A DNA stretch of 43,604 nucleotides from Coriobacteriia bacterium. GTDB taxonomy: Bacteria; Actinomycetota; Coriobacteriia; Anaerosomatales; Anaerosomataceae. The notes under the pieces are model-generated. The model ran no database searches. It was not told the origin of the DNA and saw only the letters and a list, made by a program, of their open reading frames with translations. The position numbers and the translations under genes are program-made. Location: NCBI GenBank assembly GCA_016938135.1, contig JAFGVD010000046.1, positions 1 through 43,604 of the forward strand, given 5' to 3'. This document shows positions 1-43,604 of the stretch, one piece after another. Within the stretch, counting starts at the first letter, position 1; each line of letters starts with the position of its first letter.

Positions 1-64
1 ACCCGAGTCTGAGGACGGCGCCTTCGTGATCCCCGCCATCGTAGGAGCGGGGGAGGACGAATGA
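1..64 (+). CDS. gatC: GatC C-terminal fragment, Asp/Glu-tRNA amidotransferase subunit C (partial, 5' end outside window)
   Basis: The reading frame starting at base 2 is open and ends at a TGA at 62-64. It encodes a tail with the residues DGAFVIPAIVG followed by GEDE, which resembles the usual GatC C-terminus (an acidic stretch, F-V-V/I-P and a short tail). The stop overlaps the gatA start as ATGA, so the two genes are translationally coupled. GatC is the small subunit that holds GatA and GatB together in the heterotrimeric tRNA amidotransferase. Only about 20 codons are visible, so the call depends mainly on position and coupling to gatA. Confidence 0.75.
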   Translation, partial: PESEDGAFVIPAIVGAGEDE

Positions 65-1539
65 CCGATCTGAGCTCGCTCACCGCTGCCGACATCCGTG
101 ACGGCATCGCTGCCAAGGAGTTCTCTGCGCGCGAGGTGGCAGACGCCGCGTTCGCACGCGTCGAGGCTCTGGAGCCCCAGGTGCGCGCGTTCAACCAGCT
201 CACGCCCGAGTTGGCCGAGAAGGCTGCGAATCGCATCGACGCGATGGTGGCTGCGGGCGAGAAGCTGCCGCCGCTTGCCGGCGTCCCCGCGGGCATCAAA
301 GACAACATGAACCTGGTGGGCACGCGTACCACATGCTCATCCAGGATACTGGCCGACTATCAGTCGGCCTACGACTGTACCGCGGTCCGGCGGTTGCTGG
401 ACGCGGGCGCGCTTCCTGTGGGCAAATGCAATCTCGACGAGTTCGCTTTTGGCTCTAGCACGGAGAATTCGGCTTTTGGCCCTACTCGCAACCCGTGGGA
501 TCTGGAGCGAGTACCCGGAGGCAGCTCTGGCGGGAGCGCGGCGTGTGTCGCGGCCGGGATGGCGACCGTCTCGCTGGGCAGTGACACCGGCGGCTCTATC
601 CGGCAGCCGGGCGCGCTGACCGGCACTGTTGCGATGAAGCCCACCTACGGCCGTGTGAGCCGTTACGGGTGCGTGGCGTTCGCGAGTTCGCTTGACCAGA
701 TCGGTCCGTTCACTCGCAGCGTGCGGGATTCGGCGCTTGTCCTCAACGCCATAGCCGGCAAAGACGATATGGACGCCACGAGCGTCACACAAAGCGTACC
801 GGACTTCACTGCCGGCCTTGATGATGGCGTGAAGGGCCTGCGCGTGGGCATCGTTCGCGACATGCTGGAGCTTGAAGGTCTTGCTCCGGAGATCAAGGCC
901 AGCGTAGAGGCAGCCGCCGCACGCTTCGCGGCCCTGGGCGCGGAAGTGGACGACGTGGACATCCCCGCGGCACGTCATGGCCTCTCGGCGTACTACATAA
1001 TCGGTCCCGCCGAGGCGAGCAGTAACCTCGCACGCTTCGACGGCATCCGTTACGGCCACCGCGTGGACGACGCTTCCGATGTGCTCGACCTCTACATGCG
1101 GTCGCGCGCAGAGGGCTTCGGCCCCGAGAGCATCCGCCGCATCATGCTGGGCACCTACGTGCTGTCGGCCGGCTACTACGATGCCTACTATGGCCAGGCT
1201 CAGAAGGCCCGAACCCTCATCATCGAGGACTTCGCAAAGGCATTCGAGAGCTACGACGTGCTGTTGACACCCACCACTCCTGAGGTGGCATTCAAAATCG
1301 GCGAGAAGTCGACCGACCCGCTGGCGATGTATCTCTCGGACGTATTCACCATCCCGCTCAACCTTGCGGGTCTTCCTGGCGTGAGCATGCCGTGCGGCTT
1401 TTCCCGCGGACTACCTGTGGGGCTGCAGCTCATCGGTCGCCACTTCGATGAGGCGACGATGTTGCGGGCGGCGGCGGCTCTTGAGGCCGATCTCGCCTTG
1501 GACATGACGCCTGCCACGGTGCGCAGTCTTAAGGCCTGA
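61..1539 (+). CDS. gatA: Glutamyl/aspartyl-tRNA(Gln/Asn) amidotransferase subunit A
   Basis: This is the amidase subunit of GatCAB, which releases ammonia from glutamine so that GatB can convert Glu-tRNA(Gln) or Asp-tRNA(Asn) to the correct aminoacyl-tRNA in the cytoplasm. The 492-residue length is normal. The amidase-signature Ser-cisSer-Lys triad is visible: Lys80 in AGIKDN, Ser155 in the GGSSGGS segment at 153-159, and Ser179 in SDTGGSIR. The ATG start overlaps the gatC stop (ATGA), with a GGGGGAGG ribosome site just upstream. gatB follows after a 245-base gap rather than directly, which is looser than in many gatCAB operons. No frameshift or missing catalytic residue is seen. Confidence 0.97.
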   Translation: MTDLSSLTAADIRDGIAAKEFSAREVADAAFARVEALEPQVRAFNQLTPELAEKAANRIDAMVAAGEKLPPLAGVPAGIKDNMNLVGTRTTCSSRILADYQSAYDCTAVRRLLDAGALPVGKCNLDEFAFGSSTENSAFGPTRNPWDLERVPGGSSGGSAACVAAGMATVSLGSDTGGSIRQPGALTGTVAMKPTYGRVSRYGCVAFASSLDQIGPFTRSVRDSALVLNAIAGKDDMDATSVTQSVPDFTAGLDDGVKGLRVGIVRDMLELEGLAPEIKASVEAAAARFAALGAEVDDVDIPAARHGLSAYYIIGPAEASSNLARFDGIRYGHRVDDASDVLDLYMRSRAEGFGPESIRRIMLGTYVLSAGYYDAYYGQAQKARTLIIEDFAKAFESYDVLLTPTTPEVAFKIGEKSTDPLAMYLSDVFTIPLNLAGLPGVSMPCGFSRGLPVGLQLIGRHFDEATMLRAAAALEADLALDMTPATVRSLKA

Positions 1540-1716
1540 CTCGAACGGTTGCGGTTCTCGGGGGTATAGACCCTTATCGGTGTCAGTGCGGATGAGATGC
1601 GCTTCTTGGGCGGCACCACGGTGCTGCCGCAATCGGTGCGTGATTCGGCCATGGCGTTGTTGCACTAGCGTTTCATAGCCCCTTTCTTGTGCCGTCCCAC
1701 GCAGCGTGCACTTCCA

Positions 1717-1741
1717 GTAGAATCGGTGAGTGCGGTTCTAC
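1717..1741 (+). promoter_or_regulatory. Hairpin in the gatA-gatB spacer
   Basis: The arms GTAGAATCG (1717-1725) and CGGTTCTAC (1733-1741) form a 9-bp stem with one G-T pair and a 7-base loop. There is no T-run after it, so it does not look like an intrinsic terminator. The left arm also contains TAGAAT, which could be a -10 box for gatB, but I see no convincing -35 partner. The rest of the spacer (1540-1784) shows no convincing gene; the best short frame is under 30 codons. Confidence 0.35.
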
Positions 1742-1784
1742 GCAGTGGGTGCGTGGAGCGACGATGAACCGATAGGAGTCTTCT

Positions 1785-3317
1785 GTGGCCAAGGATCGTC
1801 TTACCGAGGTACTCGAGCGATATGAGGCTGTCATCGGCCTGGAGATACATACGGAGCTCACCTCTTTGAACAGCAAGATGTTCTGCGGGTGCCCCGTCGA
1901 GTTCGGTGGCGAGCCCAACACGCGTGTGTGCCCGGTGTGCCTGGGCATGCCCGGAGCTCTTCCGGTGCCCAATGAGGCGGCAGTGGAGGCGACGGTCCTC
2001 GCTGGTCTGGCCGTCAATTGCGATATCGCGCTGTGGAGCCAGTTCCATCGCAAGCAGTACTTCTATCCTGACATGCCCAAGGACTATCAGATCTCCCAGT
2101 ACGACCTGCCGTTTTGCAGCGGCGGCTACCTTGACGTGGAAGTCGAGGGCGACGCCGTGTGCGAGCGGGTCGACCGCAGCGGTGACGATGAGTACACCAC
2201 ACGTATCGGTGTCACCCGTATCCACCTGGAAGAGGACACCGGCAAGATGGTGCACGTGGGTGGCTCGGAAGGTCGGATCGCCGGCGCAGAGAAGAGCCTG
2301 GTGGACTTCAACCGTGCAGGTACGCCGCTCATGGAGCTTGTCACCGAACCGGACATCCGTACACCTGAGGAGGCACGTCGTTTCGCACAGAAGCTGCGTC
2401 TCATCATCGTGACGCTGGGTGTGAGCGACTGCAGCATGGAAGAGGGCTCCATGCGCGTGGACGGCAACGTCTCCGTCCGCTTGCGCGGTCAGACCGAGCT
2501 GGGAACGAAGTCTGAGATAAAGAACATGAACTCATTCAAGGCGCTGCATGACGCGCTTGCATTCGAGATCGTCCGGCAAGCCGACATGCTTGATGCCGGT
2601 GAGCAGGTGGTGCAAGAGACTCGGCACTGGGACGTAGGGGCGAAGCGCACGAGTTCGCTACGCAGCAAGGAAGAGGCGCACGACTACCGGTACTTCCCTG
2701 AGCCCGATATGGTGCCGTTCGCCTTCACGGAACAGTGGGTGCAGTCTATCGCTGATCGCCTGCCTGAGCTTCCGGACGCGATGCGCGAGCGCTTCATGGC
2801 CACATGGGATCTGCAGAAATACGATGCCACCGTCCTGACATCGGATCTGGCGATGGCCGAGTTCTACGAAGCCGCGATCGCCCAGGCTGGTGCCGGCCGG
2901 GCGAAGACCGTCGCCAACGTCATGATCAATGATCTCTCGGCGCATCTGAATGCAGCGGGGATCACCATGGATGAGAGCGCGGTCAAGCCCGCGATGGTGG
3001 CAGAGCTCGTAGGTCTTGTGGACGACGGCGCCATCTCCGGTAAGCAGGCCAAAGCGGTCTTCTCGGAGATGGTAGAGACCGGCGAGATGCCCTCGGCCAT
3101 CGTTGAGGCCCGAGGGATGAAGCAAGTCAGCGATACCGGCGCGATCGAGGCGGTGGTGGACGCGGTCCTGGCGGCCAATCCTGATGAGGTTGCGTCGTAC
3201 AAAGAGGGGAAGACCTCTTTGGTAGGCTGGTTCGTTGGCCAGGTCATGCGCGAGATGCGGGGGCAGGGAAACCCCCAGGTGGTCAACCAGGTGCTCAAGG
3301 ACAAGCTGGGCGGCTAG
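1785..3317 (+). CDS. gatB: Aspartyl/glutamyl-tRNA amidotransferase subunit B
   Basis: GatB is the tRNA-binding and transamidating subunit of GatCAB. The 510-residue protein begins with the family-typical Y-E-A-V-I-G-L-E-I-H segment and has the Cys motifs FCGCP and C-P-V-C-L-G-MPG in the first 70 residues. It also has the FYPDMPKDYQISQYD block and the DFNRAG-PLMELVTEPD block. The C-terminal ~150 residues are the YqeY-like helical tail domain used for tRNA recognition (known of the family). The start is GTG at 1785, preceded by the ribosome site TAGGAG at 1773-1778. It is co-oriented with gatC and gatA and works with them. All expected landmarks are present. Confidence 0.97.
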   Translation: MAKDRLTEVLERYEAVIGLEIHTELTSLNSKMFCGCPVEFGGEPNTRVCPVCLGMPGALPVPNEAAVEATVLAGLAVNCDIALWSQFHRKQYFYPDMPKDYQISQYDLPFCSGGYLDVEVEGDAVCERVDRSGDDEYTTRIGVTRIHLEEDTGKMVHVGGSEGRIAGAEKSLVDFNRAGTPLMELVTEPDIRTPEEARRFAQKLRLIIVTLGVSDCSMEEGSMRVDGNVSVRLRGQTELGTKSEIKNMNSFKALHDALAFEIVRQADMLDAGEQVVQETRHWDVGAKRTSSLRSKEEAHDYRYFPEPDMVPFAFTEQWVQSIADRLPELPDAMRERFMATWDLQKYDATVLTSDLAMAEFYEAAIAQAGAGRAKTVANVMINDLSAHLNAAGITMDESAVKPAMVAELVGLVDDGAISGKQAKAVFSEMVETGEMPSAIVEARGMKQVSDTGAIEAVVDAVLAANPDEVASYKEGKTSLVGWFVGQVMREMRGQGNPQVVNQVLKDKLGG

Positions 3318-3401
3318 CGTCAACTGAGCATCGAGGGGAGCGGTCAGACCCGTTCCGTGCTACCATAAGCCGCCCGAAGGCTCGCTCGTACGGAGGCATC
3401 A

Positions 3402-3776
3402 ATGGCGGCATCACCTGATAGCAGCAGAAAGTCCCGCAGGGGACGTAGCGACTGGGTACCCGGACAGGGCGCTGAAGCTCGAAAGAGCCAGACGTCCGGT
3501 CACCAGTACGTTGAGCAGTGCCGACGCCGCGCTATGGCCGTCAAGTCCAAACGCGAGTTCGGACAGTTGTCCATAGACACGCTGGTATACGTCGCCCGCG
3601 AACATCGTCTGACCACGATCCGGCTTGGTGCCGTCAAAGCCCTTGAAGCCGGGGACACCCGCAAGCATCTTGCTGCGCTCAGGTCCATCGAGCGCACCCC
3701 TGAAGCGGGACCACCCACGAGGGCAGCCGCTCATCAGGCGGGGGATATAGTACAGGCTCGTCTCGACGCGATGTAG
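3402..3776 (+). CDS. Small basic hypothetical protein
   Basis: I do not recognise this 124-residue protein. A GGAGG ribosome site at 3392-3396 sits 5 bases before the ATG, which is why I prefer it over the overlapping minus-strand frame. The first ~45 residues are rich in Ser, Arg, Lys and Gln and look disordered. Residues from about 58 to 105 are predicted by eye to be helical, with a pattern (L-V-Y-V-A-R-E-H-R, then T-I-R-L-G-A-V-K-A-L-E-A) that resembles a HEAT-like helical pair. It lies alone between gatB and a convergent minus-strand pair of genes. Function is unknown and existence is moderately supported. Confidence 0.5.
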   Translation: MAASPDSSRKSRRGRSDWVPGQGAEARKSQTSGHQYVEQCRRRAMAVKSKREFGQLSIDTLVYVAREHRLTTIRLGAVKALEAGDTRKHLAALRSIERTPEAGPPTRAAAHQAGDIVQARLDAM

Positions 3777-3787
3777 GGCAACCGGAG

Positions 3788-4099
3788 CTATTCGCTCTCG
3801 ATGACGGCGTCGATCTCCTCTTGTGTGCGGGCCAGGTCCGCGGCCATGTCGCTGGCCCAGTCCACGCCGTCAGCCTCGAACCCTTCAAGCTCATCGATCG
3901 TGACGTAGATCATCGAGATGAGCACGCCTCCAAAACGGCGAGCGATCACCAGCGTGTCGTCCTCGTCCTCGTCCTGGGCGTCTGTGAAGAGCACCGCGTA
4001 TTCTGGCGCGGGGAACTTCTCCTCGGCCTTCCGGATGATCTCCATGAGTGTTGCGTCAAACTCCATTTCGGCGTCACAGCCGACCATGCGTGTGAGCAT
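3788..4099 (-). CDS. Small acidic hypothetical protein
   Basis: The product is a 103-residue, strongly acidic protein I cannot assign. It has a D-A-Q-D-E-D-E-D-D acidic run near residues 40-48 and an acidic helical tail, with a possible beta-strand core (V-L-I-S-M-I-Y-V). No membrane segment or signal peptide is visible. A GGAGG-type ribosome site (complement of 4110-4114) precedes the ATG by about 10 bases. It lies 27 bases downstream of the single-pass membrane protein gene at 4127-5008 on the same strand, so the two probably form one transcript. Confidence 0.65.
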   Translation of the reverse strand: MLTRMVGCDAEMEFDATLMEIIRKAEEKFPAPEYAVLFTDAQDEDEDDTLVIARRFGGVLISMIYVTIDELEGFEADGVDWASDMAADLARTQEEIDAVIESE

Positions 4100-4126
4100 C
4101 TTTCTGGCACCTCCGCTTGAACAAGA

Positions 4127-5008
4127 TCAGGTCACGGGTATGTCGTCCACAGGTTCTGCCGGCAAGTCGTCGAGCACTTCGTAGCTCCAGTCGATCAATG
4201 CCCACTCGCCGCCGGCAAGCTCATAGACCGCCAACAGCCTTGGACTGTAGTCGTCGATTGCGTACTGCCGCCACTTGGTGATGGACACCGAGACCTGGGA
4301 AGGGGTCTCGGTGGTGATGCGCATGACGACGGCATCGGGCCAGTCTTGCCCCATGGTCTTCCATAGCGAATCACCGTCCGGCGAATCGATGGGGAAGTCG
4401 GTGTTGCCGAAAGGACCGCGAGAGATCATCTGGATCGTATCCCCCGAGAGCATATCGACCACGTCGCCCTCGTACACCTCGAAGGGCACCTCTTCAGCCA
4501 GCATCTCCGGTGATTGAACGGTGAACTCCAGGGCCGCGAAGACCGAGTCGCTGCTTGGATGGACGGCCCGGACCAGATACAGGTCGCCGTAGAAGTAGTC
4601 CTCCAGCGCATCCACGAATCCGGCCGAGTAGCCCGAGTCCACGACGCTGAACCCCGGAGCCAGCACGGCTGTCGCCTCGGCGATCAGTGCGGCGTCCCCG
4701 GCTGGTGCAACGGGCAGCTGCTCCGCGCAAGCGGGGTTCCATGCGATCCACTCGGACAGGCGATCGCCATCCGCGGGATCTGCGGGAGTCTCGCTCACCG
4801 TGACGGTGCTGACTGAGGGCTCATCCACCACCTGGTACATGATCAGACCGGCTGCGACGCTGCAGCCGCAGAGGAGGAGCATCACAAGCAGGATGATCCC
4901 CACGATCAGCCCGGTCCTCGGTCTTCTGCCAGCCGGTGGGCCGGCAGCCTCCGGTTCTTGTCCCGGAATCCGGGGTGGCGGGGCGTAGACCCCGTAGTCG
5001 TCGCTCAT
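4127..5008 (-). CDS. Single-pass membrane protein with a large extracytoplasmic domain, unknown function
   Basis: The 293-residue product starts with a Pro- and Gly-rich cytoplasmic segment (residues ~8-32), followed by R-R-P-R-T and one hydrophobic segment of ~24 residues rich in Leu, Ile and Val, with Cys-Gly-Cys inside it. The remaining ~230 residues are acidic and presumably outside the membrane. I chose the ATG at 5008 because GGAGGACAAC precedes it directly; an open frame extends upstream to 5083 without a ribosome site. A TATACT -10-like box lies on the minus strand at 5041-5046. The domain architecture (Pro-rich tail, single TM, extracellular domain) is common in actinobacterial DUF proteins, but I cannot name the family. 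Confidence 0.75.
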   Translation of the reverse strand: MSDDYGVYAPPPRIPGQEPEAAGPPAGRRPRTGLIVGIILLVMLLLCGCSVAAGLIMYQVVDEPSVSTVTVSETPADPADGDRLSEWIAWNPACAEQLPVAPAGDAALIAEATAVLAPGFSVVDSGYSAGFVDALEDYFYGDLYLVRAVHPSSDSVFAALEFTVQSPEMLAEEVPFEVYEGDVVDMLSGDTIQMISRGPFGNTDFPIDSPDGDSLWKTMGQDWPDAVVMRITTETPSQVSVSITKWRQYAIDDYSPRLLAVYELAGGEWALIDWSYEVLDDLPAEPVDDIPVT

Positions 5009-5163
5009 GTTGTCCTCCAGCGAAGTATGCGATGACGTAGAGTATACGGTCTCGCTTCCTACTCGGCACGGCATGTGCTGCATCCGGAGTACGATGGGCT
5101 TGCGACGATGGTGCGATTGCGGCAGACTGGCCGGAGCACAAAGCGGACTGACGGGTGGGTTTC

Positions 5164-5394
5164 ATGAGCAGCACGGACACACATCTCGGGCGTGGGGTAT
5201 TTCGCTCGATCCTCATCGACCATACGTGCGGTCATCGCCACGCACATCTGCTGCCGCTGCTGGTCGACGGGTCCGGTAGCCTTCTCGCCGTCATAGACAT
5301 CATCTCTGCCCAGCCGTGCCCGGCCTGTCTTCTGGCCGAGCAGGGTCTGCCGCCCATGTTGCCCGAGCGTCGGGCCAGCATGCAGGCGATGTGA
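5164..5394 (+). CDS. Small putative zinc-binding protein
   Basis: The 76-residue product has a C-G-H-R-H motif near residue 25 and a C-P-A-C motif near residue 54. Together they look like a four-ligand metal site, probably zinc. Nothing else is recognisable. A GTG at 5155 in the same frame is an alternative start; the ATG at 5164 has only a weak G-rich ribosome site (GACGGGTGGG). It precedes a GNAT-family gene by about 30 bases on the same strand and may share a transcript with it. It is short and would be missed by length cut-offs, but the Cys/His spacing argues for a real gene. Confidence 0.5.
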   Translation: MSSTDTHLGRGVFRSILIDHTCGHRHAHLLPLLVDGSGSLLAVIDIISAQPCPACLLAEQGLPPMLPERRASMQAM

Positions 5395-5427
5395 CCTGAG
5401 CGGCCGGGGCACCGGGGGGTGAGGCAT

Positions 5428-6234
5428 GTGCATGCCGATAGCGCACTAGCTGCGCGCATCGAGTCTTCGGGTGTCCGGGACATGGAGTCGTATGTGGTCG
5501 CGGCCCGTGACTCAGGCGTATACCCTGATGCCGCCTTCTTCAAGGTGGGCGGCGGCGTTGCTACGTGGTTCTCAGCGCACAACCTCCTGAACGGCTCCAT
5601 CGGCCTTGGTATGACCCGTCACGTGGAGCTTGAAGAGGTCGTCGCGCTGGAGGCGTTCTACAGGGAGCGCGGGTTGCGTCCGGTCCTGGACCTGTGCCCG
5701 CTTGCGGATCCTTCTCTGACCCGGTGGGTCACAGAACGTGGGTTTGCACCCATCTCCTACGAGAACGTACTGGCCCGCCGCATGGACGATGCTAACGACT
5801 TCGCGGCGCAGGCAGCGGGTCTTGAGGTGCTCGTAGGCGAGGCGGTCGACCGGCGGGTGTGGCTGGATCTGGAAGCTCGAGGGTTCACCGAAGACCAGCC
5901 GACCGAGGAGGACTACCGGGTGGCGAACGCCACGTCTCGGCGTGAAGATGCGACTCGCGTGGTCGTCATGGCGGATGACGTGCCCGCAGGCGCAGGCATG
6001 CTGACCGTCGATGCGGGGCTTGGTCACCTCAATGGCGATTCCACGCTGCCGGCGTTCCGGGGTCGCGGCGTGCAGCAGGCGGCTATCGCAGCGAGGCTCC
6101 GATGTGCGCGTGAAGCGGGTGCCGACGTCGTGTATGTGGAGACCGCTCCGGGTAGCGGCTCTCAGCGCAACATGGAGCGCATGGGCTTTCGCGTGCTGTA
6201 TACGCGGGTCACCCTGGCAGCGCACGGGTCCTGA
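5428..6234 (+). CDS. GNAT-family N-acetyltransferase-like protein
   Basis: The ~268-residue protein resembles two-domain GNAT proteins. The C-terminal half holds the acetyl-CoA-binding pattern: G-A-G-M-L-T-V, then G-D-S-T-L-P-A-F-R-G-R-G-V-Q-Q-A-A-I, then a terminal strand with Q-R-N-M-E-R-M-G-F-R-V-L-Y. The N-terminal half contains a degenerate repeat of the same fold (F-Y-R-E-R-G-L-R-P, W-V-T-E-R-G-F). The substrate cannot be told. I prefer the GTG at 5428 because GGGGGGTGAGG lies just upstream; GTG at 5419 is also in frame. A GCGCGC inverted repeat right after the stop (6237-6257) is a weak terminator candidate. Confidence 0.82.
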   Translation: MHADSALAARIESSGVRDMESYVVAARDSGVYPDAAFFKVGGGVATWFSAHNLLNGSIGLGMTRHVELEEVVALEAFYRERGLRPVLDLCPLADPSLTRWVTERGFAPISYENVLARRMDDANDFAAQAAGLEVLVGEAVDRRVWLDLEARGFTEDQPTEEDYRVANATSRREDATRVVVMADDVPAGAGMLTVDAGLGHLNGDSTLPAFRGRGVQQAAIAARLRCAREAGADVVYVETAPGSGSQRNMERMGFRVLYTRVTLAAHGS

Positions 6235-6391
6235 AGGCGCGCTCTACTCCTGCGCGCTTATGACCCTGTCACGATGCCTCCTGTTGGCTCCTTGCGCCGG
6301 GAACGCCGCGCTGTACGTAGAGGCTGCACCGCTCTATGGTTTTGCGCTGTGATACGCTTCGGGCGCTGAAAGCAGAGATGGGAGGGCGAAC

Positions 6392-7267
6392 ATGGAGAAG
6401 ATGAAGAGGCCTACGGTGGGTTTTGTCGGGACAGGTGTCATGGGTGAGCCCATGGCTGCACATCTTCTGGATGCCGGGTATCCTCTCGTGGTCTTCAATC
6501 GCACCAGATCACGTGCTGATTCGCTCGTCTCACGCGGCGCACGGTGGGCGTCCTCCGCAGGCGAGGTGGCTGCAGCGTCCGACATCGTCATCACCATCGT
6601 CGGCTACCCGCATGACGTGGAGGAGTGCTACCTGGGAGAGGGCGGCATCATCGAGCGCGCCCGTGAGGGAGCGCTGCTCGTCGACATGACCACATCAACA
6701 CCTTCGCTTGCGGTGCGGATCGCCAGTGCCGCTGCAAAGCGGGGCCTTCGTGCTCTTGATGCCCCGGTCTCCGGTGGCGATGTGGGCGCACGTGAGGCGC
6801 GTCTCACGATCATGGTGGGCGGCGATGAGGATGCGTTCAAAGAGGCGGAGCCGCTTTTCTCGGCAATGGGGAAGACCTGGACGCTGGCGGGCGGACCGGG
6901 TGCCGGTCAGCACACCAAGATGGCCAATCAGATAGCGATCGCCGGATCCATGCTGGGTGCGGTGGAAGCGTTCGCCTACGCCCGTGCGGCAGGACTCGAC
7001 CTTAAGACCACGCTGGACGCCATCAGCGCAGGTGCAGCGGGCAGTTTCTCGATGTCCACCTACGTGCCCCGCATCATCTCCGGGGATCTGGCTCCCGGCT
7101 TCTATGTGAAGCACTTCATCAAGGACCTGAGCATCGCCATCGATGAGGCCACCGGTCTGGGAATCGATCTGCCCGGGCTCGCTTTGGCCACGCAGCTCTA
7201 CGAACGTCTGGCCGAGAAGGACGGTGCCGAGCTGGGCACCCAGGCGCTTTGGCTGCTCTATCCGTGA
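6392..7267 (+). CDS. NAD(P)-dependent beta-hydroxyacid dehydrogenase (3-hydroxyisobutyrate dehydrogenase / tartronate semialdehyde reductase family)
   Basis: The 291-residue protein has the N-terminal Rossmann motif G-F-V-G-T-G-V-M-G (10-18) with an Asn-Arg-Thr at the end of strand 2, which suggests preference for NADP(H). It also has the substrate-binding block D-A-P-V-S-G-G (123-129) and the catalytic Lys176 in the G-A-G-Q-H-T-K-M-A-N-Q helix. These are the standard landmarks of the family, which oxidises or reduces small beta-hydroxyacids and semialdehydes in the cytoplasm. The exact substrate is not determined by sequence. The ATG follows the ribosome site GGGAGGG. Neighbours do not reveal a pathway. 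Confidence 0.9.
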   Translation: MEKMKRPTVGFVGTGVMGEPMAAHLLDAGYPLVVFNRTRSRADSLVSRGARWASSAGEVAAASDIVITIVGYPHDVEECYLGEGGIIERAREGALLVDMTTSTPSLAVRIASAAAKRGLRALDAPVSGGDVGAREARLTIMVGGDEDAFKEAEPLFSAMGKTWTLAGGPGAGQHTKMANQIAIAGSMLGAVEAFAYARAAGLDLKTTLDAISAGAAGSFSMSTYVPRIISGDLAPGFYVKHFIKDLSIAIDEATGLGIDLPGLALATQLYERLAEKDGAELGTQALWLLYP

Positions 7268-7378
7268 GGCATCTCACCGGGCATTCGTTCCCGTGACGTC
7301 AACGTCGGTCGACCCGGGTGATGTTAGAATCGTCGCCAGCACCCGTAGCCTATTCGAAGCTTTGAAGGTCGGAGTCGC

Positions 7379-7903
7379 ATGCTTGAACTGGTCGTCCTCT
7401 ACTTCGTCTACCGCAAGTTCTCACGGGTCGCACGCGCCAAAGGGCGCAGCGGCGCCTGGGGCTGGTTCGGTGTTGGAATGTGGATATCCGCCGAGTTCGT
7501 GGGTATCGGTCTGATCGACCCCTTGTTCTTCGAGCCGCTGACCGACCCGATGGTCGTACTCCGGCTGACAGCGGTGGGCCTCGGCTTCGGCCTGGTGGGG
7601 CTTTCCGCGGCATGGCTGGTGCTCCGCAACCTGGAGCCGTTGCAGCGTGCCAACCCCGCAGTCGATCCGGCGTCCGGTCCGGGCTCAGGGCGCGTGCATG
7701 TCGCAAGACGCGCCGACGTCCCGGTGCCTGCGCCCGCGCCGCCCGCGCCGATGCCCCTGGTTCCCGCAGGTTCTCCCGCGCCCTCAGGCAGCACGTTCGT
7801 GGGCTGGTGTGACGAGTGCAACGAGAACGTCTGGCTTACCGAGGATCAGGCCTGCCCGGTGCATGGTCCGGACACCGTCAGCGGTATCCGCCGACCGCTC
7901 TAG
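7379..7903 (+). CDS. Two-pass membrane protein with C-terminal zinc-ribbon-like motif
   Basis: This 174-residue protein has two hydrophobic segments (about residues 27-50 and 58-81). A linker rich in Pro and Ala follows (about 110-138), then a short C-terminal Cys cluster: Cys144, Cys147, Cys159 and His162, which could bind zinc. I do not recognise a named family. It starts with ATG at 7379 after the short purine-rich stretch AAGGTCGG. A TTAGAAT motif at ~7323 may be a -10 element. It is convergent with the Rrf2 regulator gene, with only 24 bases between the two stops. Confidence 0.7.
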   Translation: MLELVVLYFVYRKFSRVARAKGRSGAWGWFGVGMWISAEFVGIGLIDPLFFEPLTDPMVVLRLTAVGLGFGLVGLSAAWLVLRNLEPLQRANPAVDPASGPGSGRVHVARRADVPVPAPAPPAPMPLVPAGSPAPSGSTFVGWCDECNENVWLTEDQACPVHGPDTVSGIRRPL

Positions 7904-7927
7904 CGTCTTGCAGTGCGACCCTCGCGC

Positions 7928-8344
7928 TCAGATGAAGTACATGGCCTCGTCAGCTGACTCCAGCCGGATCTGGCGATGGGCAAGGTCTTGGAGCGTGACG
8001 TCGCCGAAGAAGTCATCCAGCGCACGTTCCGCTCCGGCCCACAGTTCGGTTGCAGCCGATCCCATGGTATGAGGCACGTCTATCAGTGTGCCCTCGATGG
8101 CACGTATCACTTCAGCCAATGTCACATCCTCGGCCGGACGTGCGAGGGAACATCCGCCGCCTGAGCCTCGCCTGCACGTCACGATGCCGGTCTTTCCCAG
8201 GAGCGTCATCTGTTGTTCGAGGAAGCGCCGAGGCATGCCAAGGCGTGCGGCGAGACTACCCACGGGCACGGGGGTCTCAGGGTCCTGCGCCGCCAATGCG
8301 ATGAGGAGCCGGACAGTGTAGTCGAGCCGCTGCGAGATGCGCAT
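7928..8344 (-). CDS. Rrf2-family transcriptional regulator, CymR-like, coupled to cysK
   Basis: The 138-residue protein has the Rrf2 winged-helix layout: M-R-I-S-Q-R-L-D-Y-T-V-R-L-L at the N-terminus, a recognition helix in L-G-M-P-R-R-F-L-E-Q-Q-M, and the wing R-R-G-S-G-G-G-C-S-L-A-R-P. It lacks the C-X5-C-X5-C cluster ligands of IscR, so it is probably not an Fe-S sensor. The start at 8344 lies two bases after the cysK stop, so the pair is one operon. In Bacillus and Staphylococcus, CymR represses cysteine genes and needs CysK as a partner (known). A similar role here is inference from the adjacency. An in-frame start 24 bases upstream would overlap cysK. Confidence 0.88.
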   Translation of the reverse strand: MRISQRLDYTVRLLIALAAQDPETPVPVGSLAARLGMPRRFLEQQMTLLGKTGIVTCRRGSGGGCSLARPAEDVTLAEVIRAIEGTLIDVPHTMGSAATELWAGAERALDDFFGDVTLQDLAHRQIRLESADEAMYFI

Positions 8345-8346
8345 GC

Positions 8347-9306
8347 TTACTCGCCGTAGCCTTCCCATAGCGGCGTTGAGAGGTAGCGCTCTCCGGTTGA
8401 CGGGGCCACCGTGACGATAAGCGCTCCTTGCATCTCGTGAAGCCGCGCCAGTCTGAGGGCGGCCACCACGTTGGCTCCGGAGCTGATCCCAACGAACATG
8501 CCTTCCTCGGCAGCAAGGCGTCTTGCCATGGCGATCGCTTCAGGTGCGGTCACGTGCTCGACACCGGACAGGACTCCGAGGTCGAGCACCGAAGGGATGA
8601 AGTTGGCGCCTATGCCCTGGATCCCGTGTGCAGCAGGAGTCAGGTCCAGGCCCGCCAGTCGCTGAGAGATGATGGGGGACTCAGACGGTTCGACCGCGAT
8701 GATGCGGACATCCGGGTACTTCTCGCGAAGGTAGCGGCCAGTGCCGGTGATCGTCCCGCCGGTACCCACCCCTGCCACGAACGCCCCCAGTCGACTCTCG
8801 CCAAGGGCGGCCTTGATCTCGGGGCCGGTCGTGCGGTAGTGGACGGCGGGGTTGGCGGGGTTGTCGAACTGCCCCGGGATGAACGCGTCCGGCGTTGTGG
8901 CAGCTATCTCCCTGGCGGCATCAACGGCACCTTGCATGCCACCGGCAGCCGGCGTCAGCACGAGTTCAGCACCGTAGGCCGCCACCAGCTTGCGGCGCTC
9001 CACAGACATGCTTTCAGGCATCGTGAGGATGACTCGGTATCCGCGGGCAGCGCCCACCATGGCCAGCGCGATGCCGGTGTTGCCCGAGGTGGGCTCGACG
9101 AGCACCGATGTGCTGGGCTTGAGCAGGCCTCGCTGTTCGGCATCCAGCACCATGTTCCACCCGATGCGGTCTTTGACCGACCCTCCGGGGTTGCGTGATT
9201 CGAGCTTGATGGCGATGGTCCCGGGTAGGCCGGTGGCCACGCTGCGGAGCAGGACAAGGGGAGTGTTGCCGATGGTCCCGACGATACTATCTTCCAGGGC
9301 AGGCAT
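8347..9306 (-). CDS. cysK: Cysteine synthase (O-acetylserine sulfhydrylase)
   Basis: This 319-residue fold-type II PLP enzyme makes cysteine from O-acetylserine and sulfide. The PLP lysine is Lys45 in the N-P-G-G-S-V-K-D-R motif. The substrate loop T-S-G-N-T-G-I-A and the phosphate-binding G-V-G-T-G-G-T-I-T-G-T-G segment are present, and the length matches CysK rather than the longer CBS enzymes. A GGAGG ribosome site precedes the ATG. The upstream interval carries a good promoter (9343-9371) and an inverted repeat. The Rrf2 gene follows two bases after the stop, suggesting co-transcription and feedback control of cysteine synthesis. Confidence 0.95.
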   Translation of the reverse strand: MPALEDSIVGTIGNTPLVLLRSVATGLPGTIAIKLESRNPGGSVKDRIGWNMVLDAEQRGLLKPSTSVLVEPTSGNTGIALAMVGAARGYRVILTMPESMSVERRKLVAAYGAELVLTPAAGGMQGAVDAAREIAATTPDAFIPGQFDNPANPAVHYRTTGPEIKAALGESRLGAFVAGVGTGGTITGTGRYLREKYPDVRIIAVEPSESPIISQRLAGLDLTPAAHGIQGIGANFIPSVLDLGVLSGVEHVTAPEAIAMARRLAAEEGMFVGISSGANVVAALRLARLHEMQGALIVTVAPSTGERYLSTPLWEGYGE

Positions 9307-9342
9307 GGCTGCCTCCTGTCGGTGAGGTGTTAGTTGCCACCT

Positions 9343-9371
9343 ACCATACGCTCTGGAATGCGGTCGTTCAA
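9343..9371 (-). promoter_or_regulatory. Promoter for cysK-rrf2
   Basis: Read on the minus strand there is TTGAAC (complement of 9366-9371), a 17-base spacer, and TATGGT (complement of 9343-9348). The predicted start site lies about 30 bases before the cysK ATG. Spacing is ideal and each hexamer differs from consensus at two positions. Confidence 0.6.
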
Positions 9372-9380
9372 CGGAATAAG

Positions 9381-9406
9381 CGCACTAAGACTGTGCGAAT
9401 AGTGCG
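9381..9406 (-). promoter_or_regulatory. Inverted repeat upstream of the cysK promoter
   Basis: CGCACTA (9381-9387) and TAGTGCG (9400-9406) form a perfect 7-bp inverted repeat with a 12-base centre. It sits between the mnmA stop and the cysK -35 box. It could be an operator for the neighbouring Rrf2 protein or a weak terminator for the isc operon. The absence of a T-run favours the first, without proof. Confidence 0.4.
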
Positions 9407-9407
9407 A

Positions 9408-10466
9408 TTATACGTTCTCGCCTAGAATACCGCCGCCGACGACCGTGTCGTTCAGGTACAAGACCACCGACTGGCCGGGGGCCGTGGTGCTCACGTCGCG
9501 TGCGAACAAGAGCGCTATCGTCTTGCCGTCGTAGAGGGCCTCGGCGTCCAGAGGCGCGCTTCGGTACCGCAGCTGCGCACGGACTGACAGGCCCGGATCC
9601 GTCGCGTACCAGACGGGGTCGACCAGCGTCATCTGTGCAGTGCTTGGCCCCTCGCTACCGCCAACGACCAGCCGGTTGTTCTCCACGTCTATGCGCAGCA
9701 CGCGGTAGGGGCCGCCCGGTCCGCCGATCCCGAGCCCCTTGCGTTGCCCGATGGTGTAGCGCGCGATGCCCTTGTGCCTTCCGAGGACCACGCCGTCCGC
9801 GTTCACGATATCGCCGGGAACGAGCGCCTCCGGGTGTCGTCCGGAGATGAGCTCATGGTGGTCTTCGCTGAAGCAGATCTCCTGGCTCTCCGTCCTCTCG
9901 GCAACGGGAAGCGCGAGTCGCCGGGCCTGGGTGCGCACCTGCTCTTTGGTCATCTCTCCAAGCGGGAAGATGACGTCGCGAAGCGTGTCTTGAGACAGCC
10001 GATACAAGAAGTAGGACTGGTCTTTGGCCGTGTCCGCTCCGCGCGCGAGCCGGGGGTCGCCCCCGGCGCCCTGGACGATCCGGGCGTAGTGTCCCGTAGC
10101 CAGCTTCTTGCAGCCCAGCGCCTTGGCGTGCGCGAGCAGCAGCCGGAACTTCACACGCTCGTTGCACCACACGCACGGGTTGGGAGTCTGTCCACATGCA
10201 TATGCCGAGACGAACGGCTCCACCACGGCTTGTTCGAACTCGGCGGCCACGTCGATCACGGAGTGGGGGATGCCGAGTCCCGCGCACACGCGTTTGGCCA
10301 GTGCCGCCTCGTCCTCACCGCAGCCCGCGCGCCCATGCAGATCGGCGAGCCCTAGGAGCATGGTGATGCCTACGACCTCGTGACCCTGCTCGATGAGCAG
10401 CGCGGCAGCCACCGAGGAGTCAACGCCACCGCTCATCCCTATTGCGACCTTCGACGTGGCGCTCAT
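9408..10466 (-). CDS. mnmA: tRNA-specific 2-thiouridylase
   Basis: MnmA uses ATP and persulfide sulfur to thiolate U34 of tRNA(Lys), tRNA(Glu) and tRNA(Gln). The 352-residue product has the PP-loop S-G-G-V-D-S (12-17), catalytic Cys98 in the N-P-C-V-W-C-N motif and the second catalytic Cys198 in S-Q-E-I-C-F. I chose the ATG at 10466, one base after the iscU stop; an extension upstream would overlap iscU. It is the last gene of iscR-iscS-iscU-mnmA, so the desulfurase at 10946 is the obvious sulfur donor. The length and both cysteines fit a functional enzyme. Confidence 0.96.
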   Translation of the reverse strand: MSATSKVAIGMSGGVDSSVAAALLIEQGHEVVGITMLLGLADLHGRAGCGEDEAALAKRVCAGLGIPHSVIDVAAEFEQAVVEPFVSAYACGQTPNPCVWCNERVKFRLLLAHAKALGCKKLATGHYARIVQGAGGDPRLARGADTAKDQSYFLYRLSQDTLRDVIFPLGEMTKEQVRTQARRLALPVAERTESQEICFSEDHHELISGRHPEALVPGDIVNADGVVLGRHKGIARYTIGQRKGLGIGGPGGPYRVLRIDVENNRLVVGGSEGPSTAQMTLVDPVWYATDPGLSVRAQLRYRSAPLDAEALYDGKTIALLFARDVSTTAPGQSVVLYLNDTVVGGGILGENV

Positions 10467-10467
10467 G

Positions 10468-10932
10468 CTAGAGGTCACACGCCTCCGACTCGGACTCTTC
10501 ATCCTCATGGGGGTCGAAGTTCGGATCGCTCGATAGGATCGGCCCCGCGATGGGCTCTCGACCCCGCTTGACGAGGTAGTCGTCGACCGCCGCCTTCAGC
10601 CCGTCGGTGGCAAGCACGGAGCAGTGCATCTTCGCGGGCGGCAAGCCTCCAAGCTCCTCGGCAACCTGCTTCTTGGTGATGGAGACGGCGTCCCCCAGGC
10701 TCATTCCCCGCGCCATCTCGGTCACGATCGAGCTGGTGGCTATGGCAGCGCCGCAACCAAGCGTCTGGAACATGATGTCGTCGATCTTGTCGTCATCCAC
10801 CTTGATGGTGATCTTCATGACGTCACCGCAGATGGGGTTGCCCACTTCACCTGTACCGTCGGCATCCTCGATGACGCCGACGTTGCGCGGGTTACTGAAG
10901 TGGTCCATGACCTTGTCGCTATAGAGCTGCAT
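10468..10932 (-). CDS. iscU: Fe-S cluster assembly scaffold, IscU/NifU N-terminal type
   Basis: The 154-residue protein is the scaffold on which IscS-derived sulfur and iron are assembled into a cluster. The three ligand cysteines are Cys35 (N-P-I-C-G-D, with Asp37), Cys60 (L-G-C-G-A-A) and Cys104 (K-M-H-C-S). The C-terminal ~28 residues form an acidic Asp/Glu/Ser tail ending in A-C-D-L. This tail is longer than in E. coli IscU and is not part of the core fold. It lies 13 bases after iscS and one base before mnmA. There is no NifU C-terminal domain. Confidence 0.95.
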   Translation of the reverse strand: MQLYSDKVMDHFSNPRNVGVIEDADGTGEVGNPICGDVMKITIKVDDDKIDDIMFQTLGCGAAIATSSIVTEMARGMSLGDAVSITKKQVAEELGGLPPAKMHCSVLATDGLKAAVDDYLVKRGREPIAGPILSSDPNFDPHEDEESESEACDL

Positions 10933-10945
10933 GAGAATCTCCTTG

Positions 10946-12139
10946 TTATCCGGCCTCGTGGGCGGCTTTGATCTTCGCGTAGAGCGGGGACATCGAGCGG
11001 AGACGCTCTACCACAGGTACGAGCGACTCTACGAAGAAGTCGATGTCCTCCTCAGTGGTATATCTGCCCAGGCTCACGCGGAGCGAGCCGTGCGCGAACT
11101 CCTGCGGGCAGCCGATCGCCAACAGGACGTGGCTGGGTTTTAGCGATCCTGACGAACACGCCGAGCCGGTAGAGATGGCGATGCCCTTGGCATCCAGGTG
11201 CAGCAGCATGGCCTCACCCTCCACGCCCTTGATGATGAAGTTGGCGATGTGGGGAAGGCGTGTGTCTGTTTCGGCAGCGTTGAGCGAGGTAAGTTCAAGC
11301 CGGCCTAGCACTCCTTCTACAAGCCTGTCGCGTAGCGCCGTCAGCCTGGGCGTCTCGGCGGCGCGTTCTGCGTCCATGATCTCAAGCGCCTTTGCGAAGC
11401 CTGCGGCGCCCGCGGTGTTCTGCGTGCCGCTGCGTCGCCTGGACTCCTGACCGCCGCCCATCATGTACGGCGCCATTCGCGTGCCCTTGCGCAGGTACAG
11501 TGCGCCGAAGCCCTTGGGGCCGTAGATCTTGTGACTGGAGAACGAGGCGGCGTCCACACCCAGCTCGTCGACGTCGAAGTCGACCTTGCCCAGCGTCTGC
11601 GCGGCGTCAGTGTGGAAGAGCGCTCCACCGGCATGTGCCACGTCCGCGAGCTCTCTGATGGGTTGGATGGTGCCTATCTCGTTGTTTCCATGCATGACCG
11701 AGACGAGCACGGTGTCTTCCCGCATCGCAGCCTTGAGGTCTTCGGCATGGATGAGTCCGTCAGGACGCGGCCCAAGCTCTGTCACGTCGAAGCCGTGCTT
11801 GCTCAACCATTCGGCAGGCTCCAGCACAGCGTGGTGCTCGAAGGCGGACACGATGACGTGACCGCTGCTGCGTCCGCCGCCGGTGGCCAGTCCGATGAGC
11901 GCGGTGTTGTCCGATTCTGTCCCTCCGGAGGTGAAGATGACCTCGCCGGGGTGTGAGGCGCCGATGGAGGCCGCAACACGCTCGCGAGCGTCCTCCATCG
12001 CCTTGTAAGCATCTCTCCCAAGCGCGTACAGGCTGTTGGCGTTCCCGTAGCGCTCGCGCAGAAACGGCATCATGGCATCGAGCACCCGCTCATCCACAGG
12101 CGTGGTCGCTGCATAGTCCAGGTATACGATGTGATCCAT
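10946..12139 (-). CDS. iscS: Cysteine desulfurase (IscS/NifS type)
   Basis: This 397-residue PLP enzyme removes sulfur from cysteine as persulfide. The start at 12139 (M-D-H-I-V-Y-L-D-Y-A-A-T-T-P) is supported by GAGGAG directly upstream and by homology. The in-frame extension to 12259 would run inside iscR. Lys204 in S-S-H-K-I-Y-G-P-K-G binds PLP, and Cys328 in S-T-G-S-A-C-S-S-G is the persulfide carrier on the long class I loop. The gene begins two bases after the iscR stop. It probably serves both IscU and MnmA, which follow in the operon. Confidence 0.96.
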   Translation of the reverse strand: MDHIVYLDYAATTPVDERVLDAMMPFLRERYGNANSLYALGRDAYKAMEDARERVAASIGASHPGEVIFTSGGTESDNTALIGLATGGGRSSGHVIVSAFEHHAVLEPAEWLSKHGFDVTELGPRPDGLIHAEDLKAAMREDTVLVSVMHGNNEIGTIQPIRELADVAHAGGALFHTDAAQTLGKVDFDVDELGVDAASFSSHKIYGPKGFGALYLRKGTRMAPYMMGGGQESRRRSGTQNTAGAAGFAKALEIMDAERAAETPRLTALRDRLVEGVLGRLELTSLNAAETDTRLPHIANFIIKGVEGEAMLLHLDAKGIAISTGSACSSGSLKPSHVLLAIGCPQEFAHGSLRVSLGRYTTEEDIDFFVESLVPVVERLRSMSPLYAKIKAAHEAG

Positions 12140-12141
12140 GG

Positions 12142-12585
12142 TCACTCCTCGGGTGTGGTCACGCCGGTCGTGGCGTCGAACAGTAGCTGGCGTTGCGCCA
12201 GAGAGGCAAGATCGAACCTGCCAAGCACTTCTCGCAGTGTTGTGGAGACCTGCATCCATACCGGCTCAGCGGCACAAGCGCCTCCTCGTCCGCACGGTTC
12301 TTGCCCGTCACAGACTGTGGGGGAGAGTGGGCCTTCCAAAGCCTCCACGACGTCCAGTGCGCTGATGTCGTGTGCGTCCCGGGCAAGGACGAAGCCGCCG
12401 TGCGCGCCGCGTACAGCTGTCACCAGGCCTTCCCGTCGGAGCGTGGCCAGCAGCTGCTCGAGAAAGGCGAGAGGTATGTCGCGCCTGGTGGCGATGTCGC
12501 GGGTGCTCATGGGTGCTCTGTCTACAGCTGCCGCAAGGTCGATGAGCGCAAGCAGACCGTACTCGCTTTTCGCGCTGAGCCGCAT
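12142..12585 (-). CDS. iscR: Fe-S cluster-sensing Rrf2 regulator, IscR-like
   Basis: The 147-residue protein has the Rrf2 winged helix (M-R-L-S-A-K-S-E-Y-G-L-L, then the wing V-R-G-A-H-G-G-F-V-L-A-R). It also has the cluster motif C-X5-C-X5-C in V-C-D-G-Q-E-P-C-G-R-G-G-A-C, the spacing of the [2Fe-2S] ligands in E. coli IscR. The ATG at 12585 follows an AGGAG ribosome site. As first gene of the isc operon it presumably represses that operon when clusters are plentiful. An operator-like repeat lies at 12601-12633. It is the second Rrf2 gene in under 5 kb; the other lacks the cysteines. Confidence 0.93.
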   Translation of the reverse strand: MRLSAKSEYGLLALIDLAAAVDRAPMSTRDIATRRDIPLAFLEQLLATLRREGLVTAVRGAHGGFVLARDAHDISALDVVEALEGPLSPTVCDGQEPCGRGGACAAEPVWMQVSTTLREVLGRFDLASLAQRQLLFDATTGVTTPEE

Positions 12586-12600
12586 GGCGTGATCTCCTAG

Positions 12601-12633
12601 GGGTAATCCTGACAACATAAGTAGGATTTACCC
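12601..12633 (-). promoter_or_regulatory. Putative IscR operator at the isc operon start site
   Basis: On the minus strand the segment reads GGGTAAATCCT, a 12-base centre, then AGGATTACCC. The inner arms AATCCT and AGGATT match perfectly and the outer arms match with one extra A on one side. It lies directly downstream of the -10 box and upstream of the iscR ribosome site, an ideal position for autorepression. Confidence 0.55.
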
Positions 12634-12662
12634 ACAGTACGCGCCGTTGAGACGCGCGTCAA
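12634..12662 (-). promoter_or_regulatory. Promoter for iscR-iscS-iscU-mnmA
   Basis: On the minus strand there is TTGACG (complement of 12657-12662), a 17-base spacer, and TACTGT (complement of 12634-12639). The predicted start site falls within the inverted repeat at 12601-12633. The -35 is near consensus and the -10 is moderate. Confidence 0.55.
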
Positions 12663-12664
12663 TA

Positions 12665-13966
12665 TCAGTTGGGCAGGAGCGGGCCGTCGTCGGAGGAAGA
12701 CGCGTGGGGTGGGCGAAGGTGCCGAGGGCAGATGACGCGGGCGGTCGTCCCGTGACCCGGTTGGCTCTCCATCTCGATAGTCCCGCCAAGCAGACAGGTC
12801 AGCTGGTGGCAGATCGTGAGGCCAAGACCAAACCCCGTTGGTTTGCTGGCCAGGTGGCTTGATCCCTGCTCGAAGGCGCGGAACACCTGACCTTCGATGG
12901 CCGGATCGATCCCGATACCCGTGTCGCACACTTCGAAGACGATATTTCCGCCGCCGTCCCGGTGGTTGCGCAACGTTATCGAGCCCTCTTGGGTGAACTT
13001 CACGGCGTTGGATAGCAGGTTGAGCAGCACCTGCTCAAGCAGCCTTCGATCGCTGTGCATACGCGCGTTCTGCGCATCCAGCTTGATGTGCAGACCCTTG
13101 CACTCGGCATCAGGGCGTATTTGGGCGATACACTCGCGCAGCAGGGTGGCGACCTGGAACTCGGTGGGCAGGGGCGAAACGCGTCCTGATTCGATCCTCG
13201 TATGGTCGAGCACGTCGTCCACCAGCGAGAGAAGCTGCCCACCGGCCTGCTTGACCATGGTGAGTTGTCGTTCCTGCTCTTCGTTGACCTCGCCAGCGAG
13301 ACCTTTGAGCATGATGTCCGTGAAGCCGATCACCGAGTTCAATGGCGTTCGCAGTTCGTGACTCATGTTTGTCAGGAACGCGCTCTTTGCCCGGTTTGAC
13401 TCCTGAAGCCGGATGTTGGCCTCTACCAGGTCCGCCGTCCGTCGGCTGACGGTGCGTTCCAGCTGCTCTTGATAAGCGGCGCGGTCAGCCTCGGCCTGCT
13501 TGCGGGCAGATATCTCTCGCACGATGGCAAGGTACTCGTCACTGGTAGCCTGTACGATCCTCGCCTCAAACTGGTGGGTTCCATCCGGGTATTCGATTTC
13601 GTACTCGATGCCGCGGTAGCCGCCCGTTGTCTGTATCTCGGTTAGAGCCTGCTCCCAAGAAAGCACCATCTGCGCGGGTAGCGGCAGCTCGCTCACACGC
13701 TTCGCGAGAAAGGCGTCCTGGGGGAGGACAGGCTGGAAATCGCGGGCAGGCTTGTAGTCAAGAAAACGCCCTTCGGCATCCATCCGGAACAAGGCGTCAG
13801 GAATCGCCTCGATGATGGCGAGCAGCCGCTCATGCGAGGCCTCGGATTCAGCGTTTCGCCGCGCTTCAATGCGTCGCAGCCGCAGGATGCAGGCAGCGAG
13901 AACGACGGCCCCTAGGACGGCCAGAGCGACGCCCTCGATCAGCGCCCACTTCGTGGTGGCGTTCAT
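12665..13966 (-). CDS. PAS-domain sensor histidine kinase (orphan)
   Basis: The 433-residue protein has one N-terminal membrane segment (about residues 8-30), a PAS domain (about 45-158), a coiled linker, a HisKA domain with the phospho-acceptor His203 in N-M-S-H-E-L-R-T-P-L-N, and a HATPase domain. The ATPase boxes are clear: N box in L-L-N-L-L-S-N-A-V-K-F, G1 as D-T-G-I-G-I, and G2 as G-F-G-L-G-L. No response regulator is adjacent, so the partner must lie elsewhere. The signal sensed by the PAS domain is unknown. A promoter with an overlapping inverted repeat lies upstream (14014-14044). Confidence 0.93.
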   Translation of the reverse strand: MNATTKWALIEGVALAVLGAVVLAACILRLRRIEARRNAESEASHERLLAIIEAIPDALFRMDAEGRFLDYKPARDFQPVLPQDAFLAKRVSELPLPAQMVLSWEQALTEIQTTGGYRGIEYEIEYPDGTHQFEARIVQATSDEYLAIVREISARKQAEADRAAYQEQLERTVSRRTADLVEANIRLQESNRAKSAFLTNMSHELRTPLNSVIGFTDIMLKGLAGEVNEEQERQLTMVKQAGGQLLSLVDDVLDHTRIESGRVSPLPTEFQVATLLRECIAQIRPDAECKGLHIKLDAQNARMHSDRRLLEQVLLNLLSNAVKFTQEGSITLRNHRDGGGNIVFEVCDTGIGIDPAIEGQVFRAFEQGSSHLASKPTGFGLGLTICHQLTCLLGGTIEMESQPGHGTTARVICPRHLRPPHASSSDDGPLLPN

Positions 13967-14013
13967 GTGTTCCCCTCATCAGCCCGGCGGTTACGCAAGG
14001 CTCCCCGCAAGCT

Positions 14014-14044
14014 AGAATAATGCTCTTGTGTCTGTTTTCACAAG
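14014..14044 (-). promoter_or_regulatory. Promoter and overlapping inverted repeat before the sensor kinase gene
   Basis: On the minus strand TTGTGA (complement of 14038-14043) and TATTCT (complement of 14014-14019) are 18 bases apart. The -35 overlaps a perfect inverted repeat, CTTGTG (14025-14030) and CACAAG (14039-14044) around an 8-base centre, which may be a regulator site. The interval 13967-14079 holds nothing else. Confidence 0.4.
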
Positions 14045-14079
14045 TGCTATTCGATGAACGGCGTTTCCCGCGATAGGGA

Positions 14080-15336
14080 TCACGGGTTGGGGGAGATGGG
14101 TTCCTCGGCCATGCGGATCGTCTCGGGTACCGGGACTGCTCCACGTAGTCGTGCCTCGCGGTCGATGGCGCGGGCTTCGCCGAACGACCCCGCGGCGATG
14201 ATGGAGGCGAGCACGGCGAAGCCGATGAGCGTCTGCTGCACGCCGATGGCGCCGGCAAGCGCGGGTGCTACCGCCAGCGGCAGCAGTTCGCCGGCCCGCC
14301 GGTGGACTTCGGAGGTGCCGATGATGCGACCCACAAGCGCACGCGGCGAGTCGCGATGCATCAGCGTTCGCAGAAGCGGCTCCAAGATCCCCACGATCAG
14401 TGCCCACACGAAGGCTCCCACGGCGATGATCCGCAGATCCGTCCAGGCGACGTACAGGATCGCGCCCAAACCCACGAGCGTTCCCAGTGACGCCAGCCCT
14501 TTTGCCGAGAGGATCTGCTTCGGCAACCGGGGCAGGAGCCATGCGCCTGTGATGAATCCGATCCCGAAGAGGGAGTTCATCCAGCCGATGGTCTCGATAC
14601 CTGTACCCACCGCGTCGCGGAAGAACAGCGGCTCAAGAGCGCCGAAGGCGCCGAACGCCAGCCAGACGAGAGAGCCCATCAGCAGGTAGTAACGTATCGG
14701 GCGTAGCCCGTACGCGGCCTTCAGGCCTTCTCGCATCTCTGTGAGCGCATGCGTCTTATGCAGGTCCTCGCGGACGGGAGGCTGGGTGGAGATGCGCCAC
14801 ACGAGAAGCGCCGCCACCAGAGAGGTGATCGCATCCAGGACGAATATCCAGTTGACGTGTGCGAAGCGCGCAAGCAGAGCACCCAGTGCCGGTCCTACCG
14901 CGAAAGCCAGCGAGGCGCCGCCCTCGATCCATGAGTTCACCTTGGCGAGCTGGGACTCCTCTGTGACGAGGTGGGGTGCGAACGAGGCAGCGGACGTGCC
15001 GACAGGCGCTCCTAGAAAGCCCCAGGTCGAGGCGACCAACACGAGCAGTGGAAGCGTGTCTGCAAAGATCATGGCCATCGCCGCGACAACGAAGCCCGCC
15101 TCGGCGAACACGAGCACTTTGCGCGGGCCGTAGCGGTCTATGAGCACGCCAGCGACCGCACTGCCCAGGATAGACGCGATGCTCAGGCAGAACATCAGGA
15201 TGGCAAGCTCATAGGCGGTGGCGTCAAGGACGTATGCGGCCTTGCCCCATACGCCGATGAAGAACGCCGCCTCGCTTCCCGCACGCGAGATGAAGCGCGC
15301 GATGACAAGCCTCAGGATGTCTTTGCGTGGAGCCAT
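14080..15336 (-). CDS. MFS transporter (EntS/MFS_3-like exporter)
   Basis: The 418-residue protein has about 12 hydrophobic segments in two halves. The conserved loop between helices 2 and 3 reads G-V-L-I-D-R-Y-G-P-R-K-V-L, the MFS signature. The N-terminus (R-F-I-S-R-A-G-S-E-A-A-F-F) and overall layout resemble the EntS/MFS_3 group of exporters, so efflux of a small molecule is likely; the substrate is unknown. The ATG at 15336 follows a purine-rich GGGGATTGAAAGG. A second MFS gene lies 91 bases upstream on the same strand, but the two proteins are not close copies. Confidence 0.88.
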   Translation of the reverse strand: MAPRKDILRLVIARFISRAGSEAAFFIGVWGKAAYVLDATAYELAILMFCLSIASILGSAVAGVLIDRYGPRKVLVFAEAGFVVAAMAMIFADTLPLLVLVASTWGFLGAPVGTSAASFAPHLVTEESQLAKVNSWIEGGASLAFAVGPALGALLARFAHVNWIFVLDAITSLVAALLVWRISTQPPVREDLHKTHALTEMREGLKAAYGLRPIRYYLLMGSLVWLAFGAFGALEPLFFRDAVGTGIETIGWMNSLFGIGFITGAWLLPRLPKQILSAKGLASLGTLVGLGAILYVAWTDLRIIAVGAFVWALIVGILEPLLRTLMHRDSPRALVGRIIGTSEVHRRAGELLPLAVAPALAGAIGVQQTLIGFAVLASIIAAGSFGEARAIDREARLRGAVPVPETIRMAEEPISPNP

Positions 15337-15427
15337 GCTGGGCCTTTCAATCCCCCGGAGACCACGTACTTCGTAGTATGCAGTCAGAACTCAAAAACAT
15401 ACACCACTGCAGGAGCTGGCAACAGCA

Positions 15428-16615
15428 TCAAGAGCGGGTCCTGGCTGGCAGCGAGCGTCCGGTGAGCGCCAGGGTGGTTCCGGCAATGAACATCAGTCCC
15501 GCGCTGAGCGCGAACGGCGCGCTGTGCGAGACGGTATCCCATAGCAGACCGGCGACCGCGCTTGAGGGCAACGCGGCCAGACCCAGAATGAACGTGTACC
15601 CGCCCACGGCGGTGCCCCGGACATCGCAGCCCACGAGGTCGACGACGTAGGCGCGCGTCATCCCCTCGGTCATGGCGTAGGGAATGCCGTACGCAAGGAA
15701 CAACAGCCAGGCGTGAGTCGGTGCTTCTGCTATGGCGAATCCGGCGTAGACCGCCGCGTAGAGGATGAAGCCGATGACGAGCAGTCGCTTGCGGCCGATG
15801 CGGTCAGAGAGCACGCCGAACGGCGTCGCAAGAGCGGCTGCCACGATGTTGAAAGCGAAATACATCAGCGGGATGAGCGCGGGCGCGGCGCCCACGTCCT
15901 GCGAGCGCAAGATGAGCATGGCGTCGGAGGAGTTTCCCAGGGCGAACACGAAGCTCACCGCTGCGAAGATCGCGAACGGACGCCCGAGGTTTCGAAGCCT
16001 CAGCACCTGACGCGTGCCTTCAGGGCGCGGGGTGCGCTTCTCTCGGACGGCGAACAGGACCACCAGGATGGCGAGCGTGCCGGGGATGGCGGAGACCAGA
16101 AAGACGGTCCTGTAGCCGTCGGGCACCAGCGTCAGGATGGCCCAGGCCGTCAGTGGACCGATAGCGGCACCCAGCGTGTCCAGGGCACGATGCACACCGA
16201 AGTCGCGGCCACGGGTGGCTTCGGTGGAGGAGTCAGCGATCAGCGCGTCTCGCGGCGCCGTGCGGATGCCTTTGCCCAGACGATCGCTCCATCGAAGCAG
16301 CAAGACCGCCGGCCAGGAGCCTGTCAAAGCGAGGAGCGGTTTGACCGCGTTGGAGAGCGAGTAGCCAAGCGCGATGAGCGGCCGACGCCTGCCCACGCGG
16401 TCAGAGAGCCAGCCCGAGAAGACCTTCATGAGCGACGCGGTCGTCTCGGCGATGGATTCGATGATGCCGATCGCGGTCACGGGTGCGCCAAGCACGTTGG
16501 CTAAGAACAACGGCAGGATGGGGTAGACCATCTCCGAGGAGGCGTCGGTCAGCAGGCTGACGATTCCCAGGGCCTTGATGTTGCGGGGTACGCGTGGTTT
16601 GGCTTGCTCGGTCAT
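15428..16615 (-). CDS. MFS transporter
   Basis: The ~395-residue protein has about 12 membrane segments and the MFS loop G-W-L-S-D-R-V-G-R-R-R-P-L. A second signature, D-R-L-G-K-G-I-R-T-A-P-R-D-A, is typical of a group of poorly characterised carriers annotated as drug or metal efflux. I prefer the ATG at 16615, where similarity to the family begins; an in-frame ATG at 16681 would add 22 residues and neither has a strong ribosome site. It is divergent from pncB with about 115 bases between the starts. Substrate unknown. Confidence 0.87.
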   Translation of the reverse strand: MTEQAKPRVPRNIKALGIVSLLTDASSEMVYPILPLFLANVLGAPVTAIGIIESIAETTASLMKVFSGWLSDRVGRRRPLIALGYSLSNAVKPLLALTGSWPAVLLLRWSDRLGKGIRTAPRDALIADSSTEATRGRDFGVHRALDTLGAAIGPLTAWAILTLVPDGYRTVFLVSAIPGTLAILVVLFAVREKRTPRPEGTRQVLRLRNLGRPFAIFAAVSFVFALGNSSDAMLILRSQDVGAAPALIPLMYFAFNIVAAALATPFGVLSDRIGRKRLLVIGFILYAAVYAGFAIAEAPTHAWLLFLAYGIPYAMTEGMTRAYVVDLVGCDVRGTAVGGYTFILGLAALPSSAVAGLLWDTVSHSAPFALSAGLMFIAGTTLALTGRSLPARTRS

Positions 16616-16730
16616 TGCGCGGCTTTCTACGCGGGCACTCGATGTAGCGTACTGCTGACAGAATGCGGAAACCACCCCCATCCGTAGCTTGGTCTAAACT
16701 GTGCAAAAGCGCATACGTGAAGGAGTCATG

Positions 16731-18194
16731 ATGGTCGAGGAGACCGGGTCTCGCGCACTGCTGACCGACCTGTACCAGCTCACGATGGCCTACGGCTATC
16801 ACAGAGCCGGTATCGCGGATACTCGGGCCTGCTTCCATCTGTCGTTTCGTAACAACCCCTTCGGTGGTGGTTACTCTGTGGCGTGCGGTCTTGCGCAAGT
16901 ACTCGAGTACCTCGATGACCTGCGCTTCACGGACGAGGACTGCGCGTACCTGGCGGGTCAGTCGGGCAACGACGGCGAGCCGTTGTTCTCGGCGGAGTTC
17001 ATAGAGTGGCTGCGCACGATGCGCTTCGAGCTGGATATCTCCGCTGTTCCTGAGGGGACCGTTGTCTTCCCCGGCGAGCCGCTGCTGCGAGTCATCGGGC
17101 CCATCGCACAGTGTCAGATCGTGGAGACCCCGCTGCTCAACATCATCAACTTCCAGACGCTGATCGCAACGAAGTCGGCCCGTGTGTGTCTGGCCGCCGA
17201 GGGCGATCCGGTCATGGAGTTCGGCCTGCGACGCGCGCAGGGACCGGACGGGGGTATCTCGGCAAGCCGCGCCGCCTACATAGGCGGGTGTGCGGGGACA
17301 TCCAACACGCTGGCTGCGATGCGCTACGGCATCCCTGCATCGGGCACGCACGCGCACAGCTGGGTGATGGCTTTTGACAGCGAGCCGGAGGCGTTTGAGG
17401 CGTACGTCTCGGCGCTTCCTAACAACGCGACACTGCTGGTGGATACCTACGACACGCTTGAGGGCGTGCGAAACGCGGTGGAGGCCGGCAGGCTGCTGAG
17501 AGAGCGGGGCCATCGGTTGGCGGGCATCCGCATCGACTCCGGCGACCTGGCGTGGCTCTCCAAGCGCTCCAGAGAGTTATTGGACGAGGCCGGCTTCGAA
17601 GACACCAGGATCGTCGCCAGCAACGAGCTGGACGAGTATCTGATCGAGAGCCTCAAGGAGCAGGGCGCGCCCATCGAGCTCTGGGGGGTGGGGACGCGTC
17701 TGGTGACCGCCGAGGGGCAGCCTGCGCTTGGCGGCGTTTACAAGCTCTCTGCGATCCGCAAGCCTGGTCGTGATTGGGAACCGCGCATCAAAGTGTCCGA
17801 GCAGACCGCGAAGATCACCACGCCGGGCCTGCACGGGGTCCGTCGCTTCATGCGAGACGGCGTCTTTGTTGGCGACATGATCTACAGCGAGCTTGACCCG
17901 CCGTGCGATCAGGACTGCCTGATGGTGGATCCCGCCGATGTCACACGGCGCAAGAGCTTCTCGGCGGACGACACCTACGAGGAGCTCCTGGTCCCGGTGA
18001 TGCAGGGTGGTATGCGGGTCTACGACTCGCCGCCCATCACGGCGTCCCGGCTACGCGTGCAAGAGCAGCTCTCGCACCTTGATTCGTCACACAAGCGCTT
18101 CTTGAACCCCCACGGCTATGCGGTGGGGATCGAGCGGCGCCTGCACGAGCTCCGCACTCGCCTCATCATGGAAGCGCGTGGGATCGCGGACTGA
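16731..18194 (+). CDS. pncB: Nicotinate phosphoribosyltransferase
   Basis: PncB joins nicotinate to PRPP to make nicotinate mononucleotide, the entry step of the NAD salvage (Preiss-Handler) pathway. The 487-residue product starts with L-L-T-D-L-Y-Q-L-T-M-A-Y-G, the standard family N-terminus. It contains F-G-L-R-R-A-Q-G-P-D-G, the G-T-H-A-H-S-W-V-M-A-F block around the regulatory histidine, and I-R-I-D-S-G-D-L in the PRPP region. AAGGAG at 16720-16725 fits the second of two adjacent ATGs (16731) better than the first (16728). The nicotinamidase gene pncA follows on the same strand, so nicotinamide can be converted to nicotinate and then used here. Confidence 0.95.
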   Translation: MVEETGSRALLTDLYQLTMAYGYHRAGIADTRACFHLSFRNNPFGGGYSVACGLAQVLEYLDDLRFTDEDCAYLAGQSGNDGEPLFSAEFIEWLRTMRFELDISAVPEGTVVFPGEPLLRVIGPIAQCQIVETPLLNIINFQTLIATKSARVCLAAEGDPVMEFGLRRAQGPDGGISASRAAYIGGCAGTSNTLAAMRYGIPASGTHAHSWVMAFDSEPEAFEAYVSALPNNATLLVDTYDTLEGVRNAVEAGRLLRERGHRLAGIRIDSGDLAWLSKRSRELLDEAGFEDTRIVASNELDEYLIESLKEQGAPIELWGVGTRLVTAEGQPALGGVYKLSAIRKPGRDWEPRIKVSEQTAKITTPGLHGVRRFMRDGVFVGDMIYSELDPPCDQDCLMVDPADVTRRKSFSADDTYEELLVPVMQGGMRVYDSPPITASRLRVQEQLSHLDSSHKRFLNPHGYAVGIERRLHELRTRLIMEARGIAD

Positions 18195-18252
18195 GCGTGC
18201 GTGAGTACGGGGGATAGAGGTACAAACTAGACAAGCTGCCGAGGGAGGACCG

Positions 18253-18867
18253 ATGCGAGCACTGATACTGGTAGACATCCAAAACGACTTCATGCCGTTT
18301 GGGGCGCTGCCCGTCGTTGACGGCGATGCGGTCGTGTCGATCGCCAACGAACTGGCCCGGCGATCAAGCCTGGTGATTGCCACGCAAGACTGGCATCCAG
18401 CTGATCACGGCAGCTTCGCGCGGATGCATCCCACGCTCAAGCCGGGCGATGTGGTGGATCTGGGAGGCGTGGAGCAGGTGCTGTGGCCTGATCACTGCGT
18501 GCAGGGTACGCCAGGCGCGTCGTTCCACTCGGCGCTGGATGTCGCCAGGATCGATCATGTGGTCCGTAAGGGGACGGATCCGGGCGTGGACAGCTACAGC
18601 GGCTTTTACGACAACGATCGTCGTCTGGATACCGGGCTTGGCGAGTATCTGATGTCTCGCGGCGTGGACGAGGTTGTCATCTGCGGACTGGCTACCGACT
18701 ACTGCGTCAAATACACGGTGCTCGATGCAGTGGGTCTGGGCTTTGGCGTGACGGTGGTGGAGGATGCGTGCCGCGCTGTCGAGCTCCGTCCGGGCGATGG
18801 TGACCGGGCCTTGTTCGAGATGCATGCCGCAGGAGCGCGGGTCCTCGAGTCATCGGAACTCACGTGA
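18253..18867 (+). CDS. pncA: Nicotinamidase (pyrazinamidase)
   Basis: PncA hydrolyses nicotinamide to nicotinate and ammonia. The 204-residue protein has the catalytic triad Asp8 (V-D-I-Q-N-D-F), Lys106 (R-K-G-T-D) and Cys151 (A-T-D-Y-C-V), and metal ligands in T-Q-D-W-H-P-A-D-H (Asp46, His48, His52). The ATG is preceded by GAGGGAGG. It follows pncB by 58 bases, giving a compact NAD salvage pair. Its stop overlaps the GTG start of the next membrane protein gene (GTGA), so those two are coupled. Confidence 0.96.
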   Translation: MRALILVDIQNDFMPFGALPVVDGDAVVSIANELARRSSLVIATQDWHPADHGSFARMHPTLKPGDVVDLGGVEQVLWPDHCVQGTPGASFHSALDVARIDHVVRKGTDPGVDSYSGFYDNDRRLDTGLGEYLMSRGVDEVVICGLATDYCVKYTVLDAVGLGFGVTVVEDACRAVELRPGDGDRALFEMHAAGARVLESSELT

Positions 18868-19817
18868 CCGCCGGGCCCGTGTTCGAGTGGGAGAGCCGCA
18901 TCAACCTGTTCACGGACGGCTTCACACTGCGCGATATGCTCAAGGTCGGTGCGCTATCGCTGGCGATGATGTGGGCGATCGTCGCGGTGATGGGTCTTAT
19001 CGCCGAAGGTGAGCTCATCGTCATCCCTGTGCAGACTTTGCTGGTGATCGTGCCCATCTTGCTGGTCCTATACGTCTTTGCTGTGCTCCTGCTGGGCGTA
19101 TCGATGCGTATGCGGTTCTTCGTGGGTGAAGACGGTGTTGGTTGGGCGATGAGCAAGCGAACGGGATCGCTCTCACGGCTGGCGGTGCTGGCCGGTCTGC
19201 TGGGCGGCAGCCCATCGACTGCAGGCGCAGGTATGCTTGCAGTGGCCCGTGAGTCGGGGATGATCCCATGGGCCGACATAGTGAGCGTCATCGCCTATCC
19301 CGATCGTCGTGTGATCGCATTGCGTGACGGTTGGCATACACGCCTTCGTTTGTACTGCACCGCCGGGGAGTACGATGCGATTCTGGCGTATGCCAGGGAG
19401 CACGCAGCAAGCCCTGCCGCCGCAACATCTGTCCCGCTGCCCCGGCTAAGTCGTCGCGCTCTGGGAATCGTCGCGATCGCAGTCGTCGCGGCCGTGGGTG
19501 TGGCGTCGTGGGACTGGGCTTTCTATTCGGTGTCCGAGCAAAGCATGCTGGTTCTTGCGGTGCTGGCTATCGCATTCTCCGCGCTTTCAAGCATGGCGCT
19601 ACGCAGGATCACTGGACTGGTAGGGTTTGTCTCGGCAGCGTATGTGGGTCTGCGTATCATTATCGAAGCGGTGGATCCCATCACCACGCCATCGGGCATG
19701 GCGCTGGGGTACGGATGGGAGCTTGATACGCCGCTGCTGGTGCTCTCGGTAGCAGGTGTGTGCGTCTTGCTGGCGCTGTCAGGTCATCTGGTCCTCGGTA
19801 GGCGCCGTCAGGGCTGA
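18864..19817 (+). CDS. Polytopic membrane protein with a possible bacterial PH-like domain
   Basis: The 317-residue product has two long hydrophobic segments near the N-terminus (about 30-50 and 52-78) and four or so more in the last 120 residues. In between (about 90-185) lies a soluble part containing I-P-W-A-D-I-V-S-V-I-A-Y-P-D-R-R-V-I-A-L-R. That pattern resembles membrane-associated bacterial PH-like domains; this is inference. The GTG start overlaps the pncA stop, indicating translational coupling, although no role in NAD metabolism is evident. I cannot name the family. Confidence 0.7.
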   Translation: MTAGPVFEWESRINLFTDGFTLRDMLKVGALSLAMMWAIVAVMGLIAEGELIVIPVQTLLVIVPILLVLYVFAVLLLGVSMRMRFFVGEDGVGWAMSKRTGSLSRLAVLAGLLGGSPSTAGAGMLAVARESGMIPWADIVSVIAYPDRRVIALRDGWHTRLRLYCTAGEYDAILAYAREHAASPAAATSVPLPRLSRRALGIVAIAVVAAVGVASWDWAFYSVSEQSMLVLAVLAIAFSALSSMALRRITGLVGFVSAAYVGLRIIIEAVDPITTPSGMALGYGWELDTPLLVLSVAGVCVLLALSGHLVLGRRRQG

Positions 19818-19863
19818 ACGGGTAGACTCACAAAGGTCGGATAACAACAAGGAGGTCATCGCG

Positions 19864-20439
19864 ATGAAGGTAGTCGCTTTCAACTGCAGCGCGCGCAAGG
19901 ACGGCAACACGGCGGTGCTCATCGAGCGCGTGCTCGATGAGCTGCGCGCTGAGGGAATAGAGACCGAGCACGTCCAGCTGGCCGGAAAGAAGATCCAGGG
20001 CTGCACCGTGTGCATGAAGTGCGCCGAGCACAAAGACGGCAAGTGCCATGGACGCAACGACTTCGGCAACGAGTGTATCGAGATGGTGAACGATGCAGAC
20101 GGCATCATCATCGGTTCGCCGGTCTACTTCGCAGACATCACGCCTGAGGCCAAAGCGCTCATCGACCGCCTGGGCTATGTTGCGGGGCACAAGAAAGAGA
20201 TGCTCTACCGCAAAGTGGGCGCTGGCGTCATCGCCATGCGGCGTGCCGGCTCGGTGCATGCTCTTGACTCGATCAACCACCTGTTCCTCATCCGCCAGAT
20301 GGTGATCGCCGGATCGACCTACTGGAACGTGGGAATCGGCCGCGAGAAGGGCGAAGTCGCTCAGGACGAGGAAGGCATGCGCACCATGGAGAACCTGGGC
20401 AAGAACATGGCGTGGTTGCTTAAGAAGCTGGATGCCTGA
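19864..20439 (+). CDS. Flavodoxin-fold NAD(P)H-dependent FMN reductase family protein
   Basis: The 191-residue protein opens with M-K-V-V-A-F-N-C-S-A-R-K-D-G-N-T, the FMN phosphate-binding loop of the NADPH-dependent FMN reductase / iron-sulfur flavoprotein group. It has the second family block D-G-I-I-I-G-S-P-V-Y-F-A-D-I-T. A Cys pattern C-T-V-C-M-K-C-X8-C lies at residues ~40-55, as in proteins that may also carry an Fe-S cluster. Such proteins shuttle electrons or reduce small aromatics in anaerobes. The ATG at 19864 follows a perfect AAGGAGGT ribosome site. It is transcribed alone; the next gene is convergent. Confidence 0.88.
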   Translation: MKVVAFNCSARKDGNTAVLIERVLDELRAEGIETEHVQLAGKKIQGCTVCMKCAEHKDGKCHGRNDFGNECIEMVNDADGIIIGSPVYFADITPEAKALIDRLGYVAGHKKEMLYRKVGAGVIAMRRAGSVHALDSINHLFLIRQMVIAGSTYWNVGIGREKGEVAQDEEGMRTMENLGKNMAWLLKKLDA

Positions 20440-20446
20440 TGTTGGT

Positions 20447-21016
20447 CTAGAACAGCGCGATCAGGTCGTCCATCACGGCCTGAGCGTGATCCAGGCTCCA
20501 ATCCGCCAGCGACATGTACGGCTGGGGCGCGAATTCCAGCCCCATGTCGATAACGAGTTCCACTAGCGCGGCTAGTAGCTCTTCATGGCGCATGATTGCG
20601 CTCACGAGCCGGGGGTTGACCGCATCCGTTTCTGCCGAGAGGGGTGCGACGAACACCGCTTCGTCCCCGTCTTGGACGATGACGTCGAAACAGAAATTGC
20701 CGGCCGTGGTGACACTGATGCTCAGGCCGGGCTTCAGGGGCTTGGTCCAGGCCAGGCGGTCTTTCTGAAGTCCGGCGACACGTGCGAGGGTGAGCTCGTC
20801 CACAGCCATGGAGCAAGGGAATCTGGGTATCGAGAGCAAGACTTCCCTCAGGTTCACTGCGCTCACAAGCGTGCGCTCCGGTGCAATATCTCGCAAGACG
20901 TCCAGCGCGAGGTTGACCTCGATTGGAGACGCGGTGCTCAGTATGCTGCTCAGGAGTTCGGGCTCCACACAGAATACGGGTGCGAGCCGATTGAGGCTCG
21001 GGGTCAAAGAGATCAA
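20447..21016 (-). CDS. Hypothetical protein
   Basis: I do not recognise this 189-residue, acidic, apparently cytoplasmic protein. It looks mixed alpha/beta: the N-terminal 60 residues are helical and the middle has strands (F-C-F-D-V-I-V-Q-D-G-D-E-A-V-F-V-A-P-L). The start is uncertain: TTG at 21016 after AAGGCAGG is the longest option, and a GTG lies about 16 codons inside. The upstream interval to 21124 holds a perfect palindrome at 21082-21093 that may regulate it. It is convergent with the flavodoxin gene, with only 7 bases between the stops. Confidence 0.6.
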   Translation of the reverse strand: MISLTPSLNRLAPVFCVEPELLSSILSTASPIEVNLALDVLRDIAPERTLVSAVNLREVLLSIPRFPCSMAVDELTLARVAGLQKDRLAWTKPLKPGLSISVTTAGNFCFDVIVQDGDEAVFVAPLSAETDAVNPRLVSAIMRHEELLAALVELVIDMGLEFAPQPYMSLADWSLDHAQAVMDDLIALF

Positions 21017-21081
21017 CGATGCCTGCCTTGTCCTCGCGGGTCTGCAGGGGATTATCGGCGGCGTAGGGCGGGCACCGCGTG

Positions 21082-21093
21082 AGTGATATCACT
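21082..21093. promoter_or_regulatory. Perfect 12-bp palindrome, operator-like
   Basis: AGTGATATCACT is its own reverse complement and is the only notable element in the 108-base interval between two minus-strand genes. It is upstream of the hypothetical gene at 20447-21016. The symmetry fits a homodimeric regulator, but no regulator gene is adjacent. Confidence 0.35.
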
Positions 21094-21124
21094 GCAGCGC
21101 GATAACTCCGACGAGCGGTTGAGA

Positions 21125-21772
21125 TCAACGTGACGCTGCCAGGGCGATAAGGACCTGTCCCGCATAGTAGAGCGGAAGGCCCCACAGCTTGTTTGTGAAG
21201 CTGTGTGCGATGAAACGGTCGCGGGCCACGGCGAGGTCGGACAGGTAGAACAGAACCGCCCCCAGCGGAGCCAGCGTCCATACAGCTCCCGGGCTGCTGG
21301 CCGAGACGATCGCAGCGCCGGCCATCAATGATACGAGCAGCACGTAGATCCTCACGGGCAAACGCATCGAGCCGGTGTGAGGCTCAAGGCGGGTCCAGAC
21401 CAGATGCCCCACGACCATGAGCGCCACGAGCGCGACCACGGCCAGGTAGGGGGTAAGGCTCCCGGGATGGCGCACCGCTGAGGACACGAAGTGGGTCAGA
21501 TACGCCACATGCGCGAGGGCGAAGCTCGATAGCCCGACGAGGAACCAGCGCTTGGCTCTCAAGACGAGCGCGACGTCCCCGATGGCTCCAAAGACGAGCC
21601 CTACGTGGAGAGCATTGAGGCTACCGCCGCCGGTCACCGGAGCGAACGCGATAACCAGGAAGCCTGCCGAGGCAAGCGGCTTGAAGATCCAGCGCAGCGC
21701 GATCGACTCGCGGAAGTCCGCATAGAGCGTGCCCACAAGCCCGACGGCCGTTATCACGAGTCCCGCAGTCAT
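21125..21772 (-). CDS. YhhN/TMEM86-family membrane protein, putative lysoplasmalogenase
   Basis: The 215-residue protein has about eight hydrophobic segments. It carries the family blocks G-L-V-F-G-A-I-G-D-V-A-L-V near residue 60 and A-V-L-F-Y-L-S-D-L-A-V-A-R-D-R-F near residue 175, with N-K-L-W-G-L-P-L-Y-Y-A-G-Q just before the C-terminus. Conserved Asp residues in both blocks are thought to form the active site. Family members in animals hydrolyse the vinyl-ether bond of lysoplasmalogens (known). Plasmalogen lipids occur in many anaerobic bacteria, which would make such an activity sensible here; that is inference. The ATG overlaps the stop of the upstream membrane phosphodiesterase gene (ATGA). 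Confidence 0.88.
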   Translation of the reverse strand: MTAGLVITAVGLVGTLYADFRESIALRWIFKPLASAGFLVIAFAPVTGGGSLNALHVGLVFGAIGDVALVLRAKRWFLVGLSSFALAHVAYLTHFVSSAVRHPGSLTPYLAVVALVALMVVGHLVWTRLEPHTGSMRLPVRIYVLLVSLMAGAAIVSASSPGAVWTLAPLGAVLFYLSDLAVARDRFIAHSFTNKLWGLPLYYAGQVLIALAASR

Positions 21773-23469
21773 GCTGATGCCGTCTTCCGGGTCCTGGGGT
21801 GCAGCCTGCCAATCACGTAGGTGACCCCCGGGCCGAGTATGGCCAATGCGCCAAGCGCGGATATCTGGACGAGGTCGAGGTCGTACTGGAACGCGGCCTG
21901 CATGTCAGGCAGCCTCCACACGACATCGGTGCCCCACAGGCGCCAGAACACAGCTGCGCGCAGCGCAAGGACGGCCTGGATGGAGAGCGTCGTCGACACC
22001 CCGAGCACCAGCCAGCCGGCCAGATAGGGGTTTCTCGGCGGCTGAGGCCTTGCACGAAGCAGCGGATAGACGAGCGCTGCAACAGCGCAGGCGATTAGTC
22101 CCGCGATGATCGACTCGACCATGCGTTCGTTGAAGAAGGACTGCACCATCGACTCTTCATTGAACGCGGAGAGCGAGACCGTGTACTCGTGTATCACCGA
22201 GAAGAACAGATGGTAGACGCCGAAGTACGCCGCTGTGCCCGCCGCCATCGAGACCATGGCCTGCCATGACCACAACGCGATGATCATGCCGAATGCCGCG
22301 AGCACCGCCGCTGCCGCAACGAACGGCGCGAGTCGAGATGAGCGGTCGGACTCAAGGCGGGCAGTGTCAGCCGCGGCGTAGACCACTCGCACGTCGATGG
22401 CGCTCAGCGCCGGCTCAAGCGGCTCAACGGACGGCCTGATGATGGCCGAGTACGCTTGCGAGAACCGTCCTGCACGCTTGAGGTCCGCCACTACGGCGAG
22501 CGAGTCAGGGTCAGTGAGGATAGAGGTGATCGCAACTCCCCTCGCGTGACCGGGAGTCGCCAGCCCGCTGAGCACGGCTACCGTGGGGGCGATGTCCTCC
22601 AGCTCGGCGCGACTGGAGCCAAGCGCGACTCCGGGCCCTGCGAAGACGCAGGACGTGTGGATCACGGGGTCTTCCCAGCCCCCGTGGCCGCCTGCCGGGA
22701 TGTGACCATGGTCGGGCGTGACGCAAAAGACCGTCTCCCCGTCGTCCAGCCCATCCACAAGGCGCTGGAGGTCTGCATCCAAGCGGGCGACCATTTCGGT
22801 GTATTCGGAGGATGCCGCGCCGTACTGATGACCTGCTTCATCGATATCCGGGAGGTGGATGAGCACGAATCCGGCACCGCCAAGCTCTGCATCGAGCCGC
22901 AGAGCATCATCCGTGATGGTGCCGGACATATATGCGTCCGAGACCCAGTCGGTGAAGGCGGACGCATCTGCCTCCGAGGCGCCGTAGAGCGTGTCGAGAT
23001 CCGTAGGTCCCACGACAAGGGTCGAACGTCCCTCGGCCCGGGCGACATCCAGCAAGGTCTCGACTTCGACTTCGCGGTCATACCAGTTGGTCGTCACTCC
23101 TGAGATCTGCTGCGGTGCGCCCGAGAGTATCGTCGTCCACGTGGGGTATGAGAGCGATGGTTCCGGGACCGTCAGCAAAACATCGGCACCTCGTGCCCGG
23201 AGTCTGTTCATTGCGGGCATCGAGCGGGAAGCGGCATCGGTGAGGCCGTCGATGATCACGAGCACGACCCGCTTGTCTTCATCGGGATTGTTGACCCGTG
23301 TGGTTGCCGGGTCGATGGACGTGAAGGGGCTTCGGTAGTCAACGACCTGGGCCCAGGAGTGCGCAGCAAGCCGATAGGCGCCGTATGCGAAGCCCAGCGC
23401 CACCGCCAGCGAGATCACCAGAACCGTCCACCCTGCGGATGGTCGGGAGCTGCGACTACGTGCCCTCAT
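21769..23469 (-). CDS. Membrane-anchored alkaline phosphatase-superfamily protein (type I phosphodiesterase/nucleotide pyrophosphatase-like)
   Basis: The 566-residue protein has an N-terminal membrane anchor (about residues 12-36) and a phosphodiesterase/pyrophosphatase domain (about 65-310). A C-terminal part with about five membrane segments follows. Metal and nucleophile motifs are visible: V-L-V-I-I-D-G-L-T-D, P-S-L-S-Y-P-T-W-T-T-I-L-S-G with the candidate nucleophile, H-L-P-D-I-D-E-A-G-H, and V-T-P-D-H-G-H with a later His. This is the type I phosphodiesterase layout; the substrate could be a lipid head group. The ATG at 23469 follows AAGGAAGG. The long open frame upstream of it is only the antisense of the GGDEF gene. 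It is coupled to the lysoplasmalogenase-like gene. Confidence 0.85.
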   Translation of the reverse strand: MRARSRSSRPSAGWTVLVISLAVALGFAYGAYRLAAHSWAQVVDYRSPFTSIDPATTRVNNPDEDKRVVLVIIDGLTDAASRSMPAMNRLRARGADVLLTVPEPSLSYPTWTTILSGAPQQISGVTTNWYDREVEVETLLDVARAEGRSTLVVGPTDLDTLYGASEADASAFTDWVSDAYMSGTITDDALRLDAELGGAGFVLIHLPDIDEAGHQYGAASSEYTEMVARLDADLQRLVDGLDDGETVFCVTPDHGHIPAGGHGGWEDPVIHTSCVFAGPGVALGSSRAELEDIAPTVAVLSGLATPGHARGVAITSILTDPDSLAVVADLKRAGRFSQAYSAIIRPSVEPLEPALSAIDVRVVYAAADTARLESDRSSRLAPFVAAAAVLAAFGMIIALWSWQAMVSMAAGTAAYFGVYHLFFSVIHEYTVSLSAFNEESMVQSFFNERMVESIIAGLIACAVAALVYPLLRARPQPPRNPYLAGWLVLGVSTTLSIQAVLALRAAVFWRLWGTDVVWRLPDMQAAFQYDLDLVQISALGALAILGPGVTYVIGRLHPRTRKTASA

Positions 23470-23607
23470 TCGTGATTCCTTCCTTTTGTCTGCCCACCTC
23501 GCAGTGTGCCGTGGTGATGGTGCGGGTGGCAAGCGTTGATGAGAGGAACGCGGGCAGTCGTGTGGAATATTGAACCAGTGCTCTGCTTCCAGGGGGGAAG
23601 GTCGAGG

Positions 23608-24897
23608 ATGCCGGAAAGAATCGATGCGTTGGTGACATCCGGAGGTCTGCTCGATGCGGTGGTGGGGTCCATGAACGACATCATCTTCGTTCTCGATGTT
23701 GACTGTCGCTACTACGGCATCTGGGGCAGATGGTTGGTCGAGCATGACCTCCCAACATCTGATTTCGTTGGCAAGACATGCGCGGAAGTGTGGGGCGAGT
23801 CCGAGGCCGAGTTCTTCGCAGAGGTGAACGCTCAGGTCCTCACCGGACAGACAGTCGTGTTCGAGCGGTGGTTCGACATGCCCTGGGGCCCTGTCTACTA
23901 TCAGACGCGACTGAGCCCGCTCAAAGACGGCGATGACATCATCGGTATCTGCGGCATCCGCCGCGATGTCACAGACCTCAAGCAGGCGGAGGACGCGGTC
24001 CGGCGCGAGCGCGAGTATGCTCAGCGCGTTGTGGATACCGCTAACGTGATGATCGTGGGTATGGACGGAGATGGTGTGGTCCGCCTCTTCAATCATGCCG
24101 CCGAGGAGATCAGCGGCTACAGCCACGATGAGATCGTTGGCAAGAACTGGTTTGACACAGTGTGCCCGGCCGATCGTTATCCGGCGGTGTTGGGAGCGTT
24201 CAACAGTCTCTATCAGCGTTGCGAGGAAGATCCACGGCCGCATGCGTTCCGACGTTGTTCGGAGTCGCCCATCCTTGCCAAGAACGGCGAGGAGAGGTTG
24301 ATCTCCTGGATGGAGAGCGAGATCCCGCAAGCCGACCGGCGCCTCGATGTCGTTTCCTTCGGCATCGACATAACGCAGACACGACAGAACCAGCGCCAGC
24401 TGGAGCACCTTGCCACGCATGACCCTTTGACCGACCTGCCTAATCGACGATCGTTCGAGCGCGCCCTCAGTCGTACAGTCGCGCGTGCGCATCGCGGTAC
24501 TGCTTCAGTGGCTCTGTTCATCGACGTGGACGACTTCAAGCTCTGCAACGACCAGTACGGTCATGCGTTCGGGGATGCGGTGCTCAGCGAGGTGGCGCGC
24601 GCCTTGGAGAACGAGGTGCGGGAGCCCGATGTGGTCGCACGCCTTGGCGGCGATGAGTTCGGTGCGCTGCTTGAAGGCGCGAGCGTGTCGGATGCCAAGG
24701 TGGTCGCCCAGCGCATGAGGAATGGCGTACGGGCGATGGCGGAGCGCAGGGGGATAGCGCTGGATCTCAGCATTGGCGTGATGGGCATGGATGGATCCAC
24801 AGATTACGAGTGCGTGCTGACCGGCGCGGATACCGCGATGTATGCGTCCAAGCGTAGCGGTGCGGGTATCGTAGTCTATGAGCCTGAGTCGACCTGA
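23608..24897 (+). CDS. Diguanylate cyclase with two PAS domains
   Basis: The 429-residue protein has two PAS-like sensor domains (about 14-125 and 137-258) followed by a GGDEF domain (about 265-425). The active-site motif G-G-D-E-F is intact at 347-351. The inhibitory-site motif R-E-P-D (338-341) lies exactly five residues before it, so product inhibition by cyclic-di-GMP is expected. No membrane segment or EAL domain is present, so it probably makes c-di-GMP in the cytoplasm in response to a PAS-bound ligand. I chose the ATG at 23608 because GGGGGGAAGG lies 6 bases before it; an earlier in-frame start at 23536 lacks support. Confidence 0.94.
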   Translation: MPERIDALVTSGGLLDAVVGSMNDIIFVLDVDCRYYGIWGRWLVEHDLPTSDFVGKTCAEVWGESEAEFFAEVNAQVLTGQTVVFERWFDMPWGPVYYQTRLSPLKDGDDIIGICGIRRDVTDLKQAEDAVRREREYAQRVVDTANVMIVGMDGDGVVRLFNHAAEEISGYSHDEIVGKNWFDTVCPADRYPAVLGAFNSLYQRCEEDPRPHAFRRCSESPILAKNGEERLISWMESEIPQADRRLDVVSFGIDITQTRQNQRQLEHLATHDPLTDLPNRRSFERALSRTVARAHRGTASVALFIDVDDFKLCNDQYGHAFGDAVLSEVARALENEVREPDVVARLGGDEFGALLEGASVSDAKVVAQRMRNGVRAMAERRGIALDLSIGVMGMDGSTDYECVLTGADTAMYASKRSGAGIVVYEPEST

Positions 24898-25015
24898 GCA
24901 GGTCCGCAGTTCCCCAAGGCGCGGATGATACCGCAGTAGCCTCGACTTCCTGCTACGCTTGGGTAATATGAGCGTTCAGAATGAGACGACTCCTCGTCTT
25001 GATCAAGGAGGCACT

Positions 25016-25882
25016 GTGACCGTCAAGTTCGTCACCGATAGCACATCGTATCTGCCCCGGGACCTCCGGGCGCGTTACGACATCAGCGTTGTCCCGTTGA
25101 CCGTCAATCTGGACGGACAGGTGTTTGACGACGACGCGCTTGACTACTCGCCGTTCTATCGCGCCCTGGAGTCCACAAAGAGCTTCCCCACGTCTTCGCA
25201 GCCTGCGGTGACGTACTTCGTCGACGCTTTTTCTGCCGCGGCTGCCAAGGGCGATTCCGTGGTGGGCGTGTTCATCTCCTCGGAGATGAGCGGCACCTAC
25301 TCCACCGCGTTGCTCGCCCGGGACATGGTGCGAGAGACCTACCCTGACGCTGTCATCGAGATCGTCGATTCGCGTTCCAACTGCATGGAGCTGGGGTTCG
25401 CGCTCATGGCCGGAGTGGAGCTGGCCGAGCAGGGCGGGGAGATGTCCGACATCATCCATGCTATCGAGTCGCGTATCGCACGCACGCGCTTCATCTTCGT
25501 GCCGGACACGCTTGAGTATCTGCGACGGGGCGGCAGGATGGGCGGCGCTGCGGCGCTTGTCGGTTCATTGCTCCAGATTCGTCCCATCCTCACCGTTGTC
25601 GATGGCAAGACCGATGTCTTTGCCAAGGTCCGCACCAAGAAGCGCGCGCTCGATGAGATCGTTGCTGCTTTCAAGCGCGACATCGAGGAAAAGGGCGGGC
25701 TTGGCGGGGCCATCGTGCACAACATCGACGACGAGATCGAGGGCCAGCGGGTAGTGGACATGATCCGCGCGGCCTGTGACGTGGACATCGACGTGACGCC
25801 CATAGGACCGGTCATCGGCACGCACGTCGGGCCAGGCACGGTCGGGCTGGCTTACTACACCGTCGAGGAGATGTGCAAGTGA
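25016..25882 (+). CDS. DegV family protein (fatty-acid-binding, FakB-like), copy 1
   Basis: The 288-residue protein has the DegV pattern: V-K-F-V-T-D-S-T-S-Y-L at the N-terminus, F-P-T-S-S-Q-P near residue 57, S-S-E-M-S-G-T-Y near residue 85, and L-E-Y-L-R-R-G-G-R-M-G in the second half. DegV/FakB proteins bind a fatty acid and, in Firmicutes, present it to the kinase FakA (known). No FakA gene is in this window. I chose GTG at 25016 because of AAGGAGG at 25005-25011; an ATG further upstream is in frame but has no ribosome site. A paralog follows with overlapping start. Confidence 0.92.
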   Translation: MTVKFVTDSTSYLPRDLRARYDISVVPLTVNLDGQVFDDDALDYSPFYRALESTKSFPTSSQPAVTYFVDAFSAAAAKGDSVVGVFISSEMSGTYSTALLARDMVRETYPDAVIEIVDSRSNCMELGFALMAGVELAEQGGEMSDIIHAIESRIARTRFIFVPDTLEYLRRGGRMGGAAALVGSLLQIRPILTVVDGKTDVFAKVRTKKRALDEIVAAFKRDIEEKGGLGGAIVHNIDDEIEGQRVVDMIRAACDVDIDVTPIGPVIGTHVGPGTVGLAYYTVEEMCK

Positions 25883-26769
25883 TCTCTCACGCGAACGTGA
25901 ACCACAGATTCGCACTGTTGACCGACTCGTGCTGCGACCTCCCCATCGAGTTTGTTGCCGAGTCAGGCATCGAAGTCCTGCATTTCCCCTACGAGCTTGA
26001 CGGTGAGCAGCACCTTGACGACATGGGCGAGACTATGTCGCATGCCGAGTTCTATGACCGCATGCGCGCCGGAGCCCAGCCGTCTACCGCGCAGATCCAC
26101 CGGCAGACCTTCGTCGACACGTTCCGGAGCTACGCCGCAGCCGGTCGTCCGGCCGTCTACGTCGCGTTCTCCTCGGGTCTCTCGGGCAACTTCGATGGCG
26201 CATTCCTTGCGCGTCGTGATGTGCTGGCCGAGTATCCCGACGCGGAGATACATCTGGTGGACACCCTCTCGGCATCATGCGCCCAGGGACTCATAGTGTA
26301 TGAGGCCGTTAGGCGCTGGCACGAGGGATGGGCTGCCGAAGACCTCGTTGCGTGGGTGGAGCGTGAGCGCTTGTCCATGAACGGCTTCTTCACCCTTGAC
26401 CAGTTGGAGAGCCTCAGGCGCGGTGGCCGGATCCCGGACGCTGCAGCAGCTGCAGCAGCGATGCTCGACATCAAGCCGTTCCTCACATTGGATACCAGCG
26501 GGAAGCTGGCGCTCAAGCGCGCCATTCGCGGGCGCAAGAAGTCGGTGAGAGCGCTTGCCGATATCATGGAGGAGCGCGGTAGGGATCTGGCCAGTCAGAC
26601 GATAGGCATCTGCCACGGCGGGTGTCCCGAGGATGCCGAGATGCTCCGCACGCTGGTGACCGAGCGCATCGATGTGGCTGACGTTCTCATGATGCAGACA
26701 GGTCCGGTCATCGGTGCGCACACGGGTCCCGGCATGCTGGCGGTCGTGTTCTGGGGAGCCTCGCGCTAG
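25879..26769 (+). CDS. DegV family protein (fatty-acid-binding, FakB-like), copy 2
   Basis: The 296-residue paralog carries the same landmarks as copy 1: A-L-L-T-D-S-C-C-D-L-P, Q-P-S-T-A-Q-I, S-S-G-L-S-G-N-F and L-E-S-L-R-R-G-G-R-I-P. The two are clearly diverged, so they may bind different acyl chains, as separate FakB proteins do elsewhere (inference). GTG at 25879 overlaps the stop of copy 1 (GTGA) with GAGGAG upstream; a GTG at 25873 is also possible. The stop shares the CTAG tetranucleotide with the convergent carbamate kinase stop. The protein has an Ala-rich run near residues 193-201. Confidence 0.92.
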   Translation: MISHANVNHRFALLTDSCCDLPIEFVAESGIEVLHFPYELDGEQHLDDMGETMSHAEFYDRMRAGAQPSTAQIHRQTFVDTFRSYAAAGRPAVYVAFSSGLSGNFDGAFLARRDVLAEYPDAEIHLVDTLSASCAQGLIVYEAVRRWHEGWAAEDLVAWVERERLSMNGFFTLDQLESLRRGGRIPDAAAAAAAMLDIKPFLTLDTSGKLALKRAIRGRKKSVRALADIMEERGRDLASQTIGICHGGCPEDAEMLRTLVTERIDVADVLMMQTGPVIGAHTGPGMLAVVFWGASR

Positions 26770-27725
26770 GGGAGTATCTGCGTCCCGGCCGAACCGGCCA
26801 GAGCGTCTTCCAGCGAGTCCACCGCACAGATGAGCGCCCTGCCACCGCAGTCGCGCACGAAGCGAGCGCACGCCTCAACCTTGGGACGGATGCTGCCTCT
26901 GGCGAGCTCATCGCCGCCGAGAAGTGCTTCGGCCTGCGCCACAGTGAGCTGTTGAAGCGGACGTTGCTGAGGCGTGCCGTAGGCCGCGAATACGGTTGGC
27001 TCCTCCATGAGTATCACCAGGGTGTCTGCTTGTAGATCGCACGCCAGTAGCGCGGTCGCCCGGTCTTTGTCGATGACGGCGTCCACGCCTTCCAGCGTCC
27101 CGTCCGCGCGTTCAAGCACAGGTACGCCACCGCCGCCCGCTGCGATGACGATATCGCCCTGCTCGGCGAGTCGCCGGATCGTCTCGGCTTCCACTATGCG
27201 CCGGGGGTGTGGTGACGCCACCACGCGACGCCAGCTTCTGTCGCCCTCCTCGGCGAACACCCATCCTTCCTCGGCGCGCAAGTGTTCCGCGCCTTCCGCG
27301 TCGTAGTAGGGGCCGATGGGCTTGCTAGGCGTGGTGAACGCCGGATCGTCGGCGTCCACCACGCATTGCGTTATGACCGAGACCACCGGGCGAGGTACGC
27401 CGCTGAGGTGCAGCCGGTTATGCAGGCTCATCTGCAGCATCAGCCCGATGCCGCCTTCGCTGTCAGCGCCTGCGATATAGAGCGGCATTGGCGGGACGGT
27501 GTCACGAGCGGCTTCGTTTCGAAGCACGATATTGCCCACCACCGGACCGTTGCCGTGGGTGAGCACCAGACGGTCGCCCGCACGCACAAGCTCCGCGATG
27601 TGCTGCATCGAGGCGTCTGCGCGTGCGAACTGCGTCGTGATCGTGCCGTCGTCGCCGCGTCGCAGGATGGCGTTGCCACCGAGTGCGATCACCAGCGTAC
27701 GTCGGGTGTCTGTCGTCCGGGTCAT
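26766..27725 (-). CDS. arcC: Carbamate kinase
   Basis: The 319-residue amino-acid-kinase-fold enzyme interconverts carbamoyl phosphate plus ADP with ATP, carbon dioxide and ammonia, usually as the energy-yielding last step of arginine, agmatine or purine fermentation. Landmarks are V-I-A-L-G-G-N-A-I at the N-terminus, T-H-G-N-G-P-V-V-G-N, A-A-G-G-G-G-V-P-V and the V-D-A-V-I-D-K-D-R segment. It follows the P-loop protein gene at 27735 by 9 bases on the same strand. No arginine deiminase or ornithine carbamoyltransferase gene lies within the window, so the carbamoyl-phosphate source is not shown. Confidence 0.95.
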   Translation of the reverse strand: MTRTTDTRRTLVIALGGNAILRRGDDGTITTQFARADASMQHIAELVRAGDRLVLTHGNGPVVGNIVLRNEAARDTVPPMPLYIAGADSEGGIGLMLQMSLHNRLHLSGVPRPVVSVITQCVVDADDPAFTTPSKPIGPYYDAEGAEHLRAEEGWVFAEEGDRSWRRVVASPHPRRIVEAETIRRLAEQGDIVIAAGGGGVPVLERADGTLEGVDAVIDKDRATALLACDLQADTLVILMEEPTVFAAYGTPQQRPLQQLTVAQAEALLGGDELARGSIRPKVEACARFVRDCGGRALICAVDSLEDALAGSAGTQILP

Positions 27726-27734
27726 GATCCCTTT

Positions 27735-29066
27735 TCAGATCAGTCCGTGCTGGCCGAGGAACGCCTCGACCACATCACGCACGCCCATGCTTTCCGCGTC
27801 TTCCACCCGATATGTCACGCGCACGTTGGGCTGCTCGATCTTGATGAGGCGGGAGAGGTCGATGGGCGTGGCAACCACCACGACATCGCAGTCGGTCGCG
27901 GCGATGGTGGCTTGCAGATCCGCCAGCTGCTGCGCCGAGTAACCCGCTGCCGGCAGAACCTCGGTGAGGTGCGGGTATTTGTGCAGCGTGTCGGCGATGG
28001 TGCCCACAGCGGCGGGTCGCGGATCAACGAGCTCTGCTGCTCCGGCCTCGCGAGCAGCGATGACGCCTGCACCGTAGCCCATACCGCCATGCGTGACGGT
28101 GGGGCCGTCCTCGATGACGAGGGCGCGCTTGCCCCGCACCGCTTCGGGATCGGCCAGCTCGATGAGCGAATTCGTCGTTACGACGATAGCCGAGTGGTTC
28201 TGCTCGGCGGCCGTCTTCTTCAGCTGTTCCACCACGGCGGGATCGGCTGTGTTCACCTTGTTGATGACCAGCACATCGGCGCGCTTGAGGTTGGACTCGC
28301 CGGGATAGTACAGGAGCTCATGCCCGGGCCGATGCGGGTCGAGCGCGACGATCTCGAGGTCCGGCACGTAGAACGGCATGTCATTGTTGCCGCCGTCCCA
28401 GATCACAACGTCGGCTTCCTTCTCCGCCTCGCGCAGGATGGACTCGTAGTCCACGCCCGCGTAGACCACGATCCCCGCTTGTACGAGGTGCTCGTACTCC
28501 TCGCGCTCCTCGATGGTCACGCCCAGCTCGTCGAGGTCCTCGATGGTGGCATAGCGCTCCACGCGCATCTTGAGCAGGTCGCGGTAGGGCATGGGGTGGC
28601 GGACATCCACTGCGGTCACGTTGTGTTCGCGCAGAATCTGGATGATCTGCTTGCTGATGCCGGACTTGCCAACGCCGGTGCGTACCGCGCATACCGAGAT
28701 GACCGGCTTGGTGGACTTCACCATCGTGGGTTCCGCGCCCAGCAGAACGAACTCCGCACCTTCCGCGATGACCGTGGAGGCCTTATGCATGACGTCCACA
28801 TGCGCGATGTCGCTGTAGGCGAACACGACGCGCTTGACGCCCCGCTCCCGTATGAGCGAGACCAGGTCGCTCTCGGGGACGATGGGGATGCCCGCCGGAT
28901 AGAGTGGACCGGCGATGTCGGGCGGGAACAGGCGTCCTTCTATGCCCGGGATCTGCGTTGCAGTGAATGCCACCACTTCTGTGGCGGGGTCATCGCGGTA
29001 CACCAGCTGAAAGTCGTGGAAATCCCGTCCGGCAGCCCCCATGATCACGGTCTTCACGCGTTCCAT
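27735..29066 (-). CDS. Cyclic 2,3-diphosphoglycerate synthetase-like P-loop protein
   Basis: The 443-residue protein has an N-terminal domain starting V-K-T-V-I-M-G-A-A-G-R-D-F-H-D-F, and a P-loop G-V-G-K-S at 131-135. Downstream come V-V-I-W-D-G-G-N-N-D and V-L-V-I-N-K-V-N-T-A-D, a GTPase-like guanine-specificity element. This is the family of archaeal cyclic 2,3-diphosphoglycerate synthetase. Bacterial members are often found beside carbamate kinase, but their true function is unsettled (known pattern from genome context). I therefore do not assert cPG synthesis. The ATG at 29066 has GGGGAGGA upstream. It forms an operon with arcC. Confidence 0.85.
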   Translation of the reverse strand: MERVKTVIMGAAGRDFHDFQLVYRDDPATEVVAFTATQIPGIEGRLFPPDIAGPLYPAGIPIVPESDLVSLIRERGVKRVVFAYSDIAHVDVMHKASTVIAEGAEFVLLGAEPTMVKSTKPVISVCAVRTGVGKSGISKQIIQILREHNVTAVDVRHPMPYRDLLKMRVERYATIEDLDELGVTIEEREEYEHLVQAGIVVYAGVDYESILREAEKEADVVIWDGGNNDMPFYVPDLEIVALDPHRPGHELLYYPGESNLKRADVLVINKVNTADPAVVEQLKKTAAEQNHSAIVVTTNSLIELADPEAVRGKRALVIEDGPTVTHGGMGYGAGVIAAREAGAAELVDPRPAAVGTIADTLHKYPHLTEVLPAAGYSAQQLADLQATIAATDCDVVVVATPIDLSRLIKIEQPNVRVTYRVEDAESMGVRDVVEAFLGQHGLI

Positions 29067-29091
29067 GCGTATTCCTCCCCGGTCTCGGCTT

Positions 29092-29859
29092 CTATAGCTG
29101 TCCCGCGACATCCGATGGGAATCGCGGGTCTTGTGCAGGCTCGATGCCCGTCCCACAGTCGAACGTCTCCCAGCCGGCGCCCTCCTGACGCCACCGCATG
29201 TAGATGGTTATCGCATCCATCGATGCACTTGTGTTCTCTACCAAGCACGACGCCCACCATTCATGCGACGTGGTCCTCGCCAGTTTGAGCGAGGTCGCGG
29301 TCAGGTCATCGCGTGCAAAGCCGCCGAGCGTGGCCGCCTCTGCGAGCGCATGCGTGCGTGCGAGATCCTCAAGCGTGGCGCGCGCACGAGACCACTCCAG
29401 CGCCGCCAGAAGCGAGGACGACATGCCCGGGAAGCGAGTGGCATCCAAAGACGGCGCGCCGTCGAAGGCATCTGCCGAGAAGCGCACGGCCCAGTCATCG
29501 CCGGTGCGTGTGAGTGCGAGCAGTGTGCGCCATCCGGTGAGCTGCGGTTGCGCCTCGACATCTGCCACGGCCGAGTCGCCTTCCACTTTGAGCTGGTGCG
29601 CTATGAGCGTGTCGCCGGCCCGCAGGTACACGGATGCGCTTTCAAGGATGTCGGTGTAGGTCTCGCTCTCGGTGGCAGGGGAGTACACGCCGATGATGCC
29701 GGGATCTTCCGACAGCGCTGTGGTTGTGCCCTCTGTCGCTGGTGCGGTCGCATTCACGGAGTACGTCGTCTCCTCGGAAACCACGGGCGTCACGTTGTGC
29801 CCACAGCCCGAAAGGCCGAGCAGCACTATGCAGAACGCTATCACTATTATGCGTTTCAT
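29092..29859 (-). CDS. Lipoprotein of unknown function
   Basis: The 255-residue product begins M-K-R-I-I-V-I-A-F-C and has the lipobox L-L-G-L-S-G-C at about residues 13-19, so it should be lipid-anchored to the outer face of the membrane. A Thr/Ser-rich linker follows (about 25-50), then a ~200-residue domain I do not recognise. It lies 25 bases upstream of the P-loop protein gene and may be the first gene of a three-gene transcript ending in arcC. An ATG three codons upstream (29868) is an alternative start. The gene is divergent from the small membrane protein at 29955. Confidence 0.78.
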   Translation of the reverse strand: MKRIIVIAFCIVLLGLSGCGHNVTPVVSEETTYSVNATAPATEGTTTALSEDPGIIGVYSPATESETYTDILESASVYLRAGDTLIAHQLKVEGDSAVADVEAQPQLTGWRTLLALTRTGDDWAVRFSADAFDGAPSLDATRFPGMSSSLLAALEWSRARATLEDLARTHALAEAATLGGFARDDLTATSLKLARTTSHEWWASCLVENTSASMDAITIYMRWRQEGAGWETFDCGTGIEPAQDPRFPSDVAGQL

Positions 29860-29954
29860 GGGCCACATTTCTCGAGTCCGCCGAAGTAGAGAATACCCCC
29901 ATGCGACCGGGTGTGGCACTATGGCACAACGTTCACAAGACAAAGGAGCACCCG

Positions 29955-30266
29955 ATGGATCTTGCCGTGGTGATCGTCGCAACGGTAGCCGGACTCGCGG
30001 CAGGCATATGGGGCGGTTTCAAACTGGGCGAGCGGCTCAAAGACCAGCGTCCCTGGAAATACTGGGTAGCCAACGGCCTTGCGGTGGTGGTGAGCATCCT
30101 TCTGCTCCTGGCGGCCGGCTTCTCACAGCAGATATGGGTGTGGGCGCTGGTGATGAGCGCGTTCGCGGGTACGCTCACCGGCTTGAAGTACGGCTACGGC
30201 AAGAGCGTCGGCATCTGGCGTGTCCATGACCGCATGATGGACACCGACGAGCGTCTTCGTGACTGA
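29955..30266 (+). CDS. Small three-pass membrane protein
   Basis: The 103-residue protein has three hydrophobic stretches (about 2-24, 37-57 and 60-80) and a charged C-terminal tail ending D-T-D-E-R-L-R-D. AAAGGAG at 29942-29948 gives a convincing start at 29955; the longer open frame upstream has no ribosome site. No family is recognised. It stands alone between a divergent lipoprotein gene and a convergent methyltransferase gene. Confidence 0.7.
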   Translation: MDLAVVIVATVAGLAAGIWGGFKLGERLKDQRPWKYWVANGLAVVVSILLLLAAGFSQQIWVWALVMSAFAGTLTGLKYGYGKSVGIWRVHDRMMDTDERLRD

Positions 30267-30297
30267 ACCCTGGCACCAGCGGCGCTGTGACTGAACG

Positions 30298-30876
30298 TCA
30301 GCCCAGCCGTCGTCCCACGATGATGTCGTGTCTGGGCAGCACGTCCAGCAGGCGCACGCTGCTGAAGCCCGCGTTCTCGACCTGCTGGGCGATGGTGGGT
30401 CCGCCTATCCGGTGAGCCATCGGTGGACCGGGTTTGGTGTCCTCCAGCCGCCAGTCCACGATGCCCACAACGCCGCCGGGCCGTAGCAGCCGCATCGCTT
30501 CGCGTAGCATGGCAGGCGCGTCCTCCAGCTCATGGTGCACGTTGATGCTGTAGACGAGGTCCGCCGAGCCGGATGGCAGCGATACATTGGTCACGTCGGC
30601 ATCCACCGGTATGACGACCCCGGCAAGCGTTGATGGCAGATGTGAGTCCATCCATTCGAGCATCACAGGTTCGCCGTCAACGGCGTAGATCTTCGCGTCC
30701 GTCATCTTCTCGGCGAACTCGATAGCGAAGATGCCGGTCCCGGCGCCCAGCTCCACGACCGTCTCGGGGTCAGCCACGCCGAACGCATCCCAGATGGTCT
30801 CCGGGATCAGGTCGATGAAGCGTGCGGGATCGTTGAGTTTTGGCAGCTTGGCGGGGTCGAACCTGTGCGCGCTCAT
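30298..30876 (-). CDS. Class I SAM-dependent methyltransferase
   Basis: The 192-residue protein has the SAM-binding motif I V-V-E-L-G-A-G-T-G-I-F near residues 41-51, an acidic residue ending strand 2 (Y-A-V-D-G-E), and the motif region A-D-L-V-Y-S-I-N-V-H-H-E-L. L-R-P-G-G-V-V-G-I-V-D follows. This matches the UbiE/methyltransferase-11 group; the methyl acceptor is unknown. It starts with ATG at 30876 after GAGAGGAA. It is transcribed alone, convergent with a small membrane protein and divergent from an exported protein. Confidence 0.87.
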   Translation of the reverse strand: MSAHRFDPAKLPKLNDPARFIDLIPETIWDAFGVADPETVVELGAGTGIFAIEFAEKMTDAKIYAVDGEPVMLEWMDSHLPSTLAGVVIPVDADVTNVSLPSGSADLVYSINVHHELEDAPAMLREAMRLLRPGGVVGIVDWRLEDTKPGPPMAHRIGGPTIAQQVENAGFSSVRLLDVLPRHDIIVGRRLG

Positions 30877-31021
30877 GGCTGTTCCTCTCGGCGGGTAGTG
30901 TGTTGATTCCCGTTTGACGCTTCATAACAGCGCTACCGCGCCTTCACACGGCATTCACACCTGCTGGCCATACTCCAATACAGAAAGTAAAACCATCAAG
31001 CTCCAACAGGAGGTGTCACTC

Positions 31022-31564
31022 ATGAAGAAAAGCAAGTCTATCGCATTGGTCACAGCAGGCCTGGTCGCAGGTCTTGTGCTGGGCAGTGTGAGCTTTGCTG
31101 CCGCCGCTCCGGCGGAGTACACACCGGCCAACGGTGCCGAGGCATGCGGGCTGCGGATCGGTCAGTCGCTGCGCGACGCGGGCGGACGGCTGATCGACGT
31201 TCTGGCCGACCTCACCGGTCTTTCCACCGAGGAGATCGCGGCCGAGCGCGCTGACGGCAAGTCCATCGGCGCCATCGCCGAGGAGAACGGCGTGGAGTCC
31301 GACGCTGTGGTCGGTGAGGCTCTTTCGCTTCGCGAAGAGATGCTCAACGACCGCGTGGCTGACGGCACGATGACCCAGGAGCAGGCGGACGCCGCTCTTG
31401 AGCAGATGACCGAGCGCCTTGGCGAGCGCGTGGAGACGACCGAGGTCGGTCCTCCCAGCTGGTCCGGCGGCCAGGGTCGTGGAGGCCAGGGCGCGCGTGG
31501 TTCGGGTGCCGGTGGCGGCATGCGCGGTGCTGGTGCGGGGACGGGCGAGTGCATAGCCCAGTAG
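31022..31564 (+). CDS. Exported protein with DUF2680-like repeats and a Gly/Arg-rich tail
   Basis: The 180-residue product has a signal peptide (M-K-K-S-K-S, a hydrophobic core, and a likely cleavage after A-A-A near residue 28). The mature part contains short helical modules: L-T-G-L-S-T-E-E-I-A-A-E-R, G-K-S-I-G-A-I-A-E-E-N-G-V and T-M-T-Q-E-Q-A-D-A-A-L-E-Q-M. The last resembles DUF2680/YckD-type exported proteins. The C-terminal ~40 residues are Gly, Arg and Ala rich with repeated G-G-Q-G and end with a Cys near the terminus. ACAGGAGGT gives the start at 31022. A strong terminator follows. The function is unknown. Confidence 0.8.
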   Translation: MKKSKSIALVTAGLVAGLVLGSVSFAAAAPAEYTPANGAEACGLRIGQSLRDAGGRLIDVLADLTGLSTEEIAAERADGKSIGAIAEENGVESDAVVGEALSLREEMLNDRVADGTMTQEQADAALEQMTERLGERVETTEVGPPSWSGGQGRGGQGARGSGAGGGMRGAGAGTGECIAQ

Positions 31565-31584
31565 CCCATATGTTTGAGAACCAG

Positions 31585-31613
31585 GGGAGTCGGCCAATGG
31601 GCCGGCTCCCTTT
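31585..31613 (+). terminator. Rho-independent terminator after the exported-protein gene
   Basis: The arms GGGAGTCGGCC (31585-31595) and GGCCGGCTCCC (31600-31610) pair over 11 bp with one G-T pair and a 4-base loop, followed by TTTCT. It begins 20 bases after the stop at 31564. Confidence 0.85.
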
Positions 31614-31727
31614 CTCATGTCTGGAAACGTGTCTGGATGCATGCGTGTCGTGCCGCTGGTGTACCATGCGGAGTGGAGTTCGCACGCGTTACCGCACTGG
31701 TGACCAAGTATGTATAGGGGGCACATC

Positions 31728-32522
31728 ATGGCCGATGAAGCGCACGCTTTAGCCGTGCTTATAGACTTTGAGAATCTTGCGCTGGGGCTGGAGCGTCCCA
31801 ACGGAGGACGAGGTCGAGCGAAGTCTCAGAAATCTCCCGAGCAAGTTCAGGTCAAACTGATCCTTGAGCGCTTGCTGGAGAAAGGCAAGGTCATCGTCAA
31901 GCGTGCTTATGCCGATTGGGGCCGTTTCTCGGCGTACCGCGAGACCATGCATGACTCCGGGATCCAGATGATGGAGATCCCCGAGAGGGGCATGACCGGC
32001 AAGAACCACGCGGACATCCAGTTGTGCGTAGACGCGATGGACCTGTGCTGGTCAAAAGAGCACATCGACACCTTCGTCATCGTTTCCGGAGACAGCGACT
32101 TCACGCCGCTGGTCTCCAAGCTCAAGGAGAACAACAAGACCGTCATCGGGCTGGGGACCAAAGACTCCACCAGTGATTTGCTCGCCTCAAGCTGCGATGA
32201 GTTCATCTACTACGAGGACATCATCCAGGGTCCGGCCGCTCCCGGCGTCTCGATCACGGAGATACCCAAGAAGAAGCGCCCGGCCATCCAGCTGCTCATC
32301 GAGTCGGTCCAGGCGTTGCAGCGCGAGAACAAAGACATCATGTACTCGTCCATGGTCAAAGACACCATCAAGCGCAAGCAGCCGCAGTTCTCGGAGTCCA
32401 GCTACGGCTATCGGTCCTTCTCCGAGCTGCTTCAAGACGCCGAGAGGCACGGCATCGTCACATTGCGCACGGACCAGCGTTCGGGCACCTGGGTCGTCGT
32501 CGGCTTTGCGGAGAAGAAGTGA
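31728..32522 (+). CDS. NYN-domain (LabA/PIN-like) protein with C-terminal OST-HTH/LOTUS-like domain
   Basis: The 264-residue protein combines an N-terminal NYN nuclease-fold domain (about 1-160) and a C-terminal OST-HTH/LOTUS-like domain (about 185-260). Acidic metal-site candidates in the NYN part are L-I-D-F-E-N, N-H-A-D-I-Q-L-C-V-D and V-S-G-D-S-D-F. In the tail, S-F-S-E-L-L-Q-D-A-E-R-H-G-I-V is typical of the second domain. Such proteins are predicted RNases or RNA-binding factors. The ATG at 31728 follows TAGGGGG. Its stop overlaps the GTG start of the next gene (GTGA), so they are coupled. Confidence 0.9.
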   Translation: MADEAHALAVLIDFENLALGLERPNGGRGRAKSQKSPEQVQVKLILERLLEKGKVIVKRAYADWGRFSAYRETMHDSGIQMMEIPERGMTGKNHADIQLCVDAMDLCWSKEHIDTFVIVSGDSDFTPLVSKLKENNKTVIGLGTKDSTSDLLASSCDEFIYYEDIIQGPAAPGVSITEIPKKKRPAIQLLIESVQALQRENKDIMYSSMVKDTIKRKQPQFSESSYGYRSFSELLQDAERHGIVTLRTDQRSGTWVVVGFAEKK

Positions 32523-33643
32523 CCGCGGCTGCGTCCAGACCGTTGTTCGAGCGGTATCCGGCCCTGCGTGAGCTATTGCCCCACGTGGAGCTGGGCTTGC
32601 TTCCCACGCCCGTGGATCACGCCGTCGAGCTTGGGGAGCGTCTTGGAGTGGGCGGTCTCTACATCAAGCGCGATGACGTCTCGGGTGAGACGTACGGCGG
32701 CAACAAGGTGCGCAAGCTGGAGTTCTTGCTGGGTGACGCCCTACGTTCCGGCGCCAAAGAGGTCATGACCTTCGGTGCGGCGGGTTCCAACCACGCACTT
32801 GCCACGGCTGTCTACGCGCAGCGCCTCGGCCTGGGCGCGCACAACTTCTTGCTCCCGCAGCCCAACGCGCGCTATGTCGCACGCAATCTGCTCGCCTCGG
32901 CAGGCATGGGGGCTCATCTTCACTACTACGAGGACCGTGACCACGCGCAGGCGGCGGCGTGGGCCTACGCTCAGCGGACGAAGATCGAGCAGAGCCATGA
33001 GCCGTTCTCGATCCCCTTCGGCGGAACCACGCCCATGAGCGCAGCGGGCGATGCTGACGCCGGACTTGAGCTGGCCGAGCAGATCGAGGCTGGCGAGCTG
33101 CCCGTTCCCGACGTGGTGTATGTCGCGTTCGGTTCGATGGGCACCGTCGCGGGCGTGTCGATGGGTCTTGCACTTGCAGGCATCCCGGCCGAGGTCCGTG
33201 CGATCCGCGTAGTACCTGAGACGGTCAGCTCGTTGCAGAACTGGCGATCGCTACTGGCTGATGCGCTCACATTGCTTGGTGCCGGCGGCGCGAAGATCCC
33301 CGACGGTGCGCTCGATCGCGTGAGTGTCGTGGAGTCGCACCTGGGCGACGGGTATGCGCAGTTCACGCCCGAGGGCGTTGAGGCCATAAAGCTCGTTCGC
33401 GAGCTAGGCGGGATCACGCTTGAGGGCACCTATACCGGCAAGACCTTCTCGGCGATCGTCGCCGATGCTGCCTCCGGCGAGCTGGCCGGACGAAACGTCG
33501 TGTTCTGGAACACCTACAACTCGCGCGACATCGCTCCGCTCATCGAGGGTATCGACTACCGCGAGCTTGATGCGGGGCTGCACCAGTACTTCGAGACCGA
33601 GGTTCAGCCGCTCGACCTGGAACTCGCCGGGCTGGGGGCGTAA
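32519..33643 (+). CDS. PLP-dependent D-cysteine desulfhydrase / ACC deaminase family enzyme
   Basis: The 374-residue fold-type II PLP enzyme has Lys63 in the Y-G-G-N-K-V-R-K-L-E motif, which carries the cofactor in this family, and F-G-A-A-G-S-N-H just downstream. Homologs release sulfide, pyruvate and ammonia from D-cysteine, or open 1-aminocyclopropane-1-carboxylate; sequence alone does not separate these activities. In a non-plant-associated anaerobe D-cysteine desulfhydrase is more likely (inference). The GTG start overlaps the NYN gene stop. Confidence 0.87.
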   Translation: MTAAASRPLFERYPALRELLPHVELGLLPTPVDHAVELGERLGVGGLYIKRDDVSGETYGGNKVRKLEFLLGDALRSGAKEVMTFGAAGSNHALATAVYAQRLGLGAHNFLLPQPNARYVARNLLASAGMGAHLHYYEDRDHAQAAAWAYAQRTKIEQSHEPFSIPFGGTTPMSAAGDADAGLELAEQIEAGELPVPDVVYVAFGSMGTVAGVSMGLALAGIPAEVRAIRVVPETVSSLQNWRSLLADALTLLGAGGAKIPDGALDRVSVVESHLGDGYAQFTPEGVEAIKLVRELGGITLEGTYTGKTFSAIVADAASGELAGRNVVFWNTYNSRDIAPLIEGIDYRELDAGLHQYFETEVQPLDLELAGLGA

Positions 33644-33649
33644 AGGACC

Positions 33650-34960
33650 GTGCGCATAGCGTATTTCACCGACTGTTACATGCCGGAGATAAACGGCGTC
33701 GTCACAAGCATCGAGTCGCACACGCGACTGCTTGCCGAGCGTGGGCATGAGATCCTCATCATCTGCCCCAAGTACGCCGAGCCGTTCGTAGACGACCGCT
33801 CCGGCATCCAGGTGGCGCGCTATCCGTCTTTTAGCTTCGTCACCAACAAGGCCACGCGCGTGGCGCTGCCCTCGACCGTCTCGCTCGTGCAGAGGTTGCG
33901 GCGTTTCGATCCGGACATCGTCCATGTGCAAACGCCGCTCAGTCTGGGCGTGATCGGCCTGCTGGCCACCAAGATCCTGCGTCTTCCTAATGTGCAGACC
34001 TACCACACCTATATCCCGGACTTCATGCAGTACATCGAGCCGTCGCGTATCCTGCGGCTTGACCAGCTCTCGGACCGTGTGATGAACACGTACGTCTTCG
34101 AGCGCTGGATCGAGTCGGGCGTGTGGCGGCGGATCGTGCGCTCTAAAGACTTCCTTGAGGAGCACACCGACGAGCTGCTCGATGAACTGCTCGGCATCTC
34201 CGTGGAGGTCGCCGAGGAGGACCGTACCGAGCTCACCACGCGTTTTGCCTGGCGCTACACGCGGGCCATCTACAACCGGGCCGACCTGGTCCTCACGCCA
34301 TCCTCGACCCTGAAGCGTGAGTTGCTCAAACACGGCGTGACCGTTCCGGTGGACTACCTCAGCAACGGTCTGGACCTGGGGCTGGTTGCTCCCAAGCAGT
34401 CGTGGGCACCCACGCGGCGAATGCTCCACGCCGGACGTCTCGGCTTTGAGAAGAACGTGGATGTGGTCATCAAAGCGTTCGCGCGCATCAGCTCCGGGCT
34501 GCCAGGCTGGGAGCTGCACATAGCCGGTGACGGCCCCGCGCGTGAGTCGCTCCAGAAGCTGGCGGAGCGCCTGGGTCTGCAGCAGTCAGTGCGCTTCCTG
34601 GGCTTTGTGGACCGCAGCGAGTTAGCGGGCACCTACCGTGACTACGATCTGTTCGTGACGGCAAGCACCATCGAGACGCAGGGGATCGTGCTGCTGGAAT
34701 CGATGGCGGCGGGGCTTCCGGTGATCGGTGTTCGCGCTCTAGCGATCCCCGAGCTAGTGCGCTCAGGACGCAACGGGATTATCGTGCCGCCGGGGGATAT
34801 ACAGGGGATGGCACAAGCGATGCAACGGATGACCGACGATGACGCGCTGCGCGAGCGCTTCGGTCTGGCGGCGCGCGGCGATGTGGCACAACATGACCTT
34901 TCCGGTGTGGTCACCCAGTTGGAGACCCTCTACAAGCAGACGATTGCAGCAAGGGGCTGA
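33650..34960 (+). CDS. Glycosyltransferase family 4 (GT-B) protein
   Basis: The 436-residue protein begins I-A-Y-F-T-D-C-Y-M-P-E-I-N-G-V-V-T-S, typical of GT4 enzymes that glycosylate diacylglycerol or phosphatidylinositol. In the C-terminal half it has the sugar-nucleotide region L-H-I-A-G-D-G-P-A-R and the E-X7-E motif in T-I-E-T-Q-G-I-V-L-L-E. A glycolipid-forming role is plausible, but the acceptor is unproven. An insertion around residues 135-200 is rich in acidic residues. It starts with GTG 6 bases after the preceding stop and ends one base before rlmKL, so 31728-37079 is probably one transcript. Confidence 0.92.
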   Translation: MRIAYFTDCYMPEINGVVTSIESHTRLLAERGHEILIICPKYAEPFVDDRSGIQVARYPSFSFVTNKATRVALPSTVSLVQRLRRFDPDIVHVQTPLSLGVIGLLATKILRLPNVQTYHTYIPDFMQYIEPSRILRLDQLSDRVMNTYVFERWIESGVWRRIVRSKDFLEEHTDELLDELLGISVEVAEEDRTELTTRFAWRYTRAIYNRADLVLTPSSTLKRELLKHGVTVPVDYLSNGLDLGLVAPKQSWAPTRRMLHAGRLGFEKNVDVVIKAFARISSGLPGWELHIAGDGPARESLQKLAERLGLQQSVRFLGFVDRSELAGTYRDYDLFVTASTIETQGIVLLESMAAGLPVIGVRALAIPELVRSGRNGIIVPPGDIQGMAQAMQRMTDDDALRERFGLAARGDVAQHDLSGVVTQLETLYKQTIAARG

Positions 34961-34961
34961 C

Positions 34962-37079
34962 ATGCGGTTCTTCGCACCTGTGGCACGCAACCTGGAGTCG
35001 GTTCTTGGTGACGAGCTCCGCGCGCTCCGTATCGGCGGCGTGAGGCCGGCGACTGCCGGCGTGTCGTTCGAAGGCACCATCGAGGCAGGCTACCGCGCAT
35101 GTCTGTGGTCGCGCTTCGCCTCGCGGATTCTCATGCCTATCGCTCGCTACGACGCGCCCGATGAGGACGCCCTCTACGCCGGCGCGCTCGCGGTGCCGTG
35201 GGGGGAGCACTTCGCATTGACTTCCACGTTCGCCATCGATGCGAGCGTGCGGGATTCGGCTATCACGCACAGTGGTTACGCCGGGCTGAAGGTCAAAGAC
35301 GCCATCGCCGATCACTTCCGGGAGATATATGGTGAGCGGCCTTCGGTGGACACCTCGGCGCCGGACATCCTTGTCAACCTGGCGTTGCGCCGTGGCGTGG
35401 CAACGCTCTCCATCGACCTTTCCGGCGACCCGCTACACCGGCGCGGCTACCGCCGTCCCGGCGTGCAGGGCGCTGCACCGCTCAAGGAGACGCTGGCTGC
35501 CGGCGTGCTTGCCCTTGCCGGCTGGCCGAAGATCGCCGCCGAAGGGGGAGCGCTGCTGGACCCGATGTGCGGTTCCGGCACGCTGATCGTGGAGGCCGCG
35601 CTCATGGCGGGCGATATCGCGCCCGGGCTCCGGCGCACGCGGTGGGGCTTCTCGGCATGGCTGCAGCACGACGCCGATGCGTGGGACGCGCTGTTGGACG
35701 AAGCGATGGAGCGTGCCGAGGCGGGCATCGAGAAGCTGCCGCCCATCGAGGGGAGCGACACCGATGCAGGCGCGGTGGAGATCGCGCGTGGCTGTGTCGC
35801 GCGAGCGGGCCTTGCGGAGCACGTGAGCGTGGACGTGCGCGACGTGAGCGAAGCCACGCCCACCAGGAGCGCGGAGCGTGGACTGCTGGTGGCCAACCCG
35901 CCGTACGGCGAGCGGCTTACCGGTGACCTCGAAGCGCTCTACACCACCCTGGGGGAGCGTGAGCGTCGTGTCTTCGGCGGCTGGCGCAGCGCCGTGCTCG
36001 TCTCGGACAGGGCGCTTGAGGCGCGGATGGGCATGCATGTCGACGAGCGCCACGAACTCATGAACGGCCGCATACCCATCGAACTGATCGTGGCCGAGAT
36101 ACCCAGGCGTGCCGAGGGTGCCGTGGTCGTTGAAGACGAAGGCGCCGAGATGTTCGCCAACCGGCTGCGCAAGCGCATGAAGCACCTCGGGAAGTGGGCT
36201 CGCCGTGAGGGCGTGACCTGCTATCGGGTGTATGACGCCGATCTGCCCGAGTACGCGGTCGCGGTGGATCTGTATGAAGGCCGTTGGGTGCACATCTCGG
36301 AGTATGCACCGCCTAATACCGTTGATGCGGACGCTGCGCGCCAGCGGCTTGCCGGTGTGATGCGCGTGACGCCTGAGGTGCTGGGCGTACGCCCCGAGGA
36401 TGTCTTCCTCAAAGTCCGGCAGCGACAACGCGGCACCGAGCAGTATGAGCGTGCGGGCTCCCGCGGCCAGCAGCACGAAGTCCATGAGGGTGCGGCCACG
36501 TACCTGGTGAACTTCACCGACTACCTGGACACGGGGCTGTTTCTGGACCATCGGCCCATGCGTAAGCGCATCATGGACGAGGCCGGGGACAAGCTGGTCC
36601 TCAACCTGTTCGCCTACACCGGAGCCGTCTCGGTGGCTGCGGCCCTTGGCGGAGCGCGCCAGGTGCTGACCGTGGACCTCTCCAACACCTACATGGAGTG
36701 GGCACGCGCCAACATGGAACGCAACGGATTTCTGGGAGCGCGCTACGAGTTTGAGCAGGCCGACTGTCTGCAGTGGCTGCGCAAGAAACGGGAGCGCCGC
36801 TTCGATCTGATCTTCCTGGACCCGCCCAGCTTCTCCAATTCCAAGCGGATGTCAGAGTCCCTCGACGTGCAGCGCGATCACGTGTATCTGATCACGCGCG
36901 CGGCGGCTCTGCTGGCGCCCGGGGGCACGTTGTACTTCTCAACGAACCTGCGCACGTTCTCGCTGGACGAGCAGAACCTGCCGGATATGGACATCACGGA
37001 CATATCGGCTCAGACGATCCCGCCGGATTTCGAGCGCAATCCCCGCATCCATAAGGTGTTCAAGATCACGATGCCGTGA
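34962..37079 (+). CDS. rlmKL: Bifunctional 23S rRNA methyltransferase RlmKL
   Basis: This fused enzyme methylates G2445 (m2G, RlmL part) and G2069 (m7G, RlmK part) of 23S rRNA in E. coli. The 705-residue length matches the E. coli fusion (about 702). Order: a THUMP-type RNA-binding domain (about 40-155), then the RlmL methyltransferase with D-P-M-C-G-S-G-T-L and N-P-P-Y-G-E-R. The RlmK methyltransferase follows with L-N-L-F-A-Y-T-G-A-V-S-V-A-A and F-L-D-P-P-S-F-S-N-S-K. I chose the ATG at 34962, after AAGGGG and one base beyond the upstream stop. Its last 14 bases overlap the convergent ferredoxin gene. Confidence 0.95.
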   Translation: MRFFAPVARNLESVLGDELRALRIGGVRPATAGVSFEGTIEAGYRACLWSRFASRILMPIARYDAPDEDALYAGALAVPWGEHFALTSTFAIDASVRDSAITHSGYAGLKVKDAIADHFREIYGERPSVDTSAPDILVNLALRRGVATLSIDLSGDPLHRRGYRRPGVQGAAPLKETLAAGVLALAGWPKIAAEGGALLDPMCGSGTLIVEAALMAGDIAPGLRRTRWGFSAWLQHDADAWDALLDEAMERAEAGIEKLPPIEGSDTDAGAVEIARGCVARAGLAEHVSVDVRDVSEATPTRSAERGLLVANPPYGERLTGDLEALYTTLGERERRVFGGWRSAVLVSDRALEARMGMHVDERHELMNGRIPIELIVAEIPRRAEGAVVVEDEGAEMFANRLRKRMKHLGKWARREGVTCYRVYDADLPEYAVAVDLYEGRWVHISEYAPPNTVDADAARQRLAGVMRVTPEVLGVRPEDVFLKVRQRQRGTEQYERAGSRGQQHEVHEGAATYLVNFTDYLDTGLFLDHRPMRKRIMDEAGDKLVLNLFAYTGAVSVAAALGGARQVLTVDLSNTYMEWARANMERNGFLGARYEFEQADCLQWLRKKRERRFDLIFLDPPSFSNSKRMSESLDVQRDHVYLITRAAALLAPGGTLYFSTNLRTFSLDEQNLPDMDITDISAQTIPPDFERNPRIHKVFKITMP

Positions 37080-37260
37080 TGGAGATGGCCTCTACGGGGC
37101 AAAGCTCGACGCATCCTTCCACGTCGCCGTAGCTTTCAGGCTCAGGCGACTCGGTGATGACGCGGGCTATCCCGTCGTCGTCGAGCAGAAACACCTCCGG
37201 GCACGTGTCTTCGCACAGTGCACAGCCGATGCACAGGTCGGGATCCACTTTTACCAGCAT
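37066..37260 (-). CDS. Single [4Fe-4S] ferredoxin
   Basis: The 64-residue protein has C-I-G-C-A-L-C-E-D-T-C-P near the N-terminus (Cys10, 13, 16, 20) and C-V-E-L-C-P-V-E-A-I near the C-terminus (Cys50, Cys54). This is the monocluster layout of Thermotoga-type ferredoxins: Cys10, 13, 16 and 54 should hold the cluster while Cys20 and Cys50 can form a disulfide. A strong AAGGAGGG ribosome site precedes the ATG. It is an electron carrier for anaerobic metabolism; a specific partner is not shown. The 3' end overlaps rlmKL by 14 bases on the opposite strand. Confidence 0.95.
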   Translation of the reverse strand: MLVKVDPDLCIGCALCEDTCPEVFLLDDDGIARVITESPEPESYGDVEGCVELCPVEAISITAS

Positions 37261-37377
37261 GTCGTCCCTCCTTATCTGCAGGCGACCTTACCTACACCTC
37301 ATGCCCAGGGAGGGGCCATATTAGACGGGGGATCGGACTCGCGGCGCATGCCCAGAGCGGGCTGCGCGCAAGGCAGG

Positions 37378-37866
37378 CTAGACCTGCAGCTCCAGGAGCG
37401 CCACGTCCAGCCAGCGGTCGAACTTGTAGCCGACCCTGTGCATCACGCCCACCTCGTTGAAGCCCAGTCTGGCCGCCATGGCAAGGCTCGCCGAGTTCTC
37501 GGTGCAGATGCGCGAGAGGATGACGTGGATGTCCAGCGAGGGGGCGAGTCTGATGAGCGCCGTGGAGAGCGCGCTGCCAAGCCCCCGGCCCACGCACTGT
37601 TCGTCGATATAGGTGGAGATCTCCGCCGTGCCGGCGTAGGCGCGACGATCCGAGTAGTCCGATAGCGAACCCCATCCCACTACGACGCCGTCCTCCACAG
37701 CGACCAGGACGGGGCGGTTCGCGCCATGGTGTGCCAGCCATTCCCGGCGGTCCTCGGTGGTCTTGGGCTCCTCGTCGAACGTGGCAGTGGACCGCAAGAC
37801 GGCCTGGTTGTAGATCCGGGCTATCGCTTCTGCATCTTCTGTCGTCGCAAGGCGTATCTGGGGCAC
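37378..37866 (-). CDS. GNAT acetyltransferase, phosphinothricin/methionine-sulfone acetyltransferase-like
   Basis: The 162-residue protein matches the PAT/YncA-like branch of GNAT enzymes: I-R-L-A-T-T-E-D-A-E-A-I-A-R-I-Y-N-Q-A-V, then T-F-D-E-E-P, the acetyl-CoA loop Q-C-V-G-R-G-L-G-S-A-L, and N-S-A-S-L-A-M-A-A-R-L-G-F-N-E-V-G. The expected activity is N-acetylation of a small amine or amino-acid analogue; the natural substrate is often unknown. I chose GTG at 37866 because GAGGAGAAG lies just upstream; an ATG at 37911 would add 15 residues. It is divergent from the homocitrate synthase operon. Confidence 0.9.
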   Translation of the reverse strand: MPQIRLATTEDAEAIARIYNQAVLRSTATFDEEPKTTEDRREWLAHHGANRPVLVAVEDGVVVGWGSLSDYSDRRAYAGTAEISTYIDEQCVGRGLGSALSTALIRLAPSLDIHVILSRICTENSASLAMAARLGFNEVGVMHRVGYKFDRWLDVALLELQV

Positions 37867-37899
37867 GGTTCTTCTCCTCGGCTGATACGTGATTCTGGA

Positions 37900-37928
37900 T
37901 TGTGAGTACACGCGACGTATCGTACACT
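37900..37928 (+). promoter_or_regulatory. Promoter of the homocitrate synthase/homoaconitase operon
   Basis: TTGTGA (37900-37905), a 17-base spacer, and TACACT (37923-37928) form a good vegetative-type promoter. It implies a 5' leader of about 95 bases before the TTG start at 38031. A short frame in the leader (ATG at ~37951, about 11 codons) has no run of Leu or Lys codons that would suggest peptide-mediated attenuation. Confidence 0.6.
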
Positions 37929-37989
37929 GAAACTTCTTATCATCCGCAGATATGCAGGACGTAGCGCGGGTGAATTGCCTTTCGTAAAA

Positions 37990-38009
37990 CGACGCTGGCG
38001 TCAGCGTCG
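37990..38009 (+). promoter_or_regulatory. Leader hairpin before the homocitrate synthase start
   Basis: CGACGCTG (37990-37997) and CAGCGTCG (38002-38009) form a perfect 8-bp stem with the loop GCGT. It lies just upstream of the AGGAGG ribosome site (38018-38023) and is not followed by a T-run. It could stabilise the transcript or influence ribosome access; its role is not known. Confidence 0.5.
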
Positions 38010-38030
38010 CCTGTATGAGGAGGAACCGGG

Positions 38031-39209
38031 TTGGACACGCAAGCGCGGAACGACTTTCCTGTTGAGAGCAGCCTCGGCACGTTGGAGGTCAAGATCGATG
38101 ACACCACGCTCCGGGACGGGGAACAGACTGCGGGCGTGGTGTTTGCCAACCAGGAGAAGATTCGCATCGCTAAACTGCTGGATGAGATAGGCGTCCACCA
38201 GCTTGAGGTGGGCATCCCGGCGATGGGCGGTGACGAGCGCGATGTCATCGAGGAGATCGCGCACCTGGGCCTGAACGCGTCTGTGCTCGCATGGAACCGC
38301 GCGAACCTGGCCGATATCAAGACCTCCATCGACTGTGGTGTTGACGCGGTGGCCATCTCGCTGGCCACCTCGGACATCCACATCGAGACCAAGCTCATGA
38401 AGGACCGCGCCTGGGTCATCGACTCGGTCAAGAAGGCTGTGGCCTACGCCAAGTCCGAGGGCGTGTACGTCTCGGTGAATGCCGAAGACGCCTCGCGCAC
38501 CGACGTGGACTTCCTGGTGGAGTACGCTGCTGCTGCCAGGGCCGAGGGCGCCGACCGCCTGCGCTTTTGCGACACCATCGGCATCATGGAGCCGTTCCGC
38601 ACTTATCAGGTCATCCGTGAGCTGCGTGAGCGCACGGGTATGGAGATTGAGATGCACACGCACAATGACTTCGGCATGGCCGTGGCCAACGCTGTGGCGG
38701 GTATCCACGCCGGCGCGAACTGGGTGAACGTTACCGTGGCCGGGCTTGGTGAACGCGCGGGCAACGCGGCGCTTGAAGAGGTCGTCATGGCGCTGAAGTA
38801 CATCGAGGACTTGCAGCTTGATATGGACACCACGCGCTTCCGCGAGATCGCCGAGTACGTCATGAAGGCCGCCGGCCGCAATATCCCCATCTGGAAGTCG
38901 GTCATCGGCTCCAACATGTTCGCGCACGAGAGCGGTATCCATGCCGACGGTGTCATCAAGAACCCTAAGACCTACGAGGTATTCAGCCCCGATGAGGTGG
39001 GCCTTGTTCGCCAGATCGTCGTGGGTAAGCACTCCGGCTCCAAGACATTGGAGCTTAAGTTCAACGAGTACGGGATCGAACTGACCAGAGAGCAGGCTGC
39101 ACAGATGCTCCCGCGTGTGCGCACCATGGCCATCGAGCTGAAGCGCGCGCTCTTCGACAAGGAGCTGGTCTACATCTATCAGGACTGGAAGGCCGAGCAG
39201 AAGGGGTGA
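38031..39209 (+). CDS. Homocitrate synthase (NifV/AksA type)
   Basis: The 392-residue enzyme of the isopropylmalate/homocitrate synthase family condenses acetyl-CoA with a 2-oxoacid. The metal and substrate motifs are D-D-T-T-L-R-D-G-E-Q-T (about 23-33), L-E-V-G-I-P-A-M-G-G-D-E, and H-T-H-N-D-F-G. The V-G-I-P-A-M-G segment is typical of homocitrate synthases; leucine-pathway IPMS usually has A-G-F-P in its place. So 2-oxoglutarate is the likely acceptor. The C-terminal LeuA regulatory domain is absent. The start is TTG at 38031, 7 bases after AGGAGG. Its stop overlaps the GTG start of the dehydratase large subunit. Confidence 0.88.
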   Translation: MDTQARNDFPVESSLGTLEVKIDDTTLRDGEQTAGVVFANQEKIRIAKLLDEIGVHQLEVGIPAMGGDERDVIEEIAHLGLNASVLAWNRANLADIKTSIDCGVDAVAISLATSDIHIETKLMKDRAWVIDSVKKAVAYAKSEGVYVSVNAEDASRTDVDFLVEYAAAARAEGADRLRFCDTIGIMEPFRTYQVIRELRERTGMEIEMHTHNDFGMAVANAVAGIHAGANWVNVTVAGLGERAGNAALEEVVMALKYIEDLQLDMDTTRFREIAEYVMKAAGRNIPIWKSVIGSNMFAHESGIHADGVIKNPKTYEVFSPDEVGLVRQIVVGKHSGSKTLELKFNEYGIELTREQAAQMLPRVRTMAIELKRALFDKELVYIYQDWKAEQKG

Positions 39210-40486
39210 GCGCGATTTCTGGAAAGACGATAGCCGAGAAGATCTTCTCGGCACACTCAGGGACCGATGCACACGCAGGTGACATCGTCGTCGCCGACGT
39301 CGACTTCGTCATGGGGCAGGACGGCACGTCGCCGTTGGCCATCCGTGCGCTTGAGAACATGGGCGTGGATGAGGTGTTCGATCCGGAGAAGGTCGCCGTG
39401 GTCATGGACCACAGCTCGCCCAGCCCTATCGAGGGCGTAAGCGCGCTGCACACGATCATGCGCGAGTTCGGCAAGAAGACCGGCGCGAAGGTCTACGACG
39501 TGGGTGAGGGCGTATGCCACCAGCTGATTCCCGAGAAGGGCCACGTGGTCCCGGGCGATCTGATGGTGGGCTGCGACAGCCACACCTGCACCTACGGTGC
39601 GCTCAACGTATTCTCCACGGGTGTAGGCTCCACCGACGGGGCCGCGGCGATGGCGTCGGGCAAGCTGTGGTTCAAAGTGCCGGATTCTGTGAAGGTCACC
39701 TACAACGGCGAACTGAAGCCTGGCGTGTTCAGTAAAGATCTCATCTTGTACCTTGCTGGCCAGATCGGTGCAGATGGCGCCACGTACGAGGCCATCGAGT
39801 TCCACGGCCCGGTCATCGACGAGCTGTCGGTCGAGGCACGTATGACGATCTCCAACATGGCCATCGAGGTTGGCGCCAAAGCCGGCCTGATGAAGGCTGA
39901 CGCTAAGACGCTCGAATGGTTTGAGGGTCGCGGTGAGAAGACGCCCGCACCGCAGGCGCCCGATGCCGATGCCACCTACATCCGCGAGCTCACTTTCGAC
40001 GCGTCCACGATAGGTCCGCAGGTGGCAAAGCCGCATGCGGTCGATAACGTGAGCCCGATCGAAGAGGTTGAGGGCACGCCGATCGCCGAGGGCGTTTTGG
40101 GCACCTGCACCAACGGCCGCCTTGAGGACTTCGCCATCGCTGCGAGCATTCTCAAGGGCCGCAAAGTGCACCCCGACGTACGCTTCATCGTGGCGCCCGC
40201 GTCACGCAAGATCTTGCTCGACGCCATCGAGGCGGGCTACGTGCAGACGCTCGTGGAGGCTGGCGCCGCGCTTGTCACGCCGGGCTGCGGTCCGTGCGTG
40301 GGTACGCACAACGGCGTGCCTTCCACCGGCGAGAACGTCATCTCTACGGCCAACCGCAACTTCAAAGGCCGCATGGGCAACTCGGACGCCTTCATCTACC
40401 TGGGTAGCCCGGCCACCGTGGCCGCATCGGTGATCGAGGGCAAGATCACCGACCCCCGCAAGTACTTCGAAGGAGGGCAGGCGTAA
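39206..40486 (+). CDS. Homoaconitase / 3-isopropylmalate dehydratase large subunit
   Basis: The 426-residue aconitase-family protein has three Fe-S ligand cysteines in L-G-T-C-T-N-G-R and P-G-C-G-P-C-V-G, and the substrate blocks V-M-D-H-S-S-P-S-P and G-C-D-S-H-T-C-T-Y-G. The size fits the archaeal/bacterial two-subunit LeuC/HacA type. Sitting directly behind a homocitrate synthase, it most likely isomerises homocitrate to homoisocitrate through cis-homoaconitate, but leucine-pathway activity cannot be excluded. The GTG start overlaps the upstream stop (GTGA), and the small-subunit gene follows with no gap. Confidence 0.9.
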   Translation: MSAISGKTIAEKIFSAHSGTDAHAGDIVVADVDFVMGQDGTSPLAIRALENMGVDEVFDPEKVAVVMDHSSPSPIEGVSALHTIMREFGKKTGAKVYDVGEGVCHQLIPEKGHVVPGDLMVGCDSHTCTYGALNVFSTGVGSTDGAAAMASGKLWFKVPDSVKVTYNGELKPGVFSKDLILYLAGQIGADGATYEAIEFHGPVIDELSVEARMTISNMAIEVGAKAGLMKADAKTLEWFEGRGEKTPAPQAPDADATYIRELTFDASTIGPQVAKPHAVDNVSPIEEVEGTPIAEGVLGTCTNGRLEDFAIAASILKGRKVHPDVRFIVAPASRKILLDAIEAGYVQTLVEAGAALVTPGCGPCVGTHNGVPSTGENVISTANRNFKGRMGNSDAFIYLGSPATVAASVIEGKITDPRKYFEGGQA

Positions 40487-40987
40487 ATGGAGATCACAGC
40501 CAAAGCCTTCAAGTACGGGGATGACATCAACACCGACTACATCATCTCCGGCAAGTACAAGTTCAAGTCTAACGACATGGAAGTCATGGCCGTCCACGCC
40601 ATGGAGGAGCTTGACCCCGACTACTACAAGAAGATGAAGCCCAACGGCGGTTTCCTTGTAGCCGGTACCAATTTCGGCATGGGCTCCAGCCGTGAACAGG
40701 CCCCGCTGGTGCTTATCCACTCCAATACTCAGGCGGTGCTCGCCAAGACCTTCGCGCGCATCTTCTACCGCAACGCGATCAACACCGGCTTGCCGGTGGT
40801 GGAGTGCGACACCGATCTCATCGATGACGGCGATGAACTCGTTCTCGATCTCACGGGCGGCGTTCTGCGCGATGTGACCAAGGGCATCGACATCGCCATC
40901 AAGCCGCTGCCGCCAGTCATGGCGCAGCTGCTCGCTGATGGAGGGCTTGTGGAGCACTTCAAGAAACACGGCGGCTTCGCGCTGTAA
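40487..40987 (+). CDS. Homoaconitase / 3-isopropylmalate dehydratase small subunit
   Basis: The 166-residue swivelling-domain subunit has D-D-I-N-T-D-Y-I-I near the N-terminus and the G-T-N-F-G-M-G-S-S-R-E-Q-A-P signature. The loop known to discriminate substrates in LeuD/HacB reads G-K-Y-K-F-K (residues 22-27), unlike the Y-L-V type usual in isopropylmalate isomerases. This supports a homoaconitase-like or otherwise non-leucine substrate. The ATG directly follows the TAA of the large subunit, with GAAGGAGG upstream. A terminator follows, so no isocitrate/homoisocitrate-type dehydrogenase gene is part of this transcript. Confidence 0.9.
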   Translation: MEITAKAFKYGDDINTDYIISGKYKFKSNDMEVMAVHAMEELDPDYYKKMKPNGGFLVAGTNFGMGSSREQAPLVLIHSNTQAVLAKTFARIFYRNAINTGLPVVECDTDLIDDGDELVLDLTGGVLRDVTKGIDIAIKPLPPVMAQLLADGGLVEHFKKHGGFAL

Positions 40988-40991
40988 GAAC

Positions 40992-41064
40992 CGCCGTGAC
41001 AGACGGCGTCGACCGTCTTCTAGTACGTACTGGCAGGAGGTCGCCCACATGGGCGGCCTCTTTT
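40992..41064 (+). terminator. Rho-independent terminator region of the homoaconitase operon
   Basis: Two hairpins follow the stop. The first is CGCCGT (40992-40997) with ACGGCG (41003-41008), loop of 5. The second is GAGGTCGCCC (41037-41046) with GGGCGGCCTC (41051-41060), loop ACAT, followed by TTTT (41061-41064). The second is a classic intrinsic terminator and marks the boundary between the housekeeping operon and the integron. Confidence 0.85.
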
Positions 41065-41101
41065 GCGTTCAGGATCTGGTAAGCCGCTGGTATGGGCTGT
41101 C

Positions 41102-41130
41102 CCCGAGACTGGGACCAAACTCGTCTCGGG
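41102..41130. repeat. 8-bp inverted repeat just upstream of the integron integrase
   Basis: CCCGAGAC (41102-41109) and GTCTCGGG (41123-41130) pair perfectly around a 13-base centre. The right arm overlaps the GGGAG ribosome site of the integrase gene. It could restrict integrase translation, bind a regulator, or be a genome-wide REP-like element; the interval 41065-41137 holds nothing else clear. Confidence 0.5.
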
Positions 41131-41137
41131 AGCGTAG

Positions 41138-42100
41138 GTGTCTCAGCCGAAACTCATGGATCAGATGCGGCACGCGCTGCAGGTGCGTCACTACAGCGCG
41201 CGCACCGAGCAGGCGTATGTACTGTGGTCGCGACGATTCATCATGTATCACGGGATGCGTCATCCTGCGGATATGGGCGAGGATGAGATAAACGCGTTTC
41301 TTACTCATCTTGCCGTGGAGAAGCATGTGAGTGCATCCACGCAGAACCAGGCGCTTTCGGCGGTGCTGTTCTTGTACCGGCACGTCCTTGATCGGCCCCT
41401 GGGCGACCTAGGTGAAGTGGTGCGCGCGCGTCGGCCCTCCCATTTGCCGGTGGTGCTCACGCGCGACGAGGTCCGCGCCGTACTCACTCAACTGGATGGT
41501 GCCACACATCTGATGGCTACGCTGATGTACGGGGGAGGGCTGCGCCTATCCGAGTGTCTCAGGCTTCGGGTGCAAGACATCGACTTCGGCAGGCACGAAC
41601 TTGTTGTCCGAGACGGGAAGGGTGGCAAGGACCGCGTGACCACACTTCCCGAGAAGGCGATTCCTGCACTGCGGCAGCAACTCGAGCGGGCGCGCGTTGT
41701 GCATGAAGCGGATATCGCCGACGGGTGGGGCTTCGTGGTGCTGCCCACCGCTCTGGAGCGCAAGTACCCAAACGCCGCGAGGGAGTGGCGTTGGCAATGG
41801 GTGTTTCCACAGGAGCGGCGCTGGCGCAACCCTCAGACGGGTGAGCAGGGGCGGCATCACGTGCATGCGACGGTCCTGCAACGAGCGGTCAAAGAAGCGG
41901 TGAGCCGCGCCGGTGTCGTCAAACGCGCAGGTTGTCATACGTTCAGACATTCCTTCGCCACGCACCTGCTTGATGATGGATACGACATCCGGACGATCCA
42001 GGAACTGCTGGGACACAAAGATCTGCGGACGACGATGATCTACACCCACGTGCTCAACCGTGGTGGTCGAGGTGTGAGGAGCCCCCTTGATGGGCTGTGA
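41138..42100 (+). CDS. intI: Integron integrase (IntI-type tyrosine recombinase)
   Basis: The 320-residue recombinase has an N-terminal SAM-like core-binding domain (about 7-90) and a catalytic domain with Arg136 (G-G-L-R-L-S-E), Lys161/164 (D-G-K-G-G-K-D-R), His267 and Arg270 (H-T-F-R-H), His293 (L-G-H-K-D) and Tyr302 (I-Y-T-H-V). Between motifs II and III it carries the extra segment [12 protein letters not shown] plus E-W-R-W-Q-W-V-F-P (about 202-224). This segment distinguishes IntI from XerC/D and phage integrases and is needed for binding folded attC DNA (known). GTG at 41138 follows GGGAG. The gene is intact, so cassette shuffling may be active. Confidence 0.95.
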
Positions 42101-42178
42101 AGCGTGCGCGGAAGCGACGGGGCGTACGTCTTTGCGCGTCCGCGTCGTGCCCGGCGCCCTTGCTAGCGGGCAGGCGAA

Positions 42179-42199
42179 GTAGCACATATATGCTACACT
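42179..42199 (+). promoter_or_regulatory. Promoter with overlapping palindromic operator for the toxin-antitoxin pair
   Basis: GTAGCACATATATGCTAC (42179-42196) is a near-perfect palindrome with 6-base outer arms. It overlaps a TACACT -10-like box (42194-42199). This is where an antitoxin dimer would be expected to repress its own promoter. No clear -35 box is seen. The interval 42101-42178 is GC-rich and contains no GTT triplet, so no canonical attI core is visible there. Confidence 0.5.
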
Positions 42200-42230
42200 A
42201 CCAATGACCCCTGACGATGGAGGCAGCGAG

Positions 42231-42458
42231 ATGACCCAGGGAGTGAAGTTGCGCAAGGCCGGAGGCTCGATTGCCGCTACCCTGCCGAAGGATATGGCGG
42301 ACAGGCTCAAGCTTGCTGCCGGCGACACAGTGATAGCCATCGAGACCGAACGCGGAATCCTGCTGACCCCGTACGACCCCGACACTGAAGAAGCGCTTGC
42401 GCTCGCCACAGAGGTTGGACGCACATACCGCAACGCATTGCGCGAGCTGGCCCGGTAG
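42231..42458 (+). CDS. AbrB/MazE-type antitoxin
   Basis: The 75-residue protein has the swapped-hairpin AbrB pattern: K-L-R-K-A-G-G-S-I-A-A-T-L-P-K-D-M, then G-D-T-V-I-A-I-E-T-E-R-G-I-L-L-T-P-Y. Residues after about 45 form an acidic helical tail that probably wraps the toxin. ATG at 42231 follows GGAGG at 42219-42223; an in-frame ATG at 42204 is too close to the promoter. The Doc-type toxin gene begins 6 bases after the stop. The palindrome at 42179-42196 is the likely target for autoregulation. Toxin-antitoxin pairs with their own promoter are common in integron arrays, where they stabilise the array (known). Confidence 0.88.
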   Translation: MTQGVKLRKAGGSIAATLPKDMADRLKLAAGDTVIAIETERGILLTPYDPDTEEALALATEVGRTYRNALRELAR

Positions 42459-42464
42459 GCCGCA

Positions 42465-42875
42465 GTGCAGACAGGAGAACCGCGTTGGGTCTCGCGCCTT
42501 GTCGTCGATGCGATCCAGACCGACGTGCTACTCGCCTACGGTGGAATGCCGGGACTACGTGACGAGAACCTTCTCGAATCCGCGTTGGCACGCCCAAGAC
42601 AGCGCTATGCTTACGAGCCGAGCATCGACCTCGCGGCACTCGCTGCAGCATATGGGTACGGACTCGCCCGCAACCACCCCTACAACGACGGCAACAAACG
42701 AGTTGCGTTCGTCGTGATGGCGGTATTCCTGGGACTGAATAGACTCGAATTCACAGCGAGCGAGACCGAGGTAGTCATCGCGATCGTAAGGCTCGCGTCG
42801 GGTGAACTCGACGAAGAGGTGCTGGCCGACTGGATCAGGTTGCACACCGAGAAGCGCTCTCAGTCAGCCCGCTAA
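42465..42875 (+). CDS. doc: Doc/Fic-family toxin (death-on-curing type)
   Basis: The 136-residue protein has the Doc core G-G-M-P-G-L-R-D-E-N-L-L-E-S-A-L-A-R-P, and the Fic motif N-H-P-Y-N-D-G-N-K-R-V-A-F with the catalytic His and the nucleotide-binding Asp, Asn and Arg. Phage P1 Doc phosphorylates EF-Tu and stops translation (known). This protein has Gly where P1 Doc has Ala in the motif, as many chromosomal Doc proteins do. The start is GTG at 42465. The TAA stop (42873-42875) falls inside the left end of the proposed attC-like site, a common arrangement in cassettes. Confidence 0.92.
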   Translation: MQTGEPRWVSRLVVDAIQTDVLLAYGGMPGLRDENLLESALARPRQRYAYEPSIDLAALAAAYGYGLARNHPYNDGNKRVAFVVMAVFLGLNRLEFTASETEVVIAIVRLASGELDEEVLADWIRLHTEKRSQSAR

Positions 42876-43029
42876 TGCTGTTACGCAGACTGCGATTCGC
42901 CATTACGCAGAAAGATGAGTTGGGATATAGTTCCTGCAAGGGGAGTTGTGTGCCGCTCAACTACTGTGACTACATTGAAGGCTCAAGTTGCAGCAGCGCG
43001 CCACGCAGTCTGTAGAATCATTGTTAGGT
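42869..43029 (+). other. attC: Degenerate, long attC-like site (or attI) after the toxin-antitoxin cassette
   Basis: The right core box GTTAGGT (43023-43029) fits GTTRRRY exactly. An inner stem is provided by CAGACTGCG (42886-42894) and CGCAGTCTG (43004-43012), a perfect 9-bp inverted repeat. The left box would be the poorly matching CGCTAAT around the toxin stop. A consensus-fitting GCTCAAC also occurs at ~42954, giving a shorter alternative of about 76 bases, but with weaker pairing. The site could instead be attI, with the toxin-antitoxin pair lying between integrase and attI. The right boundary is well supported, the left is not. Confidence 0.55.
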
Positions 43030-43044
43030 GGATTGGAGGGGCGG

Positions 43045-43455
43045 GTGTCGGCACCGAGGCTGTCGGGGTTTGCTCGTGTTGGAGTAGCAGGGGCTGTGAT
43101 TCTGGCGTTCACCTCAGTCGTTGTAGGAGTCCGTACGTCGGTCGGTATCCCGCTGTTCGTGGCCGCCTGTGTGTGTCTGGCCGTCAGCGGCCTGTTCACC
43201 AGTTCCGAGGTTCGCCACGCCATGGATGCCGTTGAGGCGCACTTCCCTGGGCGTCTGGATTCCTACAGTGTGGTGCGCTGGAATCCTCTCTGGACGCGAA
43301 ACGAGGACCGCCTACGACATGCCATGGCGGATCCAGTGGTCCAGGCAGTGGAGAGCCTTAGGCCACAGCTTGGTCGGGCTGTCGATGCCATGAGGGTTGG
43401 TCTGGTGGTATGGGCGCTCTGGTTCGTGCTGATCATCATCATGAGTTTCAGCTGA
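43045..43455 (+). CDS. Cassette-encoded small membrane protein, unknown function
   Basis: The 136-residue protein has three hydrophobic segments: two near the N-terminus (about 12-29 and 33-52) and one at the C-terminus (V-G-L-V-V-W-A-L-W-F-V-L-I-I-I-M). A charged central region of about 55 residues lies between them. I do not recognise it. GTG at 43045 is preceded by GGAGGGG and falls inside the cassette. The frame stays open further left to 42988, but that part would cross the recombination site. The gene fills the 529-base segment between two core sites, the typical one-gene cassette layout. No promoter is obvious, so expression may depend on upstream read-through. Confidence 0.72.
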   Translation: MSAPRLSGFARVGVAGAVILAFTSVVVGVRTSVGIPLFVAACVCLAVSGLFTSSEVRHAMDAVEAHFPGRLDSYSVVRWNPLWTRNEDRLRHAMADPVVQAVESLRPQLGRAVDAMRVGLVVWALWFVLIIIMSFS

Positions 43456-43472
43456 GGGCCCGAACTGTAACC

Positions 43473-43558
43473 ACCTAACCAGCGCATCCAGCAGACGCGG
43501 CAAGCGATAGACTGAAGGCAGGGGATGGGCGCGCTGCTGATGCGCTCATACGTTAGGC
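43473..43558 (+). other. attC: attC recombination site (well formed)
   Basis: The left core box ACCTAAC (43473-43479, fits RYYYAAC) and right core box GTTAGGC (43552-43558, fits GTTRRRY) are complementary at 6 of 7 positions. Inside them AGCGCATC-C-AGCAG (43481-43494) pairs with CTGCTGATGCGCT (43534-43546) over 13 bp. One unpaired base at 43489 is left over, the extrahelical base by which IntI recognises the strand. Unpaired spacers (1 and 5 bases) separate the boxes, as in known attC sites. The cut is expected between G43552 and T43553. The total of 86 bases is within the usual attC range. Confidence 0.93.
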
Positions 43559-43604
43559 GGGCCAACTCCTCGGCGCTCCATCAAGCCTGATCCGCCACAC
43601 GGCA
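43559..43604 (+). other. Start of a further cassette, cut by the window end
   Basis: These 46 bases lie to the right of the attC cut site and should belong to the next cassette or to the right flank of the array. No gene, ribosome site or core box can be recognised in so short a stretch. Confidence 0.5.

Follow-up and report, generated by a model that had tools for sequence, protein, structure and literature searches.

The window, by which we mean the whole 43,604-nucleotide stretch of DNA that was analysed, carries towards its right-hand end the parts of an integron: an integrase gene (intI), a toxin-antitoxin gene pair, an attI site, and a first gene cassette that ends in an attC (Table 1). 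The integrase scores 477 bits against TIGR02249 (cut-off 265), and its residues 9-318 align to VchIntIA, the IntIA of V. cholerae (2A3V; E = 1e-91), over a region that includes the RHH histidine pair, which stacks on the extrahelical T. The gene is open over its whole length, has the integron-specific segment, and is the only one in the genome above the TIGR02249 cut-off. An inverted repeat directly precedes it and perhaps controls its expression; inverted repeats of other sequence occupy the same place in five related loci (L129, L131, L137, L141, and L156).

Table 1. Features of the integron platform and of the attC, in window coordinates
Feature	Position	Strand	Basis or detail
Inverted repeat CCCGAGAC/GTCTCGGG	41103-41134		directly before the intI start
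intI, integron integrase, 320 aa	41138-42100	+	TIGR02249; alignment to 2A3V
Palindrome of the TAGCACATATATGCTA type	42183-42197 (about 42181-42197)		upstream of the MazE-Doc pair; seen in the sequence
MazE/doc_partner-type antitoxin gene	42204-42458	+	PF04014, 6.5e-10; TIGR02609, 2e-13 (slightly under cut-off)
Doc (Fic/DOC) toxin gene	42465-42875	+	PF02661, 6.9e-16; TIGR01550, 1.5e-19
attI	about 42880-43029	+	conserved behind intI in relatives
attI upstream repeat, TTACGCAGACTGCG	42880-42893		
attI core, ACGCAGTCTGTAGAATCATT followed by GTTAGGT	crossover G at 43023		
Gene cassette 1, 529 bp between crossover points	43024-43552	+	from the attI GTT to that in the attC R' box
Cassette 1 gene, small predicted membrane protein	43045-43455	+	predicted GTG start; GGAGG at 43035-43039
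attC of cassette 1	43473-43558	+ (as given on top strand)	boxes, stem score, fold, sibling model, covariation, extrahelical bases
R'' box ACCTAAC	43473-43479	top	exact in sequence; fits RYYYAAC
Stem arms of the attC	43481-43494 and 43534-43546		read in the sequence
R' box GTTAGGC	43552-43558	top	exact in sequence; fits GTTRRRY

The palindrome before the MazE-Doc pair likely marks its operator/promoter region, a prediction from the sequence, and a similar one precedes the same pair in L129 and L138. The attI was located by comparing the DNA behind intI among relatives, which share two recurring elements: a repeat on the upstream side (CTTACACAGACTGCA) and a core that closes with AGAATCATT or GGATACTAGTT plus GTTAG. 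In the window it sits 780 bases behind intI, past the toxin-antitoxin pair; with its core thus placed behind the toxin gene, cassette 1 runs from that core to the attC, which closes it. A longer ORF, which has no match in Pfam or NCBIfam, was not taken as the cassette gene, since its start at 42988 falls within attI. The interval 42955-43029 was considered as a second attC and dismissed: the arms fail to pair (7/12), and on the right it ends in the core of attI.

The attC and its siblings

The first-pass annotation had called 43473-43558 a textbook attC, and an attC it proves to be. The two core boxes are exactly where they had been placed, the spacers are unpaired as described, and the bulged C reported at 43489 is found at 43488 or 43489, its place being ambiguous because these are two adjacent Cs. 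On the bottom strand, which by analogy is the one expected to fold and recombine, this base is a G. It is not the single extrahelical base that had been claimed: A43495, a T on the bottom strand, also has no partner, and the two are arranged on the bottom strand as T-N5/6-G, the spacing of classical attCs. The site thus carries two extrahelical bases, a G and a T, about six apart on one arm; published attCs have two or three, with a G and a T particularly conserved (PMC2727003), and T-N6-G is the arrangement best excised by the integrases that have been tested (PMC3053210). The arms pair as had been noted, but the count of 13 bp for the inner stem takes in an outermost pair (A43481-T43546) that siblings do not keep, and the sibling alignments define a conserved stem of 7 + 5 + at least 2 bp set around the two extrahelical bases. 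That the site reproduces every structural rule holds for its boxes, stem, extrahelical bases, and unpaired central spacer, but is overstated in that this spacer is lopsided (6 nt versus 2 nt), a trait of the lineage.

The pattern RYYYAAC-gap-GTTRRRY is unspecific when used alone (36 matches per strand versus 23 in a reversed control). Among all such intervals in the window, only 43473-43558 reaches the full stem score of 12/12; the maximum in 40 dinucleotide-preserving shuffles of the window, both strands included, was 10. When the bottom strand was folded alone, as had been proposed, it formed a hairpin (z = -2.5, -18.8 kcal/mol) with extrahelical bases like those of published attCs, and the top strand alone also formed one (z = -3.1, -21.9 kcal/mol). 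In the energy model used, the bottom strand is therefore not favoured over the top, and the choice of strand would have to rest on the extrahelical bases. Rfam returned no matching family, and a plasmid search with the attC gave no match.

The proposal that the site could serve as a template for finding others was borne out. A BLAST search of the genome with the end of the window gave 18 further matches, in a single orientation on each contig, and 13 genome sites, the window attC among them, were aligned by sequence and then used to build a covariance model. In this alignment 90% of the cells are paired, eight pairs have changed on both sides, none of 500 shuffles was as good, and sliding the register lowered pairing to 29-37%. 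With 30 sites from the window and its relatives, 12 pairs have changed on both sides (56 cells), again with none of 500 shuffles as good, and slid registers left only 31-40% paired. Searched against the whole genome, the model gave 33 matches at E < 0.03: the window attC, 23 sites on contig C34, seven on C33 (some of them weak, with E between 0.01 and 0.03), and two on C9. Thirteen of the 33 are in the model by construction and 20 lie outside it; the window attC, the best match at 96.9 bits (E = 3e-21), is one of the sequences that built the model scoring it. It thus has at least 32 siblings on three other contigs, all on one strand per contig.

The siblings have invariant AAC and GTT boxes and unpaired spacers, nearly all share the 6/2 spacer, and the first spacer base is a G in the great majority. 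The extrahelical G is kept in 13/13 sites of the genome and in 26/30 of the sites in relatives, the remaining four having a C, and the extrahelical T in 9/13 and 26/30. On C34 the attCs delimit 22 cassettes, which range in length from 357 to 2355 bp and in most cases contain one or two ORFs, so that sites stand in tandem and in the same orientation with differing genes between them. Two sequence-identical attCs on this contig (L013, 586-670 and 1119-1203) flank a 533-bp cassette with a membrane-protein-like ORF. The window attC ends 46 bases before the end of its contig, a break that is to be expected because near-identical attCs break assemblies, and it is likely linked to the arrays on C34, C33, and C9.

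We conclude that 43473-43558 is almost certainly the attC closing cassette 1 of an inverted-layout chromosomal integron of an order of Coriobacteriia, predicted to move by way of a bottom-strand hairpin and IntI recombination with attI or another attC. Once single-stranded, the bottom strand would fold into a hairpin in which the two extrahelical bases (G and T, T-N5/6-G) and the lopsided unpaired spacer would position IntI; IntI would then cut at the R' box (top-strand G43552), and the cassette would be joined to attI (at G43023) or to another attC. IntI binding, strand choice, cutting, and cassette movement are predicted here from known integrons, and the element's presumed ability to recombine is well supported by its anatomy, with an intact IntI, an attI, and an attC array.

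A stable hairpin 17 bases past the stop codon of ORF 43045-43455 might instead be a transcription terminator, or another structured element ending that ORF, with the boxes there by coincidence, and attC hairpins have indeed been proposed as transcript ends in known integrons (PMC8876359). However, no T-run follows the stem, no Rfam family matches, and coincidence sits poorly with boxes, unpaired spacers, and extrahelical bases that are conserved in siblings and with a tandem array adjoining an integron integrase, so that we regard this explanation as extremely improbable. The attC could also be a relic, true by descent in an organism whose integron no longer works, a view to which the weak C33 sites and a stop inside the intI of one relative (G033) lend some colour. 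Against it stand the full-length intI with its integron-specific segment, the retention of both extrahelical bases and full stems in the window attC, the change of content from cassette to cassette, and the compensatory changes that maintain the stems; we consider decay unlikely, if less remote than a terminator. Taken alone, the window attC is an ordinary, typical attC.

Distribution and layout across the order

Sites similar to the window attC are also found in relatives, as the first-pass annotation had anticipated: attCs matching the sibling model at E <= 1e-5 occur in 53/61 genomes of the order and in 45/47 of the good-quality ones. An intI at E <= 1e-60 is present in 41/61 and 37/47, respectively. 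Of 298 genomes sampled from the class, 46 carry intI; all 46 belong to one order of Coriobacteriia, probably Anaerosomatales/OPB41, and intI was found in none of the roughly 230 genomes from other orders of the class. A quick IntI tree places most sequences of the order together; sequences from other phyla branch among them, and the group of EMTCatB1 is set apart, so that intI was likely acquired more than once. In three genomes (G008, G011, and G015) attCs of the same family form small groups on contigs separate from the one that carries intI. Clusters of attCs without an integrase may be common in the order; contig breaks could explain part of them.

In the window, intI points at the array: integrase and cassettes are on the same strand, with the array downstream of intI. 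The same holds for 20 relative platforms, that is, all those in which both intI and attCs are within reach, and the classical layout was found in none of these 21. The one clear exception to the orientation is a single opposite-strand attC in L140. A generic stem scan of distant IntI loci yielded few sites, and it served as no more than an indication of orientation. In the distant loci, intI was not accompanied by the leu genes or by other neighbours from the window.

Toxin-antitoxin pairs between intI and attI

Among the platforms in which the attI core could be placed, it starts 113-212 bases behind the intI stop in ordinary ones and 625-1664 bases behind it in 11, and all 11 of these long gaps hold a type II toxin-antitoxin pair. 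The family of the pair changes: MazE-Doc is found in the window and in L129, YefM-YoeB in L130, both of these in L138, BrnTA in five platforms (L123, L127, L132, L133, and L151, where BrnT is split over two frames), and, on the opposite strand, a HI1420-type antidote paired with a RelE/Gp49-like toxin in L140 and L157. Even close kin differ. The other genome of the window's genus (G001, L123) has BrnTA where the window has MazE-Doc, and L132 differs in its pair from L138, its sister in the IntI tree. In L127, L132, and L133 the pair falls between the two parts of attI, with the upstream repeat ahead of it and the core after it. L147 was left out of the count, as the pair behind its intI is an ordinary cassette with an attC; L139, on a truncated contig, has an unrelated ORF in its gap. 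L134 (genome G017) has a MazE-Doc pair at 2642-3271 that closely resembles the one in the window; it points the opposite way and is situated past the distal end of the attC array. The opposite-strand attC of L140 (3343-3427, genome G028) lies beside the minus-strand gap pair, as if part of a cassette had been inverted.

The gap pairs may descend from cassettes, because relatives of them occur as attC-bounded cassettes, namely a RelE-type one (C34, 9096-9843) and a PIN toxin (L130). The same relatives would fit the view that the MazE-Doc pair of the window is a plain first cassette that has lost its attC and no part of the platform, as would L147, where an attC follows the pair, and the attC beside the pair in L140. 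A cassette enters at the attI core, however, and should lie behind it, whereas in the window the upstream repeat and the core both lie behind the MazE-Doc pair; moreover, the full model found no attC between intI and attI, nor any between gap pair and attI in the 11 platforms. On balance we think it rather unlikely that the pair is such a cassette. Our own proposal is a tentative one, to which we give somewhat less than an even chance: that the inverted integron of this order is a chromosomal system both old and near-constant, and that toxin-antitoxin modules of changing family have repeatedly filled a niche between intI and attI, modules that would tie the cell to the platform rather than to single cassettes. 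The hypothesis that the pairs guard the platform draws on analogy with the toxin-antitoxin cassettes found in Vibrio superintegrons (PMC11023631).

Our literature search, which left most subscription journals outside and is weak evidence in this respect, returned no earlier report of integrons in Coriobacteriia and none of toxin-antitoxin pairs between intI and attI. As far as it shows, two things are new here: the order-wide distribution, and the 11 platforms in which a toxin-antitoxin pair, of a family that changes, separates intI from attI. The integron is spread through most of a single environmental order, in a phylum (Actinomycetota) thought to be almost without integrons. The covariance-tested attC model provides a means of finding the cassettes of the order's integrons, a large and little-studied pool in environmental bacteria, and the platforms offer a natural setting in which to ask whether a toxin-antitoxin module next to attI prevents loss of the integrase platform.

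Comparison with known integron systems

In its extrahelical bases and their spacing the window attC is like the VCR of Vibrio cholerae and the attCs of class 1 integrons (PMC2727003, PMC3053210); it differs from them in its lineage-specific stem (GCGCATC-C-AGCAG and variants) and probably in the 6/2 spacer common to nearly all its siblings. Actinobacteriota are counted in one review among the phyla with integron detections (PMC8618304), and in the 2022 survey with IntegronFinder 2.0 the Actinobacteria yielded a few clusters of attCs and one intI that had no attCs, but not a single complete integron; its authors suggested that such rare traces may be recent acquisitions (PMC9024848). The present integrons are of the same phylum as those traces, but here intI and attCs are near-constant within one order.

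The closest likeness in layout is to the chromosomal integrons of Treponema, which have an inverted intI and an atypical arrangement (PMC3607928): as there, transcription of intI in the window heads towards attI and runs the same way as the cassettes. Unlike them, the window belongs to another phylum and has an attI motif of its own, some members of its order have a toxin-antitoxin pair between intI and attI, and in the quick IntI tree spirochaete IntI falls outside the group that holds the window IntI. The superintegrons of Vibrio likewise contain type II toxin-antitoxin pairs, which have their own promoters and are held to stabilise the array (PMC11023631, PMC8876359). Those pairs, however, are attC-bounded cassettes, whereas in the window's order the pairs are found between intI and attI, or between intI and the attI core, and have no attC of their own.
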